From NCBI GenBank assembly GCA_019232625.1, contig JAFANP010000065.1:1-64000 (forward strand): a DNA stretch of 64,000 nt, written 5' to 3'. This document shows, piece by piece, positions 1 to 64,000 of this stretch. How positions within the stretch are numbered: the stretch's first letter is position 1; each line of letters starts with the position of its first letter. Position numbers and translations under genes: made by a program. Source of the stretch: Alphaproteobacteria bacterium. Lineage in GTDB: Bacteria > Pseudomonadota > Alphaproteobacteria > Sphingomonadales > Sphingomonadaceae. Below the pieces are notes generated by a model that did no database searches, was not told the DNA's origin, and saw only the letters and a list, made by a program, of their open reading frames with translations.

Positions 1-1
1 G

Positions 2-895
2 AACATGGTGAAGAACCTGCTCGCCGCCTTCGACCGGCGGATCGAGGGCCTCACCTGGATGGCGCCGGGCACCAAGGCGGCCGCCAAGGCCAAGGTTCAC
101 ACCCTGCGAGTCGGCGTCGGCTATCCCGAGACGTGGCGCACTTACGCGGGCCTGGACATCCGCCGCGACGATCCCGCCGGCAATGCGTGGCGGGCACAGC
201 TCTGGGAATATCACAACCAGCTCGCCAAGCTCGGCCGGCCGGTCGACCGCGGCGAATGGTGGATGACGCCGCAGACGGTGAACGCGGTGAACCTGCCGCT
301 CCAGAACGCTCTCAACTTCCCCGCCGCCATCCTCGAGACGCCCTATTTCGACCCGCGCTTCGACTCGGCCGCGAATTACGGGGCGATCGGCGCCGTGATC
401 GGCCACGAGATCAGCCACAGCTTCGACAATCTCGGCGCCGATTTCGATTCGGCCGGCAAGCTCCACAATTGGTGGACTCCCGCCGACCTGAAGCGCTTCG
501 AGGCCGCCGGCACCGCCCTCGCCGCCCAGTACGACGCCTATGAGGCGCTGCCCGGCCTCCACCTCAACGGCAAGCAGGAGCTGGGCGAGAACATCGCCGA
601 CGTCGCCGGCCTCACCGCCGCCTACGAGGCGTGGAGGAAGTCCCTCGGCGGCAAGCCCGCGCCGGTGATAGGCGGCCTTACCGGCGACCAGCGCTTCTTC
701 CTCGCCTTCGCCCAGAGCTGGCGGACGAAGATGCGCGACAAGGCCCTGCGCACCCGAATCGCCACCGACGTCCACGCCCCGGCGCCGTGGCGCGTCCAGA
801 CCGTGCGCAACCTCGACGCCTGGTACCCGGCCTTCGACGTCCAGCCGGGCCAGAAGCTGTACCTGGCGCCGGAAAAGCGCGTCCACGTCTGGTGA
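2..895 (+). CDS. M13 family (neprilysin/PepO-like) metallopeptidase, C-terminal part (5' end outside window)
   Basis: ORF open at window start; motifs HEISHSFDNLGADFD and GENIADVAGLTAAYEAW typical of M13 peptidases. Confidence 0.93.
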   Translation, partial: NMVKNLLAAFDRRIEGLTWMAPGTKAAAKAKVHTLRVGVGYPETWRTYAGLDIRRDDPAGNAWRAQLWEYHNQLAKLGRPVDRGEWWMTPQTVNAVNLPLQNALNFPAAILETPYFDPRFDSAANYGAIGAVIGHEISHSFDNLGADFDSAGKLHNWWTPADLKRFEAAGTALAAQYDAYEALPGLHLNGKQELGENIADVAGLTAAYEAWRKSLGGKPAPVIGGLTGDQRFFLAFAQSWRTKMRDKALRTRIATDVHAPAPWRVQTVRNLDAWYPAFDVQPGQKLYLAPEKRVHVW

Positions 896-1194
896 GCCGG
901 GCCGCCGCGCGCAGCGACGCCGACGCGAAGCGTCGCCGGAGCAGCGCGAAGAGACGGCGAGAGCCGGCCAGCCTCGCACCGCGAGGACCGAGGTCACGCG
1001 ATTCACTCGCGTGACGGCGCGGGTGGCGCCCGGAAGAGGGTGACCCGAAAGCCCCTCCCCTTCAGGGGAGGGGAGATCATCCATGTCGGCGACCTTCGCC
1101 CCGGCTCCCTGTGTTGCCGTTGACGTGCCTGCCGCAACGATCCTCCCGGCGAGGGGGCTCACATCCCGACCGATTGAACGCTACGTCGGGGGCG

Positions 1195-2094
1195 ATGGCG
1201 GGGAAGATGGGACGGACAATCCGGCGGTTGAGCGGTCTCGGCATCGCCCTGGCGTCGCTCGCGAGCCTGTTCCTGATCGTCGGACTGCGGGAAGCGGCAT
1301 CCCGCCCGGTGGAGCGCCGACTGACGCTTGCGCTGCCCGGATGGCCGTCCGGCGCACGGCCGGTCACGATAGCGTTGCTGTCGGACATCCACCTCGGCAA
1401 CCAGGCGATGGACTCCGGACGACTGAGCGGGATCGTCGGCCAGGTGAACGCCGCACGGCCGGACCTGGTCTTGCTGGCGGGAGACTTCGTGACCGGCCAT
1501 GACGGCGCCGGCGCGGCGCGGCGGGCCGCCGGTCTGGAGGCGCCTTTGTCGCGGCTGAATGCGCCACTCGGCGTGGTCGCGGTTCTCGGCAATCACGATC
1601 ATTGGACCGCGCCCGACGCCGTTCGTGCCGCTCTCGTCCGAGCTGGGATCACGGTTCTCGCGAACGAAGCCGCTCGACGCGGCCCCCTGGCGATACTCGG
1701 CGTCGACGACTCCTTCTCGGGCCACGACGATGTCTCGGCGACGATCGCCTCGTGGAAGACGATGGGCGGCATCCCGCTCGTTCTGACGCATGCGCCCGAT
1801 CTGGTTCACAAGCTGCCGGGCGGGCTCCCTTTGGTGCTGGCCGGGCATACCCATTGCGGGCAGGTGGTTCTGCCGGGGCTGGGCCCGGTCCTGACACGCA
1901 GCCCGAGGCAGGGATGGAGGCCGCTCTACGACAGGCGCTACCGCTGCGGTGTGGTGCGCGACCCGGACCGGATCGTGGTCGTCACGGCGGGCGTCGGATC
2001 GGGGACGAGCCCGGTCCGCCTGGGCGCACCCCCCGACTGGTGGCTGTTGAGGATCGGGCCGGCCGCGGCGACCCGAAACCCCCCCTCCCCTTGA
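1195..2094 (+). CDS. metallophosphoesterase (YaeI-like)
   Basis: LLSDIHLGN, LLAGDFV, GNHDHW, AGHTHCGQ motifs; start chosen at MAGKMGRT. Confidence 0.9.
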   Translation: MAGKMGRTIRRLSGLGIALASLASLFLIVGLREAASRPVERRLTLALPGWPSGARPVTIALLSDIHLGNQAMDSGRLSGIVGQVNAARPDLVLLAGDFVTGHDGAGAARRAAGLEAPLSRLNAPLGVVAVLGNHDHWTAPDAVRAALVRAGITVLANEAARRGPLAILGVDDSFSGHDDVSATIASWKTMGGIPLVLTHAPDLVHKLPGGLPLVLAGHTHCGQVVLPGLGPVLTRSPRQGWRPLYDRRYRCGVVRDPDRIVVVTAGVGSGTSPVRLGAPPDWWLLRIGPAAATRNPPSP

Positions 2095-2185
2095 GGGGAA
2101 GGGTTGGGGGTGGGGCCTGTCCGGGCCGGCAACGGCCGGAGAAAACCGCAACCCCCGCCCCGGCCGCCCCTCGCGGGAAAGCGCC

Positions 2186-3340
2186 TCAAGCCGCGCCGAT
2201 CAGCTCCCGCCCGATCAGCATCCGCCGGATCTCGTTGGTTCCGGCGCCGATGTCGAGCAGCTTGGCGTCGCGCATGAAGCGCTCGACCGGCCAGTCCTTG
2301 GTGTAGCCCGCCCCGCCCAGCGCCTGGATCGCCTCCAGGCTGACCTTCACCGCGTTCTCCGAGGCGAGCAGGATCGCGCCCGCCGCGTCGAACCGGGTCG
2401 TCTTCCCGGCGTCGCAATTCTTCGCGACGGTGTAGACGTAGGCCCGCGCCGAGTTGAGCGCGACATACATGTCGGCGACCTTCGCCTGCATCAGCTGGAA
2501 GGCGCCGATCGGCTGGCCGAACTGCTTCCTCTCGCGCACGTAGGGCAGGACGACGTCGAGGCAGGCCTGCATGATCCCGAGCTGGATCCCGGCCAGCACC
2601 GTCCGCTCATAGTCGAGCCCCGACATCAGAACGCCGACGCCGCCGTTGACCGGCCCCATCACGTTCTCGTCGGGCACCTCGCAATCGTCGAACACCAGCT
2701 CCCCGGTGGGGGAGCCGCGCATCCCCATCTTGTCGAGCTTCTGGCCGAGGCTGAAGCCCGGCATGCCCTTCTCGATCAGGAAGGTGGTGATGCCGCGGCT
2801 CCCCTCCCCGGTCTTGGCGTAGACGACCAGGGTGTCGGCGTGGTGGGCGTTGGTGATCCAGAACTTGGTGCCGTTCAGGACGTAGCCGCCCTGCACCTTC
2901 TCGGCCCTGAGCTTCATCGACACGACGTCCGATCCGGCGCCCGCCTCCGACATGGCGAGGCTTCCGACATGCTCCCCCGAGATGAGCTTGGGGAGATATT
3001 TCGCCTTCTGCTCGGGACTGGCCCAGCGGCGTATCTGGTTGATGCACAGGTTCGAATGCGCCCCGTAGGAGAGGCCCACCGAGGCGGAGGCGCGCGCCAC
3101 CTCCTCCTGCGCCACGACATGTTCGAGATAGCCGAGGCCGAGCCCGCCCTGTTCCTCCTCGACGGTGATTCCGTGGAGGCCGAGCGCGCCCATTTCCGGC
3201 CAAAGCTCGGCCGGGAACCAGTCCTCCGAGTCGATCCGCGCGGCGAGCGGCGCGATTCGGTCGGCGGCGAAGCGGGCCGTGGTGTCGCGTATCGCATCCG
3301 CCATCTCGCCGAGGGCGAAGTCGAGCCCGGTGTCGGACAT
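2186..3340 (-). CDS. acyl-CoA dehydrogenase, isovaleryl-CoA dehydrogenase-like
   Basis: full-length [67 protein letters not shown]. Confidence 0.92.
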
Positions 3341-3410
3341 GCGCTGTCTCCTGTTCGGCGGCGGCCCTAGCAGAGGGCTCGCGATTTGAACAAGGCGGGG
3401 GCGGTGACTA

Positions 3411-3541
3411 TGTGCGTCCTTCGAGACGGGCCTTCGCCGAGCTCAGTCCCTCCTCGGGATGAGCGGGGCGGGCCCGCACGCAACCCGCTCATCCTGAGGA
3501 GCCGCTGAGCGAAGTCGAAGCGGCGTCTCGAAGGACGCACA
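3411..3541. repeat. 131-bp long inverted-repeat element between divergent ivd-like and thiolase genes
   Basis: terminal arms tgtgcgtccttcgagacg / cgtctcgaaggacgcaca perfect; inner cctcgggatgagcggg / cccgctcatcctgagg. Confidence 0.9.
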
Positions 3542-3556
3542 GGAGCTCGCACCCTC

Positions 3557-4750
3557 ATGTCCACCGCCGCACCCGACCCCATCGTCATCCTCTCCTACGC
3601 GCGCACGCCGATGGGGAGCTTTCAGGGCGCGCTCGCCGGCGCGACCGCGACCGAGCTCGGCGCCGCGGCCGTCGCCGCCGCGATCGAGCGGGCGGGGGTT
3701 CCTGGCGACTCGGTCGACAAGATCTTCATGGGCTGCGTCCTTCCCGCCGGACTTGGCCAGGCGCCGGCCCGCCAGGCGGCGCTCGGCGCCGGCCTCCCCA
3801 AGTCCGTCGAGGCGACGACGGTCAACAAGGTGTGCGGCTCGGGCATGCAGGCGGCGATGTTCGCCCACGACATGCTCGCCGCCGGCTCGGCCGACCTGAT
3901 CGTCGCGGGCGGCATGGAATCGATGTCCAACGCGCCCTACCTCATGAAGAAGCACCGCGCCGGGGCCCGCATCGGCCACGACACGGTCTACGACCATATG
4001 ATGCTCGACGGCCTCGAGGACGCCTACGATTCGGGCCGGGCGATGGGCACCTTCGCCGAAGAGGCGGCGCGCGACTACCAGTTCACCCGCGCCGACCAGG
4101 ACGAGTACGCGATCGAGAGCCTGCGCCGCGCCACCGAGGCGATCAGGTCGGGCGCGTTCGAGCGCGAGACGGTTCCGGTCACCGTGAAGACCCGCAAGGG
4201 CGAGGAGGTCGTGACCTGCGACGAGCAGCCGGGCAAGTCGAACCCGGAGAAGATCCCGGGCCTGAAGCCCGCCTTCGCCAAGGACGGCACCATCACCGCC
4301 GCCAACGCCAGCTCGATCTCCGACGGCGCCGCCGCGCTGGTCATCACCCGCCAGAGCGTCGCCGACCGACTCGGGGTCAAGCCGGTCGCCCGGATCGTCG
4401 CCCACGCCGCCCACGCCCAGGCGCCCAACCTCTTCACCACCGCCCCCGTCCCCGCCGTGCGCAAGGCGCTGGACAAGGCCGGCTGGGACGTCGCCGACGT
4501 CGACCTGTTCGAGGTCAACGAGGCCTTCGCCTGCGTCGCCATGATCGCCATGCGCGACCTCGGAATCCCCCGCGACAGGATCAACGTCCACGGCGGCGCC
4601 ACCGCGCTCGGCCACCCGATCGGCGCGAGCGGCGCCCGCCTCCTGTGCACCCTCTTGAGCGCGCTCGAGACCCACGGCGGCAAGAAAGGCCTCGCCACCC
4701 TCTGCATCGGCGGCGGCGAAGCGACGGCGATGGCGGTGGAGCTGGTCTAA
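3557..4750 (+). CDS. acetyl-CoA C-acetyltransferase (thiolase)
   Basis: NKVCGSGMQAAM, NVHGGATALGHPIGASGAR, CIGGGEATAMAVE thiolase motifs. Confidence 0.95.
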   Translation: MSTAAPDPIVILSYARTPMGSFQGALAGATATELGAAAVAAAIERAGVPGDSVDKIFMGCVLPAGLGQAPARQAALGAGLPKSVEATTVNKVCGSGMQAAMFAHDMLAAGSADLIVAGGMESMSNAPYLMKKHRAGARIGHDTVYDHMMLDGLEDAYDSGRAMGTFAEEAARDYQFTRADQDEYAIESLRRATEAIRSGAFERETVPVTVKTRKGEEVVTCDEQPGKSNPEKIPGLKPAFAKDGTITAANASSISDGAAALVITRQSVADRLGVKPVARIVAHAAHAQAPNLFTTAPVPAVRKALDKAGWDVADVDLFEVNEAFACVAMIAMRDLGIPRDRINVHGGATALGHPIGASGARLLCTLLSALETHGGKKGLATLCIGGGEATAMAVELV

Positions 4751-4880
4751 GGTCGGCGTGAAGACATCTATTCGGGCCTGGGAGGGCCAGGAAGAGAAGC
4801 CGTGCCCGTCTCGAGTAAGCGCCGTCCTTGCGTCGCGAATTCCGCCGGGACCACCGCAGGCGCGCTGTCGGGGAGAAGCC

Positions 4881-5267
4881 TCAGCCGCGAACGACGACGA
4901 CGTCGACGCCGACATCCACCTTCCGCCAAGTCCGGTCGGTCGTCACCACCGGCGCGCCGCGAGTCATCGCCAAGGCCAGGCAGGCGCGGTCGCCGAGCGA
5001 CAGGCCGAGGCTTCGCGTTCGGACGCGCAGCTTGCCGGCCGCGATCGCCTGCGCTTCGTCGAACGGAATGATGCGCAGGTCGAGATCGGGGAGGCTCAGG
5101 TCGATCTCCGCCTCGGGCACTCCGCGCTCCTGGAGCTTGGCGACCACCTCGCTGAGATTGACCGCACCGACGACGGCGGTCGGCAACAATCCGAGCACTT
5201 CTTCCGCTCCCCGCTCGCCAAGCATCAGCGCGAGAAGGGCGGAAGCATCGAGCACATGCTCAGTCAT
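4881..5267 (-). CDS. vapC: type II toxin-antitoxin system VapC-like PIN-domain toxin
   Basis: MTEHVLDASALLALMLGE...LSLGDRACLALAMTRGAPVVTTDRTW PIN-domain pattern; overlaps upstream AbrB-type gene. Confidence 0.88.
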   Translation of the reverse strand: MTEHVLDASALLALMLGERGAEEVLGLLPTAVVGAVNLSEVVAKLQERGVPEAEIDLSLPDLDLRIIPFDEAQAIAAGKLRVRTRSLGLSLGDRACLALAMTRGAPVVTTDRTWRKVDVGVDVVVVRG

Positions 5268-5508
5268 CCGCCGCTTCCGCGCGCCGGTCCGCGATCAACT
5301 CCTCCGAAAGCGACACGCCTTCGGGAACATGCCTGCGCAGGCGCAGCTGGATCGCCGCGACGACGTCGCGCAACGGCCGAACCCGAAGCTCGCCCTCGGC
5401 CAAGGTCATCACGACGGAATCGCCGTCCTTCAGCCCAAGCTCTCGCCGGACCCGAGAGGGTATCTGCAACCTTCCCCCGCTGACGAGCTTGCCACGTTCG
5501 GCATTCAT
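5260..5508 (-). CDS. vapB: AbrB/SpoVT-type antitoxin (VapB-like)
   Basis: MNAERGKLVSGGRLQIPSRVRRELGLKDGDSVVMTLAEGELRVRPL; 8 bp overlap with PIN toxin gene. Confidence 0.87.
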   Translation of the reverse strand: MNAERGKLVSGGRLQIPSRVRRELGLKDGDSVVMTLAEGELRVRPLRDVVAAIQLRLRRHVPEGVSLSEELIADRRAEAADD

Positions 5509-5542
5509 GTCGGATGCTCCACTTGGTACAGGTTGAAGAACA

Positions 5543-5557
5543 TATACATTTTCTGTA
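5543..5557. promoter_or_regulatory. candidate VapB operator ATACA-N5-TGTAT
   Basis: atacattttctgtat, 34 nt upstream of the antitoxin start in an AT-rich patch. Confidence 0.5.
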
Positions 5558-5661
5558 TCGGGACAATGGGCTCCCCTTCCCCCGTTGCCGTGGGCAGTCG
5601 CCTTCGCTGGAACTCCTCCCCCGCGCGTCCATTCCCCCTTGCGAGCAACAGGAGAGCGGCG

Positions 5662-6087
5662 ATGATCACACGGACGGCGAGCGCGCGGTACGAAGGCATG
5701 GGGAAGGACGGCAAGGGCTGGGTCTCCACCCAGTCGAAGGTCCTCGACGGGCAGCGCTACGGCTTCGGCACCCGCTTCGAGAACGAGCCCGGGACCAACC
5801 CCGAGGAGCTGATCGCCGCCGCCCATGCGAGCTGCTTCACAATGGCGCTCTCCTTCGCCCTCGCCGGCGCCGGATTCGCCGACGGCCGGCTCGAGACCAC
5901 CGCCCGGGTCAAGCTCGACAAGGAGGGTGACGGCTTCCGAATCACCCGCTCCGACCTCCAGCTCACCGCGTCGGTGCCCGGGATCGAGGAGGCGCGGCTG
6001 CGCGCGCTGGCCGAGGGCGCCAAGGCGAATTGCCCCGTCTCGAAGCTTCTCAACGCCGAGACGACCCTCGAGGTGAGCGTCGGCTGA
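5662..6087 (+). CDS. OsmC family protein
   Basis: GTNPEELIAAAHASCFTMALSFAL and NCPVSKLLNAE motifs. Confidence 0.93.
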   Translation: MITRTASARYEGMGKDGKGWVSTQSKVLDGQRYGFGTRFENEPGTNPEELIAAAHASCFTMALSFALAGAGFADGRLETTARVKLDKEGDGFRITRSDLQLTASVPGIEEARLRALAEGAKANCPVSKLLNAETTLEVSVG

Positions 6088-6260
6088 GCGGCCCGACGCC
6101 CTCGCGGCCCCCGGCCCCCTACAGCCGCCTCACCCGCGGCTCGGCCGGCTCCCGCCCGAGCATGAGCTCGGTCAGAGCCCAGACCATCGCGTCGGCGCCG
6201 TCGGGGCTCGCGCCCGGCCCTTCATAGGTCCCGCCGCCGCTACTGGCGCTGCGCCGCCGC

Positions 6261-7592
6261 TCAGCGGCTGCGGAAGGCCCGCGGCGCGTCCGGAAGCTCG
6301 GCGAGGTCGAGCTCCAGCTCGGTCGTGCCGTCGTCGAGCAGCGCCCCGACGGTGAAGGCGCCCCAGGCCGAGACGACGAGCGTCGCCGTGCCGAATTGGT
6401 CGAAGGCGACGGCGGGAGTCGTGTTCCGGAAGGTGTTGTGCAGGAAGAAGATGGCCTCGGTCGCCGGGACCGGCTCCGCCAGGATGGTGAGGTGGACGTC
6501 GTAGAGGCCCGCGGCGCTCTTGGTCACCGTCGCCGAGAGGCGCCGCGAGCCGAAGGCGTTGGACACGGCCGGCTTGCCTCCGAACATCCCCTTCGCCCAG
6601 TCGTCGGGCTTGAGGGGGCGGCGGCGCATGAGCGCGTATTTGAGCCGGGCCGCGTCGTGCAGCGCCTTTTCCTGCGAAGGCGCTGCGCCGCCGCGAACCC
6701 CTTCCTCCGAATCGGCTCCGCCCGGCGCGCCGCTCCCGTCGCCGCCGTCCGCCTGGCCCGCTCCGGCCTGGCGGACGCCCGGCTGGCCGTCGCCCGGCTG
6801 GTTCGGGCCCGGCTGGCCGTCGCCCGGCTGGTTCGGGCCCGGCTGGTTCGGGCCCGGCTGGTTCGGGCCCGGCTGGTTCGGGCCGCCCCCGCCGCCGCCC
6901 CCCGGAGCCGGACCGGGCGGCGGCAGCGCCGAGGGGGGCGGGTCGGAGGCGATCGGCGGCTGCGTCGGCGCGACCGGGCTTCGCTCCTGCGCCAGGCCCT
7001 GCGCCTGCCGCCGCTGCAGGCCGACGTCGACGTCGGCGAATTCCTCGGGAAGGTAGCGCGAGAACCACAGATAGCCGGCGAGCGCGCCGAGCGAGGCGGC
7101 GGCGACCAGCACCGCGACTCCGCCCGGAAGAGCGGCCGGACCGCTGTCGAAGATCGCCGCTCCGATCAGCGCCCCCGATTTGTCGAGCCTGTTGAGGATC
7201 GCCGGCCACGAGACGAGCCCGGCGCCGATGATCGTCTTGGTCAGCCAGTCCGACACTTCCTCGAGCGAGGTGTTGGCGACGATGGCGAGGCGCGGTGCGG
7301 CCGAGGGGGCGGCGCCGCCCGCGCCCGCGCCCGCGCCCACGCCTACGCCGCCCGCCCCGCCCGCCGCCGCCGCGGCGCTCGTCACCGTCGTCCGCTTCGG
7401 GATGGCGAAGAGCAGCCCGCCTATCGCCCCGATCGTGCTCGCCCCCACCACCCCGGCGAAGGCGGCGAGCGGCCGCACCGCCGAGCAGGTCGCGACGACG
7501 AGCAGCAGGAACAGCAGGATCAGGAGGAAGCGGACGATCCGCTCGATGCGCGAGCCGGCAAGCAGCCAGTCCCTGAAACCGGTGAAGCCCAT
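6261..7592 (-). CDS. hypothetical membrane protein with Pro/Gly/Asn/Gln pentapeptide-repeat linker
   Basis: N-terminal hydrophobic segments (IVRFLLILLFLLLVVATC), central GPNQPGPNQPG...GDGQPG repeats, globular C-terminus. Confidence 0.75.
   Translation of the reverse strand: MGFTGFRDWLLAGSRIERIVRFLLILLFLLLVVATCSAVRPLAAFAGVVGASTIGAIGGLLFAIPKRTTVTSAAAAAGGAGGVGVGAGAGAGGAAPSAAPRLAIVANTSLEEVSDWLTKTIIGAGLVSWPAILNRLDKSGALIGAAIFDSGPAALPGGVAVLVAAASLGALAGYLWFSRYLPEEFADVDVGLQRRQAQGLAQERSPVAPTQPPIASDPPPSALPPPGPAPGGGGGGGPNQPGPNQPGPNQPGPNQPGDGQPGPNQPGDGQPGVRQAGAGQADGGDGSGAPGGADSEEGVRGGAAPSQEKALHDAARLKYALMRRRPLKPDDWAKGMFGGKPAVSNAFGSRRLSATVTKSAAGLYDVHLTILAEPVPATEAIFFLHNTFRNTTPAVAFDQFGTATLVVSAWGAFTVGALLDDGTTELELDLAELPDAPRAFRSR
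6780..6892. repeat. 15-bp tandem coding repeat (GGCTGGTTCGGGCCC / GGCTGGCCGTCGCCC)
   Basis: encodes GPNQP/GDGQP pentapeptides on the minus strand. Confidence 0.9.
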
Positions 7593-8334
7593 CGTTCCCC
7601 CTCCGATGCCTGAGTCCCCGCCGAACCTACCCCAATCCCCCCCGCCCGTCATCCGACGGCAGGGGACGGCGGCAGGGGACATGTACCTTCTCCGTAGAAC
7701 GACGCGTGCCCCTCCCCCGGGACCAACCCGTCATGCCGGACTTGATCCGGCATCCACCTTCTTCTCACCTGTGCGGCGAAGGAAAGCGGCGCAGGCCGCT
7801 GACGGCGCGGCTGGTGGTCGCGCGAACACGCCTCCTTTCGGGACAGGTACCTGCGGCCTTTCTGCCCGATCCCTGCCCGACCCGTTACAACGATCAGCCA
7901 TCCTCAGGCGCGGACCTCCGCGGCCCAACTCGTTTGGCAAGTTGAATCACTGTCAGGCGCCAAACGTCGACCATTCAGGGTCGGTGCCGGCATCCGGACG
8001 CTATTGTCCACGCGCCACTCGGTCAGTCCGCGAAGCCGCCACTTCGCGTCCCGAAGCATGCCGCGCTCATCGAGTGCACCACCGCCGATCTGGCTTTTGT
8101 AGTCCTGAAGCTCACACACGATCTCAGGCAAATGCCGTTCGGCGATGGCCTGTACCTTCGGGAGCTTCTCTTCTGGCGTTCCGGTCCGTTGAGACAGGGC
8201 ATTATCTCCTTCACGTAGGAACACCATCGGGCGGCCGTCGCACGCACCGGATGATGCTTTGTCTTGCGTACGTCGGCAACGCTTCGTTCGCAGCCGGAGA
8301 CTGCCGGTCCCCCAAGCCCCAAACCCCACCCCCC

Positions 8335-9276
8335 TCAACACTCCGCGCTCTTATACCCCACCGGCACGTTCATCCGCGCGGGATGCTCCCACCAGGGGTC
8401 CGCCGCGATCCGGTGCGTGTCGCCGTAGACCTGGGCCAGGACGGCGTAGAGCGCCGGGTCGTAGCGCCTGAGGTCGGCGGCGGAGACCACCTCCGTGCCG
8501 TCGAGGCGCGCGAGCATATTGTCCTCGAACCAGAATTGGGTGCCTTCCGCCCAATATTCCTGGAGGGTGACTCCGGCATAATCGCCCTTCCACAGGCCCC
8601 GGGCGGCGGCGGCGGCGAAGGCGCGCTCGGCGGCGCGGTAGAGGGCGGGGTCGGCCTGCTCGACGGCGCCGAGGATGGCGTGGGAGAATTCGTGGACGAG
8701 GATGTTCTCGCCGCGATAGCGGTCGCCGGGGAGGGCGAGGAGGTTCTCGGCGCCGACCGTCGTGAAGAGGCCGCCTATGCCGCGGGCGCGGGCGTTCCAA
8801 TAGTCGCGGTCGCTCGCCGCCGCGATCCGGCCGTAATATTTGCGCTCACACTGGGTGAGGCGCGGGTCGTCGGGGGCGGGCTTCGTCCAGTGGCGGTGCT
8901 CGGGAAGGTCGGCGATGCCCTCGTCGGGCGCCATCACCCCCACCCGCGCGCTTTGGCGCACCAGCGCCGCGCGCAGGTCCGGCCGGTGGGCGAGCATCGC
9001 CGCGACGATGTCGCGCGCCCGGGCGAGCGCCGCCGCCGGCGCGCGCGGCGAGGCGACGATGGGGATCCCGCCGGAGTCGAGATATTGCCCGTAATAGGGA
9101 TCGAGCCGGAGCGCGGCCGGCGGCGGCGCGGCGGCCGGCGGCGCGGCGGGCGGCGGCGGCGCGGGCGGGGCGGCGAGGGCGGCGAGGGCGCCGGCCCGAT
9201 GCCCCCCGGGCCCCGGCGCGCACCCGGACAGGGCCGCGGCGGCGAGGAGGGCGATCGGGACGAGCGTCGGCCGCAT
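8335..9276 (-). CDS. putative lipoprotein with HExxH zinc-metallopeptidase-like motif
   Basis: lipobox LSGC after hydrophobic signal; ENILVHEFSHAILG followed by EYWAEGTQFWFE. Confidence 0.8.
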   Translation of the reverse strand: MRPTLVPIALLAAAALSGCAPGPGGHRAGALAALAAPPAPPPPAAPPAAAPPPAALRLDPYYGQYLDSGGIPIVASPRAPAAALARARDIVAAMLAHRPDLRAALVRQSARVGVMAPDEGIADLPEHRHWTKPAPDDPRLTQCERKYYGRIAAASDRDYWNARARGIGGLFTTVGAENLLALPGDRYRGENILVHEFSHAILGAVEQADPALYRAAERAFAAAAARGLWKGDYAGVTLQEYWAEGTQFWFEDNMLARLDGTEVVSAADLRRYDPALYAVLAQVYGDTHRIAADPWWEHPARMNVPVGYKSAEC

Positions 9277-9410
9277 CGACCCAGACTAGCGCCCCCTTCC
9301 CCGCCGCGCCATCGTGCGCGAGGAAGGCGGGTGGGCGACCATCCACGGCGACCGCGCGAAACCGCGGCTTCGTCTTCGCCGGGAGTCCGTCCGTCCCGTT
9401 CGAGCCGAAC

Positions 9411-9494
9411 CCCCGTTCGGGCCGAGCCCGTCGAAGCCCCGTCCCTGTTCGACGGGAGAAGGAAAGGGCTTCGACAGGCTCAGCCCGAACGGGG
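9411..9494. repeat. inverted repeat of the CCCGTTCGGGC(T/C)GAGCC(T/C)GTCGAAGCCC family
   Basis: ccccgttcgggccgagcccgtcgaagcccc ... gggcttcgacaggctcagcccgaacgggg. Confidence 0.85.
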
Positions 9495-9681
9495 AGGCGA
9501 TCCCCCGCCAAGCTCGCCGCCTTCGCCCTGCGGTCGCCCGAGCCTCAGGCCGACGCCTGGCGCAACGCCTTGCGCCGGGGCGGCGGCGGTCGCCGGCACT
9601 GCGCCGTCCCGCTATCCTTATCATCACAGGGTCGAGGACAGGCCCGACGAGGTCGACCCTGCGCGGCTCGCCCGGGTCGCC

Positions 9682-11103
9682 TCAGCCCTGGCGGCCCTCG
9701 TCTCCGGCCTGGCGGCGGGCGGGGGGCCTTGAGCCTTCCAGCGCCTCGACGAAGCGCCTGCGCCACCAGACCACGTCCTCGCGCTTCACGACCTCGTTCA
9801 TCGCCTTCCAGCGGTGGATCCTTTCCTCCCTCGGCATGGCGATGGCGCGGCGGATCGCGTCGGATATGTCCTCCTTGGAATAGGGGTTGACGAGGAGGGC
9901 GTCCTTGAGCTGGAGGGCGGCGCCGGCGAAGCGGGAGAGGATGAGGACGCCCGGATCCTCCGGGTCCTGCGCGGCGACATATTCCTTGGCGACGAGGTTC
10001 ATCCCGTCCCGCAAAGGCGTAATCAGCCCAATTTTCGCGGCGCGGTAGAAGCCGGCGAGATCTTCGCGGCCGTAGCCCTGGTTGACGTAGCGGATCGGGA
10101 CCCAGTCCACTGCGGCGAACTCGCCGTTGATGCGGCCCGAAAGCTCGTCGAGGCTCTCGCGGATGGTCTCGTAGGTATGCACCTCGCCGCGCGAGGGCGG
10201 CGCGATCTGGAGCAGGAACACCTCGCCGCGGCAATCCTCATTGTCCTCGAGGAAGCGGCGATAGCCCTCGAACCGCTCGGTGAGGCCCTTGGAGTAATCG
10301 AGGCGGTCGACGCCGATGATGGTGTGACGGCCGTCGGCGCTCTTGAGCAGGCGGTCGTGGGCGACGCGGGCGCCCTCGCTCGCCACCGCCTGCTGGAATT
10401 CCTTGTAGTCGATGCCGATCGGATAGGCGCCGGCATGAACCGACCGGTCGCCGACATGGACGGTGCCGTCGCTCTCGCAATGGCCGCCGAGCTCGCGCTC
10501 GACGTAGTTCTGGAAGCTCTCCAGCCACTCCTCGGTCTGGAAGCCGATCACGTCGTAGGCCAGCAGCGACAGGACGAGACCTTCGTGGAACGGCAGCGAC
10601 ACCATCAGCCGCGACGGCGGGAACGGGATGTGGAGGAAGAAACCGATCCGGTTCCTGATCCCCCGCTCGCGAAGCTGCGCCCCCAGCGGGATGAGGTGGT
10701 AATCGTGAATCCAGATGAGGTCGTCGGGCTCGATCAGCGGCAGGACGGTCTCGGCGAAGCGCTCGTTCACCCGCTCGTAGCCGCCGGCGAAGCTCCGGTC
10801 ATATTCGGCAAGGTCGATCCGATAGTGGAAGAGCGGCCACAACGTCCGGTTGGCATAGCCGTTATAATATTCGTCGACGTCCTGCTCCTCGAGGTCGACG
10901 GTCGCCGAGGTGACGCCCTCGTGGCGCTGGAAGTCGATCTTGCCTGTGAAGGTCGTCGCGACATTGCCCGACCAGCCGAACCACAGGCCGCGATATTCGC
11001 GCAGCGCCGCCGAGAGGGCGACAGCGAGGCCGCCTTGCGCCCCGCCCTCCCCTTCCGGGCGGGGGGCCGCGACGCGATTGGAGATGACGATCAGACGACT
11101 CAT
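9682..11103 (-). CDS. otsA: alpha,alpha-trehalose-phosphate synthase (UDP-forming)
   Basis: MSRLIVISNRVAAP, WIHDYHLIPLG, GVDRLDYSKGL, RDGMNLVAKEYVA. Confidence 0.96.
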   Translation of the reverse strand: MSRLIVISNRVAAPRPEGEGGAQGGLAVALSAALREYRGLWFGWSGNVATTFTGKIDFQRHEGVTSATVDLEEQDVDEYYNGYANRTLWPLFHYRIDLAEYDRSFAGGYERVNERFAETVLPLIEPDDLIWIHDYHLIPLGAQLRERGIRNRIGFFLHIPFPPSRLMVSLPFHEGLVLSLLAYDVIGFQTEEWLESFQNYVERELGGHCESDGTVHVGDRSVHAGAYPIGIDYKEFQQAVASEGARVAHDRLLKSADGRHTIIGVDRLDYSKGLTERFEGYRRFLEDNEDCRGEVFLLQIAPPSRGEVHTYETIRESLDELSGRINGEFAAVDWVPIRYVNQGYGREDLAGFYRAAKIGLITPLRDGMNLVAKEYVAAQDPEDPGVLILSRFAGAALQLKDALLVNPYSKEDISDAIRRAIAMPREERIHRWKAMNEVVKREDVVWWRRRFVEALEGSRPPARRQAGDEGRQG

Positions 11104-12900
11104 TTAGCGCACGGCGCTCCACGGCCGCGACAGGAGCACGGCGCAGTTGATGAGCCCGACGAGCGAATAGGTCTGCGGGTAGTTCCCCCAGAGCTCGCCG
11201 GTCTCGAAATCGGTGTCCTCGGAGAGCAGCCCGGCCGGGGTCAGGCGGGCGAGCATATGCTCGTAAAGCACTCGGGCCTCCTCGTGGCGGCCGGCGAGAT
11301 GGAGCGCCTCGATCAGCCAGAAGGTGCAGAAGTTGAACGCCGTCTCCGGCAGTCCGAAATCGTCCTCCGCGGCGTAGCGCAGCATGTGCTCGCCCCGGCG
11401 CAGGCCCTTCTCGACCGCGGCGAAGGTGGCGAGGAAGCGCGGATCGTCCGGCTCCAGGAACCGCATGTCGACGAGCTGGAGGAGGCTTGCGTCGAGCTCG
11501 CCGCCGCCGAACGTCGCGCCGAACCGCGCCTCGGGCGCGAACCATGCCTCCTTCTCGATCCGCGCGCGGACGAGATCCGCCCGCTCCCGCCACAGCGTCT
11601 CGCGGGCCTCGAGCCCGAGCACGCCGGCGGCGTTGGCAAGGCGGTCGCAGGCGGCCCAGCTCATCACCGAGCTGTAGGTGTGGACGGCGCTGCGGGTGCG
11701 ATATTCCCACAGGCCGGCGTCGGGCTGGTCGTGCATTTCCCAGGCCCGTTCCCCGACCTTCTCCAGCGCCTGGAAATCCGCCTCGGTCGCCTTGCGGAAC
11801 AGGCGCTCGTCGATGAAGGCCTGGACGTTGGAGAGGATGATCTGGCCGTAGGCGTCGTGCTGGACCTGGGTATAGGCGGCGTTGCCGACCCGCACCGGAC
11901 CCATGCCGCGATAGCCTGGAAGCGCCGACGCTTCCCGTTCCTCCAGCTTCGGCTCCCCGGAGACGGCATAGAGCGGCTGGATGTGCCCGCCCTTCGCGGC
12001 GTCGACGATGTTGCGAAGATAGCCGAGATACTTTTCCAGCACGTCGAGCGCGCCGAGCCGGTTGAGCGCCTGGACCGTGTAATAGGCGTCGCGGATCCAG
12101 CAATAGCGATAGTCCCAGTTGCGGCCCGAGTCCGGCGCCTCGGGGATGGAGGTGGTGAGCGCCGCGACGATCGCGCCGGTCTCCTCGTGCTGGCAGAGCT
12201 TCAGCGCGATGGCGGCGCGGATCACCACCTTCTGCCACTCGAGCGGGATGGCGAGGCCTCGGACCCAGCCGCGCCATTCGTCGCTGGTCTGGTGCAGCCA
12301 GGCGGCGAGGGTATGGCCGACATGGCCGACGAAAGGCTCGTCGGGCCCGAGGAAGAAATGCAGGGGCTGCTCGAGCCGGAAGCTGCGCTCCTCGAGTATG
12401 TGCCCCACCGGCGCGTCGGTGGTCAGTCGCAACGGCTGCGGCTTCAGGAGATAGCGTATGTGGTTGGTGCCGCTGGTCCGCTCGGCCTCCCCTTCTCCCC
12501 AGCCCGTCGCGGGATGGAGCGAAACGCGGATCCTGGGGGCGCCCGCGAGGGGACGGACGATCCGCACCCACGCGACCGGGCGATACATCCGGCCGCTCCG
12601 CTCGAAGCGGGGGCAGAAGTCGAACACCTCGGCGACGGCACCCTCCGCGTCGGTCAGCCGGGTCACGAGGATCGGGGTGTTGCGCAGGTAGCGCTGCTCG
12701 GTCTTCACCCGATTGTCGATAGAGATACGCCATTCGCCTCGCCCCGGCGCCTCGGCGCCGGCCCCGAGCAGGGAGCAGAAAAGCGGGTCGCCGTCGACTC
12801 GCGGGGCGCATCCCCAGACGAAGCCCGCGGCCTCGTCGACGAGGGCGCTCACCTGGCAATTGCCGATCGGCCAGAGCGACAGGTTCGGCTCGCCGGTCAT
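11104..12900 (-). CDS. glycoside hydrolase family 15 protein (glucoamylase/trehalase-like)
   Basis: NWDYRYCWIRDAYYTVQAL, WGNYPQTYSLVGLINCA typical of GH15. Confidence 0.92.
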   Translation of the reverse strand: MTGEPNLSLWPIGNCQVSALVDEAAGFVWGCAPRVDGDPLFCSLLGAGAEAPGRGEWRISIDNRVKTEQRYLRNTPILVTRLTDAEGAVAEVFDFCPRFERSGRMYRPVAWVRIVRPLAGAPRIRVSLHPATGWGEGEAERTSGTNHIRYLLKPQPLRLTTDAPVGHILEERSFRLEQPLHFFLGPDEPFVGHVGHTLAAWLHQTSDEWRGWVRGLAIPLEWQKVVIRAAIALKLCQHEETGAIVAALTTSIPEAPDSGRNWDYRYCWIRDAYYTVQALNRLGALDVLEKYLGYLRNIVDAAKGGHIQPLYAVSGEPKLEEREASALPGYRGMGPVRVGNAAYTQVQHDAYGQIILSNVQAFIDERLFRKATEADFQALEKVGERAWEMHDQPDAGLWEYRTRSAVHTYSSVMSWAACDRLANAAGVLGLEARETLWRERADLVRARIEKEAWFAPEARFGATFGGGELDASLLQLVDMRFLEPDDPRFLATFAAVEKGLRRGEHMLRYAAEDDFGLPETAFNFCTFWLIEALHLAGRHEEARVLYEHMLARLTPAGLLSEDTDFETGELWGNYPQTYSLVGLINCAVLLSRPWSAVR

Positions 12901-13631
12901 CGCGAGCCCTCGTCCAGCCAGCGCAGCACGGCGGCGACGCCGCCGATCCGCCAGCGGGCCGCGGTCGCACGCGGAGCGCCGACGAGAATGCCGCCTCCGC
13001 CCGCCGCGGCAGCCGCCTCGAATCCATGTTCGTCGGTAAGATCGTCGCCCACGAACAGAGGACGCGCGCCGGCGAAGGAGGGTTCCGCCATCATCGCCCG
13101 CAACGCCTCGCCCTTGTCGCAGCCCGGCGCGAGCAGCTCCGCGACCATCTTGCCCTTCTGGAGCCTCAGCCCGGTCTGCTCGGCCAGCGCCGCGGCGAAC
13201 CGGCCGACCTCCGCCTCGCGCTCCGGCGCAGCCCGGAAGTGGACGGCGACGCCGGCCGGCTTCTCCTCGATCAGCAAGCGCGAATCGTCCCGGGCCAGTC
13301 GCGCGGCGGCCGCGCGCGCCGCTTCGAGCCCGGGCGGCGCCGGCCGCGCCACCGCGCCGCCGTCCCTCAGCCGCAACTCGGCCCCGTGCGAACCCGCCAC
13401 GGTCACGGCGACGCGGCCGAGATGGCGATCGACGTCCGCCAGCGCCCGCCCGCTGACGATCGCGACACGCCCCTCGAGCCGATGCGCCAGGCGCCCGAGC
13501 AATTCACCCAGAGCATCGGGAACCCGGACCGAATCCGGCGTGTCCGCAAGCTCTATCAGAGTCCCGTCCAAGTCCAGGAACAGAGCGTCGCCGGACTGGA
13601 TAGACGGAGGCGGCGGCAGGGAATCGGACAT
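12897..13631 (-). CDS. otsB: trehalose-phosphatase
   Basis: ALFLDLDGTLIELADTPD, VAIVSGRALADVDRHLG, FVGDDLTDEHGFEAA HAD motifs; start at MSDSLPP. Confidence 0.93.
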   Translation of the reverse strand: MSDSLPPPPSIQSGDALFLDLDGTLIELADTPDSVRVPDALGELLGRLAHRLEGRVAIVSGRALADVDRHLGRVAVTVAGSHGAELRLRDGGAVARPAPPGLEAARAAAARLARDDSRLLIEEKPAGVAVHFRAAPEREAEVGRFAAALAEQTGLRLQKGKMVAELLAPGCDKGEALRAMMAEPSFAGARPLFVGDDLTDEHGFEAAAAAGGGGILVGAPRATAARWRIGGVAAVLRWLDEGSR

Positions 13632-13794
13632 TCGAGCGCGTTGCCAACAGGCCGGCCCCGACTCAAGACTTGCGCCGATTTTCATTCATATCGGATCAAA
13701 TTATCTGCGAAAAACGGGCAAAAATATTGTTGCGCCGCCGGATTGATATGCATCAGCTTTTGTGGTCCTTTGCGCCGCAGGGGGGACATCCGAC

Positions 13795-14295
13795 ATGGCT
13801 GAACCGTTTCTCGCGGAAATCCGGATCGTATCGTTCAACTTCGCCCCCAAGGGGTGGGCGATGTGCAACGGGCAGCTGCTGCCGATCAATCAGAATCAGG
13901 CGCTCTTCTCGCTGCTGGGCACCACCTATGGCGGAGACGGGCGCGTCAACTTCGCGCTTCCCGACCTTCGGGGCCGGGTCCAGATGCACCGGGGCAACGG
14001 CCACACCCTGGGCCAGAAGGCGGGCGAGCAGGCGCATACGCTCACCATGAGCGAAATGCCGCAGCATATCCATTTCGCGATGGCCAGCACCAACACCGGC
14101 AACAACCAGAGCGGCGCCAACAACGTGCTCGGGGTCGTCGCCGGCAGGCTCTTCACCGATCCCGCGGCGCTCGTGACCCTTCAGGCGAGCACGATCACCA
14201 ATATCGGCGGAAGCCAGGCGCACCAGAACATGCAGCCCTACTTGGTGCTCACCTACATCATCGCCCTTCAGGGCATCTTCCCGTCTCAGACTTGA
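13795..14295 (+). CDS. phage tail collar domain protein (MdpB-like), paralog 1
   Basis: FAPKGWAMCNGQLLPINQNQALFSLLGTTYGGDGRVNFALPDLRGRV. Confidence 0.93.
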   Translation: MAEPFLAEIRIVSFNFAPKGWAMCNGQLLPINQNQALFSLLGTTYGGDGRVNFALPDLRGRVQMHRGNGHTLGQKAGEQAHTLTMSEMPQHIHFAMASTNTGNNQSGANNVLGVVAGRLFTDPAALVTLQASTITNIGGSQAHQNMQPYLVLTYIIALQGIFPSQT

Positions 14296-14307
14296 GGGGT
14301 AATCGCG

Positions 14308-14814
14308 ATGGCGCAGCCTTATGTGGGTGAGATCAGGATTTTCGCCGGCAATTTCGCCCCTGCGGGGTGGATGTTCTGCGACGGGCAGCTGCTGCCCATC
14401 TCGGAGAACGAGACGCTCTTCCAGCTGATCGGCACGACCTTCGGGGGCGACGGCGAGTCGACCTTCCAGCTACCCGACCTGCAGAGCCGTACGCCGATGC
14501 ATCAGGGTGGCGGCTTCATCCTCGCGGAAACCGGCGGCGCGGAGGAAGTGACCCTCACGATCAGCCAGATTCCGTCGCACACGCACCCGATGATCGCCTC
14601 GACCAACGTCGCGCAGGACACCAGCCCGGCGGGCAAGATCCTCGGCCAGGCGGGCGGCGGCGCGCTGCCGTACATCCAGGACACGACGGACACGAACCTC
14701 AGCGCGCAGGCGGTGTCGGTGACCGGCGGAAGCCAGCCGCACACCAACCTTCAGCCGTACCTGTGCGTGAACTTCATCATCTCCCTCTTCGGGATCTTCC
14801 CCAGCCCAACCTAG
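14308..14814 (+). CDS. phage tail collar domain protein, paralog 2
   Basis: FAPAGWMFCDGQLLPISENETLFQLIGTTFGGDGESTFQLPDLQSR. Confidence 0.93.
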   Translation: MAQPYVGEIRIFAGNFAPAGWMFCDGQLLPISENETLFQLIGTTFGGDGESTFQLPDLQSRTPMHQGGGFILAETGGAEEVTLTISQIPSHTHPMIASTNVAQDTSPAGKILGQAGGGALPYIQDTTDTNLSAQAVSVTGGSQPHTNLQPYLCVNFIISLFGIFPSPT

Positions 14815-14826
14815 GAGAGCCTCGCG

Positions 14827-15351
14827 ATGGCCGATCCTTTCGTCGCCGAAATCCGCATTTTCGGATTCAACTTCGCACCCAAGGGCTGGGCGTTCTGCGA
14901 CGGGCAGATCCTGCCGATCTCGCAGAACACCGCGCTCTTCTCGCTGCTGGGCACGACCTATGGCGGCAACGGCAAGTCGACCTTCGCCTTGCCGGACCTG
15001 CAGGGAAGCATCCCGATCCACCCGGGCCAGGGCAAGGGCCTCAGCCTTTACGACCTGGGCGAACAGGGCGGCACGGAGGCGGTCACCCTGCTCGAATCCG
15101 AGATGCCGGCGCACACCCATGCGTGGCGCGACCACGACATCGATCTCGGCGAGCTCAACGCCCCGGCGGCCAACCGGGTCATGGCCAAATCGGCCAATTC
15201 GAGCATCTACACCGCGGCCGCGAACCTCACCCAGATGCACTTCCAGGCGCTGACTCCGGCCGGCGGCAGCCTGCCGCACAACAACATGATGCCCTATCTG
15301 ACGCTCAGCTTCTGCATCGCCCTTCAGGGCGTCTTCCCGCCCCGCACCTGA
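14827..15351 (+). CDS. phage tail collar domain protein, paralog 3
   Basis: FAPKGWAFCDGQILPISQNTALFSLLGTTYGGNGKSTFALPDLQG. Confidence 0.93.
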   Translation: MADPFVAEIRIFGFNFAPKGWAFCDGQILPISQNTALFSLLGTTYGGNGKSTFALPDLQGSIPIHPGQGKGLSLYDLGEQGGTEAVTLLESEMPAHTHAWRDHDIDLGELNAPAANRVMAKSANSSIYTAAANLTQMHFQALTPAGGSLPHNNMMPYLTLSFCIALQGVFPPRT

Positions 15352-15363
15352 ACCTAGCGAGCC

Positions 15364-15885
15364 GTGCCGCCGCCGCTCAAGGCCGCCGCACGGCTCGGCG
15401 TCGCCTACCGCCCGGCCGAGGACGGCGATCTGCCCTTCCTGGCGCTGGTCTACGCGTCCACGCGGATCGAGGAGGTCGCACAGACCGGCTGGTCGCTCGA
15501 CCTCCAGCGCCAGTTTCTCGCCCACCAGTTCGACGCCCAGCACCGCCATTACCGGCAGCATTACCCCAATGCCGAATGGCTGGTGATAGAGCGCGACGGC
15601 GCCGCGGTCGGCAGGCTCTACATCGAGGAATGGCCGGACCAGATAAGGCTGATCGACATCGCTCTCCTCCCCGATTCCCGGGGCGCAGGAGTCGGCGGGG
15701 CGATCCTCGCCGATGTCATGGACCTCGCGACAACCGCCGCGAAGCCGCTCACCATCCACGTCGAGCGCCACAACCCGGCGATGCGGCTGTATCTGCGCCT
15801 GGGCTTCGTCGCGATCGACGAGCACGGCGTCTACGATCTGATGGAATGGCGGCCGACCGAACCGTCGGGCGGCCCCGTCAGTTGA
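15364..15885 (+). CDS. GNAT family N-acetyltransferase (GTG start)
   Basis: YRPAEDGDLPFLALVYAST...DIALLPDSRGAGVGGAILADVMDLA...NPAMRLYLRLGF. Confidence 0.9.
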   Translation: MPPPLKAAARLGVAYRPAEDGDLPFLALVYASTRIEEVAQTGWSLDLQRQFLAHQFDAQHRHYRQHYPNAEWLVIERDGAAVGRLYIEEWPDQIRLIDIALLPDSRGAGVGGAILADVMDLATTAAKPLTIHVERHNPAMRLYLRLGFVAIDEHGVYDLMEWRPTEPSGGPVS

Positions 15886-16156
15886 AGATCGCCTCGTAGA
15901 GCGTTCCGCGCTGGTCCCGCCCGACCGGGACGATGAACATGTCGAACGTGTCGTCGTCGCGCACGAGGCGGTAGGTGCCCTGCGCCACGACCGGCTCGAC
16001 CGGCCCCCGCCACTCGAGGCGGAAGGCGCCCGCGTCGCGCATCGAGCGCGGCAGCGGCTGCGCGGTCTCCAGCACCAGCGGCAGCTCCCCGTCGGGAAAG
16101 ACGATCCGGTATTGCTCCCCGACCGCGCCGGAGAAGTGATCGAGGCTCAAATCCAT
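15878..16156 (-). CDS. DUF6916-like small protein
   Basis: MDLSLDHFSGAVGEQYRIVF...FDMFIVPVGRDQRGTLYEAIFN; convergent with tail-collar/GNAT genes. Confidence 0.75.
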   Translation of the reverse strand: MDLSLDHFSGAVGEQYRIVFPDGELPLVLETAQPLPRSMRDAGAFRLEWRGPVEPVVAQGTYRLVRDDDTFDMFIVPVGRDQRGTLYEAIFN

Positions 16157-16165
16157 CTGTTCCCC

Positions 16166-16651
16166 CTAGTCCAACGTCTCACCGGGCTCGACGCCCCATA
16201 GCTGATCCTGCCGGACATAGCCTTGACGCCCGCCCACGTCGAACAGGCACCAGCCGCGCGCGCATTTCGACAGATGGCCGACGACGCCCGGCTCCGCGCG
16301 GTAGCGGATGCGCGATCCCTCCTGCGGCGCCTCGTGCAGCGGCCGCGCCTCTGTGCCGGTGATGAGCGCGGTCCGCTCGTCGCTGAGGAGCCGCTGCAGC
16401 ATCCAGCCGGTCGCTCCGTCCGGGTCCTGAACCTTGCGCCAGTTCGGATAGGTCTCGACGACCTTGATCGGCAGATCGCGCCGCTGGAAGATCCAGGTCA
16501 TCGGATAATTGCGGCCCGGCCCGGTTCGCATCGCCGCCTTGCTGGCGGAGATCGAAGCCCAATAAGGCGGCTTGCGCTCGGTCTGGGCTTCGGCCGACGC
16601 GACCGTGAGCGTCAGGGCCAGGGCGGCCGCGACCGGCAATCCTTTCCGCAT
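16166..16651 (-). CDS. exported SH3-domain protein
   Basis: signal peptide; ASKAAMRTGPGRNYPMTWIFQRRDLPIKVVETYPNWRKVQDPDGATGWM. Confidence 0.88.
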   Translation of the reverse strand: MRKGLPVAAALALTLTVASAEAQTERKPPYWASISASKAAMRTGPGRNYPMTWIFQRRDLPIKVVETYPNWRKVQDPDGATGWMLQRLLSDERTALITGTEARPLHEAPQEGSRIRYRAEPGVVGHLSKCARGWCLFDVGGRQGYVRQDQLWGVEPGETLD

Positions 16652-16750
16652 GGCCTCGTCTCCTCTCGGCGCCTCTTAGGCGGGTGCGCGTCCCCGCTTC
16701 AACCGGCAACTGTGCTTGACGCCCCGTTTTGGGGCAAGAAGAGGAGGTCC

Positions 16751-17701
16751 ATGCGCCTCAAGGTCGTCGTCACCCGTCCCCTCCCCGCTCCCGTCGAGGC
16801 GAAGATGCGGGCGCTGTTCGACGTCGAGCTGAACGCCGACGGCGCCGCCTTCGACCGAGAGCGGCTGGCGAGCGCCATGCAGCGGTGCGATGCGCTCGCC
16901 AGCAACGTCGGCGACAGGCTCGACGCCGGCCTCATCGCGGGGGTCGGCGACCGGCTGCGGCTGATCGCCAATTTCGGCGTCGGCACGGACAATATCGATC
17001 TTGCCGCCGCCCGCCGGCGCGGCATTGCGGTCACCAACACGCCCGACGTGCTCACCCAGGACACGGCGGACATCGTCATGGCGCTTATCCTGATCACGCT
17101 GCGCCGCTTGGGCGAGGGTGAGCGCCTGCTGAGGGACGGCCGCTGGGGCGGCTGGAAGCCGACCGATTTCCTCGGCCGCAGCCTCGCCGGCAAGACGCTC
17201 GGGATCGTCGGCATGGGGCGGATCGGCCAGGCGGTGGCGCGCCGCGCGGCGGCTTTCGGAATGGACGTGCACTATCACAATCGCAAGCCGGCGGCGGGCC
17301 ACCCGGCGCGCTACTGGGCCGATCTCGACGCGATGATCGAGATCGCCGACGTGGTCTCGGTGAATGCGCCCTATGGCGCCGAAACCCACCACCTGGTCGA
17401 CGGGCGTCGCCTGGCAAGGATGAAGCGGGACGCGGTGCTGATCAACGCCGCGCGCGGCGCCATCGTCGACGAGGAGGCGCTGGTCGCGGCGCTGGCGGAG
17501 GGCCGCATCGCAGGCGCCGGTCTCGACGTCTATCCGCACGAGCCCCATGTCGATCCGCGGCTGGTGGCGATGGAGCAGGTCGTGCTCCTGCCCCACATGG
17601 GCTCCGCCACCGTCGAGACGCGGACGGCGATGGGGATGAAGGTGGTGGAGAATATTCTCGCGTTCGCGGACGGCCGGGAGCTGCCGGACCAGGTGGTATG
17701 A
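16751..17701 (+). CDS. D-2-hydroxyacid dehydrogenase (NAD-binding)
   Basis: GKTLGIVGMGRIGQAVARRAAAFGM, LINAARGAIVDEEALVAAL; start at MRLKVVVTRP. Confidence 0.92.
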   Translation: MRLKVVVTRPLPAPVEAKMRALFDVELNADGAAFDRERLASAMQRCDALASNVGDRLDAGLIAGVGDRLRLIANFGVGTDNIDLAAARRRGIAVTNTPDVLTQDTADIVMALILITLRRLGEGERLLRDGRWGGWKPTDFLGRSLAGKTLGIVGMGRIGQAVARRAAAFGMDVHYHNRKPAAGHPARYWADLDAMIEIADVVSVNAPYGAETHHLVDGRRLARMKRDAVLINAARGAIVDEEALVAALAEGRIAGAGLDVYPHEPHVDPRLVAMEQVVLLPHMGSATVETRTAMGMKVVENILAFADGRELPDQVV

Positions 17702-17736
17702 TCCCCCTCCCCCGCGCAGGAAGGGGGAGGAGGAAC

Positions 17737-19140
17737 CTAGTCGCCGGTGAGGATGCGGTCGACGAGCTGCTTCACGGTCGGCACGAAACCGTTCGAATAG
17801 AAGGGATCCTTGCGGAAGCGGAAGGCGGCGTGGCCGGCGAACATGAGGTTGTGCTCGACCGGGCCGCCATGGGCGATGTCCTGCAGGGTCTTCTGGATGC
17901 AGAAGCTGCGGGGATCGGCGAGGCGCCCGGTCGTGTTCTTCTCATTGTCCGCCCAGGACGAAAAGGCGCATTGGGAAAGGCAGCCCATGCAGTCCGCCTG
18001 GTCCTTGCGGATCTGCGCCTTCTCGTCGGCGGTGACGAAGATCAGAGTCTCGTCCGGCGTCTTGAGCGTCTCGGTATAGCCCTCGGCGAACCATTGCCGC
18101 GCGTGGAGCAGGTCGCCGCGGGTCACCCAGAAATTCTTGCCCGTGACCCCGACGTCGAGCTGGAAGCAATGGTCGCCCAGCTCGCTCTTGGTGAAGGCGA
18201 TCTGCCGGTGCGAGCGGGCCTCGAGGTTGCGCAGGAAGGGATTGCGGACCGCGGAGCTGTAGAAGCCGGTCGGCGAGAAGCGGTGGAGGAGGACGTCGCC
18301 TTCCTCGAGCGTCATCAGCCGCCGCTTCCAATCCTCCGGAATGGGGCTTTCCTGGGTGAGGAGCGGGCGGGTGCCGAACTGGAAGACGACCTGGCCGAGC
18401 TCCGGATTGTCGATCCAATGCTCCCATTCCTTGAGGTTCCAGACGCCGCCGGCCATGACGATCGGGACGCTGTCGGGGATGCCGCCCTCGCGCATCACCT
18501 CGCGCAGCTCCTTGACGCGGGGGTAGGGATCCTGCGGCTTAAGCGGGTCCTCGGCGTTGGACAGGCCGTTATGGCCGCCGGCCAGCCACGGATCCTCGTA
18601 GACTACTGCGGCAAGCCATTCGGCCGCCTTGGAATAAGCCCGCTTCCACAGCGCCCGGAAGGCCCGGCCCGAGCTGATGATGGGCAGATAGTTGACGCCG
18701 TAGGAGGCGGCGATCTCGGAAAGCTTGTACGGCATGCCGGCGCCGCAGGTGACGCCGGCGACGAGGCCCTTGGTCCGCTCCAGCACGCCTTGCAGGACGC
18801 GCTGCGCTCCGCCCATCTCCCACAGCACGTTGATGTTGATCGCGCCCTTGCCTCCGGCGATCTCGTAGGCGCGATGCACCTGGGCGACGGCCCCGTCTAT
18901 CGCGTAGCGGATGAGCTCCTCGTGCCGCTCCCGCCGAGTCAGCGCGTGGTAGACCTGGGGGACGATCCGCCCTTCGGGATCATAGCTGTCGGCATTGACG
19001 GCGCTCACCGTGCCGATGCCGCCCGCCGCCGCCCAGGCGCCCGAGCTGGCGTGATTGGTGGCGGAAACGCCCTTGCCGCCCTCGACCAGCGGCCATACCT
19101 CGCGGCCGCCGTAGAGGATCGGCTTCAAACCCTTGAACAT
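17737..19140 (-). CDS. NAD(P)H-dependent flavin oxidoreductase / nitronate monooxygenase-like
   Basis: GVSATNHASSGAWAAAGGIGTVSAVN, VAGVTCGAGMPYKLSEIA, VPIVMAGGVW. Confidence 0.82.
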   Translation of the reverse strand: MFKGLKPILYGGREVWPLVEGGKGVSATNHASSGAWAAAGGIGTVSAVNADSYDPEGRIVPQVYHALTRRERHEELIRYAIDGAVAQVHRAYEIAGGKGAININVLWEMGGAQRVLQGVLERTKGLVAGVTCGAGMPYKLSEIAASYGVNYLPIISSGRAFRALWKRAYSKAAEWLAAVVYEDPWLAGGHNGLSNAEDPLKPQDPYPRVKELREVMREGGIPDSVPIVMAGGVWNLKEWEHWIDNPELGQVVFQFGTRPLLTQESPIPEDWKRRLMTLEEGDVLLHRFSPTGFYSSAVRNPFLRNLEARSHRQIAFTKSELGDHCFQLDVGVTGKNFWVTRGDLLHARQWFAEGYTETLKTPDETLIFVTADEKAQIRKDQADCMGCLSQCAFSSWADNEKNTTGRLADPRSFCIQKTLQDIAHGGPVEHNLMFAGHAAFRFRKDPFYSNGFVPTVKQLVDRILTGD

Positions 19141-19200
19141 CTTGCCTCCGAAAATTCTCGCCGCGCCTATACGCCGGGATGGGGCGAAAAGCGCCAAAAA

Positions 19201-20343
19201 TCATGACGCGCCCCGTTTGAACGCCCCGGGCCGCCCAATGGCTTCACCGTAGATCCCGGCATAAGCGGCGATCATCCCCCCTTCCTCGTAGCATCGCGCC
19301 GCCTTCTCCCTGTTCGCCCGCCCGATCGCGCGTCTCAGGTCGGGACGGGCGGCCAGGCTGGCGAGCGCCGCGGCGAAGGCGGCCTCGTCGCCCGGATGGA
19401 CGATGAGCGGCGCGTTGTCGTCCGAGACCATGTGCGGGATGTCGCCGACGTCGGTCGCCACCGCCGGCAGGCCCGCCGCCATCGCCTCGACGAGCGAGAT
19501 TGGGAATTGCTCGGAGTCGGACGACAAAGCGAAGATGTCGAACAGCCCGATCCAGCGCGCCGGATCGGCGAGGAAGCCAGGCATCAGCACGCGGCCGGCG
19601 ACGCCGAGCCGCCGCGCTTCGGCGGCGATCCGCTCGCTCTCCGGGCCGCTGCCGACGATGACCAGCCGGGCCTGGTCGGTGCCGATGCCGGCAAAGGCGC
19701 GGACGAGGCGCGGAAGGTTCTTGACGGCGCGCAGCCCGGCCACCGTCCCGACGAGGATCTCCCCCGGCGCCTTGGCGAAGCCGGGGATGGCGTCGCTCGA
19801 AGGCGGCGCGGCGTAGCGGGCGACGGCGATGCCGTTGGGGATGCGCGCCACGCGCGCCGCCGGCTGCCGCCAGGCGTCGCGGGCGATCCGCTCCAGCCGC
19901 TCGGAAGGGACCACCAGGCGAAAGGCGGCGGGCAGCCCGACGCGCCGATAGCGGCTGCGGCGCGGCAGCAGCCCCGCCGCTTCGTCGGCATTGAATCCGT
20001 CCTCGTGGTGGACGAGCGGCGGGCCTCCGAACAGGCGCCGGGCCATCACCGCGTCGAAGGCCCCCCAATTGTAGGTCAGGACGAGGTCGAAGCCGCGCAT
20101 GTAGCGCGCGAGGCGCAGGAGGCGCGCCGGCGTCGGCAGGCCGTTCAGCGGAGGCGCATCCTGCGGGAAGTCGGCGACGACGGCGCGGCCCAGCGCGTCG
20201 CGCGCGGAAAGCTCGTCCGGAGAGGCGCTGACGACCGTGTGGCGTGCGGAGTCGCCGAAGGCGTTCATCAGGCGCACCGCCCGCGCCTCCTTGCCGCCCA
20301 GGGCGAAGCTGGAGTGAAGGTGGAGGACGCGGACCGGAGCCAC
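19201..20343 (-). CDS. glycosyltransferase (GT4-like)
   Basis: VRVLHLHSSFALGGKEARAVRLMNAFG, GSGPESERIAAEARRLGV, EQFPISLVEAMAAGLPAVATDVGDIPHMV. Confidence 0.9.
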   Translation of the reverse strand: MAPVRVLHLHSSFALGGKEARAVRLMNAFGDSARHTVVSASPDELSARDALGRAVVADFPQDAPPLNGLPTPARLLRLARYMRGFDLVLTYNWGAFDAVMARRLFGGPPLVHHEDGFNADEAAGLLPRRSRYRRVGLPAAFRLVVPSERLERIARDAWRQPAARVARIPNGIAVARYAAPPSSDAIPGFAKAPGEILVGTVAGLRAVKNLPRLVRAFAGIGTDQARLVIVGSGPESERIAAEARRLGVAGRVLMPGFLADPARWIGLFDIFALSSDSEQFPISLVEAMAAGLPAVATDVGDIPHMVSDDNAPLIVHPGDEAAFAAALASLAARPDLRRAIGRANREKAARCYEEGGMIAAYAGIYGEAIGRPGAFKRGAS

Positions 20344-20349
20344 CGCGGC

Positions 20350-21216
20350 TCAGGCCGCGGTCGGGCGCAGAACGCGGACGAGCAGCCGGTCGATCGCCGC
20401 GGCCGCGGCCGGTTCCTCCAGCGTCGGCGCGTGGCCGACGCGGGGCACGACGGCGACCTCCAGATCGGGCAGCTCCGACGCCATCCGCGCCGCGCTTGCG
20501 TCGGAGAGGAGATCGGACAGCTCGCCCCGCACGAGCAAGGCCGGAACCCCGCTCAAGGCCATGAAGGTGGGCCACAGGTCGACCGCGGGCGCCGGCACCT
20601 TGAGCGGCTCGGCGATGCGCATGTCGTAGTCGAGGACGATCCGGCCCTGCGGGGTCAGCCGGCACACCCTTTTGGCGAAGACCAGCCAATCGTCCAGCTC
20701 CCAGTCGGGATAGCGCTCCCGCTGGGCCTCGCACAAGGCGCGGGCGGCGTGCACCCAGGTGGGCCAGTTCTGCGACTTGCCGACATAGGCGCGGATATGG
20801 TCGAGGCCGGCTTCCTCCAGCACCGGGCCGACGTCGTTGAGCAGGACTCCCGCGAGCCGCGCCTTGTCCACCGCCGCCAGCAGCATCGCCACCAGCCCCC
20901 CGAGCGAGGTGCCGAAGACGACGAGCCGATCGGCGCCGAGCGCCGCGATCAGCGCCTGCACGTCCTGGAGATAGACGAGCGGATTGTAGGTCGCCGGATC
21001 CTTCGCGGCCTCGCTTTCGCCGCGGCCGCGAAGATCGACGCAGATCACCCGCCATTGCCCGGCCAGGCGCGACGCCACGCCTTCGAAATCGCGCGCGTTG
21101 CGGGTGAGGCCGGGAATGCACAGGATCGGGGGCCGCCCCTCGCCCCCGCCATAATCGCGGTAATGGAGGCGCAGGCCGTCCGCCGACGTCCACCAGCCGT
21201 CGCCATACCCGCTCAC
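20350..21216 (-). CDS. alpha/beta hydrolase
   Basis: ILCIPGLTRNARDFE, VVFGTSLGGLVAMLLAA, GVPALLVRGELSDLLSD, VPRVGHAPTLEEP. Confidence 0.92.
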   Translation of the reverse strand: MSGYGDGWWTSADGLRLHYRDYGGGEGRPPILCIPGLTRNARDFEGVASRLAGQWRVICVDLRGRGESEAAKDPATYNPLVYLQDVQALIAALGADRLVVFGTSLGGLVAMLLAAVDKARLAGVLLNDVGPVLEEAGLDHIRAYVGKSQNWPTWVHAARALCEAQRERYPDWELDDWLVFAKRVCRLTPQGRIVLDYDMRIAEPLKVPAPAVDLWPTFMALSGVPALLVRGELSDLLSDASAARMASELPDLEVAVVPRVGHAPTLEEPAAAAAIDRLLVRVLRPTAA

Positions 21217-21395
21217 GTCTCGGTCCGCGCCGGCGCCGGCGAGCCCGGCCGGGCGACGAGTGTGACCGCCTCCCGCCCCCGTCCGTCCGCGCCAGGCCCC
21301 GTGAGATCCGCTCCCATCGCCGGCACCTTCCGGTGAGCGGCGCCCCGCGTCAAGGCTTGACGGAACCCCGGCGACCGCGCCGGGGTTCGCACCGG

Positions 21396-22790
21396 ATGGC
21401 GCATTACCGGCCCGAACAGGCGATCCTCGAGCTGGGCGACGCCTTCTACGATCCCGTCTCGCCGGCGGACTTCCCGCAGGCCGTCCTGCGCTTCCGCAAC
21501 CAGCGCGCGGCCGAGGCCGTCGGCCTGGGCGGGCTTCCCGACGACCGGTGGCTCCGCCACTTCGCCCGGTTCGAGCCGCTGCCCGAAAACCTGCAGCGCC
21601 CGCTCGCGCTGCGCTATCACGGCCACCAGTTCCGCACCTACAACCCCGACATAGGCGACGGCCGCGGCTTCCTGTTCGCCCAGATGCGGGACTCGGGTGG
21701 CCGGCTTCTCGATCTCGGCACCAAGGGATCGGGCCGGACCCCCTACAGCCGCTTCGGCGACGGCCGGCTGACCCTCAAGGGGGGCGTGCGCGAAGTGCTC
21801 GCAACCGAGATGCTCGAGGCGCTGGGCGTCGACACCTCCCAGAGCTTCTCGCTCGTCGAGACGGGCGAGGCGCTCGAGCGCAACGACGAGCCGTCGCCGA
21901 CCCGCTCCTCCGTCCTCGTCCGGCTCCAGCACAGCCACATCCGCATCGGCACGTTCCAGCGGCTCGCCTATCTCGGCGAGCCGGACGACCTCGCAAAGCT
22001 CGCCGCCTACTGCCTCGAACATTATTACGGCGGGTCGGCGGCGGAGGACGACGGGCCGGCCGCCACCCTCCTCGGCCACGTCGCGCGGGAGGCGGCTCGG
22101 CTGGCCGCCTCCTACATCGCGGCGGGGTTCGTCCACGGAGTCCTCAACAGCGACAATATCGCCATCACCGCTCAGAGCTTCGACTACGGACCATGGCGCT
22201 TCACGCCCTTCTGGGACGGCCAGTTCACCGCCGCCTATTTCGACCATTCCGGCCTCTATTCCTTCGCCCGGCAGCCCGAGGCGATCCATTGGAACCTGGT
22301 GCAGCTCGCCGCCTCGCTGCGCAGCGTCGCCGAAGCGGAGGCGCTGACCCCCGCGCTCGAAGCCTTTCCGGGCCTGTTCCAGGACGCGCTCGCGGAGGCC
22401 GTGCTCCGGCGCCTCGGAGTCGCGCCCTCCGGGACGGAGCGGGACGACGCCCTGCTGATCGCCATCGAGACGGCGCTCGCCGTCCGGACGGTCGGGATCG
22501 ACCGCTTCTTCTTCGACTGGCGCGGCGGGCGGCGGCGCGCGCCTTCGCCGGCCGACCCCGCCTACGACGCGGAGCCCTTCGCGCCGTTGGCCGGGATCCT
22601 CGCCGGCTATGCGCCGACCCCCGGCGCGCTGGATCATCCTTATTGGTCGGACCCCGGCCCCTGCTCGATGCCGATCGAGGAGGTGGAAGCGATCTGGAGC
22701 CGGATCGACGAGGCCGACGATTGGTCGGCGTTCGAGGCGAAGCTCGCGGCCGTGCGCCGCATGGGCGAGGCGATGCGCCCTCGTGCTTGA
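21396..22790 (+). CDS. selO: protein adenylyltransferase SelO (YdiU family)
   Basis: LALRYHGHQFRTYNPDIGDGRGFLFAQM, LDLGTKGSGRTPYSRFGDGRLTLKGGVREVLATEMLEALGV. Confidence 0.93.
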   Translation: MAHYRPEQAILELGDAFYDPVSPADFPQAVLRFRNQRAAEAVGLGGLPDDRWLRHFARFEPLPENLQRPLALRYHGHQFRTYNPDIGDGRGFLFAQMRDSGGRLLDLGTKGSGRTPYSRFGDGRLTLKGGVREVLATEMLEALGVDTSQSFSLVETGEALERNDEPSPTRSSVLVRLQHSHIRIGTFQRLAYLGEPDDLAKLAAYCLEHYYGGSAAEDDGPAATLLGHVAREAARLAASYIAAGFVHGVLNSDNIAITAQSFDYGPWRFTPFWDGQFTAAYFDHSGLYSFARQPEAIHWNLVQLAASLRSVAEAEALTPALEAFPGLFQDALAEAVLRRLGVAPSGTERDDALLIAIETALAVRTVGIDRFFFDWRGGRRRAPSPADPAYDAEPFAPLAGILAGYAPTPGALDHPYWSDPGPCSMPIEEVEAIWSRIDEADDWSAFEAKLAAVRRMGEAMRPRA

Positions 22791-22823
22791 CCCGCGCGGC
22801 GCAGCGTGGTGGGAACGCGATCC

Positions 22824-24257
22824 ATGGCGACACTGACTTCGGTCGAACCCGCGACGGGTACAGCCTTGTGGACCGGCGAGAGCGGCGATGCCGACGCGGA
22901 GGTCGCCCGCGCCCGTGCCGCCTGGGCCGCCTGGGCCGCCCGCCCCCTCGCCGTCCGCATCGAGACGCTGCGCCGCTTCGGCAACGTCGTTCGCGGCCGC
23001 AAGGAGCAGTTCGCCGATCTCATCGCCCGCGAGACCGGCAAGCCGGTGTGGGAGACCGCCACCGAGGTCGACGCCGTCGTCAACAAGGTCGACATCTCGG
23101 TCTCCGCTTATTCGGAGCGGACCTCGCAGCGGCGGCTCGAAGGGGCGCTGGGCGCGCGCGTCGCGGTGCGCCACAAGCCGCACGGCGTCCTCGCCGTGCT
23201 CGGCCCCTATAATTTCCCGGCGCACCTGCCCAACGGGCACATCGTCCCGGCCTTGATCGCGGGCAACGCCATCGTCTTCAAACCGTCCGAGAAGACCCCC
23301 GCCGTCGGCGAGATGCTCGTCACGCTCTATCACGAAGCGGGGGTGCCCGAGGACGTCATACGCTGCGTGCAAGGAGGGCCGGAGGTCGGCCGGGCGCTGG
23401 CCGGCAGCGCCGGGATAGACGGGCTGCTGTTCACCGGCTCGGCGCGCGCCGGACTGGCCCTCCACCGCCAGTTCGCCGACGCGCCGCAGAAGATCCTGGC
23501 ACTGGAGATGGGCGGCAACAACCCGCTCGTCGTCTGGGACGCCAAGGACCTCCATTCGGCCGCCGTCATCGTCGTCCAGTCGGCCTTCCTCTCCGCGGGG
23601 CAGCGCTGCACGGCGGCGCGGCGGCTGATCGTGCGCGAGGGCGAACACCAGGCGCTGATCGAGACCGTGGTGAAGCTCGCCGAGCGGCTGATCGTCGACC
23701 ATCCCCACGCCAACCCGCCGCCCTTCATGGGCCCGGTGATCGACAATGCGGCGGCGGACCAGCTTCAGGAGGGGTTCCTCGACCTGATCATCAAGGGCGG
23801 CCGTCCGATCAAGCACCTCGACCGGCCGTTCGAGGACAGGCCGTTCCTCACCCCGGCCGTCATCGACGTCACCGACGTTCGCGAGCGCCCCGACGCGGAG
23901 CTGTTCGGGCCCGTCCTGCAGGTGGTGCGAGTCGCCGATTTCGACGCCGCTCTGGCCGAGGCGAACGCGACCCGCTACGGCCTCGCCGCCTCGCTCGTCG
24001 GCGGCAGTCCGGAGCTGTACGACCGCTTCTGGGCCAACATCCGGGCCGGCGTGATCAACTGGAACAAGCCGACCAACGGCGCGCCGTCCAACGCCCCCTT
24101 CGGCGGCATCGGCCTTTCCGGCAACCATCGTCCGAGCGCTTATTATGCGGCGGATTATTGCGCCTACCCGGTGACCTCGTCGGAGGCCGACCAGGCACGC
24201 GCCGCGATCGGCCTCGGCCTCAGGGACCCTTACGCCGCGAACAATCTGGAGGGCTAG
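22824..24257 (+). CDS. astD: succinylglutamate-semialdehyde dehydrogenase
   Basis: aldehyde dehydrogenase with GPYNFPAHLPNGHIVPALIAGNAIVFKPSEKTP, LALEMGGNNPLVVWD, INWNKPTNGAPSNAPFGGIGLSGNHRPSAYYAADYCAYPV. Confidence 0.9.
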   Translation: MATLTSVEPATGTALWTGESGDADAEVARARAAWAAWAARPLAVRIETLRRFGNVVRGRKEQFADLIARETGKPVWETATEVDAVVNKVDISVSAYSERTSQRRLEGALGARVAVRHKPHGVLAVLGPYNFPAHLPNGHIVPALIAGNAIVFKPSEKTPAVGEMLVTLYHEAGVPEDVIRCVQGGPEVGRALAGSAGIDGLLFTGSARAGLALHRQFADAPQKILALEMGGNNPLVVWDAKDLHSAAVIVVQSAFLSAGQRCTAARRLIVREGEHQALIETVVKLAERLIVDHPHANPPPFMGPVIDNAAADQLQEGFLDLIIKGGRPIKHLDRPFEDRPFLTPAVIDVTDVRERPDAELFGPVLQVVRVADFDAALAEANATRYGLAASLVGGSPELYDRFWANIRAGVINWNKPTNGAPSNAPFGGIGLSGNHRPSAYYAADYCAYPVTSSEADQARAAIGLGLRDPYAANNLEG

Positions 24258-24335
24258 GCCCGGGCGGCCTCCAGCCTGAGCCCCCTCTCCCCGCGGGGAG
24301 AGGGCTGGGGTGAGGGGAAACGGCCTCCGCGGAAA

Positions 24336-24400
24336 GGGGACACCTACTTTTTGGACCGGGAAAGGGTACACGTACTTTTTCGCGAAAAAGTACGTGTCCC
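24336..24400. repeat. GGGGACA(C)-type element with 30-nt perfect palindrome acacgtactttttcgcgaaaaagtacgtgt
   Basis: ggggacacctactttttgg then gggtacacgtactttttcgcgaaaaagtacgtgtcccc; perfect palindrome 24368-24397. Confidence 0.9.
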
Positions 24401-24441
24401 CCCGTCTCCGTATCCCCCGTTCTCCCGTCCGCGCGTTCCCC

Positions 24442-25140
24442 TCAGCCCGAGCGGGCGGCGAGCCGGCGGGGCAGGAAGACGGGCGGAGCGGCGAGCTTCG
24501 CCGGCGGAGCGGGCGCGGCCGGCGCGCTCCGCGCCAGGCTGGCCTGGGTCGCCAGCACCGCCGCTTCCGCGAGCGTCTTCACGCCGAGCTTGGCCATGAT
24601 ATGGGCCCGGTGCATCTCGACGGTGCGAACGCTGATGCCGAGCTGGTGGGCGGCCGCCTTGTTGGAATGGCCGGCGAACAGGACGAGGGCGATGTCGAGC
24701 TCGCGGGGCGTAAGCCGCCCGAGCCGCTCCTCCGCGAGGCGCCGCGTCTCGTTCTGCTCGAGGGACTTCTCGAGCTTCCCCCAGGCGGGAATGAGCGCCG
24801 CGGCGAGCGCCGCCGCGTCGATCGGCTTCTCGAGGAAATCGAGCGCGCCGAGCTTCATCGCCTCGACCGCCGCCGCCACTTCAGGGGCGGCGCTGGTCGC
24901 AACCACCGGCCAGGCGGGACGGCGGTGGCGAAGCTCCGCCAGCACCTCCAGCCCTCCCGGCGCGACCAAGTCCATGTCGAGCAGGATCAAGGCCGGCATC
25001 AGATGATCCAATATATCGATGAACTCCCGGCCGCCGGCAAACGGCCACGCCTCGGCGCCGATGCGCGCGAGGTGAGCCGTCAGCAGACGCCTGGAGGCAA
25101 GTTCCCGATCTACCACGTATACGGTGCGCTGGTGCGACAT
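24442..25140 (-). CDS. FixJ/LuxR-family response regulator
   Basis: receiver-like N-terminus; LTPRELDIALVLFAGHSNKAAAHQLGISVRTVEMHRAHIMAKLGV HTH. Confidence 0.88.
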   Translation of the reverse strand: MSHQRTVYVVDRELASRRLLTAHLARIGAEAWPFAGGREFIDILDHLMPALILLDMDLVAPGGLEVLAELRHRRPAWPVVATSAAPEVAAAVEAMKLGALDFLEKPIDAAALAAALIPAWGKLEKSLEQNETRRLAEERLGRLTPRELDIALVLFAGHSNKAAAHQLGISVRTVEMHRAHIMAKLGVKTLAEAAVLATQASLARSAPAAPAPPAKLAAPPVFLPRRLAARSG

Positions 25141-25476
25141 AAGCCCGCTTCCCCTATCAGGCCAAACACTGGGCCACGCCCAAGCAACTCTCTGGGCTGG
25201 CTCGTTAATAGGCAATCTAGTGATATTACGGTGAACCTGTGCTGACGGTTCTCTGCAGCTCGGCGACAGCTGTTCACGGACTGTCCCCGAATGGAACGGG
25301 TTGAACTTCACACATGTTGGATTTGGGGCCCCGGCCGCGCTCTTTGTACGGCGTAGGCACGATCGGTTTTCCCGTAGCGCTACCAGTGTAGAACTCCGAT
25401 CATGCGCGATTCGCCCGTTAACTCATAAGCTTAACTCCTGCCCGGCGGTGTTCGGCCCGGGCGCGTGGCGTGAGGG

Positions 25477-25926
25477 GTGGCGAGCGTGGAGGTGGGGCCT
25501 CTGTTCGGCGGTAACGCGATCGGTGCGGTCGGCGCCGGAGGGCAGCTGCGCCTTCCGCCCTTCGCGCGGGAGACGCTGGCGCGCCGCTCGGACGGGCGGC
25601 GGATCGTCTTCGGCGCGCACGCCACCGATCCTTGCCTCATCGCCTACGATCCGGGCTGGCGCGCCGCGCTGGCGGGCCGCGACGGCGGCCGCCGGCTGTT
25701 CGGCTTCGCCGAGGAGGCGGAGTTCGACCGGGGCGGCCGCGTCTCGCTGCCGCCGATGATGCGCTGGAAGGGGAGGATCGCCGACCTCGCCTTGTTCGTC
25801 GGCACCGGCGGCGCCTTCGAGATATGGAACCCCGAGATCGCGCTGGAGGCCGGGGACCCCGACCTGCGCGAGATGGCCCGCTACCGCCTCGACGAGGTCA
25901 ATCCCTCCAAGGAGAATGGAGCATGA
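25477..25926 (+). CDS. MraZ-like (duplicated swapped-hairpin AbrB fold) protein
   Basis: two half-repeats AVGAGGQLRLPPFARETL / FDRGGRVSLPPMMRWKGRI with DPCLIAYDPGW and AFEIWNPEIA typical of MraZ. Confidence 0.65.
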   Translation: MASVEVGPLFGGNAIGAVGAGGQLRLPPFARETLARRSDGRRIVFGAHATDPCLIAYDPGWRAALAGRDGGRRLFGFAEEAEFDRGGRVSLPPMMRWKGRIADLALFVGTGGAFEIWNPEIALEAGDPDLREMARYRLDEVNPSKENGA

Positions 25927-26348
25927 GCATATTGTGCGCGATCGGCGGCCACGAGGCCGGCGCCGGCGAAGTCTATAATTGCGGCTATTGGTTCAGCCGC
26001 TGCCGCCGCTGCGGGCGCGACATGATCCGCAGCGGCGCCTCGTGGGACCTGGTGCCCGACGGCCACCGGGTGGTGTGGCGGATCGGCCGGGGGAGCCACT
26101 CCCTCGCGCCCGATTTCGCGCACGTGCTGCCGATCCTCCACCCGGCGGCGAACCTGCCGATGGTGCGGCCGCGCTTCGCCTCGTGGAGCCGGCAGATGGT
26201 GCGGCGCCGGGCGGCGGCCCCCGCCGCCGCGCCGGCCGAGGCGGCGGAGGTGGCGGAGCCGCCCTATCCCGGCCTGCTGGTGCTCGCGGCGATCGTCGGG
26301 GCCGGCCTGCAGCTGCTGTTCGGGCTCGGCGGCCGGCAGGGGCTCTGA
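25923..26348 (+). CDS. hypothetical protein with Cys-rich (zinc-ribbon-like) N-terminus and C-terminal TM segment
   Basis: CAIGGHEAGAGEVYNCGYWFSRCRRCGRD; C-terminal LLVLAAIVGAGLQLLFGL; ATGA overlap with upstream gene. Confidence 0.7.
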   Translation: MSILCAIGGHEAGAGEVYNCGYWFSRCRRCGRDMIRSGASWDLVPDGHRVVWRIGRGSHSLAPDFAHVLPILHPAANLPMVRPRFASWSRQMVRRRAAAPAAAPAEAAEVAEPPYPGLLVLAAIVGAGLQLLFGLGGRQGL

Positions 26349-26429
26349 ACGCCCGCCCGCGGGTGGCTTTTCGCTGCGGCGCGCCTACATCGCGCCCATG
26401 GCTGCGACGAACGGCAAGGATTGGGCGCG

Positions 26430-27107
26430 ATGAAGGCGATGGGCGAGGAGCATCTCGCCGTCTTCCGCCGCCACATGGTCGAGATCATCGACCTTCACTT
26501 CGCGCTGGCGGCGGAGGAGCTGGGCAAGGACGCGCCGGACCCGCGGCTGCGCGCGGCGCTCATGACGACTCCGCGCCACCTGTTCGTGCCGGCGCAGCTC
26601 GCTCTGGCCGCCTATCAGGACACGCCGCTGCCGATCGGCTTCGACAAGACGGTGTCGCAGCCCTTCATCGGCGCTCTGATGCTCGACCTGCTCGATCTGG
26701 AGCCGGGCGAGAAGGTGCTCGAGGTCGGCACCGGGCTCGGCTACCAGGCGGCGGTGATGGAGGCGCTCGGCGCGGAGGTCTGGACGGTCGAGATCGTGGA
26801 GGAATTCGCCGCCGAGGCGGAAGCCCGGCTCAACGCCTTCGGCAAGGGCGGGGTGCGGATCCGGACCGGCGACGGCAGCCGCGGCTGGGCCGACGCCGGC
26901 GGCTTCGACAAGATCGTGGTGACCGCCGCCGCCCCCGCGCCGCCGCAGGCGCTGGTGGACCAGCTCCGGCCGGGCGGCCGGATCGTCATCCCGCTCGGCG
27001 GACGCGACGTGCAGCAGCTGAGCGTGGTCGACAAGAAGCTCGACGGGACGACGGTCGCCCGCGAGGTGATGGCCGTGCGCTTCACCCAGCTCGAAACATT
27101 GGTCTAA
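26430..27107 (+). CDS. pcm: protein-L-isoaspartate O-methyltransferase
   Basis: QPFIGALMLDLLDLEPGEKVLEVGTGLGYQAAVM, APAPPQALVDQLRPGGRIVIPLGG. Confidence 0.93.
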   Translation: MKAMGEEHLAVFRRHMVEIIDLHFALAAEELGKDAPDPRLRAALMTTPRHLFVPAQLALAAYQDTPLPIGFDKTVSQPFIGALMLDLLDLEPGEKVLEVGTGLGYQAAVMEALGAEVWTVEIVEEFAAEAEARLNAFGKGGVRIRTGDGSRGWADAGGFDKIVVTAAAPAPPQALVDQLRPGGRIVIPLGGRDVQQLSVVDKKLDGTTVAREVMAVRFTQLETLV

Positions 27108-27186
27108 ACCCGCCGCAGCTTCTATAGCCGGCCCCTTCCCGAATCGCAGCCCGACAGCCCGCCCGGCGGCGGATGGAGTTTTTCGC

Positions 27187-28761
27187 ATGAACAGCATGGC
27201 GGCCGCCAAGGCCGAGGAGATTGCGGAGCGCCGCACGTTCGCGATCATCTCCCATCCCGACGCCGGCAAGACGACCCTGACCGAGAAGCTCCTCTATTCG
27301 GCCGGGGCGATCCACGAGGCGGGCGAGGTGCGCGCCCGCGGCGACCGGCGCCGGGCCCGCTCCGACTGGATGCAGATCGAACAGCAGCGCGGCATCTCCG
27401 TCACCTCGTCGGTGATGACGTTCGAGAAGGACGGGCTCCTGTTCAACCTGCTCGACACGCCGGGCCACCAGGATTTCTCCGAGGACACCTACCGGACGCT
27501 CACCGCCGTCGACAGCGCGATCATGGTGATCGACGCCGCCAAGGGGATCGAGGCGCAGACCCGCAAGCTGTTCGAGGTCTGCCGGCTGAGGAACATCCCG
27601 ATCGTCACCTTCATCAACAAGGTGGACCGCGAGGGCCTCTCCCCGTTCGCCTTGCTCGACGAGATCGCCGAGACGCTGCAGCTCGACGTCAGCCCGCGCA
27701 ACTGGCCGGTCGGCATGGGCGGCCTGTTCCACGGCATCTACGACCTCGCCGGCCACCGGCTGCTCCAGCCGGAGCGCACCGTGACGGTCGCCGGGCTGGA
27801 CGATCCCAAGCTCGCCGCGTTGCTGCCCGCCGACGCGCTGGAGCGGCTGCGCGAGGAGGGCGAGCTCGCCGCCGCCGCCTATCCGACCTTCGATCTCGGC
27901 GCCTTTCTGAACGGCGATCTCACGCCCGTCTTCTTCGGAAGCGCTCTGAGGGAGTTCGGGGTGGAGGAGCTGCTCGCCGGCCTCGGCGCCTTCGCGCCGC
28001 CGCCCGGGCCGCAGCCCGCCCGAGCCGGCGCGGTCGCGCCCGACGAGCCGCGCTGCTCCGGCTTCATCTTCAAGGTCCAGGCGAACATGGACCCCAACCA
28101 CCGCGACCGCGTCGCCTTCATGCGCGTCTGCTCGGGCGCCCTGAAGCGGGGGATGAAGCTCACCAACCCGCGCCTCGGCAAGGCGGTGACGATCCAGAAC
28201 CCGATCACCTTCTTCGCCCGCGACCGCGAGCTCGCCGAGCTGGCCCGGCCCGGCGACATCGTCGGCATCCCCAATCACGGCACGCTCAGGGTCGGCGACA
28301 CGCTGAGCGAGCGCGGCGACATCGCCTTCACCGGCCTTCCCGATTTCGCGCCCGAGATCCTGCGCCGCGTGCGGCTCGACGATCCGATGCGGTCGAAGCA
28401 GATGAGGAAGGGGCTGGAAGACCTTGCCGAGGAAGGCGTGATCCGGATCTTCAAGCCGGCGATCGGCTCCAACTGGATCGTCGGCGTCGTCGGCGCGCTG
28501 CAGCTCGACGTGCTGGCGACGCGGATGGAGGCCGAATACAGCCTGAAGCTCGGCTTCGAAGCCTCCCCCTGGGACATCGCCCGCTGGGTTTCCGCCGAGG
28601 ACCCGGCCGAGATGAAGCGGCTTGCCGAGGGGCTGCGCCCGAGCCTTGCCGAGGACGTCGACGGCGCGCCGGTGCTCCTCATCCGCAACGCGTGGGAACT
28701 CGGCCGCTTCCAGCAGGACTGGCCGAAGATCAAGTTCGCGAGCGTGCGCGAGCGGAGCTGA
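27187..28761 (+). CDS. prfC: peptide chain release factor 3
   Basis: FAIISHPDAGKTTLTEKLL, RARSDWMQIEQQRGISVTSSVMTF, DTPGHQDFSEDTYRTLTAVDSA. Confidence 0.96.
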   Translation: MNSMAAAKAEEIAERRTFAIISHPDAGKTTLTEKLLYSAGAIHEAGEVRARGDRRRARSDWMQIEQQRGISVTSSVMTFEKDGLLFNLLDTPGHQDFSEDTYRTLTAVDSAIMVIDAAKGIEAQTRKLFEVCRLRNIPIVTFINKVDREGLSPFALLDEIAETLQLDVSPRNWPVGMGGLFHGIYDLAGHRLLQPERTVTVAGLDDPKLAALLPADALERLREEGELAAAAYPTFDLGAFLNGDLTPVFFGSALREFGVEELLAGLGAFAPPPGPQPARAGAVAPDEPRCSGFIFKVQANMDPNHRDRVAFMRVCSGALKRGMKLTNPRLGKAVTIQNPITFFARDRELAELARPGDIVGIPNHGTLRVGDTLSERGDIAFTGLPDFAPEILRRVRLDDPMRSKQMRKGLEDLAEEGVIRIFKPAIGSNWIVGVVGALQLDVLATRMEAEYSLKLGFEASPWDIARWVSAEDPAEMKRLAEGLRPSLAEDVDGAPVLLIRNAWELGRFQQDWPKIKFASVRERS

Positions 28762-28762
28762 A

Positions 28763-28826
28763 AGAGCCTGATCGTCTTAGGTTGAAACGCCGGTGGCGTT
28801 TCAACCTGAGGCGTGAATCAGGCTCT
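28763..28826. terminator. nested inverted repeat immediately after prfC (possible terminator/cruciform)
   Basis: outer arms agagcctgat/atcaggctct, inner perfect stem aggttgaaacgcc-ggt-ggcgtttcaacct. Confidence 0.55.
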
Positions 28827-28839
28827 CGATATATGTCTG

Positions 28840-28889
28840 GACCATGATTCACGCTTCAGGCTGATTCAGCCTGAAGCGATCATGGTCTA
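28840..28889. repeat. dispersed inverted repeat (copy A; other copy at 36366)
   Basis: gaccatgattcacgcttcaggctgattcagcctgaagcgatcatggtctag; inner perfect stem cgcttcaggctga-t-tcagcctgaagcg. Confidence 0.85.
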
Positions 28890-29774
28890 GCCCGCGCCCA
28901 TCGAGCGCATGAAGGTGCGGCATTGCGGCGTCCTTCGTCCGCTGCGCGCGCAGAAGAGCCGCATCGTCTTCGAGTAGCGCCTCGAATAGCGCTTCACCGG
29001 CCGGGGCCCGGCCGGCGCCGCGGCGCGCTGGCGCGGCGGCGAGGCGGCTCGAGCCGGCGGGCTGCGGGCCGGCTCGGCCGGCGCGGGCGCCACTTCGCGC
29101 ACCGGCCGGGGCGAAGGCATGGCTTCCGCCGGTCCGGGCCCAGGCGCCGGGGCGGACGGCATCGCTCCCGGCGTCGGTGCGGGTGGCGGCACAGGCGCCG
29201 GCGCGGCTGCGCTCGGCGGGCCGGGCGCCTCGACGGGGGCAGGGGCGAGCGAGCGCGATTCGTTCCAGCTCACCGCCCCTGCCGCCGCGACCAGGGCGGC
29301 GATGCCCAGGGCCGGAAGCGCGATCCGGAGCCGCTTGCCCGGTCGCGGGCCCGCGGCGCGCGTTTCCGCCGGCGCCGGCGCCGGTCCTTGCGGCGGGGAG
29401 CGCGGCACGAGGCGCGCCAGCCGCTCCACTATCCGTTGCCAGCCGAGGTGGTAGGGCTGGCCGCGCCAGCCCGAGAGCAGCACGACCCGCCCGACCTCTC
29501 CCGTGTCGGGCGCAATCCCGTCGGTGGAAACCTCGATCACGTTGGGAAGGCTGCGCAGCGCGGCCAGCCAGCCGTCCGTCACTGCTGCGCCCGCGAGCGT
29601 TCGCGACCACAGGAGCAGCGCCGCCCCGGCCCCGGCGCGGGCGAGGACGGCCGCGCCGTCCGCCGCCGCGACCTCCTCGAGTCGAAGCGGGTAGCCGGCG
29701 CCGCGCGCGGCCTCGGCAAGCTGGGCGGCGGCCGACTTCTTGTCGGCGGTGAAGAGCAGCGGCAGGTCGGCCAT
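28887..29774 (-). CDS. hypothetical membrane protein, N-terminal TIR-like region, Pro/Ala-rich linker
   Basis: ORF with start at MADLPLLFTADKKSAAAQLAEAARGAGYPLRLEEV; TM LRIALPALGIAALVAAAGAV; long Pro/Ala linker. Confidence 0.7.
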   Translation of the reverse strand: MADLPLLFTADKKSAAAQLAEAARGAGYPLRLEEVAAADGAAVLARAGAGAALLLWSRTLAGAAVTDGWLAALRSLPNVIEVSTDGIAPDTGEVGRVVLLSGWRGQPYHLGWQRIVERLARLVPRSPPQGPAPAPAETRAAGPRPGKRLRIALPALGIAALVAAAGAVSWNESRSLAPAPVEAPGPPSAAAPAPVPPPAPTPGAMPSAPAPGPGPAEAMPSPRPVREVAPAPAEPARSPPARAASPPRQRAAAPAGPRPVKRYSRRYSKTMRLFCARSGRRTPQCRTFMRSMGAG

Positions 29775-29827
29775 CGCGCCCCTAAACCGCGCCCGCGCCG
29801 TAAGGCTCCCTCGCCTCCCCTGGAGAT

Positions 29828-29900
29828 GGGGACAGTAACCATTTTCCGCCGGCCGCCGGCGCGCCGCATCCCGTCGGGCCGGAAAATAGTTACTGTCCCC
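29828..29900. repeat. GGGGACAGTAAC-type inverted repeat
   Basis: ggggacagtaaccattttcc ... ggaaaatagttactgtcccc, one mismatch between 20-nt arms. Confidence 0.9.
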
Positions 29901-29990
29901 ATTCGCCGCATTTTCGCCGCGAGGGGCGGCTCTCAATCCTTTCTCAAGCAGATCGTGCAAGGAAAGCAGCGTCTTGCGAAGGAGCGCCGC

Positions 29991-30776
29991 TTGTCCGTCT
30001 CATCTCTCCGCCCTTGCGCCGGCTGCCGTGACGGCGCCGCCCTGGACTTCGATTTCTCGATGGCGTTCCAGCCCATCCTCGACCTCGAGAGCGGGGCCCC
30101 TTTCGCCTATGAGGCGCTGGTCCGGGGCACTGCCGGAGAAGGCGCCGGCGAGGTGCTCGCCCGCGTCACGCCGGACAATCGCTACGCCTTCGACCAGCGC
30201 TGCCGGGTGAAGGCGATCGAGACCGCGGTGCGAGCCGGCATCCTCGACACGCCGGCGCGGCTGTCGATCAACTTCCTGCCCAACGCCGTCTATTCGCCCA
30301 AGGCGTGCATCCAGCTCACCTTGCGGACGGCGGCGGCGACCGGCTTTCCGACCGACCGCCTGATCTTCGAGTTCACCGAGCAGGAGGAGATGAGCGATCC
30401 GGGCCATGTCGCCGGGATCATCGCCACCTATCGCGAGATGGGGTTCGGCACCGCGCTCGACGATTTCGGCGCCGGGCATGCCGGGCTCGGCCTCCTCGCC
30501 CGCTTCCAGCCCGACATGCTGAAGCTCGACATGGAGCTCATCCGCGGCATCGATTCCAGCCTGCCGCGGCGGGTGATCGTGGAGGGCATCGTCCGGATGA
30601 GCCGCAGACTCGGCATCGCCCTCATCGCCGAGGGTATCGAGACGGAAGGCGAGCTCGCCGCCCTGCGCGCGCTCGGCATACGCTACGTCCAGGGCTATCT
30701 CATCGCCCGCCCCGCCTTCGAGGCTCTGCCGGCCATAACGCTTCCGGCGCCGCCCTTGCGGGCCATTGCAGGCTAG
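29991..30776 (+). CDS. EAL-domain protein (probable c-di-GMP phosphodiesterase), TTG start proposed
   Basis: MAFQPILDLESGAPFAYEALVRG, FEFTEQEEM, ALDDFGAGHAGLGLLARFQPDMLKLDMELIRGID, IAEGIETEGE; RBS-like aaggag upstream of TTG. Confidence 0.85.
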   Translation: MSVSSLRPCAGCRDGAALDFDFSMAFQPILDLESGAPFAYEALVRGTAGEGAGEVLARVTPDNRYAFDQRCRVKAIETAVRAGILDTPARLSINFLPNAVYSPKACIQLTLRTAAATGFPTDRLIFEFTEQEEMSDPGHVAGIIATYREMGFGTALDDFGAGHAGLGLLARFQPDMLKLDMELIRGIDSSLPRRVIVEGIVRMSRRLGIALIAEGIETEGELAALRALGIRYVQGYLIARPAFEALPAITLPAPPLRAIAG

Positions 30777-31768
30777 CCGACCTCCAGCACGATCTTGCCG
30801 ACATGGTCGCCGGACTCCATCCGGCGGTGGGCGTCGGCGGCGCGGGCGAGGGGGAACACGCTGTCGATGACCGGCCGGATCTCGCCGAGGCGGGGCCAGA
30901 CCTCGCGGCCGAGCGCGTTGGCGAGGCTGCTCTTGAACCCGACGTCCCGCGCCCTGAGGGTGGAGCCGGTCAGCGTCAGCCGCTTCGCCATGACCTGCCA
31001 GAGCGGCACCTGCGCCTTCGCGCCGCGCTGCATCGCGATCGAGACGTGGCGGCCTTCGTCGGCGAGGCAGGCGAGGTTGCGCGGGACGTAATCGCCGCCG
31101 ACCATGTCGAGCACCGCCGCCACTCCGGCGCCGCCCGTGATCCGCTTCACCTCCTCGACGAAGTCCGCGGCGCGATAGTCGATGGCGTGCGCCGCGCCGA
31201 TCTCGAGCGCCCGCCGGCACTTCTCCGGCGAGCCGGCGGTGACGATCACGGTGAGGCCGAACAATCGCCCCAAGAGGATCGCCGTCGTGCCGATGCCGCT
31301 CGTGCCGCCGTGGACCAGCACAATGTCCCCCGCTCTCGCGCCGCCGCGCTGGAAGAGGTTGGACCAGACCGTGAAGAAGGTTTCCGGAAGCGCCGCCGCC
31401 TCCACCAGCGAATAGCCCGGCGGGACCGGGAGGCAGATGTCGGCATGGGCGAGGGCATATTCGGCATAGCCACCGCCGGGCACGAGCGCGCAGACCGGCT
31501 CGCCGTACATTTCCCTTGCCGCGCCGGGCCCCGTGTCGACCACCATGCCGGCGACCTCGAGGCCGGGAATCGACGGCGCTCCGGGCGGCGGCGGGTAGAC
31601 GCCGAGCCGCTGCATGACGTCGGGCCGGTTGACGCCCGCGGCGGCCACCTTGATCAGCACCTCGTCGACGCCGGGGTCGGGCACCGGCCGGCGCACCGGC
31701 TCCAGGACCTCCGGTCCCCCCGGGCCGGCGGGGTCGATCGCGATCATCGTGTCCGGAATTGCGGCCAT
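30773..31768 (-). CDS. NAD(P)H-quinone oxidoreductase (MDR family)
   Basis: AAGVNRPDVMQRLGVYPPPPGAPSIPGLEVAGMV, VLVHGGTSGIGTTAILLGRLFG. Confidence 0.92.
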   Translation of the reverse strand: MAAIPDTMIAIDPAGPGGPEVLEPVRRPVPDPGVDEVLIKVAAAGVNRPDVMQRLGVYPPPPGAPSIPGLEVAGMVVDTGPGAAREMYGEPVCALVPGGGYAEYALAHADICLPVPPGYSLVEAAALPETFFTVWSNLFQRGGARAGDIVLVHGGTSGIGTTAILLGRLFGLTVIVTAGSPEKCRRALEIGAAHAIDYRAADFVEEVKRITGGAGVAAVLDMVGGDYVPRNLACLADEGRHVSIAMQRGAKAQVPLWQVMAKRLTLTGSTLRARDVGFKSSLANALGREVWPRLGEIRPVIDSVFPLARAADAHRRMESGDHVGKIVLEVG

Positions 31769-31818
31769 CCGTTCGACCTAGCTTGACAGGAGGGGGCGCG
31801 ACAGGGGATTCTCGGCCC

Positions 31819-32016
31819 ATGGACCTCGACGAGCTGTTCCCGGGGAAACCCGCCGATCCGCTGACCCAGCTGACCAGGCAGGATCTCGATCCGCTGTCCG
31901 TCGAGGAGCTTGAGGAGCGGATCCGCACCCTCGAGGGCGAGATCGAGCGGGTGCGCGCCAAGATCGGCGCCGCCGTCAGCCACCGCGCCTCGGCCGAGCA
32001 GCTCTTCAAAAAATGA
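31819..32016 (+). CDS. DUF1192-like small protein
   Basis: MDLDELFPGKPADPLTQLTRQDLDPLSVEELEERIRTLEGEIERVRAKI. Confidence 0.8.
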   Translation: MDLDELFPGKPADPLTQLTRQDLDPLSVEELEERIRTLEGEIERVRAKIGAAVSHRASAEQLFKK

Positions 32017-32134
32017 CCGCCCAAGGAACTGCAAGGGGCCGCCGAAGCGTTTTTCAAGTCCTTGATGGCGGCGCCAGACACCCGACATTAAGACAAAGTC
32101 CGTGATCTTCGCGGGCCGACAGGAGTGATTTGAA

Positions 32135-34483
32135 GTGCCGTCATTTGCCCGTGAACTCGAACAGACTCTGCACACGGCGCTCGCCGAAGCGAGCGGGCGC
32201 CGCCACGAATATGCCACGCTCGAGCATCTGCTTCTCGCGCTCACCGACGACGCGCATGCCTCGAAGGTGATGACCGCCTGCGGCGTCGACCTGCGCGAGC
32301 TCAAGGAAGCCGTGAAGGCCTATCTCGACAACGAGCTCGAGGCGCTGAAGGTCGACGCCCATACCGACCCTTCGCCGACCAGCGGCTTCCAGCGCGTCGT
32401 CCAGCGCGCCATCCTCCACGTCCAGTCTTCAGGGCGCGACGAGGTGACCGGCGCCAACGTCCTCGTCGCCCTCTTCTCCGAGCGCGAGAGCTACGCCGTC
32501 TACTTCCTCCAGCAGCAGGACATGAGCCGCCTCGACGCGGTCAGCTACATCAGCCACGGCGTCGGCAAGGGCGAGGCCGCGTCCGAGCCGCAGGAGGTGA
32601 AGGGCACCGAGGAAGCCAAGCCCGAGGAAGGCAAGAAGAAGAACGAGAGCGCCCTCAAGCAGTTCACCGTCAACCTGAACGAGAAGGCGAAGAACGGCCG
32701 GGTCGATCCGCTGATCGGCCGCGGGCCGGAGGTCGATCGCACCGTCCAGATCCTCTGCCGCCGCTCGAAGAACAACCCGCTCTATGTGGGCGATCCCGGC
32801 GTCGGCAAGACGGCGATCGCCGAAGGGCTCGCCCGCAAGATCATCGAGGGCGAGGTGCCCGACGTGCTCAAGGAAGCGGTGATCTACGCCCTCGACATGG
32901 GGGCGCTGCTCGCCGGCACGCGCTATCGCGGCGATTTCGAGGAGCGGCTGAAGGCGGTTGTGACCGAGCTCGAGAAGCTCCCCCACGCCATCCTCTTCAT
33001 CGACGAGATCCACACCGTGATCGGCGCCGGCGCCACGTCCGGCGGCGCCATGGACGCGTCCAACCTCCTCAAGCCGGCTCTGTCGGGCGGGACGATCCGC
33101 TGCATCGGCTCGACCACCTACAAGGAGTTCCGCAACCATTTCGAGAAGGACCGGGCGCTGCTCCGCCGTTTCCAGAAGATCGACGTCAACGAGCCGACGA
33201 TCGAGGACACGGTGAAGATCCTCGCCGGCCTGCGCTCCGCCTTCGAGGAGCATCACAGCGTCAAGTACACGCCCGACGCGATCAAGGCGGCGGTCGAGCT
33301 TTCGGCGCGCTACATCAACGACCGCAAGCTGCCCGACAAGGCGATCGACGTGATCGACGAGGTCGGCGCGATGCAGATGCTGGTGCCGCCGTCGAAGCGC
33401 AAGAAGACGATCACCACCAAGGAGATAGAGAGCGTCATCTCGACGATGGCGCGCATCCCGGCCAAGAGCGTCTCGAGCGACGACAAGAAGACGCTCGAGC
33501 ATCTCGAGCGCGACCTGAAGCGCGTCGTGTTCGGCCAGGACGATGCGATCCGCATCCTCTCCTCGGCGATCAAGCTGTCGCGGGCGGGCCTGCGCGATCC
33601 CGACAAGCCGATCGGCAACTATCTCTTCTCCGGGCCGACCGGCGTCGGCAAGACCGAGGTGGCGCGCCAGCTCGCCTCGATCATGGGCATTCCGCTTCAG
33701 CGCTTCGACATGTCGGAATATATGGAGCGTCACTCGGTCAGCCGGCTGATCGGCGCGCCCCCGGGCTATGTCGGCTACGACCAGGGCGGCCTCCTCACCG
33801 ACGCGATCGACCAGCATCCCCATTCGGTGCTGCTGCTCGACGAGATCGAGAAGGCCCATCCGGACCTGTTCAACATCCTCCTCCAGGTGATGGACAACGG
33901 CAAGCTCACCGACCACCACGGCAAGACGGTCGACTTCAGGAACGTCATCCTGATCATGACCACCAATGCCGGCGCGTCCGACATGGCGCGCGAGGGGGTC
34001 GGCTTCGGCGCCCAGACCCGCGAGGGCGAGGACGAGGAAGCGATCAAGCGGATGTTCACTCCGGAATTCCGCAACCGGCTGGATGCGATCGTGCCCTTCG
34101 CCTACCTGCCGACCGAGGTGGTCGCCCGGGTGGTCGACAAGTTCATCCTCCAGCTCGAGCTGCAGCTCGCCGACCGCAACGTCCATATCGACCTGGACGA
34201 AGAGGCGCGCAAATGGCTCACCGCCCGCGGCTACGACAAGCTCTACGGCGCCCGTCCGATGGGGCGGCTGGTCCAGGAGAAGATCAAGCAGCCGCTCGCG
34301 GAGGAGCTGCTCTTCGGCAAGCTCGTCCACGGCGGCGAGGTCAAGGTCACGATGAAGGAGAATGCGCCTTCGTTCGAGATCGTCCCCGCCCCGCCCAAGG
34401 CGTCGAAGCGCAAGGCCCGGAAGGCCGAGCCCGAAGGCGAGAAAGGCGGCGCCGAGGAAGGCCAGCCCGAGGCCCGCGCCTAG
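32135..34483 (+). CDS. clpA: ATP-dependent Clp protease ATP-binding subunit ClpA
   Basis: two AAA+ modules (GDPGVGKTAIAEGLA; FSGPTGVGKTEVARQLA), N-domain MPSFARELEQTLHTALAEA. Confidence 0.96.
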   Translation: MPSFARELEQTLHTALAEASGRRHEYATLEHLLLALTDDAHASKVMTACGVDLRELKEAVKAYLDNELEALKVDAHTDPSPTSGFQRVVQRAILHVQSSGRDEVTGANVLVALFSERESYAVYFLQQQDMSRLDAVSYISHGVGKGEAASEPQEVKGTEEAKPEEGKKKNESALKQFTVNLNEKAKNGRVDPLIGRGPEVDRTVQILCRRSKNNPLYVGDPGVGKTAIAEGLARKIIEGEVPDVLKEAVIYALDMGALLAGTRYRGDFEERLKAVVTELEKLPHAILFIDEIHTVIGAGATSGGAMDASNLLKPALSGGTIRCIGSTTYKEFRNHFEKDRALLRRFQKIDVNEPTIEDTVKILAGLRSAFEEHHSVKYTPDAIKAAVELSARYINDRKLPDKAIDVIDEVGAMQMLVPPSKRKKTITTKEIESVISTMARIPAKSVSSDDKKTLEHLERDLKRVVFGQDDAIRILSSAIKLSRAGLRDPDKPIGNYLFSGPTGVGKTEVARQLASIMGIPLQRFDMSEYMERHSVSRLIGAPPGYVGYDQGGLLTDAIDQHPHSVLLLDEIEKAHPDLFNILLQVMDNGKLTDHHGKTVDFRNVILIMTTNAGASDMAREGVGFGAQTREGEDEEAIKRMFTPEFRNRLDAIVPFAYLPTEVVARVVDKFILQLELQLADRNVHIDLDEEARKWLTARGYDKLYGARPMGRLVQEKIKQPLAEELLFGKLVHGGEVKVTMKENAPSFEIVPAPPKASKRKARKAEPEGEKGGAEEGQPEARA

Positions 34484-34495
34484 CCGCCGGAAATC

Positions 34496-34727
34496 GGGAC
34501 AGTAACTATTTGTCCGGTCCCCCGGGAATGGGGACAGTAACTATTTGTCCGCTCCTGCGGGGATGGGGACAGTAACTATTTGTCCGCTCTCCCGGGGTGG
34601 GGACAGTAACTATTTGTCCGCTCCGCGCCCTCGCGCTTCCGGTGCGCCTCGGTGCTGGAGCGGACAAATAGTTACTGTCCCCATTCGCGGAGTCGGGGCG
34701 CGTAGCGGACAAATAGTTACTGTCCCC
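34496..34727. repeat. cluster of GGGGACAGTAACTATTTGTCCG elements: 4 direct copies (~35-nt period) and 2 inverted copies
   Basis: direct 34496-34516 (GGGG truncated to GGG), 34530-34551, 34565-34586, 34599-34620; inverted 34661-34682, 34706-34727. Confidence 0.95.
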
Positions 34728-34746
34728 ATCGCTAAAGTCCCCATCG

Positions 34747-35667
34747 CTAGCAGCCGCCCTGCATCCAGCATGGGTCCCAGCTCGGCTCGGGGCCGAAGCG
34801 GGCGGCGAGGAAATCGACCAGCGCCCGCACCCGGGCGGTGGTGGCGCGGCTCGGCATCACGGCGTGGAGCGCGCCCTCGTCCAGCGGATAGTCGCGCAGA
34901 AGCGGCTCCAGCTCGCCCGATTCGAAGCCCGGCGCGGCGATGAAGCTCGGCAGCACGCAGATGCCGAGGCCGGCGACGGCGGCGGCGCGCAGCATCTCGC
35001 CATTGTCGGCGCGCAAGCGCGGACGCCCGCGCACATGCTCCCATCCCTTGCCGACCCGGAAGCGCCACGTCTCGTTGGCGTAGAGGAGGATGTCGTGCGC
35101 GGCGAGGTCGCGCGGATGCTCCGGCCGCCCCCGCCGCGCGAGGTAGTCGGGGCTCGCCACCGGCACCTTGCGCACCGGCGCGATGCGGCGGGCGATGAGC
35201 GATGAATCCTTGAGCTGGCCGATCCTCACCGCAAGATCGTAGCCGCCCGCGATCAAGTCGACGGGGCGGTCGTCGAAGGAGATGTCGAGCTCCACCTTCG
35301 GATGCTCGGCGGCGAACTCGGCGAGCGCGGGCGCGAGGTGCTGGACGCCGAAGGAGAGCGGCGCGGACAGGCGGACCGGCCCGGCGATCTGGGTCACCGC
35401 CTCGGCCACCACCTCCTCCGCCGCCTCGAGCTCGGCGAGGATGTTGGACGCCCGCTCGAAATAGGCCTGGCCGACGTCGGTCGGCTGCGCCCCCTGCGCG
35501 CTTCGGGTGAGCAGCCGAGCGCCCAATTGCTCCTCCAGCCGGGCGACGCGCCGGCTGACGATCGACTTGGCCTGGCCCATCCGCTCGGCGGCGCGGGAGA
35601 AGGCGCCGGTCTCCACCACCCGGACGAAGGCGAGGACATCGAGGAGGTCGACTGAGGAGCGTTCCAT
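34747..35667 (-). CDS. LysR family transcriptional regulator
   Basis: DLLDVLAFVRVVETGAFSRAAERMGQAKSIVSRRVARLEEQLGARLLTRS. Confidence 0.94.
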   Translation of the reverse strand: MERSSVDLLDVLAFVRVVETGAFSRAAERMGQAKSIVSRRVARLEEQLGARLLTRSAQGAQPTDVGQAYFERASNILAELEAAEEVVAEAVTQIAGPVRLSAPLSFGVQHLAPALAEFAAEHPKVELDISFDDRPVDLIAGGYDLAVRIGQLKDSSLIARRIAPVRKVPVASPDYLARRGRPEHPRDLAAHDILLYANETWRFRVGKGWEHVRGRPRLRADNGEMLRAAAVAGLGICVLPSFIAAPGFESGELEPLLRDYPLDEGALHAVMPSRATTARVRALVDFLAARFGPEPSWDPCWMQGGC

Positions 35668-35750
35668 GATCGGCAACACCGGATTGCGCCGCATGCGGCT
35701 ATCGGGAACGCACCTACGCCCCTATCTCGGCTTCGACAAGGGAGCCAGAC

Positions 35751-36368
35751 ATGACCAACGTACTCATCATCGACAGCGCGGCCACCGGCGAGGCGTCGGT
35801 CTCGCGCAAGCTCACCCGCGAGGCGGCCGAGCGGCTCCAGCGCCGCGACCCCTCCGTCCGCATCGTCCTTCGCGACATCGGCGCGGCACCGGTCCCGCAT
35901 CTCAACGAGCGCACCGTCCCAGCCATCCGGGCCGGCGTCGTCGAGAGCGAGGAGGCGGGGCAGGCGCTGGCGCTTTCGGACGAGCTGGTCGCCGAGCTGC
36001 GGGAGGCCGACCTCATCATCCTGGGCGCGCCGATGTACAATTTCGGCATGCCCTCGACGCTCAAGGCCTGGTTCGACCATGTGCTGCGCGCCCGGGTCAC
36101 CTTCCGCTACACCGAGGCTGGACCCGAGGGGCTGCTGAAGGGCAAGAAGGCGATCGTCGTCGAAACCCGCGCCGGCCTCTACAGCGAGGGCCCGGGCGCG
36201 GCGATGGACAGCCAGGAGCCGCATATCCGCACCCTGCTCGGCTTCATGGGCATAGACGACGTCGCCTTCGTCCGCGCCGAGAAGCTCGCCTTCGGGCCCG
36301 AGGTCGCCGAGGCGGCCGTGGCCGCGGCCGCGGAGACGATCGACGAGGAATTGCCGCTGGCGGCCTAG
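35751..36368 (+). CDS. azoR: FMN-dependent NADH-azoreductase
   Basis: MTNVLIIDSAATGEASVSRKLTREAAERL, ILGAPMYNFGMPSTLKAWFDHVLRARVTFRYTE. Confidence 0.93.
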   Translation: MTNVLIIDSAATGEASVSRKLTREAAERLQRRDPSVRIVLRDIGAAPVPHLNERTVPAIRAGVVESEEAGQALALSDELVAELREADLIILGAPMYNFGMPSTLKAWFDHVLRARVTFRYTEAGPEGLLKGKKAIVVETRAGLYSEGPGAAMDSQEPHIRTLLGFMGIDDVAFVRAEKLAFGPEVAEAAVAAAAETIDEELPLAA

Positions 36369-36425
36369 ACCGTGATCGCTTCAGGCTGGATCGGCCTGAA
36401 GCGTGAACCATGGTCCAGACAGATG
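36366..36425. repeat. dispersed inverted repeat (copy B, reverse orientation to 28840 copy)
   Basis: tagaccgtgatcgcttcaggctggatcggcctgaagcgtgaaccatggtccagacagatg; reverse-complement match to 28830-28889. Confidence 0.85.
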
Positions 36426-36516
36426 CCGCCGCGCAGCCCGTCCGCCCGCCGGCCTTCGCCCCTCCTGGCCGCGGGCGGACGGGACCACCATATGGGATCG
36501 AAAGGGAGAGGTTGAG

Positions 36517-37122
36517 ATGAAGCTTTACTACGCCCCCGCCGCCTGCTCGCAGGCCCCGCACATCGTCGCCCGCGAGGCGCGGCTGCCGATCGACGTCGCC
36601 AAGGTCGAGTTCCCGAGCAAGCGAACCACCGACGGCGAGGATCTCTATGCGGTGAACCCGAAGGGCGCGGTGCCGGCGCTGAGGCTCGACGACGGCAGCG
36701 TTCTGACCGAGAATGCGGTCATCCTCCAGTATCTCGCCGACCAGGCGCCGGGCTCGGAACTCGCCCTCCCGGCCGGCGGCATCGCGCGCTACCGCCTCCT
36801 CGAATGGCTGAACTTCATCGCGACCGAGCTGCACAAGGGCTTCGGCCCGCTGTGGAGCCCGGAAACGCCCGACGCCTTCAAGGAAGCCACCCGCGAGGCG
36901 CTGGGCAAGAAGTTCGACTATCTTCAGGAGCGGATCGGCGAGGGCCCCTATATCCTCGGCGAGCGCTTCTCGATCCTCGACGCTTATGCCTTCGCGGTGC
37001 TCGGCTGGACCCGCATCCACGCCATCGACATCGCCCGCTGGCCGGGCCTCGCCGCCTATCTCGAGCGCGTCGCCGCCCGCCCCGCGGTGCAGGAGACTCT
37101 TCGCGCCGAGGGCCTGATCTGA
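36517..37122 (+). CDS. glutathione S-transferase
   Basis: MKLYYAPAACSQAPHIVAREARLPIDV...VPALRLDDGSVLTENAVILQYLAD. Confidence 0.93.
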   Translation: MKLYYAPAACSQAPHIVAREARLPIDVAKVEFPSKRTTDGEDLYAVNPKGAVPALRLDDGSVLTENAVILQYLADQAPGSELALPAGGIARYRLLEWLNFIATELHKGFGPLWSPETPDAFKEATREALGKKFDYLQERIGEGPYILGERFSILDAYAFAVLGWTRIHAIDIARWPGLAAYLERVAARPAVQETLRAEGLI

Positions 37123-37147
37123 CGCGCCGACGATTGGAGAGAGAGAC

Positions 37148-37846
37148 ATGATCGATATCCGCCCCTTCGCGTCGCTCGGCCATGCCGACCATGGCTGGCT
37201 GAACGCGCGGCACCATTTTTCCTTCGCGGACTATTACGAGCCCGGCCGCATGGGCTGGGGCGCCATCCGCGTGTGGAACGACGACGAGATCGCCGCCCGC
37301 TCCGGCTTCCCGCCCCATCCCCATTCGGACATGGAGATCATCACCTATGTCCGCCAGGGCGCGATCACCCACCAGGATTCGCTGGGCAATCAGGGCCGCA
37401 CCGGCGCCGGCGACGTCCAGGTGATGAGCGCCGGGACCGGCGTCCGCCACGCGGAATATAATCTGGAGGACGAGACGACGACGCTCTTCCAGATCTGGGT
37501 GCAGACGGACCGCCGCGGCGCGCCGCCGAGCTGGGGCGCGAGGCAATTCCCCAAGGGGGACCGCAACGGCGCCTTCGTCACCCTCGCCAGCGGCTTCGAC
37601 GGCGACGGCGACGCGTTGCGGATCAACGCCGCGGCGCGCGTGCTCGGCGCCACGCTCCCCAAGGGGGAAACGGCGGAGCTGACGCTCGACCCGTCGCGCC
37701 ACGCCTACCTCGTCCCCGTCGGCGGCGCGATCGAGGTGAACGGCAAGCGGGCCGAGCCGCGCGACGGCGTCGCCGTCACCGGCGAGGAGCGGCTGACGCT
37801 GCGCGCCCTGGACGACGTCGAGATCGTCCTCGTCGACGCCCGCTGA
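37148..37846 (+). CDS. pirin family protein
   Basis: HFSFADYYEPGRMGWGAIRVWNDDEIAARSGFPPHPHSDMEIITYV, QVMSAGTGVRHAEYN. Confidence 0.94.
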   Translation: MIDIRPFASLGHADHGWLNARHHFSFADYYEPGRMGWGAIRVWNDDEIAARSGFPPHPHSDMEIITYVRQGAITHQDSLGNQGRTGAGDVQVMSAGTGVRHAEYNLEDETTTLFQIWVQTDRRGAPPSWGARQFPKGDRNGAFVTLASGFDGDGDALRINAAARVLGATLPKGETAELTLDPSRHAYLVPVGGAIEVNGKRAEPRDGVAVTGEERLTLRALDDVEIVLVDAR

Positions 37847-37961
37847 ACCCAGGGGGAGCGCGCCAGGCCGTCGCCGGCGCGCTCCTCCCCCTATTCTATC
37901 CTTACGCGGCGCTAACGCTCTTTCTCCGGCACGATGCCGTGGATGCGGCGTTTGTCCCGCC

Positions 37962-38201
37962 ATGCCTCGCTATTATTTCCATCTTCACGGCCGCCAGAAC
38001 CGCCTCGAAGACGACGAAGGGGTGGTCCTCCCGGATTCCGAGGCCGCGTGGTACCAGGCGATCCGCAGCGGCCGCGAGGTGATCCGCGGCGAGCTCCAGC
38101 TCGGCCTGCGCTTCGAGGAGCAGGTGATCGAGATCGTCGACGAGGGAGGGGCCCCCGTCGAGCATATCCCGCTCGCCGAGATCGCCAGCTACGCGCTTTG
38201 A
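37962..38201 (+). CDS. DUF6894-like small protein
   Basis: MPRYYFHLHGRQNRLEDDEGVVLPDSEAAWYQAIRSGREVI. Confidence 0.75.
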   Translation: MPRYYFHLHGRQNRLEDDEGVVLPDSEAAWYQAIRSGREVIRGELQLGLRFEEQVIEIVDEGGAPVEHIPLAEIASYAL

Positions 38202-38223
38202 GGATTTCGCTCGGAGCCTAGGC

Positions 38224-38577
38224 TCAGATGCGGCGGAAGACGCCTTTGGGGATTCGCCGCGGCTTGGGCGCGACGATCAGCTCGAGATCGCGGGGATGGA
38301 GCGGAGTCTCGAACTCGCAGCCCGCCTCGCTCCCGCTGATCCAGACGACGCGGCTCCTCTTCGCCTCGAAGCCGGGGACCTTCAGCCAGACCTCGCTCCC
38401 TTCCTCGAAGCTCTCCGTCAGCTCGGCCTTGAAGCCGCCCACCGATATGTCGAGGACGATCACCGACGCGGTCTTCGCACCCTCCTCCCGCAGCGCCGCG
38501 GCGAGATTGACGATCCGCCGCTCCGCCTTGCGGCCGTCGTTGATGGGGAGCTGCGAAAGCTCGGCATTGATGAACAA
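38224..38577 (-). CDS. PilZ-domain protein
   Basis: RKAERRIVNLAAALREEG...VIVLDISVGGFKAELTESFEEGSEVWLKVPGF. Confidence 0.82.
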   Translation of the reverse strand: MFINAELSQLPINDGRKAERRIVNLAAALREEGAKTASVIVLDISVGGFKAELTESFEEGSEVWLKVPGFEAKRSRVVWISGSEAGCEFETPLHPRDLELIVAPKPRRIPKGVFRRI

Positions 38578-38977
38578 GGTTCCCCCCTCCGGCCGTCGAA
38601 ATCCGCCTCATCCCTAGGGGACGATGCCTAAATTTTCGTTAGGAGGGTCGGGGCCGGCGGCTCCGCAAGGGAGCGCCGGCCCCCCCTCGATACGCGACTC
38701 GAGGGATCGCCCGCGCTCCCGCGAAGGGGGCGGACGACGGGTTAGCCTTTGCCCGCTGGCGGTTGAGGAATGGCTGAACGGAACGGTTACCGGCGGTTAA
38801 GCCATGATCGCGCCGGCAGAGCGCGAAAAGGCGGGAACGGCCTGGCCGTCCCCGCCCCCCCAGTCGCGTACCGTGGCTCTGGATAGCCGCGCCCGGTTAG
38901 GAAAAGGTTAGCCTCCACGGCTTGCTCCGGCCTCGTTCTTCTCGTATTTCTGGAAAAACAGAAAAAGCAGAGGCAAA

Positions 38978-39559
38978 GTGGATATCGGTGCCTTTCCGGA
39001 GCTGGAGGCCTTCATCCTCCACTGGGGCGAAATGGGCACCCACTGGGGCGTGAACCGGTCGGTCGCGCAGGTCCATGCCTTGCTCTACCTCGCCGACCGT
39101 CCGCTCCACGCCGAGGAAATCAGCGACAGCCTGAAGCTGGCGCGCTCCAACGTCTCGACCGCCCTCAAGGAGCTGCAGGCCTACGGCATCGTTCGCCGAA
39201 GCCACGTCCCCGCCGACCGGCGCGACCATTTCGCCGCGGAGACCGACCTGTGGGAGATGCTGATGCGCATCTCCGCCGAGCGGAAGCGGCGCGAGATCGA
39301 CCCGACCATCGCCTTCCTCGCCGAGCTCAAGGAAAGGATCGACCTGCGCGGCGACGTTCCGCCCCACCTGCGCGAGCGCATCTCGCGCATGCATGAGTTC
39401 ATCGGTACCCTCGCCGGCTCCTACGACCAGGTCCGCCGGCTGCCGAAAGCCACGCTGGTGGCTCTGATCCGGATGGGCGGCGGCATCGCCCGCTTCGTCG
39501 GCGGGGGCCGCCGCGACCCGGGGTCAACCGAGCAGCCACACCGCGCCCGCGGAGAGTGA
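38978..39559 (+). CDS. GbsR/MarR family transcriptional regulator
   Basis: EMGTHWGVNRSVAQVHALLYLADRPLHAEEISDSLKLARSNVSTALKELQAYGIVRRSHVPADRRDHF. Confidence 0.9.
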   Translation: MDIGAFPELEAFILHWGEMGTHWGVNRSVAQVHALLYLADRPLHAEEISDSLKLARSNVSTALKELQAYGIVRRSHVPADRRDHFAAETDLWEMLMRISAERKRREIDPTIAFLAELKERIDLRGDVPPHLRERISRMHEFIGTLAGSYDQVRRLPKATLVALIRMGGGIARFVGGGRRDPGSTEQPHRARGE

Positions 39560-39829
39560 CAGCGCCCCGATCAGGGTGATCCACAGGAAGAGGATCCAGC
39601 GCGTCCCGCGGCGATAGGCGCCGAAGCCCGGCCTCGTCTCCCCCGCCTCTACGCCGCCCAGTCGCCGCGCGAGGTCGGCGGCGACGAGGCCCATCAGCAG
39701 CGCCGCGCCGACCACCCGTCCCCAGTCGACCGGCGGCGGATCGAGGCTCTCGATCCCCCACCCGACCAGGAGGAAACCGGCCGCGTCGGCGAGGAAGATG
39801 ACCAGGAGGTAGGCGCGCGCGCTCAGATC
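39524..39829 (-). CDS. small hypothetical membrane protein (start codon uncertain; non-ATG)
   Basis: hydrophobic segments AYLLVIFLADAAGFLLVGWGI and WILFLWITLIGALSLSAGAVWLL in an open frame directly downstream of alkA; no ATG at expected start. Confidence 0.5.
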   Translation of the reverse strand, partial: DLSARAYLLVIFLADAAGFLLVGWGIESLDPPPVDWGRVVGAALLMGLVAADLARRLGGVEAGETRPGFGAYRRGTRWILFLWITLIGALSLSAGAVWLLG

Positions 39830-40446
39830 GCCGACATCCCCGCGCGGCGATGGTGCCAGGCGAAGACGGCGAAGGCGCCGCGGTGCGGCCGCCAGGCCTC
39901 CGACAGCGCCCGGACGACCTTCTCGCTCGGCCGCCCCTCCAGACCGAGGATGACCCCGGTCTCGATCTGCACGGCGAGATCGCCCGCCGGCCAGATGTCG
40001 CGCCGGCCTTCCGCGAACAGGAGATAGATTTCGGCGGTCCAGCGGCCGATCCCCTTCACGGCGACGAGATGAGCGATCGCCTCCTCGTCGTCCTCGGGCA
40101 GCCGCTCGAAATCGAGCCGGCCGGACAGCACCTCCTCGGCGAGGCTTCGCGCGTAGGAGGCCTTCTGCCGCGACAGCCCGGCGCTGCGCAGCGTCTCGTC
40201 GTCGGCGGCGAGGAGGCGCTCGGGCGCCGGCGGGTCGCCGACGAGGGCGGTGAGCTTCGCCCACATCGACGCCGCCGCCTTGATGCTCACCTGCTGGCCG
40301 ACGATCGCCCTCAGCAGCGTCTGGTAGCCGCGCTCGCTGATCCGGGGCTCGGGATAGCCGGCGCGTTCCAGCGCGGCGGCGATCCTCGGCTCGCGCGCCG
40401 CCAGCGCGTCGAGCGAGGCGCGCAGGTCCTCCGCCCCGATCCCCAC
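39823..40446 (-). CDS. DNA-3-methyladenine glycosylase (AlkA/HhH-GPD family)
   Basis: LLRAIVGQQVSIKAAASMWAKL, LVAVKGIGRWTAEIYLLF HhH-GPD motif. Confidence 0.92.
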   Translation of the reverse strand: MGIGAEDLRASLDALAAREPRIAAALERAGYPEPRISERGYQTLLRAIVGQQVSIKAAASMWAKLTALVGDPPAPERLLAADDETLRSAGLSRQKASYARSLAEEVLSGRLDFERLPEDDEEAIAHLVAVKGIGRWTAEIYLLFAEGRRDIWPAGDLAVQIETGVILGLEGRPSEKVVRALSEAWRPHRGAFAVFAWHHRRAGMSAI

Positions 40447-40464
40447 CGCGCCGCCCCGTCCCGC

Positions 40465-41145
40465 CTAGAAGCGGATCACGGCGGTCGGCACCGCCTTGCT
40501 GCTCGGAGTCACCTTCCAGACGATCCTGGTGCCCGGGCCCGGCGCGGCCCCCTCCTCGTCATTCTGCATGACGAGGTTGGCGTCGGTGGTGAGGGTGAAG
40601 GTGCCGTCCCGCCCCTCGGCATTCTCCGACGGCGCCGGGTTGCCCATCGCCTCGCTCGGATCGCCGAACGCCGGCGCCTTGATCCGCACCGTGCCGTCCT
40701 TCCTCACCTCGACCGCGATCCAGGGGATGAAGGCGAGCGCGTCGAGGTTCATCGGGTAGACGAAGCCGCGGTCGAGCCGGCCGCCGATCGCATAGTCCAC
40801 CCGGTATTTGTCGCCGCCCAGATATTCGACCGAGCGATAGCCGATTTCCTTCGACAGCGCCTCGGCGAGGGCGCGGCGGCGCGCGACCGTCTCGGCCGAA
40901 GGGGCGGCGGGCTTGGCGGGCTTCGCCGCGGCGGGCGCCGCCGCTCCGGGCTGCGTCATCTGCGCGCCCTCCGCGGCCGGCTCGGTCACCTTGGGATCGT
41001 TGACGATCACCTCGCCGACATAGGTGAAGGTGAAGCTGCGATCCTTGCGGATGTCGAGCGTGGAGGTGAACTTGCCCGGGCTGAGGATGCACGAGACGAG
41101 CAGCAGCGGCGCGGCAAGAGCCAGCGCGAGACGCATCATCCTCAT
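40465..41145 (-). CDS. putative lipoprotein, hypothetical
   Basis: lipobox LLLVSCILSPGKFTSTLDIRKDRSFTFTY; full ORF. Confidence 0.8.
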   Translation of the reverse strand: MRMMRLALALAAPLLLVSCILSPGKFTSTLDIRKDRSFTFTYVGEVIVNDPKVTEPAAEGAQMTQPGAAAPAAAKPAKPAAPSAETVARRRALAEALSKEIGYRSVEYLGGDKYRVDYAIGGRLDRGFVYPMNLDALAFIPWIAVEVRKDGTVRIKAPAFGDPSEAMGNPAPSENAEGRDGTFTLTTDANLVMQNDEEGAAPGPGTRIVWKVTPSSKAVPTAVIRF

Positions 41146-41150
41146 CCCCG

Positions 41151-41894
41151 TCACCCCCCGTGTGTCGCCACCGCATATAGCGCGATCGCGGCGGCGTTGG
41201 AAACGTTGAGGCTTTCGATCCGCTCGCTGATCGGAAGCCGCGCCAGCGCGTCGCAATGCTGCGCCGTGTTGGGCCGCATCCCTTCGCCCTCGGCGCCGAG
41301 CACCAGCGCCACCCGCGCCGGCCCCAGGGCGTCCGCCAGGCTCGTCTCGGCCTCGCCGGCGAGGCCGACCCGCCAGAAGCCCGCCTTGGCCATGTCGTCG
41401 AGGGCGCGGGCGAGGTTGACCACCCGCACCCAGGGCACCGTCTCGAGCGCGCCGCTCGCGGCCTTGGCGAGCGCCCCGGATTCGGGCGCGGCGTGCCGGT
41501 CCTGGGTGACGAGGGCGAGCGCGTCGAAGGCCGCGGCCGAGCGCAGGATGGCGCCGACATTGTGCGGATCGGTCACCTGGTCGAGGACCAGGATCGGGCG
41601 CCGCTCCGGCGCCTCGTGCAGGACGTCGTCGAGGAGCAGATCGGGCAGCCGCTCGACCTCGGCGACGATCCCCTGGTGGGGGGCGTCGCGCGGGATCAGC
41701 CGGCCGAGATCGGCGGCGTCGGCGAAGGTCAGTGGCAGCGAGGCCGGGAAGTCGAACTCGCCCGCGGCCTCCCGCGTCGCCCAGACGCGCACGATCTCCC
41801 GCTCCGGATTGGCGAGGGCGGCGGCGACGGCGTGGCGGCCCCAGAAGCGGGGCCGGTTCTCGGGCTTCGATGCCTGGCGGGCTTTGCGGCGCAT
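41151..41894 (-). CDS. rlmB: 23S rRNA (guanosine(2251)-2'-O)-methyltransferase RlmB (SpoU/TrmH family)
   Basis: FWGRHAVAAALANPEREIVRVW, VLDQVTDPHNVGAILRSAAAF, LVLGAEGEGMRPNT, ESLNVSNAAAIALY. Confidence 0.94.
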   Translation of the reverse strand: MRRKARQASKPENRPRFWGRHAVAAALANPEREIVRVWATREAAGEFDFPASLPLTFADAADLGRLIPRDAPHQGIVAEVERLPDLLLDDVLHEAPERRPILVLDQVTDPHNVGAILRSAAAFDALALVTQDRHAAPESGALAKAASGALETVPWVRVVNLARALDDMAKAGFWRVGLAGEAETSLADALGPARVALVLGAEGEGMRPNTAQHCDALARLPISERIESLNVSNAAAIALYAVATHGG

Positions 41895-41895
41895 G

Positions 41896-41969
41896 TGGAG
41901 CGGGTAGCGGGAATCGAACCCGCATCACAAGCTTGGAAGGCTAGTGCTCTACCATTGAGCTATACCCGC
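41896..41969 (-). tRNA. tRNA-Gly (anticodon TCC), CCA encoded
   Basis: reverse complement GCGGGTATAGCTCAATGGTAGAGCACTAGCCTTCCAAGCTTGTGATGCGGGTTCGATTCCCGCTACCCGCTCCA folds as cloverleaf with loop CTTCCAA. Confidence 0.97.
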
Positions 41970-41984
41970 TCATCCCCTGGCGTG

Positions 41985-42071
41985 TGGTGGACAGGGTTGG
42001 ATTCGAACCAACGTAGGGCCATGCCCGGCAGATTTACAGTCTGCTGCCTTTAACCACTCGGCCACCTGTCC
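41985..42071 (-). tRNA. tRNA-Tyr (anticodon GTA), long variable arm, CCA encoded
   Basis: reverse complement GGACAGGTGGCCGAGTGGTTAAAGGCAGCAGACTGTAAATCTGCCGGGCATGGCCCTACGTTGGTTCGAATCCAACCCTGTCCACCA. Confidence 0.97.
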
Positions 42072-42133
42072 AGCGCCCCGACGGGGAGGGCGACCCCATG
42101 GCGAAAGGGCCGGCGGCTGTCAACGTGGACGGC

Positions 42134-42772
42134 TTACGCCGCCCCGTCCGGCTTCAGCCACTCCATCAGCTCCTGGAACGGGATGAGCTGGTTGAAGGCG
42201 ATCCCGGCGAGGCCCTCGCTGCACCAGCGCACGACTCCGTGGATCGGCCGGAACCGGTCGAGGGTGAGGACGACGGCGGCGCCCATCTCCAGCGACTGGT
42301 CGGTCTCGATCTTGACCCCGCCCTGGCTGATGTCGCGGGTGTTGACGCCGTAGAGGTCCGCGCCGCAGCGCAAGGTCGCCAGCCGGTCGACCTCGATGCG
42401 CGGCAGGCGCGGGCGCCAGCCGTTTTCCAGCATGGACTGGTTGGAGAGCATGCCGGCGACGTCGACCGGCTCGTCGAACTGAATGCCGACATTGGACCCG
42501 CTCACCCAGACGACGAAGCCGGGTATCCGGTGGTTGCTCTTGAGCTCGATCGCCACCCGCTCCCCGGTCGTGCGGCGCGCATAGACATGGGCCATGACCC
42601 CGCCGGCGGAGATGTTGCGGATCAGGCAGAGCTCGCGCCCCCCTTCGGAGATCAGAGCGCCGACGCGCAGGATGGTGAGGTGCCTGGGGTCGCGCCGCCG
42701 GTCCTCGGGCGGCAGCGGCGCCTTGTCCGAGAAGGAGAAGATCGTCTCCTGATGACAATCGCTCGACAGCAT
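42134..42772 (-). CDS. PilZ-domain protein (apparently two PilZ-like units)
   Basis: RRRDPRHLTILRVGALIS...CLIRNISAGGVMAHVY and GVNTRDISQGGVKIETDQSLEMGAAVVLTLDRF. Confidence 0.82.
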   Translation of the reverse strand: MLSSDCHQETIFSFSDKAPLPPEDRRRDPRHLTILRVGALISEGGRELCLIRNISAGGVMAHVYARRTTGERVAIELKSNHRIPGFVVWVSGSNVGIQFDEPVDVAGMLSNQSMLENGWRPRLPRIEVDRLATLRCGADLYGVNTRDISQGGVKIETDQSLEMGAAVVLTLDRFRPIHGVVRWCSEGLAGIAFNQLIPFQELMEWLKPDGAA

Positions 42773-42976
42773 GGTTCGTTTCCGTCCCTGTTCCACGTCT
42801 CGCGAAGCCCCACTCCGCCGCGCCAAAAAAAGCTTCTGCGCCGAGACGTTTAAGAACTTGTTACGCGCGGGAACGGGAGGGTTGCGGCAGGAGCGGCGAG
42901 TTGCCGCCGAAACGGACTCCACCGGGCCGCGGCATCGTTCACGCCTTGCTTACCATTCCCGCCTATCACCGGCGCC

Positions 42977-44299
42977 ATGAACGCAGAGGTGAAGATCGCG
43001 TCCGAGCTCAGGCGGGACGAGCGGCCGCGGTCCGCGGTGAGCGCCATGGTGGGGGCGGTGGGCTTCGCCGGCCTCATCGCCTGGCTCGCCGTCGCCCGCG
43101 CCTTCGAATATTCCGGGCCCCGCGCCTCCCTGTGCGCGGTCCTCGCCTGCGGCGTGCCGATGATCCTGTGGTCGATCCTGGTCGACAAGGTGCATCGCAA
43201 CCCGGGCAACGGGATCGACTGGCAAGCGCCGCCGCGCCCGCTGTCCGCCTCGCTCGACTACAGCCTCGTCAAGATCGCGGGGCTGTGGACCACCTGGGCC
43301 GCCATCGCCTTCCTCTACGGCATGGCGCGCTGGTATTGGAGCGACCCCTATCTCTTCACCATGACGGTGTTCGGCTGGGCGGCGGTTCCGCTGCTCGCCG
43401 TGTCGGTCCCCTACGTCATCTGGATCGACCGGCGCCTGGTCGATCCCCGCGACGGCGCCTGGCATTTCGGCCAGCTCGTGATCGGCCGCTCCGCCCTCGC
43501 CGACCGCGAGGCGGTGTTCGAGCATCTGCGCTGCTGGGCGATCAAGGCCTTCTTCCTCGCCTTCATGGTCGCCATCGTGCCGGGCAACTGGTTCGAGGCG
43601 GTGGCGCCGCGAAGCGACCAGATCGCCGGCAATCTCGGCGAGCTGACGCGCTGGCTGATCGCCATGATGTTCATGCTCGACGTCACCTTCGCCACCGTCG
43701 GCTACGTCCTCACCCTGAAGCCGCTCGACGCGCATATCCGTTCGGCGAACCCCTATGCGGCGGGCTGGATGGCGGCGCTGATCTGCTATCCGCCCTTCAT
43801 CCTCATGCGCGACGGCGGCCCGATCAACTATCATCCCGCCACGCTCGGCGAGAATGGCTGGGCCTATTGGCTGGACGGCTATCCGCTGCTGATGACGCTC
43901 GTCGCCTTCCTGCTCGTCGCGCTCACCGCCATCTACGCCTGGGCGACCATCGCCTTCGGCATCCGCTTCTCCAACCTCACCCACCGCGGCATCCTCACCC
44001 ACGGCCCCTATGCCTGGACGAAGCATCCCGCCTACGTCTCGAAGAACCTCTATTGGTGGCTGGCCACCCTTCCCTTCTTCGCGACCAGCGGCGACATGAC
44101 CGACATGGTCCGCAACACGTTCATGCTGGGCGTGGTCAGCGGCGTCTATTATTGGCGCGCGAAGACGGAGGAGCGGCACCTCGGCGCCGATCCCGCCTAT
44201 CGCGACTATGCGGACTGGATGGCGCGGCACGGGCCGGTGACCCGGCTGCTGGGCCTCTTCTCGCGGCGCCGCGCGCCGGCGCCGCTGCCGGCCGAATGA
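42977..44299 (+). CDS. integral membrane methyltransferase (isoprenylcysteine/phospholipid methyltransferase-like)
   Basis: many TM segments; C-terminal NLTHRGILTHGPYAWTKHPAYVSKNLYWWL pattern. Confidence 0.78.
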   Translation: MNAEVKIASELRRDERPRSAVSAMVGAVGFAGLIAWLAVARAFEYSGPRASLCAVLACGVPMILWSILVDKVHRNPGNGIDWQAPPRPLSASLDYSLVKIAGLWTTWAAIAFLYGMARWYWSDPYLFTMTVFGWAAVPLLAVSVPYVIWIDRRLVDPRDGAWHFGQLVIGRSALADREAVFEHLRCWAIKAFFLAFMVAIVPGNWFEAVAPRSDQIAGNLGELTRWLIAMMFMLDVTFATVGYVLTLKPLDAHIRSANPYAAGWMAALICYPPFILMRDGGPINYHPATLGENGWAYWLDGYPLLMTLVAFLLVALTAIYAWATIAFGIRFSNLTHRGILTHGPYAWTKHPAYVSKNLYWWLATLPFFATSGDMTDMVRNTFMLGVVSGVYYWRAKTEERHLGADPAYRDYADWMARHGPVTRLLGLFSRRRAPAPLPAE

Positions 44300-45234
44300 C
44301 GGGCCGCGTCCTTCTCACCGTCGACACCGAGCTCGCCTGGCGCCACTATCAAGCGGGTCTCGGCTGGGAAGAGAATTACGCGCGCTCGGTGGAGCCCGCC
44401 GGCGTCGGCCTCGCCTATCAGCTCGACCGGCTCGCCCGCCACGGCCTCAAGGCCTGCTTTTTCGTCGATCCGATGCCCGCCTGCCGCTACGGCCTCGAGC
44501 CGGTGCGCCGGATGGTGGGCGCCATCCTCGAGGCCGGGCAGGAGGTCCAGCTCCACCTCCACCCCTCCTGGCTGGTCCGCGGGGGCGAGCCGACCTTCGA
44601 GCTGACCGGGCTCGACGAGGACGAGCAGCGCGCCCTCATCGCCACCGCCCGCCGCCTCCTCATCGAAGCCGGAGCGCCGCCGCCCATCGCCTTTCGCGCC
44701 GGCAGCTTCGGCGCCGACGACGCGACGCTGCGCGCCCTCGCCGGCCTCGGCTTCCGATTCGACAGCAGCTTCAACGCGGGCCACAGCCCCTGGCCCTCGG
44801 CCATCTCCCTGCCGCCGTGGCAGGTCGACCCGATCCTCTACCAGGGGATCGTCGAATGCCCGGTGAGCCAGCTCGACGAGCGGGACGGCTGGATGCGGCA
44901 CCTGCAGCTGTGCGCCGTCTCCTTCGCGGAGCTTCGCGCCTCGCTCGCCGCCGCCTCGGCCGCCGGCCAGCCGCTGGTGACGATCGTCAGCCACAGCTTC
45001 GAGCTCGCCAGCCGCGACGGCCTCAAGGCCAACCGCATCGTCGGCCGGCGATTCGAGCGGCTCTGCGCCTGGCTGGGCGGCAATCGCGACAGGCTGGAGA
45101 CGGCGCATTTCGCCGATCTCGCCGGCATCCGCACCGACCGCCGCTCGCCCTTGCCACGCCCGGGCAACTGGCGCCGGTTCGAGCGCCTCGCCGAGCAGGC
45201 GCTCGGCAACCTCCTCTACGAAGGACGCCTGTAG
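44296..45234 (+). CDS. polysaccharide deacetylase-like protein
   Basis: VLLTVDTELAWR, ATFFV-like KACFFVDPM, QVQLHLHPSW... LHLHPSW and AFRAGSFGADDATL; ATGA overlap with upstream gene. Confidence 0.82.
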   Translation: MTGRVLLTVDTELAWRHYQAGLGWEENYARSVEPAGVGLAYQLDRLARHGLKACFFVDPMPACRYGLEPVRRMVGAILEAGQEVQLHLHPSWLVRGGEPTFELTGLDEDEQRALIATARRLLIEAGAPPPIAFRAGSFGADDATLRALAGLGFRFDSSFNAGHSPWPSAISLPPWQVDPILYQGIVECPVSQLDERDGWMRHLQLCAVSFAELRASLAAASAAGQPLVTIVSHSFELASRDGLKANRIVGRRFERLCAWLGGNRDRLETAHFADLAGIRTDRRSPLPRPGNWRRFERLAEQALGNLLYEGRL

Positions 45235-45236
45235 GA

Positions 45237-45293
45237 GGGGACAGTCTGGTGACAGTCTGGTGACAGTCACCGGACTGTCACCGGACTGTCCCC
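45237..45293. repeat. 57-nt GGGGACAGTC...GACTGTCCCC near-perfect palindrome
   Basis: ggggacagtctggtgacagtctggtgacagtcaccggactgtcaccggactgtcccc; the two mispairs are T-G wobbles on the + strand. Confidence 0.93.
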
Positions 45294-45859
45294 AGCCGCA
45301 CGAGGTTGGCGAGGATGCGCTGGCCGGCGGGAGTCAGGATCGATTCGGGATGGAATTGCAGGCCGACCTGCAGAGCGTCCGGATCGCTGATCGCCATCGC
45401 CATCCCGTCTATCTCGGCATGGACCCGGAACCGCGACGGCAGGTTGCGGGTGCACAGCGAATGATAGCGCCCGACATGGACCGGCCCTCTTATCCCGGCG
45501 AACGGGCCCTCGCCGTCATGGTCGAGCAGCGACGCCTTGCCGTGGACCGGCTCCGGCGCCCGCGCCACTTCGCCGCCCGCCTCCAGGACGATCGCCTGCT
45601 GCCCGAGGCAGATTCCGGCGACAGGGACCTGCCCCTTGGCCAAGGCGATCAGCTCGAGGCAGCAGCCGGCCTGCACCGGCGCCCCCGGCCCGGGCGAGAT
45701 GAGGATCGAGGCGCCGGCCTCCCGGGCGGCGGCGAGCGCGGCGCGCGCCGGCATGGTGTTGCGGACGACGCGCACCTGGCTGCCGAGGCGCTGCACCGCC
45801 TCCACCAGGTTGAAGGTGAAGGAATCGAGATTGTCGATGAGGAGGATTCGCCCGCTCAT
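45278..45859 (-). CDS. trpG: anthranilate/aminodeoxychorismate synthase component II (glutamine amidotransferase)
   Basis: ILLIDNLDSFTFNLVEAVQRLG, ILISPGPGAP, VAGICLGQQAI, VGRYHSL, GLQFHPESILTPAGQRILAN. Confidence 0.94.
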   Translation of the reverse strand: MSGRILLIDNLDSFTFNLVEAVQRLGSQVRVVRNTMPARAALAAAREAGASILISPGPGAPVQAGCCLELIALAKGQVPVAGICLGQQAIVLEAGGEVARAPEPVHGKASLLDHDGEGPFAGIRGPVHVGRYHSLCTRNLPSRFRVHAEIDGMAMAISDPDALQVGLQFHPESILTPAGQRILANLVRLGTVR

Positions 45860-47409
45860 GCCGCCGCTCCCGCCGCGGCGATGGCCGAGAGGACCGCCGA
45901 GGCCTTGCGGCGGGTCTCGTCCGCCTCGCTCTGCGGGTCGGAATCGTGGACCACGCCGGCGCCGGCGCGGACATAGGCGGTCTCACCCTTCACCACCGCC
46001 GACCGGATGATCACGCCGGTGTCGAGATGGCCCTGCCCGTTGATCCAGCCGACCGCCCCGCCATAGGGGCCGCGGCGGGTCCGCTCGTAGCGGCGGAGCA
46101 GCTCGGTCGCGCGGAGCTTGGGCGCGCCCGAAAGCGTGCCGACGTTGAGGCAGGCCTGGAGGGCGTGGAGGGCGTCGAAGCCGATCGCCAGCGCCCCCTT
46201 CACGCTCGAGACGAGGTGCATGACCCGGGCGTAGCGCTCCACCGTCATCAGCCCGGCCACGCGGCGGGTGCCGGGCAGGCTCACCCGGGCGACGTCGTTG
46301 CGGGCGAGGTCGACGAGCATCATGTGCTCCGCCACCTCCTTGCGGTCGAGGCGGAGGTCCGCCTCCATCCGGTCGTCCTCGTCGACGTCCGCGCCACGCG
46401 GCCGGGTGCCGGCGATCGGCTTGACCTCGACCGTCGGCCAGTCCGCCTCCCGCCCGACCCGCACCGAGGTCTCCGGCGAGGCGCCGAACAGGACATGCTC
46501 GGGCGCCGCGACGAAGAAGAGATAGGGGCTCGGGTCGAGCCGCCGAAGCGCCGCGAACGCGGCGAGCGGGTCGGCGCAGGGGGCGCGAAACGTCCGCGAC
46601 GGCACCACCTGGTAGACGTCGCCGGCGAGGATATGCTCCTTCATCCGGCGGACCACCGCGCCATAGGCCTCGTCGTCGAGATCGGTCTCGGCGCCGCCCG
46701 CCGCCGTACCCGCCTGCGCCGCCTCGACCGCAGGCGGCCGCGCCTCGCACCGCGCGGCGAGCCGGGCGAGGCGCTCCGCCGCGCCGAAATGGCCGCGCCG
46801 GGCGGGGTCCTCGCCGTCGGAGAAGCCGCAGCAGACGATCCGCGCGGTCCGCTCGGGCTCGATGACGACCAGGCTCTCGGCGAGCCAGAAGACATAGTCG
46901 GGAAAGCCGATAGGGTCCTCGGCCGGGGCCGGCAGGGTCTCGAGGAAGTCGACATGGTCGAAGGCGACGACGCCGAGGCAGGCGAGCGTGAACGGCTCCT
47001 GCGGGGTCTCGCTCCTGAGCCCGGCGACGAGGGTCCGGATCGCGTCGAAGGGGGTCGCCGCGAGCAGCCGCACCTCCGCATCGTCGCCTTCGGGCGCCGG
47101 GAAGGCGAGCGCGAGCCGATCGCCCTCGTCGGTCTCGACCCGGTGCGAGAGGGTGCGCGCCACGCCCTTCAGCACCGTTCGGCCGCCTTCGGACAGCGCC
47201 GTCAGCGCCACGCGCAGGCCCCGGCATTCGAGGCGGACGGCGGCGCGGTCGAGGATCAGGGTCGCGCCCGCCGCGGTCTCGAAGAGCGCCGTGTCGCGCC
47301 GCCGGCCGCGGTCGCTGAGCGCAGCATACAGGGCAAGCGGGTCCTGGCGGACGGCAAGGCGCCGGGTCAGGGCCGAAGCCGCGACCCCGGCCGGAGACGG
47401 CGCGTTCAC
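45856..47409 (-). CDS. trpE: anthranilate synthase component I (GTG start)
   Basis: VVPSRTFRAPC, PIAGTRPRGADVDED, LVDLARNDVARVSLPGTRRV, VSSVKGAL, GAPKLRATELL, YGGAVGWINGQGHLDTGVIIRSAVV. Confidence 0.94.
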   Translation of the reverse strand: MNAPSPAGVAASALTRRLAVRQDPLALYAALSDRGRRRDTALFETAAGATLILDRAAVRLECRGLRVALTALSEGGRTVLKGVARTLSHRVETDEGDRLALAFPAPEGDDAEVRLLAATPFDAIRTLVAGLRSETPQEPFTLACLGVVAFDHVDFLETLPAPAEDPIGFPDYVFWLAESLVVIEPERTARIVCCGFSDGEDPARRGHFGAAERLARLAARCEARPPAVEAAQAGTAAGGAETDLDDEAYGAVVRRMKEHILAGDVYQVVPSRTFRAPCADPLAAFAALRRLDPSPYLFFVAAPEHVLFGASPETSVRVGREADWPTVEVKPIAGTRPRGADVDEDDRMEADLRLDRKEVAEHMMLVDLARNDVARVSLPGTRRVAGLMTVERYARVMHLVSSVKGALAIGFDALHALQACLNVGTLSGAPKLRATELLRRYERTRRGPYGGAVGWINGQGHLDTGVIIRSAVVKGETAYVRAGAGVVHDSDPQSEADETRRKASAVLSAIAAAGAAA

Positions 47410-48422
47410 GCCAGCTGCCGCCCGACCGCGGCGGCGACCGGCGCCAGCGCCGCCATCAGCGCCTCGAACCCTTCGGGATAGAGCGACTGGGCGCCGTCCG
47501 ACCAGGCGACGGCGGGATCCTCGTGCATCTCGACGAGCAGGCCGTCCGCCCCGCAGGCCGCCGCGGCCAGCGCCATGGGGATGACGAGGTCGCGCACGCC
47601 GGTGCCGTGCGAGGGGTCGACGAGCACCGGCAGGTGCGTCTTCTGCTTGATGTACGGGATGGCGTTCAGGTCCAGCGTGTTGCGCATCGCCGTCTCGAAG
47701 GTGCGGATGCCGCGCTCGCACAGGATCACCTGCTCGTTGCCCTCGGCAAGCAGATATTCGGCGGCAAGGAGCAATTCCTCCACCTTGGCCGACATGCCGC
47801 GCTTCAGAAGCACCGGCTTTCCGCACCGGCCGGCGGCGCGAAGCAGCGAGAAGTTCTGCATGTTGCGCGCGCCGATCTGCAGCGCGTCGGCATATTGCGC
47901 GACGATCTCGACGTCGCCCGTCTCCATCACCTCGGTCACCACCGGCAGGTCGAACTCGTCGCCCGTCGCGCGCAGCAGCTTCAGCCCCTCCACGCCGTGG
48001 CCCTGGAAAGCATAGGGGCTGGTGCGCGGCTTGAACGCGCCGGCGCGCAGCCCGTGCGCGCCCGCGGCCTTTGCGGCGGCGGCCGTGGCGCGCATCTGGC
48101 TCTCCGTCTCGACCGCGCAGGGCCCGGCGATGACGCAGAAGCCGCGCCCGCCGATCGCCACCCGCCCGAACGGCACCACCGTGTCGTGCGGGTGAAGCTC
48201 GCGGCTGACCAGCTTGTAGGGCGCGAGGATCGGCTTGATCGACTCCACCATCGGATGTCCGTCGAGGGCGAGCTCGGCAAGGATGCGTTCGTCGCCGAGC
48301 GCGCCGAGGACGACTCGCTCGGCGCCGGGCATGTGGAGAGGCTTCAGCCCCTTCGCCGAGATACGCTCGAGTATTTCCTGGGCGGTTTCCGCCGGAGCTT
48401 CGGGTCTTAGCACGATGATCAT
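47406..48422 (-). CDS. aroF: 3-deoxy-7-phosphoheptulonate synthase (type I-beta/AroF-like)
   Basis: FCVIAGPCAVETESQM, GAFKPRTSPYAFQG, LKRGMSAKVEELLLAAEYLLAEGNEQVILCERGIRTFE, DPSHGTGVRDLVIPMALAAAACGADGLLVEMHEDP. Confidence 0.95.
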   Translation of the reverse strand: MIIVLRPEAPAETAQEILERISAKGLKPLHMPGAERVVLGALGDERILAELALDGHPMVESIKPILAPYKLVSRELHPHDTVVPFGRVAIGGRGFCVIAGPCAVETESQMRATAAAAKAAGAHGLRAGAFKPRTSPYAFQGHGVEGLKLLRATGDEFDLPVVTEVMETGDVEIVAQYADALQIGARNMQNFSLLRAAGRCGKPVLLKRGMSAKVEELLLAAEYLLAEGNEQVILCERGIRTFETAMRNTLDLNAIPYIKQKTHLPVLVDPSHGTGVRDLVIPMALAAAACGADGLLVEMHEDPAVAWSDGAQSLYPEGFEALMAALAPVAAAVGRQLA

Positions 48423-48446
48423 GGTCGTTGTCCCGCAGTGTGGAGT

Positions 48447-48476
48447 AAAAAAAAGGCCCGCCGGAAGGGCGGGCCT
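48447..48476 (-). terminator. intrinsic terminator in the leader of aroF-trpE-trpG (candidate attenuator)
   Basis: minus strand AGGCCCGCC-cttcc-GGCGGGCCT followed by T8, ending 25 nt before the aroF start codon. Confidence 0.88.
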
Positions 48477-48501
48477 GTTTTCGCGAAGTGAAGACTTGTC
48501 T

Positions 48502-48591
48502 TCAGGTCATGCGATGTGGGCGCGCCGCGGCGACGTCGGTCGGCCAGCGCCACCAGCGCGCGTTGGAAGACAGGAGGATTGCCGTCGCCAT
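48502..48591 (-). CDS. trpL: candidate trp leader peptide MATAILLSSNARWWRWPTDVAAARPHRMT
   Basis: 29-aa ORF with three Trp codons (TGG TGG CGC TGG at 48544-48555) just upstream of the terminator and of aroF-trpE-trpG. Confidence 0.8.
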   Translation of the reverse strand: MATAILLSSNARWWRWPTDVAAARPHRMT

Positions 48592-48693
48592 AATGGGCCA
48601 AGCTAACCAAGCCCGGCGGAACGCGCAAGCGAAGTTGCGTCCACCTCCAGCGATATGTGACAGACGGCGCCTACCGTCACGGAGCCTTTGCCG

Positions 48694-50535
48694 ATGCAGC
48701 CTCTCGACCGCCGCCGCTTCCTCGTCTCCAGCGCGGCGCTCGCCGCCTTGCAGGCGCTCCCAGGCTGCGCCGCGCCCGGTGCCGGAGCCGGGGGTCCGGA
48801 CGCCGACGCGGAGCGGGCGCTGGCGGGGATCGCCGAGGCGCTGCTCGCCGAATATCCGGAGAACGCCACCTCGCTCGGCCTCGACAAGGACGCGCGGGCG
48901 CCGCTCAAGTCGCGGCTCACCGACCGCTCCCTCGAGGGCCGCGCCCGCCACGCCGCGGCGGCGGCCTCGCGGCTGGCGCGGCTCGCCGCGATCGACCGCC
49001 GCCGCCTCGATCCTGCCTCGCTCATCGACCTGGAGGTGGTGGAAACCGCGCACCGGCTCGCCGCCGAGGGCTTGCGCTTCCCCTATGGCGACGTGGTGAC
49101 GCTGAGCCAGAACTGGTCCTACCGCAACGCCCCCTACGTCGTCGCGCAGAACACCGGCGCCTTCGTCGAGATTCCCGACTTCCTCGACAGCAGCCACACC
49201 GTCGCCACGCCCGCCGACGCCGACTCCTATCTCGCCCGCGTCGAAGCCCATGCGGGCCAGCTCGACGGCGAGACCGAGCGGCTCCGCCACGATTCCGACC
49301 AGGGTGTCCTCGCGCCCGACTTCCTGCTCGACAAAACCCTCCGCCAAATAAAATCCGCGCGGGCGGAGCCGGTGGAAAGCTGGACGCTCGTCGGCTCGCT
49401 GGCGCGCCGGGCCGCGGCGCTGGGCGGCGGCTATGGCGAGCGGGCGCGGCGCCTCGTGGAGCAGAAGGTGGCGCCGGCGATGGACCGGCAGATCGCCGAG
49501 CTCACCCGCCAGCGGGCGCGGGCCGACGACCGGGCGGGGGCGTGGAAGCTGCCGGACGGCGAGCATTATTACGCCTGGGCGCTGCGCGCGGCGACGACCA
49601 GCGCGCGCACGCCCGAGGAGGTACATCGCATGGGGCAGGAGCAGCTCGCCGAGCTCCAGTCGCGCATGGACCCGATCCTGCGCGCCCAGGGCCTGACCCA
49701 GGGCACCGTCGGCGAGCGGATGACGGCGCTCGGCAAGGATCCGAAATACCTCTTCCCCAACGACGAGGCGGGGCGCCGGCAGATCCTCGATTTCCTCAAC
49801 GGCCGGGTCGCCGACATACGCGCCCGCCTGCCCCGCGCCTTCGCCACCCTCGTGCGCGGCAACCTCGTCATCAAGCGCGTTCCGCCCGAGATCGAGGCCG
49901 GCGCGCCGGGCGGATACGCCGCCGCCGGCACCATCGACGGCTCCGTCCCCGGCAATTACTATATCAACCTGCGCGACACCTCGATCTGGCCGCGCCACGC
50001 CTTGCCGACGCTCACCTATCACGAGGGCATTCCCGGCCATGTCTGGCAGGGAGAATATACGTACAAGCTGCCGCTGGTGCGCTCCCTCCTCGCCTTCAAC
50101 GCCTATTCGGAAGGCTGGGCCCTCTACGCGGAGCAGCTCGCCGACGAGCTCGGCGTCTACGAAGGCGATCCGCTCGGCCGGCTCGGCTACATGCAGTCCA
50201 TCGCCTTCCGCTGCTGCCGCCTCGTCGTCGACACCGGCCTTCACGCCAAGCGCTGGACTCGGGCGCAGGCGATCGACTGGTTCGTTCGGACCAACGGCTC
50301 CAGCCGCGAGGAAGTGCAGAGCGAGGTCGACCGCTACGTCGCCTGGCCCGGACAGGCGTGCGGCTACAAGGTCGGCCATAGCGAGATCAACCGCCTCCGC
50401 GCCAAGGCGCAGGCGGCGCTCGGCAAGCGCTTCGACCTGAGGACGTTCGACGATGCGCTGGTCCTCGGCGGCAGCGTGCCGCTCACCCTCCTCGAGCGGG
50501 TGATCGACCGCTACGTCGCTAAAGGGGGACAGTAA
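48694..50535 (+). CDS. DUF885 family protein (exported, Tat/lipoprotein-like signal)
   Basis: DRRRFLVSSAALAALQALPGCA; LTYHEGIPGHVWQGEY, FNAYSEGWALYAEQLADELG. Confidence 0.88.
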   Translation: MQPLDRRRFLVSSAALAALQALPGCAAPGAGAGGPDADAERALAGIAEALLAEYPENATSLGLDKDARAPLKSRLTDRSLEGRARHAAAAASRLARLAAIDRRRLDPASLIDLEVVETAHRLAAEGLRFPYGDVVTLSQNWSYRNAPYVVAQNTGAFVEIPDFLDSSHTVATPADADSYLARVEAHAGQLDGETERLRHDSDQGVLAPDFLLDKTLRQIKSARAEPVESWTLVGSLARRAAALGGGYGERARRLVEQKVAPAMDRQIAELTRQRARADDRAGAWKLPDGEHYYAWALRAATTSARTPEEVHRMGQEQLAELQSRMDPILRAQGLTQGTVGERMTALGKDPKYLFPNDEAGRRQILDFLNGRVADIRARLPRAFATLVRGNLVIKRVPPEIEAGAPGGYAAAGTIDGSVPGNYYINLRDTSIWPRHALPTLTYHEGIPGHVWQGEYTYKLPLVRSLLAFNAYSEGWALYAEQLADELGVYEGDPLGRLGYMQSIAFRCCRLVVDTGLHAKRWTRAQAIDWFVRTNGSSREEVQSEVDRYVAWPGQACGYKVGHSEINRLRAKAQAALGKRFDLRTFDDALVLGGSVPLTLLERVIDRYVAKGGQ

Positions 50536-50675
50536 CTATTTGTCCGCTGCGCACAAATGGGGACAGTAACTATTTGTCCGCTCCGCGCCCTCACGCCTCC
50601 GGTGAGTACGGACAAATAGTTACTGTCCCCATTTACCGACCCCCGGCACGGAGCGGACAAATAGTTACTGTCCCC
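50525..50675. repeat. cluster of GGGGACAGTAACTATTTGTCCG elements: 2 direct, 2 inverted
   Basis: direct 50525-50546, 50559-50580; inverted 50609-50630, 50654-50675; loop ctccgcgccctcacgcctccggtg resembles the 34621 loop. Confidence 0.95.
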
Positions 50676-50683
50676 ATTTTCGG

Positions 50684-51493
50684 TCAGGCGTCGAGGGCGC
50701 GCAGCAGCCGGTCGGCCATGCCGGCATAGCCGCTGCCGAACAGGCGGAGGTGGAGGATCGCGGGGAAGAGCTGGTAGACGCAGCGGCGCCGCGGCCAGCC
50801 CGGCGCCGGCTCGCCGTAGGCGGCCCAGAAGTCGGGCGGCGGCGCGTCGAACAGCGACAGCATGGCGAGGTCCACCTCCGGGTCGCCGAAATAGCAGGCG
50901 GGGTCGATCAGCGCCGCCAGCCGTCCGCCCTCCACGAGGATGTTGCCGCCCCACAGGTCGCCGTGGAGGTGCGAGGCGGGGGGCGCCGCGGGGACGAGGT
51001 CGGCGATCCGCCCGGCGAGGCGCTCGATCCGCTCCCGCCAGGGCCGGTCGAGAAGGCTCGCCGCCGCGACGAGGCGCTGCTCGGCCCAGAAGCGGGGCCA
51101 GTCCTGCCCGCGCCGGTTGTCCAGCTCGACCGTCCCTATGCGATAGTCGACCGGCCAGCCGTAGCTCTCGCCGATGCGCGCGTGGAGCCGCCGGAGCGCC
51201 TCGCCGATCCCGCGCCAGGCGGAGGCGCTGAACACCCGGTCGTTCGGCACATGCTCGAGCAGCAGGACGCCGTCATGCTCGCCTTCGACGCGGGGCGCCG
51301 GCACGCCCGCGTCGGCGAGCGCGCGCAGCATCGCCGCCTCGGTCGCCGGCGCGCCGCCGCTCTTGGCGACGGAGAGGCGCCCGTCGTCCCTGCGCACGAG
51401 CAGGACCTCGGAAAGGTCGCCGCCGGCGAGCCGCTCGAGCCGATGCGCGGCCGTGCCCGTCAGCCGCGCGACCCGCTCCGCGAAGGCCGTCAC
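50684..51493 (-). CDS. fructosamine kinase family protein
   Basis: RLAGGDLSEVLLVRRDDGRLSVAKSG, PPASHLHGDLWGGNILVEGGRLAALIDPACYFGDPEVDLAMLSLF. Confidence 0.92.
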   Translation of the reverse strand: MTAFAERVARLTGTAAHRLERLAGGDLSEVLLVRRDDGRLSVAKSGGAPATEAAMLRALADAGVPAPRVEGEHDGVLLLEHVPNDRVFSASAWRGIGEALRRLHARIGESYGWPVDYRIGTVELDNRRGQDWPRFWAEQRLVAAASLLDRPWRERIERLAGRIADLVPAAPPASHLHGDLWGGNILVEGGRLAALIDPACYFGDPEVDLAMLSLFDAPPPDFWAAYGEPAPGWPRRRCVYQLFPAILHLRLFGSGYAGMADRLLRALDA

Positions 51494-51963
51494 CCCTGCG
51501 CCTCGGCGGCGATCCGCGCCGCCAGCGCCCGCGCGCCCTCCGCGACCTCGGCCCAGGCCGTGTCGAAATGCGCCTCGTCGCCATAATAGGGATCCGCCAC
51601 CGCCTGCCCTTCCCGCCCCGCGACATGGTCGAGGAGCAGCGAGAGATGCGCCTTGGCGTCGGCCGGGCGCAGCCGCTCGATGTCCGCCAGGTTCTTCTCG
51701 TCGAGAGCGACGATATGGTCGAAGCGGCGGAAGTCGTCCGGCCCGACCTGGCGCGCCCGCAGATGCGAGATGTCGACTCCGTTGCGCGCCGCGACGGCCG
51801 CGGCGCGCCGGTCGGGCGGATGGCCGATATGCCAGTCGCCGGTGCCCGCCGAATCGATCTCCACGTCGAGCCCGAGCCGCTCCGCCTCGGCGCGGAACGC
51901 CGCCTCCGCGAGCGGCGAGCGGCAGATGTTGCCGAGACAGACGAACAGGACCGATTTGCGCAT
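51490..51963 (-). CDS. low-molecular-weight protein-tyrosine-phosphatase family protein
   Basis: VLFVCLGNICRSPLAEAAFR, IDSAGTGDWHIGHPPDRRA, VADPYYGDEAHFD. Confidence 0.94.
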   Translation of the reverse strand: MRKSVLFVCLGNICRSPLAEAAFRAEAERLGLDVEIDSAGTGDWHIGHPPDRRAAAVAARNGVDISHLRARQVGPDDFRRFDHIVALDEKNLADIERLRPADAKAHLSLLLDHVAGREGQAVADPYYGDEAHFDTAWAEVAEGARALAARIAAEAQG

Positions 51964-52037
51964 CTCAAGCCCCCGGTTGCCAAAGCGTGCGGCTCTGCTA
52001 GCCAGATGCACCAGCGAGAACAACAAGAGGGGGAGAG

Positions 52038-53657
52038 ATGGCCGAGGGTGCCGCCGAAGCCGCCGCGCCGCCGGCCGCCCGCTACAGGATCGGTGCCTAC
52101 GCCTGGTACGCGCTCCTCGTCCTCGTCCTCGTCTACGTCATCAACTTCATCGATCGGCAGATCATCTCGATCCTCGCCCAGGACATCAAGCACGACCTCG
52201 CCGTCGACGACGCCCAGATCGGCTTCCTCTACGGCACCGCCTTCGCCGTCTTCTACGCCCTGTTCGGAATCCCGCTCGGCCGGCTCGCCGACAGCTGGTA
52301 TCGCGGCCGGCTGATCGCGGCCGGCCTCGGCCTCTGGTCGTCGATGACCATGCTGTCCGGCTTCGCCTCCTCGTTCGGGATGCTTGCGGTCGCGCGGATC
52401 GGCGTCGGAATCGGCGAGGCGAGCGCCTCTCCCGCGGCCTATTCGATGATCTCCGACAGCTTCCCGAAGGAGAGGAGGGCGACCGCCCTCTCCATCTATT
52501 CCAGCGGCCTCTATATCGGCGGCGCGCTCAGCCTGCCGATCGGCGGCTTCGTGCTCAGCCGGTGGAACGCCGCCTGGCCCGGGGGATCGGGCGCCCCGCT
52601 CGGGCTGGTCGGCTGGCAGGCCGCCTTCCTCACCGTCGGGCTCCCGGGATTGCTCCTCGCCTTGTGGGTGCTGACCCTGCGGGAGCCGCAGCGCGGCGCC
52701 TCCGACGGCCTGCCGCAGCCGATCGTCCAGCCCAATGCCTGGCGCGACTTCGGGCGCGAGCTGGCCGCCATCCTGCCGCCTCTGACCCTCCTCACCGCCG
52801 CGCGGACGCCCGGGGCCCTGCCGGTCAACCTGCTCGCCCTGGCCGGGGCGGCCGGCGCCGTGGCCGGCCTCGCTTGGCTAACCGGGGACTGGCCGCAATG
52901 GCTGGCCTACGGCCTCGGCGCCTATGCGATCTTCTCCTGGGTGCAGTCGCTCCGCCACCGCGATCCCGCCACCCACCGGCTGATCTGGGCCTCGCCGACC
53001 TTCGTCATGCTCGCAATCGCGTTCGGCAGCATCTCGTTCATGACCTACGCCATTTCCTTCTGGGCGCCGCCCTACGGCATCCGCACCTTCTACGCGTCCG
53101 CCGCAGCGCCGGCCCGGATCCTGGGCGGCATGACCGCCGCCGAGGAGGTCTCGACGATCATCGGCTGGTCGGCGGCCTTCGCCGCGGCCACCGGAGTCAT
53201 CGTCGGCGGCATCGTCGCCGACCGCTGGCGGCGCCGCGACCCGCGCGGGCGCCTGTTCGTGAACATGCTCTCGGTCGTCCTTCCCGCCCCGGCGGTCTGG
53301 TACATGTTCACCACCGACAGCCTCGCCGGCTTCTACCTCGCCAGCCCCGTCGCCCAGTTGTTCGGCTCCGCCTGGGTCGGCGCCGCCGTGGCGACGCTTC
53401 AGGACCTCGTCCTCCCGCGCATGCGGGCCACCGCCGGGGCGACCTACGTCCTCGGCACGACCATGGTCGGACTGGCGCTCGGGCCCTATTTCGCGGGCAA
53501 GATGTCGGTGGTGACGGGCAGCCTAAGCGCCGGCATCTTCTGCCTCTACGTCGTCCCGCCCTTCACCCTGCTCGCGCTCTGGCTCGGAAGCCGCCGCCTC
53601 GCCGCCCTCGAATCCACCCGCCTCGAGCGCGCACGCGCCGTCGGCGAGCCGATCTAG
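52038..53657 (+). CDS. MFS transporter (spinster-like)
   Basis: YVINFIDRQIISILAQDIKHDLAVDDAQIGFLYGTAFAVFYALFGIPLGRLADSWYRGRLIAAGL. Confidence 0.92.
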   Translation: MAEGAAEAAAPPAARYRIGAYAWYALLVLVLVYVINFIDRQIISILAQDIKHDLAVDDAQIGFLYGTAFAVFYALFGIPLGRLADSWYRGRLIAAGLGLWSSMTMLSGFASSFGMLAVARIGVGIGEASASPAAYSMISDSFPKERRATALSIYSSGLYIGGALSLPIGGFVLSRWNAAWPGGSGAPLGLVGWQAAFLTVGLPGLLLALWVLTLREPQRGASDGLPQPIVQPNAWRDFGRELAAILPPLTLLTAARTPGALPVNLLALAGAAGAVAGLAWLTGDWPQWLAYGLGAYAIFSWVQSLRHRDPATHRLIWASPTFVMLAIAFGSISFMTYAISFWAPPYGIRTFYASAAAPARILGGMTAAEEVSTIIGWSAAFAAATGVIVGGIVADRWRRRDPRGRLFVNMLSVVLPAPAVWYMFTTDSLAGFYLASPVAQLFGSAWVGAAVATLQDLVLPRMRATAGATYVLGTTMVGLALGPYFAGKMSVVTGSLSAGIFCLYVVPPFTLLALWLGSRRLAALESTRLERARAVGEPI

Positions 53658-54202
53658 CCCAGCACCCCGCAGGCGATGCGGGCGCCGGAATTGCCCGAGG
53701 GGTCGGTGCGATAGTCGTCGGCCTGTGCGTGGAGGACGATCGCCGCGCCGTCGGCGTCGAGCAGCGCGCTGCCGCCGCCGGTGAGCGAGGCGGCGGGGAC
53801 GGTATATTCGAGGCTGCCGCGCCGGTCGGTGCCGACCATCAGGTTCGGCAGGTCGCCAAGGTGCATGCCTTGCGGATTGTCCTTGCCGTGCTGCCGCCCG
53901 CTTGGATTCCAGTGCGGCCCGGCCGAAGCGAAGGCGGGCGGGTCGCAGCGCCCGACCGCGTGAAGATGAGCGCCATAGGCGCCGGGCGCCAGGCCCGCGG
54001 CGTCGATCCGCACCCGCAGGCCGTCGCCCGCCTGGTCGATCCGCGCCCGCGCCACCGTCCGGCCCGACGGCTCCTTTATCTCGGCCGAAGCGCCGGGGGC
54101 TTGTCCCGTCCCGTCGGGCCGCGCCTCGGGCGCCGTCGTCGCCGTGCAGGCGGCGAGCAGGGCCGCAAGGGCGACAGGCCCCATCCATCGAACGTCGTTC
54201 AT
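53654..54202 (-). CDS. Cu/Zn superoxide dismutase family lipoprotein
   Basis: GAHLHAVGRCDPPAFASAGPHWNPSGRQHGKDNPQGMHLGDLPNL, IVLHAQADDYRTDPSGNSGARIACGVL; lipobox-like LLAAC. Confidence 0.94.
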   Translation of the reverse strand: MNDVRWMGPVALAALLAACTATTAPEARPDGTGQAPGASAEIKEPSGRTVARARIDQAGDGLRVRIDAAGLAPGAYGAHLHAVGRCDPPAFASAGPHWNPSGRQHGKDNPQGMHLGDLPNLMVGTDRRGSLEYTVPAASLTGGGSALLDADGAAIVLHAQADDYRTDPSGNSGARIACGVLG

Positions 54203-54246
54203 CCCGCGCCTCCTCCTGTTGTGGAGGGGTGAACGAACCGGAGGCG

Positions 54247-55572
54247 TTACGGTTGCCCGCCGCCGCGCGGCGCCCGGCCGATGCCGTACCAGCGCAGTCC
54301 CGCCTCCTCCACCTCCTCGGGCGGGTAGACGCCGCGCAGATCGACGAAGACCGGCTGGGCCAGCGCCCGCGCCATGCGGCCGAGGTCGAGCGCCCGCAGC
54401 ACGTCCCATTCGGTCACCAGCACGACGGCGTCGGCGCCGGCGGCGGCGGCATAGGGATTGTCGAAGAACTCGACGCCCGGCATCAGCGGCCGCGCCTGCT
54501 CTATCCCTTCCGGGTCGTAGCCGCGCACGCTCGCGCCGCCGTCCTGCAGCGCCTGGACGATGCTCAGCGACGGCGCGTCCCGCATGTCGTCCGTATTGGG
54601 CTTGAAGGTCAGGCCGAGCAGGGCGATCGTGCTTCCCCGCGCGTCACCGCCCAGCGCCTGGATCACCTTGCGGCCCATCGCGCGCTTGCGGGTCTCGTTC
54701 ACCGCCACCACCGATTCGACGATGCGAAGCGGCGACTGCTGGTCCTCCGCCGTCTTGAGCAGGGCCAGCGTGTCCTTGGGGAAGCAGGAGCCGCCATAGC
54801 CCGGGCCGGCGTGGAGGAACTTCGGGCCGATGCGGTTGTCGAGCCCGATCCCGCGCGCAACGTCCTGCACGTCGGCCCCCACCGCCTCGCACAGGTCGGC
54901 GATCTCGTTGATGAAGGTGATCTTGGTCGCGAGGAAGGCGTTGGCCGCATATTTGATCAGCTCGGCCGTGCGCCGGGCGGTGAACAGGAGCGGCGCCTTG
55001 TTGAGGTAGAGCGGCCGGTAGATCTCCCGCATCAGTTCGGCGGCGTCGGGATCCTCGGTGCCGACGACGATCCGGTCGGGCCGCTTGAAATCCTCGATCG
55101 CCGCGCCTTCGCGCAGGAATTCGGGGTTGGAGACCACCCAGGCCGTCGCCCCGGGCGCGGTCTCGCCGATGATCCGCTCCACCTCGTCGCCCGTGCCGAC
55201 CGGCACCGTCGACTTGGTGACGACCACCGCCGGTCGGGTCAGCGCCCGCGCGATCTCCGCCGCCGCGCCGAAGACGTAGCTGAGGTCGGCATGGCCGTCG
55301 CCGCGACGCGACGGCGTGCCGACGGCGATGAACACGGCTTCCGCGTCCGCCACTCCGGCCGCGAGGTCGGTGGTGAAGGAGAGCCGGCCGCCGCGCACGT
55401 TGCGCCCCACCAGGTCGTCGAGGCCCGGCTCGAAGATCGGCATGACTCCTCGGTGGAGCGCGTCGATCTTCGCGGCGTCGCGGTCGACGCAGGTGACGTC
55501 GTGGCCGAAGTCGGAAAAGCAGGCTCCGGAGACGAGGCCGACATAGCCCGTCCCGATCATGGCGATGCGCAT
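54247..55572 (-). CDS. ugd: UDP-glucose 6-dehydrogenase
   Basis: MRIAMIGTGYVGLVSGACFSDFGHDVTCVD, KSTVPVGTGDEVE, NPEFLREG, GPGYGGSCFPKDTLAL. Confidence 0.95.
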   Translation of the reverse strand: MRIAMIGTGYVGLVSGACFSDFGHDVTCVDRDAAKIDALHRGVMPIFEPGLDDLVGRNVRGGRLSFTTDLAAGVADAEAVFIAVGTPSRRGDGHADLSYVFGAAAEIARALTRPAVVVTKSTVPVGTGDEVERIIGETAPGATAWVVSNPEFLREGAAIEDFKRPDRIVVGTEDPDAAELMREIYRPLYLNKAPLLFTARRTAELIKYAANAFLATKITFINEIADLCEAVGADVQDVARGIGLDNRIGPKFLHAGPGYGGSCFPKDTLALLKTAEDQQSPLRIVESVVAVNETRKRAMGRKVIQALGGDARGSTIALLGLTFKPNTDDMRDAPSLSIVQALQDGGASVRGYDPEGIEQARPLMPGVEFFDNPYAAAAGADAVVLVTEWDVLRALDLGRMARALAQPVFVDLRGVYPPEEVEEAGLRWYGIGRAPRGGGQP

Positions 55573-55718
55573 TGAAGTCCTCGAGGATCGAAGTGGCGAC
55601 GCGCTTACCCGCGGACCCTTCCACCCGGCAAGGCCTTTCGCCCCGGCGCCCTGCCCACGCCGCCCAAGCCGAGCCGCCGATGCCCCGCCCTTCGCCCGGG
55701 CGCAGGAGAAGGAGGAAA

Positions 55719-55918
55719 GTCCTTCGACAGGCTCAGGACGAACGGTGAGGGCGACCGGCCGGAGGTGGAATCCCAGGGCGGCCAGGCCGCCGGCCTCCCG
55801 CCAGGCCGGGGGGTAAGCCCTCAAAACACCCGACCCGTTCGGGCTGAGCCCGTCGAAGCCCTCCCCTCGGCCGGGCCGGCCAGTAGAAGGTCCTTCGACG
55901 GAGGACGAACGGTGCGAG
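55719..55918. repeat. dispersed (T)CCTTCGACAGGCTCAGGACGAACGGT / CCCGTTCGGGCTGAGCCCGTCGAAG repeat units
   Basis: gtccttcgacaggctcaggacgaacggtgag (55719), cccgttcgggctgagcccgtcgaagccc (55834), ggtccttcgacggaggacgaacggtgcgag (55889). Confidence 0.8.
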
Positions 55919-56032
55919 AGGGGGGAGGAGGGAGCCGCGGCCGACGTGCGGGGCGCGAGGCACCATCCGCGCCGGTGGGCCGAGCGTTATCGCTTCTCCC
56001 TGGGCGCAGCGAGGCCCCCGCCACGCCCGCGC

Positions 56033-56072
56033 AAAAAAAGGGAGCCGACCCGAAGGCCGGCTCCCGATTTTT
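56033..56072. terminator. bidirectional intrinsic terminator downstream of OmpA gene
   Basis: aaaaaaagggagccgacccgaaggccggctcccgattttt. Confidence 0.9.
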
Positions 56073-56104
56073 CGTCACGCTCCGCCGAAGCGGAGGCGAT
56101 CGCC

Positions 56105-57226
56105 TTACCAGCCGGAACCCGGCCCGTAGGTGATCTCCACGCGCCGGTTCTGCGGCTCGCGGACACCGTCGGCGGTCTCGACCAGCGGCCGGCTCTCGCC
56201 GAACGCCTGGGTGGTCATCACGCCGTCGGGGATGCCGTGACCGGCGAGATAGGCCCTGACGTTGTCGGCGCGCCGCTGCGACAGGCCGACATTGTACTGG
56301 TCCGAACCCGAACGGTCGGCGTGGCCGGCGATCATCACCTGGGCCTGGCCGCAAGTCTGATAGGCCGCCGAAGCGTTGTCGAGGATCGCAGCCGCCTGCG
56401 GGGTGATGTCCGACTTATCCCAGTCGAAGAACACCATGAACGGCCCGGCCGTGCACGGCGGCGGCGGCGGGGGCGGCGGGGGCGGCGGCGGCGGCGGAGG
56501 CGGCGGAGGCGTCTCTACCGGCGGCGGCGCGGGCGGCGGAAGCGGAGCGGCGCCGCCGAAGTTGAAGGTGATGCCGCCGAGCAGGCTGTGCGAGCGGAAC
56601 CGCATCTTCGTGTCGTTGCCGTTCCAGGCCGTCATCTTGACGTCGGGAACGTTGAAGAAGCGGTACTTCACCGTCACGTCGATATTGTCGGAGATCGCCT
56701 GGCGGACGCCGGCGATGACCTGCCACGCGATGCGCGAATCGGAATCGTCGAGGAACGGCCCGAGGTTCGAGAAGACGCGGTAGTTGTTCGCCTTCACCCG
56801 CGCCATGCCGACACCGCCGCCGATGAAGCCGCTGATGCCGTCGTCGTCGCCGAAATCGAGCATGCCGTTCAGCATGAAGCTGAGCGCGCTGGTGCTGCCG
56901 CCGGCCGGACCCTGGGTGGCGAAGGTGGAGATGTTCTGACCGTTGAGGGCGGTCGTGGTGGTGAAGCCGTCGAGATCGGCCTTCTTGTAGGCGACTTCGC
57001 CCTCGATCCGGAACGCGCCGAGATCGTAGCCGACGAAGATCCCGCCGTCATATCCGTAATCGTGGTTGATCGTGAACGCGTTGTTCCGGGTGCCCAGATC
57101 GACGTCCATATCTTCGACGATCATCGCACCGAATTCGCCGCCAACGTACCAGGCGCCATCGCGCGCAAAGGCTGGAGTTGCGAGCAAGGTGGATGAAAGC
57201 GCCACAGCGATGGCGAGCTTCCGCAT
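56105..57226 (-). CDS. OmpA family outer-membrane protein with polyproline linker
   Basis: signal peptide; beta-barrel GAWYVGGEFGAMIVEDMDVDLG...; PPPPPP linker; C-terminal VFFDWDKSDITPQAAAILDNA...IAGHADRSGSDQYNVGLSQRRADNVRAYL. Confidence 0.95.
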   Translation of the reverse strand: MRKLAIAVALSSTLLATPAFARDGAWYVGGEFGAMIVEDMDVDLGTRNNAFTINHDYGYDGGIFVGYDLGAFRIEGEVAYKKADLDGFTTTTALNGQNISTFATQGPAGGSTSALSFMLNGMLDFGDDDGISGFIGGGVGMARVKANNYRVFSNLGPFLDDSDSRIAWQVIAGVRQAISDNIDVTVKYRFFNVPDVKMTAWNGNDTKMRFRSHSLLGGITFNFGGAAPLPPPAPPPVETPPPPPPPPPPPPPPPPPPCTAGPFMVFFDWDKSDITPQAAAILDNASAAYQTCGQAQVMIAGHADRSGSDQYNVGLSQRRADNVRAYLAGHGIPDGVMTTQAFGESRPLVETADGVREPQNRRVEITYGPGSGW

Positions 57227-57430
57227 AAATCAATCCCCTTTCTTCTGCGTCCCAACAGGAACGACCGTTGAACTCAATACGGTAAGCGGAGTTTCCACGC
57301 AAGCACGCTTATCCCCACATCTGTTGCCGAAATGCCTCACTGGATCGCTGATCACGCCCCGAGGCCCCTCGCCGTACGGCGCCGCAAACGAGGCAATCCG
57401 GCCTTGGTTTCACGCGGAGAACAAAAAAAT

Positions 57431-57928
57431 TCAATCGATCAACCCATGTGACATTAATGTCGCAATGAGGGCGTCGATCGCCGCCCGCGCCTCCGCGTCG
57501 ATTATCGTTCCGCCTGAAGGACTTGGCACCGCCGGCCGGCGTTCCCCGACGACGATCCGGCCGCCCACGCTCAGGCCCGCGCAGCGCCACTCGCCGCCGC
57601 TCCAGGCGCTGCCGGTCCATTGCAGAGGCACCGCGTCCGCCTTGTTCCAGGCGGTCGTGCCGGGCTGCGGCGCGACGAAGCGCCAGCCCCCGCCGCTCCA
57701 GAGCGCCAGGCCGTGGTCCTGCCCTGCCCAGGCGCCGGCCGCTCCGGCGGCGACGATCCAGCATTGCCCCTCCTGCGGGTCCGGCGGCGGCGCGGCGGCG
57801 GGCCCCTCCTCGACCGCGAGGTGGAGAAGGGCGTCGACGCGAAGCAGCGCCTCGTTGTGGAACAGCTCCTTCTGCGCCTGGCCCGGCACGATGAAGGGCA
57901 GGGCGAAACGCGGGCTCTGGTCGCTCAT
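57431..57928 (-). CDS. DUF2793-type protein (GTA/phage associated)
   Basis: PRFALPFIVPGQAQKELFHNEALLRVDALLHLAVE...GQCWIVAAGA. Confidence 0.85.
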   Translation of the reverse strand: MSDQSPRFALPFIVPGQAQKELFHNEALLRVDALLHLAVEEGPAAAPPPDPQEGQCWIVAAGAAGAWAGQDHGLALWSGGGWRFVAPQPGTTAWNKADAVPLQWTGSAWSGGEWRCAGLSVGGRIVVGERRPAVPSPSGGTIIDAEARAAIDALIATLMSHGLID

Positions 57929-57937
57929 GATCGTCTC

Positions 57938-60109
57938 CTAGTCGAGGCCGAGGGAAAGGGTGGCGGGGCGGGAGGCGGCGCCGGTGCCGAGCTGGACGAT
58001 CTCGATGGCGAGGGTCCCGGCCGCCCCGTCGGCGGCGATGTCGGCCGCGGCGTAGACGAAGGCCGGCGCGGCGGTCTCCGCCACCCGCCGCGAGGTCGCG
58101 GTGGCGAGCGTCACCCGGTAGAGCTGGCGCTCCTCGCCGAGCGGCGCGTCGGCGCCGTCGATCCAGGTCCAGCCGCTCCGGCTCCGCCGGGTCCAGCCGA
58201 TCGCCACGTCGCCGTCGGCGCGCCGCACGGCGGTGAGATGGACGGGCGAGGGCGGCCGCACCGCCTCGCCGCCGATCCGGCGTCGCGCCGCCTCTCCGCC
58301 CCCGCTGGCGAGGACCACGGCCTCGGCGCCGATCGCGGCCAGCGGCGGCTCGATCATGACGAGGGCGGCCGGGTCGATGAGACCGAAGGCCTCGCCCGGC
58401 AGGTGCGTGCCGCTCGCCCATTCCGTGCCGCGCCGGCCGCGCAGCAGCCGCGACAGCCTGAACCGTCGCGCGCCGAGCGGCACCGCCGTGCCGAACTGGA
58501 GAAGCTCGTCCCCCAGCACGGCGAGGTTGGCGCCGGCCGCCAGCGCGGCGTCGCTGCGGCTCTCCAGCCAGGCCTCGTCGGAGAGCAGCGTCACCTCGAT
58601 CGCACCGCCAAGGTCGAGCAACGTCGATCCCGCCGTGCCCGGGACGACCTGCGCGGCGCCGATCACCGCCGCGGGCGCAGTGCCGCCGGCCGCCTGCCAG
58701 CTCGCGCCGCCGTCCCAGCTCGCGGTGAGGTCGGCGCGGCGCCATCCTTCTCCCGTCCCCGCCGCCAGCACGGCGAGGCGGGGCCGCGTCGGCAGGTCGT
58801 CGGCCAGCGGCGCATCGACGATCACCAGGCGAGTCTCGCCGAGCAGCCGGTCCGGCGAGGGCGCGGCCCGTCCCGGATCGGCAGCGACGAGGCCCGCCGC
58901 CGCCCCCGGCTGCGCCTCCAGCTCCAGCGTCAGCGCCATGTGCTCGAGCGCCGCGGCGGCGACGCGCCACAGGCCGCGCCGGCCCTCCAGCGCGATCACC
59001 GCGCCCGGCCTAAGCCCCGCCCGGCGCCAGGGCAGGGACAGCCGCATCGTCTCGCGCCCCGCCCACAAACGCTTCAGCCGCGCCTCCGCCATGGCCTTCG
59101 CCTGGACGGCGCCGATCGCCGCGGGAAGCACCGCCCGCTCGGCGCGCGACGCCGGCCCGCCGCGGTGGGCGCGCTGGAGCCCCGCCTGGAAGTCCCGGTC
59201 CGGGTCGTAATAGGAAAGCGTCACCTCTGCCGGCAGCGCCGCAGCGCCCTTCCGGCGGGTCTGCGTCCGCCGCGGGCTTGCGTCGGCGGAGGCGCCGGCC
59301 TCGTCGGCGCCGAGCGTCGTCTCCGCCTCCCCGCCGGGCTGCGAGACGATCAGCCCCGCGGGCCCGTCGCGGAGGGTGAGACCGGCGGTCGCCACCAGCC
59401 CCTCGACGGCGGCGCGAAGGCTCTCCCCCGTCGCCGCATAGCCGGCGAGCGCCGGCGACGGGCCCGCCGCCACCTCGCCGCCGCTCAGCGCCGCGACGAT
59501 CGCCGCGACCGGCACCGGCCCCTCGTCCGCCTCCACCTCGAAGCTCAGCGAGGGGATGCGGTTGCCGTAATCGGCCAGCTCGAAATCCTCGAACACCGCA
59601 TAAGCGAGGCCGCGATAGGCCGGCGCGCCGCCCGCGCCCTCCGCGGCGACGATCAGCGGGTCGGGCGCCTGCGCCTCGTCCCCTTCGTGGAGCCGGAAGC
59701 CGGTCGGCGTCTTGAAGTCGCCCGCCTCGCCGCGCAGCAGCTTGCCGTCGGCCCAGATCCGTCCCACGGAGCGGATCGGCCGGCCCGACAGCGCCACCGC
59801 GAAGCTCACCGAATAGCTGTAGGAGACGGTCTTGGCCTGGCCCTTGCCGCCGCCGCCGGTGGCGCGGCGCTCCTTCAGGTCGGTCGCCCAGATCACCGTC
59901 CCGGCCACCCGCATCCGGCCGAACAACCGCGCTATGTCGCTGCCGTAATGCGACGTCTGCACCGCGAGGTCGCCGAGCCGCGGCCCCTGGCGCGGCTTGG
60001 GCGCGAACAGCCGCTGGTCGATCTGCTGGCCGACCAGCGCGCCGAGCGCCGCGCCGATCGGCCCGCCGAGCGCCTGGCCGGCGGTGCTGAGCACGAGCGT
60101 CGCCATCAT
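57938..60109 (-). CDS. GTA host-specificity/hub protein (RcGTA g15-like, short form)
   Basis: MMATLVLSTAGQALGGPIGAALGALVGQQIDQRLF...DIARLFGRMRVAGTVIWATDLKE; position after NlpC gene. Confidence 0.85.
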   Translation of the reverse strand: MMATLVLSTAGQALGGPIGAALGALVGQQIDQRLFAPKPRQGPRLGDLAVQTSHYGSDIARLFGRMRVAGTVIWATDLKERRATGGGGKGQAKTVSYSYSVSFAVALSGRPIRSVGRIWADGKLLRGEAGDFKTPTGFRLHEGDEAQAPDPLIVAAEGAGGAPAYRGLAYAVFEDFELADYGNRIPSLSFEVEADEGPVPVAAIVAALSGGEVAAGPSPALAGYAATGESLRAAVEGLVATAGLTLRDGPAGLIVSQPGGEAETTLGADEAGASADASPRRTQTRRKGAAALPAEVTLSYYDPDRDFQAGLQRAHRGGPASRAERAVLPAAIGAVQAKAMAEARLKRLWAGRETMRLSLPWRRAGLRPGAVIALEGRRGLWRVAAAALEHMALTLELEAQPGAAAGLVAADPGRAAPSPDRLLGETRLVIVDAPLADDLPTRPRLAVLAAGTGEGWRRADLTASWDGGASWQAAGGTAPAAVIGAAQVVPGTAGSTLLDLGGAIEVTLLSDEAWLESRSDAALAAGANLAVLGDELLQFGTAVPLGARRFRLSRLLRGRRGTEWASGTHLPGEAFGLIDPAALVMIEPPLAAIGAEAVVLASGGGEAARRRIGGEAVRPPSPVHLTAVRRADGDVAIGWTRRSRSGWTWIDGADAPLGEERQLYRVTLATATSRRVAETAAPAFVYAAADIAADGAAGTLAIEIVQLGTGAASRPATLSLGLD

Positions 60110-60513
60110 TCGCCTCCCGCCGGCCGCCACACGCCGGCCACCGGCCAGGGGAAGGGCCGCGGCCGCTCCACCACCAGGCGCAGGCCGGCATCGGCATGGA
60201 TGAAGGACGGGCCGGTGCAGAGGAGGACGTGGAACTGGGCCGGTCCCACCTCGCAGACGACGACGTCGCCCGCCTCCGCCTCGCCCTCCGGCACCGGCAC
60301 GCAGCCGAGGTCGCAAAGCTCGTGCTCGATCAGGGCGAGATGCTCGCCCCTCAGGTCGTAGTCGGCCGGCAGCCGCTCCGCCGGGACTCCGGCCGCGGCC
60401 GCGGCGACGCCGACGCAGTCCAGCCCGAGCATCGGGTCCCGCCCCTGCGGCCGGAAGCGCATGCCTATCAGGCCGCGCGCTCGCGCGGCTATGTCGTCGC
60501 CTCTGATGCTCAT
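60106..60513 (-). CDS. NlpC/P60-type peptidase (RcGTA g14-like)
   Basis: ARGLIGMRFRPQGRDPMLGLDCVGVAAAAAG; HADAGLRLVVE; ATGA overlaps with both neighbours. Confidence 0.88.
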   Translation of the reverse strand: MSIRGDDIAARARGLIGMRFRPQGRDPMLGLDCVGVAAAAAGVPAERLPADYDLRGEHLALIEHELCDLGCVPVPEGEAEAGDVVVCEVGPAQFHVLLCTGPSFIHADAGLRLVVERPRPFPWPVAGVWRPAGGE

Positions 60514-61325
60514 GCTGCCCCCGGATAGCGTGTGAGTAGGTCCATGCCCGGCAGGTGCGGCTCGCCGCGGAAATTGTCCGCATTGGCGAAGCGGCTCCGG
60601 CAGGTCGCGAAGGTCTTGTCGCAGCCCTCTTCGATCTCGACGAGATCGCCGGCGGCGGGCGGGAGCGGCGGCGGGTCGCGCAGGGTCAGCCGCGTGCCCC
60701 GGGACGCGAGGAGGCCGGTCTCCAAGCCGCTATTGGCGCCGCCGAGCCAGCGCAGCCGGCCGAAGGCGTAGAGCCCCTCGCCCGGCGGCGCCTCCTCGAC
60801 GTCGAGCGTCGACTCGTCGCCGACGGCGGCGACCCGAGTCACCCGTACCCGCGCCGCCATGTCGACCCGGCAGCGTTTGTCGCCGAGCCGGGCACGGCAG
60901 TCGGGCGAGGCCTGCTCCACCGCCGGCCGCTCCAGCCGCGCCGCCAAGCCGCGAAGCTCCGCCTCGAACCCGTCGCCCTCGAGCCCGACGTCGCCGAGCT
61001 CGCCGGCGAGCAGGACCACCGTCTCGCCGCCCGCTTCCCAGTCGGCGAGGAACAATCGCACCGCGGCGCCGTCCCAGCGGCCGTCGGCAAGGTCTTCGGC
61101 GGTGATCGCGTCGCTGGTGATCGCGCCGGAGACGTCCGGTCCCTCCCCGCCGAAGCCCTCCCTCAGCGTCACCGCCGAGGGAAGCATGCCGGGCGCCGCG
61201 CGATAGACGAGGCCGTCGACCGTCAGGTCCCGGTCGTGGGTGGTGAAGCCGAGCCTGACGCCGTCGCGCCGGCGCAGCTCCCAGCAGAAGGCGAGCGCGG
61301 TCAGCGCCGCGTCGAAGATCGCCAT
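60510..61325 (-). CDS. DUF2163 protein (RcGTA g13-like)
   Basis: CWELRRRDGVRLGFTTHDRDLTVDGLVYRAAPGM; CDKTFATCRSRFANADNFRGEPHLPGMDLL. Confidence 0.92.
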   Translation of the reverse strand: MAIFDAALTALAFCWELRRRDGVRLGFTTHDRDLTVDGLVYRAAPGMLPSAVTLREGFGGEGPDVSGAITSDAITAEDLADGRWDGAAVRLFLADWEAGGETVVLLAGELGDVGLEGDGFEAELRGLAARLERPAVEQASPDCRARLGDKRCRVDMAARVRVTRVAAVGDESTLDVEEAPPGEGLYAFGRLRWLGGANSGLETGLLASRGTRLTLRDPPPLPPAAGDLVEIEEGCDKTFATCRSRFANADNFRGEPHLPGMDLLTRYPGAA

Positions 61326-61326
61326 C

Positions 61327-63588
61327 TCAGCCCTCCCGTATCTCGATCAGCGGCACCGAGGCCGCGTCGCCGGCGGCGAAGGTCGCCCGGCTCACCGCCA
61401 GCCGGTCCTCGGCGAAGCGCACCGGCACGTCGAAGCCGAAGCTCGCCGTCACCGCCTCGCCCGGCGCGGGCGGCGCGTCGAAGCGGACGATGCCGCCCTC
61501 GCCGAGCAGCCATCCGCTCTCCCGCGCGGTCCCCGCCACCTTCACCCGCACGCTTCCTGCCACCGGCCGGGTGATCCGCCGCCTTTGCGCGCCATAGGTC
61601 TTGACCAGCGCGAAGTCGGTGCGCTCCCCGTCGCCGGCGCCGAGCGCCTGGTCCTCCGCCGCATGGTCGAACGGGTCCTGGAAGCGGAAGCCCACCGCCG
61701 CGCCGCGCCTCGCCCGGAAGAAGTCGAGCAGGGTCCTGAGCTCCGCCTCGCTCCTCAGCCCCGGCCCGGCGTCGAACCGCATCCGCGCCTCGGCCCAGTC
61801 GCTGTTGCGCTGCTCCGCGCCGCTCGCGCTCGTCACCACCGCCGTCGAGAAAGCGGGCTCGACGCTCGCCTCCCGGCCCAGCGCGATCGGAAAGCGCACG
61901 TCGTCGAATGGCTGCACCGCCTCCTCCTCTCCCGTTTCGAACCATGTCAGGCCGTCGCGCATCACCTGCGGCAGCGCCCAGGCGAAGACTTCCGCCGCGC
62001 CGCGCCGCCGCGCCGCCGCGATCGCCGCGGCGATCCGGCTCCAGTCCGAGCGTCCTTCCGGAACGGCGACGAAGCCCGCCAGATAATGCTGGGCCTCGGG
62101 CGGATAGCCGAGCCGCGAGCCCGCCTCGGCGGCGCCGCGCTCGGATGCGGCGGCGCGGCCGCCGGTCACCCATTCGTAATCCTCGAGCTGAAGCACGTCG
62201 AAGGCCGGCGGGCCCCAGCCGTAGGGCAGGTTCGCCCGCCGCACCTCGGCGCCGTCGAGCACCGTCGGCAGGTAGGCGAGGAGCAGCGCCTCCATGTCGG
62301 GATGCGCCGCCCGTACCGCCCCGACCAGCGCCGCCGTCGACTGCGCCAGCACCGCCCCGGCATCGTCCAGCGTCGCCCTCTCGGCCTCCGAGAGCGGCGC
62401 CCGCACGTCGGCGATCGGCGCCGGCGCGAAGGCCAGGGCGGCGGCGGCGTCGTAGAGGCAGGGCCGCCCGTCCGGCCGCACCCACCACCACGGCTCGCCG
62501 ACCTGGAAGCGCACCCTGAGCCCTGCCGCCGCGGCGATCCCCGCAAAGGCGGCCGCCACCTGGCGCAGATAGGCCATCGCCCCGCCATGCGCCGGCGACA
62601 GCAGCGCCGAGGGGGGGTCCCAGCCGGTCAGCGCGGGCGATCCGTCCTCCGCCCGCTGCTTCCAGTCGCCCCAGCAATGCCGGTCGAGCAGCTCGTAGGA
62701 GAGGGAGAGGATGAGCTCGTAGCCGAGCGTCTTCGCCCGTGCCGCGAGGTCGCGGTGCCACGCCCCGCAGGGCGCGTTGAGCGCGCCGCCGGCGAGGCTG
62801 GCATAATAGCCCGCGCCGTTCGCCTCGAGCCGGAAATAATGGCTCATCCCGACATAATGGTTGATCGGCCCGCGATAGCCGAGGTGGAGGACGTTCCGCA
62901 TCAGCCGCGCCGGGGTCAGGTGATAGGCGTCGTCATAGCCGGTCGCGATCCGCAGCCGGTGCTCGGGCACCAGGGTCTCGCCGATCGCCAGGACCGATCC
63001 GGCGCCGTCGCAGGCGATCGCGCTCAGCTCGGCCCAGCCTTCCGCCGGCGCGGCGAGCGGGCCGTCCTCGCCGTCATAGCCCGGCGCCACCAGCGACACG
63101 AACATCCGGTCGACGTCGCCCGCCCAGACCGGGTCGTCGCCCTCCCAGCCGCCGGCCAGCGCGTCGAAGTCGAGCGCCACCGCCGCGTCCTCGGGGCTGC
63201 CCTCGGCCCAGTTCCACAGCCGCACGAACCAGCTTCGCGCCTCGCCGCCCGCGTCGCGTCCCTCGACGGTCAGCGTCGGCCCGTTCACCGCGTCGAGCGG
63301 AAGCACTCCGCCGCTCCGCCACCGGAAGCCCAGCCGGCAGCCGCGCAGGTCGCGGCTGGTCTCATAAGCGAGCAGCGGATGGTCGAACCGGTCCTCCGCC
63401 TCCCAGATCAGCCCGGCAAGGTCGTCGGTGCGGTAGAAGACGGCGTCGACGCGCAGCGCGTCGGGCGCCGGATTGGTCGCCGCCGCCATCATCGGCCGCG
63501 GGAAGTTGACGCTCCAGAAGCGGGCGTCGAACCTTTTGACGTGCCCCATCTGCATCGCGGCGCCCGGCGGCGCCAGCCAATAGCCCAT
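61327..63588 (-). CDS. GTA tail protein: large N-terminal TIM-barrel-like region fused to C-terminal DUF2460 (RcGTA g12-like)
   Basis: C-terminal FDDVRFPIALGREASVEPAFSTAVVTSASGAEQRNSDWAEARMRFDAG typical DUF2460; N-terminal ~540 aa with YELILSLSYELL, RVRFQVGEPWWWV, EALLLAYLPTVL, FDVLQLEDYEWV, EVFAWALPQVM strand-like segments. Confidence 0.85.
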   Translation of the reverse strand: MGYWLAPPGAAMQMGHVKRFDARFWSVNFPRPMMAAATNPAPDALRVDAVFYRTDDLAGLIWEAEDRFDHPLLAYETSRDLRGCRLGFRWRSGGVLPLDAVNGPTLTVEGRDAGGEARSWFVRLWNWAEGSPEDAAVALDFDALAGGWEGDDPVWAGDVDRMFVSLVAPGYDGEDGPLAAPAEGWAELSAIACDGAGSVLAIGETLVPEHRLRIATGYDDAYHLTPARLMRNVLHLGYRGPINHYVGMSHYFRLEANGAGYYASLAGGALNAPCGAWHRDLAARAKTLGYELILSLSYELLDRHCWGDWKQRAEDGSPALTGWDPPSALLSPAHGGAMAYLRQVAAAFAGIAAAAGLRVRFQVGEPWWWVRPDGRPCLYDAAAALAFAPAPIADVRAPLSEAERATLDDAGAVLAQSTAALVGAVRAAHPDMEALLLAYLPTVLDGAEVRRANLPYGWGPPAFDVLQLEDYEWVTGGRAAASERGAAEAGSRLGYPPEAQHYLAGFVAVPEGRSDWSRIAAAIAAARRRGAAEVFAWALPQVMRDGLTWFETGEEEAVQPFDDVRFPIALGREASVEPAFSTAVVTSASGAEQRNSDWAEARMRFDAGPGLRSEAELRTLLDFFRARRGAAVGFRFQDPFDHAAEDQALGAGDGERTDFALVKTYGAQRRRITRPVAGSVRVKVAGTARESGWLLGEGGIVRFDAPPAPGEAVTASFGFDVPVRFAEDRLAVSRATFAAGDAASVPLIEIREG

Positions 63589-63591
63589 GGC

Positions 63592-64000
63592 TCAATCCTC
63601 CAGCTGCTCGAGCGCGCGCCGCACCTCGCGGGCGATCTGGCGGGTGGAGCGGGCCAGCGCCTGCGGCGCGGCCGCGGCCGGCGCGTTGACGGCGATGCTC
63701 ACGCGTATCTCGCGCCCGCCTGCGCCGCCCGGCTCGATCCGCCCGGCCGCCGTCGGCACGAACAATTCCGGCCCCCGCTCGCCGACCCGGTAGGCGCGGC
63801 CGGCCGTCACCGGCCCGCCCGTCGCCCGGCCGGAGGCGCCGAGCGCGCCGGCCAGCACCTGGGCCAGGGCGCCGAGCGCGCCGCCCGCGGCCCCGCCGCC
63901 GCCCTTGCCCCCGCCGCCGCCGAGCAGCTCGGCGATCCCGGCGCGATAGGCGGCGGCTGCGATCTCGGCCATCGCCGAAAGCGCAACCTGCTTGAGGTCG
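63592..64000 (-). CDS. phage/GTA tail tape-measure protein, C-terminal part (gene continues beyond window)
   Basis: GRAYRVGERGPELFVPTAAGRIEP motif typical of tape-measure C-termini; position upstream of DUF2460 gene. Confidence 0.8.
   Translation of the reverse strand, partial: DLKQVALSAMAEIAAAAYRAGIAELLGGGGGKGGGGAAGGALGALAQVLAGALGASGRATGGPVTAGRAYRVGERGPELFVPTAAGRIEPGGAGGREIRVSIAVNAPAAAAPQALARSTRQIAREVRRALEQLED

Follow-up and report, generated by a model that had tools for sequence, protein, structure and literature searches.

The window, a stretch of 64,000 nucleotides from a bacterium of the Sphingomonadaceae (contig JAFANP010000065.1, positions 1 to 64,000), ends within a tail gene cluster. 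The cluster resembles that of RcGTA, the GTA of Rhodobacterales to which structural work on alphaproteobacterial GTAs refers as its model. The gene order read from the letters alone in an earlier note, with a tape measure, a DUF2460 protein, a DUF2163-type hub, a small protein in the NlpC position and g15, was found as described (Table 1). Beyond the window, the upstream genes encode the remainder of the 229-aa tape measure, TAC, GTA-gp10, a TP901-type tail tube and a tail completion protein and, farther upstream, a gp8-type connector, an RCAP_Rcc01079-family spike base protein and an HK97 capsid, at which the contig ends. The head genes are divided between two contigs (C40 and C47), with the genome's sole portal match 1.7 kb short of the C40 terminus. 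The downstream flank consists of cellular genes, e.g., those for an OmpA-like protein and a nucleotide-sugar dehydrogenase. With its conserved head-tail gene order, short tape measure and spike base protein, the cluster is read as an RcGTA-type cluster split across two contigs.

Table 1. Features of the tail gene cluster, with positions given in the window.
Feature	Position	Strand	Evidence
Tape measure protein (229 aa), C-terminal part; runs on past the window	63592..64000	-	ORF, position
Three-domain protein in the g12 position: non-contractile tail sheath module and distal tail protein	61327..63588	-	Pfam, NCBIfam; AlphaFold2 pLDDT 90.7
NCTSP_N (PF23844), residues 17-203	62980..63540	-	Pfam E 9.8e-92; first part matches N4 gp65 46-130
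TIM-barrel_NCTSP (PF23845), residues 208-546	61951..62967	-	Pfam E 3.7e-157; predicted (β/α)8 barrel; Foldseek to N4 gp64
Glu299, just past barrel strand 3, invariant	62692..62694	-	Alignments, AlphaFold2 model
Glu365 (GEPWWW), end of barrel strand 4, invariant	62494..62496	-	Alignments, AlphaFold2 model
Glu469 (LEDY), end of barrel strand 6, invariant	62182..62184	-	Alignments, AlphaFold2 model
DUF2460/TIGR02217 distal tail protein domain, residues 562-751	61336..61905	-	Pfam E 3.5e-70, NCBIfam E 1.6e-53; matches RcGTA Rcc01695 (6tba)
Hub protein (g13): Phage_phiJL001_Gp84_N and Phage_BR0599/TIGR02218	60510..61325	-	Pfam, NCBIfam
NlpC/P60-position protein (g14)	60106..60513	-	Pfam weak (E 0.26, below cut-off); position
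g15/megatron homologue, 723 aa, without GTA_TIM barrel	57938..60109	-	Pfam, NCBIfam, AlphaFold
DUF2793 protein directly downstream of g15	57431..57928	-	Pfam E 3.4e-29

The gene in the g12 position forms an intact frame of 753 amino acids from its ATG. NCTSP_N and TIM-barrel_NCTSP follow each other in order at 305.9 and 523.2 bits, respectively, against Pfam cut-offs of 27; the N-terminal region of about 545 aa, suspected earlier of being a fusion and tentatively linked to the non-contractile-tail-sheath family, thus belongs to both NCTSP families. The C-terminal part, estimated beforehand at some 205 DUF2460-like residues, corresponds to DUF2460/TIGR02217 over 190 aa. Its full-length match to TIGR02217 (181.4 bits, cut-off 136.65) and its place between the tape measure and the hub identify it as a distal tail protein of the RcGTA type, and NCBIfam names it the Rcc01695-family distal tail protein. 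The domain aligns end to end with the RcGTA distal tail protein Rcc01695 (g12), which differs in consisting of about 210 aa devoid of any N-terminal module. As phrog_6040, a PHROG with no assigned function, spans residues 11-739 of the fused protein, a family database already contains the fusion, where it stands without interpretation. Taken separately, the distal tail domain matches phrog_2913, a PHROG called glycoside hydrolase. Fusions of this NCTSP-distal tail protein kind may explain why the distal tail protein of R4C has been linked to glycoside hydrolases (PMC10276861).

AlphaFold2, supplied with 64 relatives, confidently predicts a (β/α)8 barrel (pLDDT 90.7, pTM 0.80) with strands at residues 213-217, 241-245, 291-297, 360-364, 433-439, 465-469, 500-503 and 533-537. 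In Foldseek searches, N4 gp64 came out on top, in a leading group with N4 gp65 and the distal tail protein of R4C. Glycoside hydrolases from several families came next, among them enzymes of GH31 and GH66 as well as the C-terminal domain of PgaB (target TM 0.54). The TIM-barrel, glycosidase-like fold guessed from the letters is therefore borne out by the model; the resemblance is structural only, as no glycoside hydrolase family in Pfam or NCBIfam matches the sequence of the fused protein. The motifs QVGEPWWW and LQLEDYEW, previously pointed out as possible strand ends, coincide with the ends of the predicted strands β4 and β6, and their glutamates are invariant in distant phage homologues. 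Glu299, Glu365 and Glu469 are located at the mouth of the barrel and are invariant across 344-346 barrels, a count biased by the many loci fetched with patterns including GEPWWW or the ED motif; they are equally invariant in the sets collected with Pfam profiles or tblastn. The predicted model thus shows two traits of glycoside hydrolases, a TIM-barrel fold and acidic residues conserved where strands end, and the position of the three glutamates suggests glycan binding or cleavage. In clan GH-A, the active-site residues occur on strands 4 and 7. An active site of that clan is unsupported here, the invariant glutamates being distributed over strands 3, 4 and 6, and the modelled location of the second conserved glutamate on strand 6 instead of strand 7 would count against a glycosidase role.

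The closest known counterpart of the module is the gp64:gp65 sheath of phage N4 (PDB codes 9lc0, 9yf4 and 9yf5), in which gp65 46-130 and 343-416 correspond to NCTSP_N and the beginning of the barrel, and gp64 111-410 to the rest of the barrel. The N4 module is divided between two proteins and its gp65 carries large C-terminal receptor parts, whereas the Sphingomonadales module lies on a single chain with the distal tail protein at its C-terminal end. The NCTSP barrel is also split over two adjacent genes in phiAxp-3 and PspYZU01 (L399:1323-6807 and L401:2180-8109), as it is, by profile alignment, in N4. Profile positions 1-46 belong to one protein and those from about 55 on to its neighbour, and the two N4 pieces probably form one barrel. 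A distal-tail-like segment past the barrel of Pseudomonas phage PspYZU01 was considered and set aside as too weak (E 6.6e-4, below cut-off; E 0.0056 with a profile built for this analysis). In Pseudomonas phage Pavpe01, the gene of the NCTSP protein directly follows that of the distal tail protein, and a relative occurs in Loki-like siphophages; these phages differ from the Sphingomonadales cluster by their separate distal tail protein and by about 200 unassigned residues past the barrel.

RcGTA also displays a barrel at its baseplate, which belongs to another family (GTA_TIM, PF13547) and resides on another carrier protein, the megatron Rcc01698. In the present genome, profile searches found GTA_TIM neither in g15 nor anywhere else, which sets this g15 apart from the RcGTA megatron. 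The 723-aa protein matches Phage-tail_3 and Rcc01698_C and reaches 432 bits with NF048004, whose cut-off is 800. Its AlphaFold model yields the megatron and other tail-tip proteins in Foldseek, with no barrel among the top matches, and a hidden barrel in g15 is thereby ruled out. The earlier reading of g15 as short and barrel-less therefore holds, and the full TIM barrel in g15 that would have spoken against it was found neither by Pfam nor by AlphaFold and Foldseek. The idea attached to it, that a barrel was shuffled from g15 to g12 within the cluster, would account for the lack of GTA_TIM in g15 exactly where g12 has a barrel, but several results speak against it: the fused protein has no Pfam match to GTA_TIM, profile-profile alignment (hhalign) of the NCTSP barrel with GTA_TIM gives a probability of 0.8%, the conserved motifs of the two families differ, and the barrel is accompanied by NCTSP_N in a module matching phage sheath proteins at E 1e-76. 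Such a move is extremely improbable; in the absence of detectable homology between the two barrel families, replacement fits better. The barrel on g12, its glycosidase-like fold, the NCTSP family and the short g15 thus stand from the earlier interpretation, while the transfer from g15 does not.

The fusion extends throughout the order and is not peculiar to this strain, which the earlier note had not foreseen; its recurrence rules out an assembly or strain artefact. Among 301 genomes drawn from Sphingomonadales, PF23845 was counted at E <= 0.001 in 164 and DUF2460 in 167, and GTA_TIM exceeded its cut-off in none; cross-listing by hand gave both domains in 163 genomes, DUF2460 only in 4 and a marginal barrel only in 1. 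Named relatives belong to Sphingomonas, Sphingobium, Novosphingobium, Qipengyuania, Sphingorhabdus and others. In a sample of 318 genomes from the class, DUF2460 was found in 49, accompanied by GTA_TIM in 27, by NCTSP in 4, by both in 0 and by neither in 18; a barrel is thus not obligatory. Over all loci examined, the complete NCTSP_N, barrel and distal tail protein fusion occurred at 311 and both barrel families together at 0. Where GTA_TIM is present, it sits on a g15 of about 1200-1500 aa in the loci inspected (one apparent frame of 2684 aa is an artefact), and DUF2460 forms a separate protein of 193-263 aa in 17 of 18 loci, none having been found in the eighteenth. The comparison of g12 and g15 proposed earlier distinguishes, where a barrel is present, two arrangements across alphaproteobacterial GTAs, GTA_TIM on g15 with a small DUF2460 protein, or an NCTSP module with a barrel-less g15.

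It could be argued that the locus is an ordinary degrading prophage whose fusion has no role in gene transfer, taking into account that the head genes, divided between C40 and C47, are not seen intact in one piece and that related siphophages carry NCTSP proteins. However, the fused frame is intact, its two domains recur with invariant residues in 163/301 genomes of the order, the spike base protein and the 229-aa tape measure fit the RcGTA type, and the IMG/VR contigs carrying the fusion are mostly shorter than 20 kb, many of them having the GTA size of 13-18 kb, which makes a decaying prophage quite improbable. Some database entries call for comment. IMG/VR contigs L127-L206 and similar ones, many of 13-18 kb, are listed as viral and look like Sphingomonadales GTA clusters; QDFQ01000001.1 (L062), titled Arthrobacter sp. 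TPD3018, has a typical Sphingomonas GTA gene and is probably mislabelled or contaminated; MT840053.1 (L244), an unverified 'Bacteriophage sp.', contains the g12 fusion gene at 62% identity, broken into two frames, and is likely a GTA fragment; and the open frame of 32612 aa running through the g15 gene of L216 (G353:C1:1667000-1681000) is probably an artefact of masked bases.

A second lineage, equally unforeseen, carries the module on the hub. In three genomes from another alphaproteobacterial family (L207, L228 and L229), NCTSP_N and the barrel occupy the N-terminus of g13, the distal tail protein is encoded on its own and g15 consists of about 750-800 aa without GTA_TIM; the same fusion occurs on several IMG/VR contigs, two of them of about 41 kb. 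These hub fusions share with the g12 fusion the module, the operon and the barrel-less g15, and differ in their carrier protein. In the barrel tree, a branch separates the distal tail protein fusions from the hub fusions, with the Pavpe01 siphophage protein on the hub side. The g15 tree requires few changes, and the mutual exclusivity of the two barrels thus rests on few independent events, namely a single origin for the distal tail protein fusion and one or two for the hub fusion. Other rearrangements were encountered in this part of the cluster: a 672-aa protein (L236:4961-6979) links a hub attachment domain to Phage-tail_3 and Rcc01698_C in a hub-megatron fusion, and the hubs of L239 (6259-8328) and L242 (7886-10441), of 689 and 851 aa, contain large insertions between their two hub domains, the g15 proteins of these two loci (1167 and 1271 aa) exhibiting a region without Pfam match ahead of Phage-tail_3.

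The g12 protein of the Sphingomonadales RcGTA-type GTA is probably, on balance, a ring protein equipped with an N4-type module, which would form a glycan-acting collar of six copies in replacement of the megatron GTA_TIM barrel. A complete module, made of NCTSP_N and a TIM barrel of glycosidase-like predicted fold, precedes the distal tail protein domain on the same chain. Because the RcGTA distal tail protein forms one hexameric ring (PMC7296036), each particle would carry six copies; fused to a ring protein, they would build a collar at the tail/baseplate junction and not a sheath along the tail. This collar would most likely bind, and perhaps cleave, a cell-surface glycan by means of the three invariant glutamates of the barrel mouth, and may stand in for the unrelated peripheral TIM barrel located on g15 of other alphaproteobacterial GTAs. 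As a point against this arrangement, the N-terminus of the RcGTA distal tail protein contacts the baseplate (PMC7296036), and the fusion would need a rearranged exit path. The small number of evolutionary events behind the exclusivity and the 18 of 49 DUF2460 genomes with neither barrel also count against the proposed replacement.

A serious rival, considered rather unlikely, is a purely architectural module, i.e., a collar serving to stiffen or shield the joint between tail and baseplate, with glutamates that hold the barrel together and fibres or spikes that recognize the glycan. It agrees with the N4 gp64:gp65 module, which forms a sheath of six-fold symmetry around the tail (PMC12633501), and with a conservation that covers many residues and not the mouth alone. 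In the N4-like phage phiAxp-3, moreover, the receptor-binding part, directed against LPS, maps to the C-terminal residues 795-1195 of the sheath (PMC5862860), outside the conserved module, which would count against a glycan role. A structural function accounts less readily for acidic residues at the C-terminal ends of strands 3, 4 and 6, the usual place of the active site in barrel enzymes, for fold neighbours that are glycoside hydrolases, and for a module never found together with the other baseplate barrel in the genomes sampled. The glycan-acting collar thus remains the preferred reading.

The domain families and the sequence of the fusion are already known from databases. Searches of the open-access literature (PubMed Central) brought up no account of the fusion, of the mutual exclusion with the megatron barrel across the order or of the module on the hub, and neither the exclusivity nor the switch of carrier protein appears to have been described so far. 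The function of the baseplate-protruding domains of RcGTA, including the megatron barrel, has been described as unknown (PMC13420450). In practice, GTA screens demanding a full-length megatron may miss the GTAs of Sphingomonadales. More tentatively, GTA and siphophage baseplates could have in common an interchangeable site for a barrel acting on glycans, occupied either by GTA_TIM on the megatron or by an N4-type module on a nearby ring protein, the distal tail protein or the hub, so that Sphingomonadales GTAs would select their recipients by a six-fold glycosidase collar. In this respect, an order which is devoid of the megatron barrel but possesses an unrelated barrel on the ring above points to a role shared by both.
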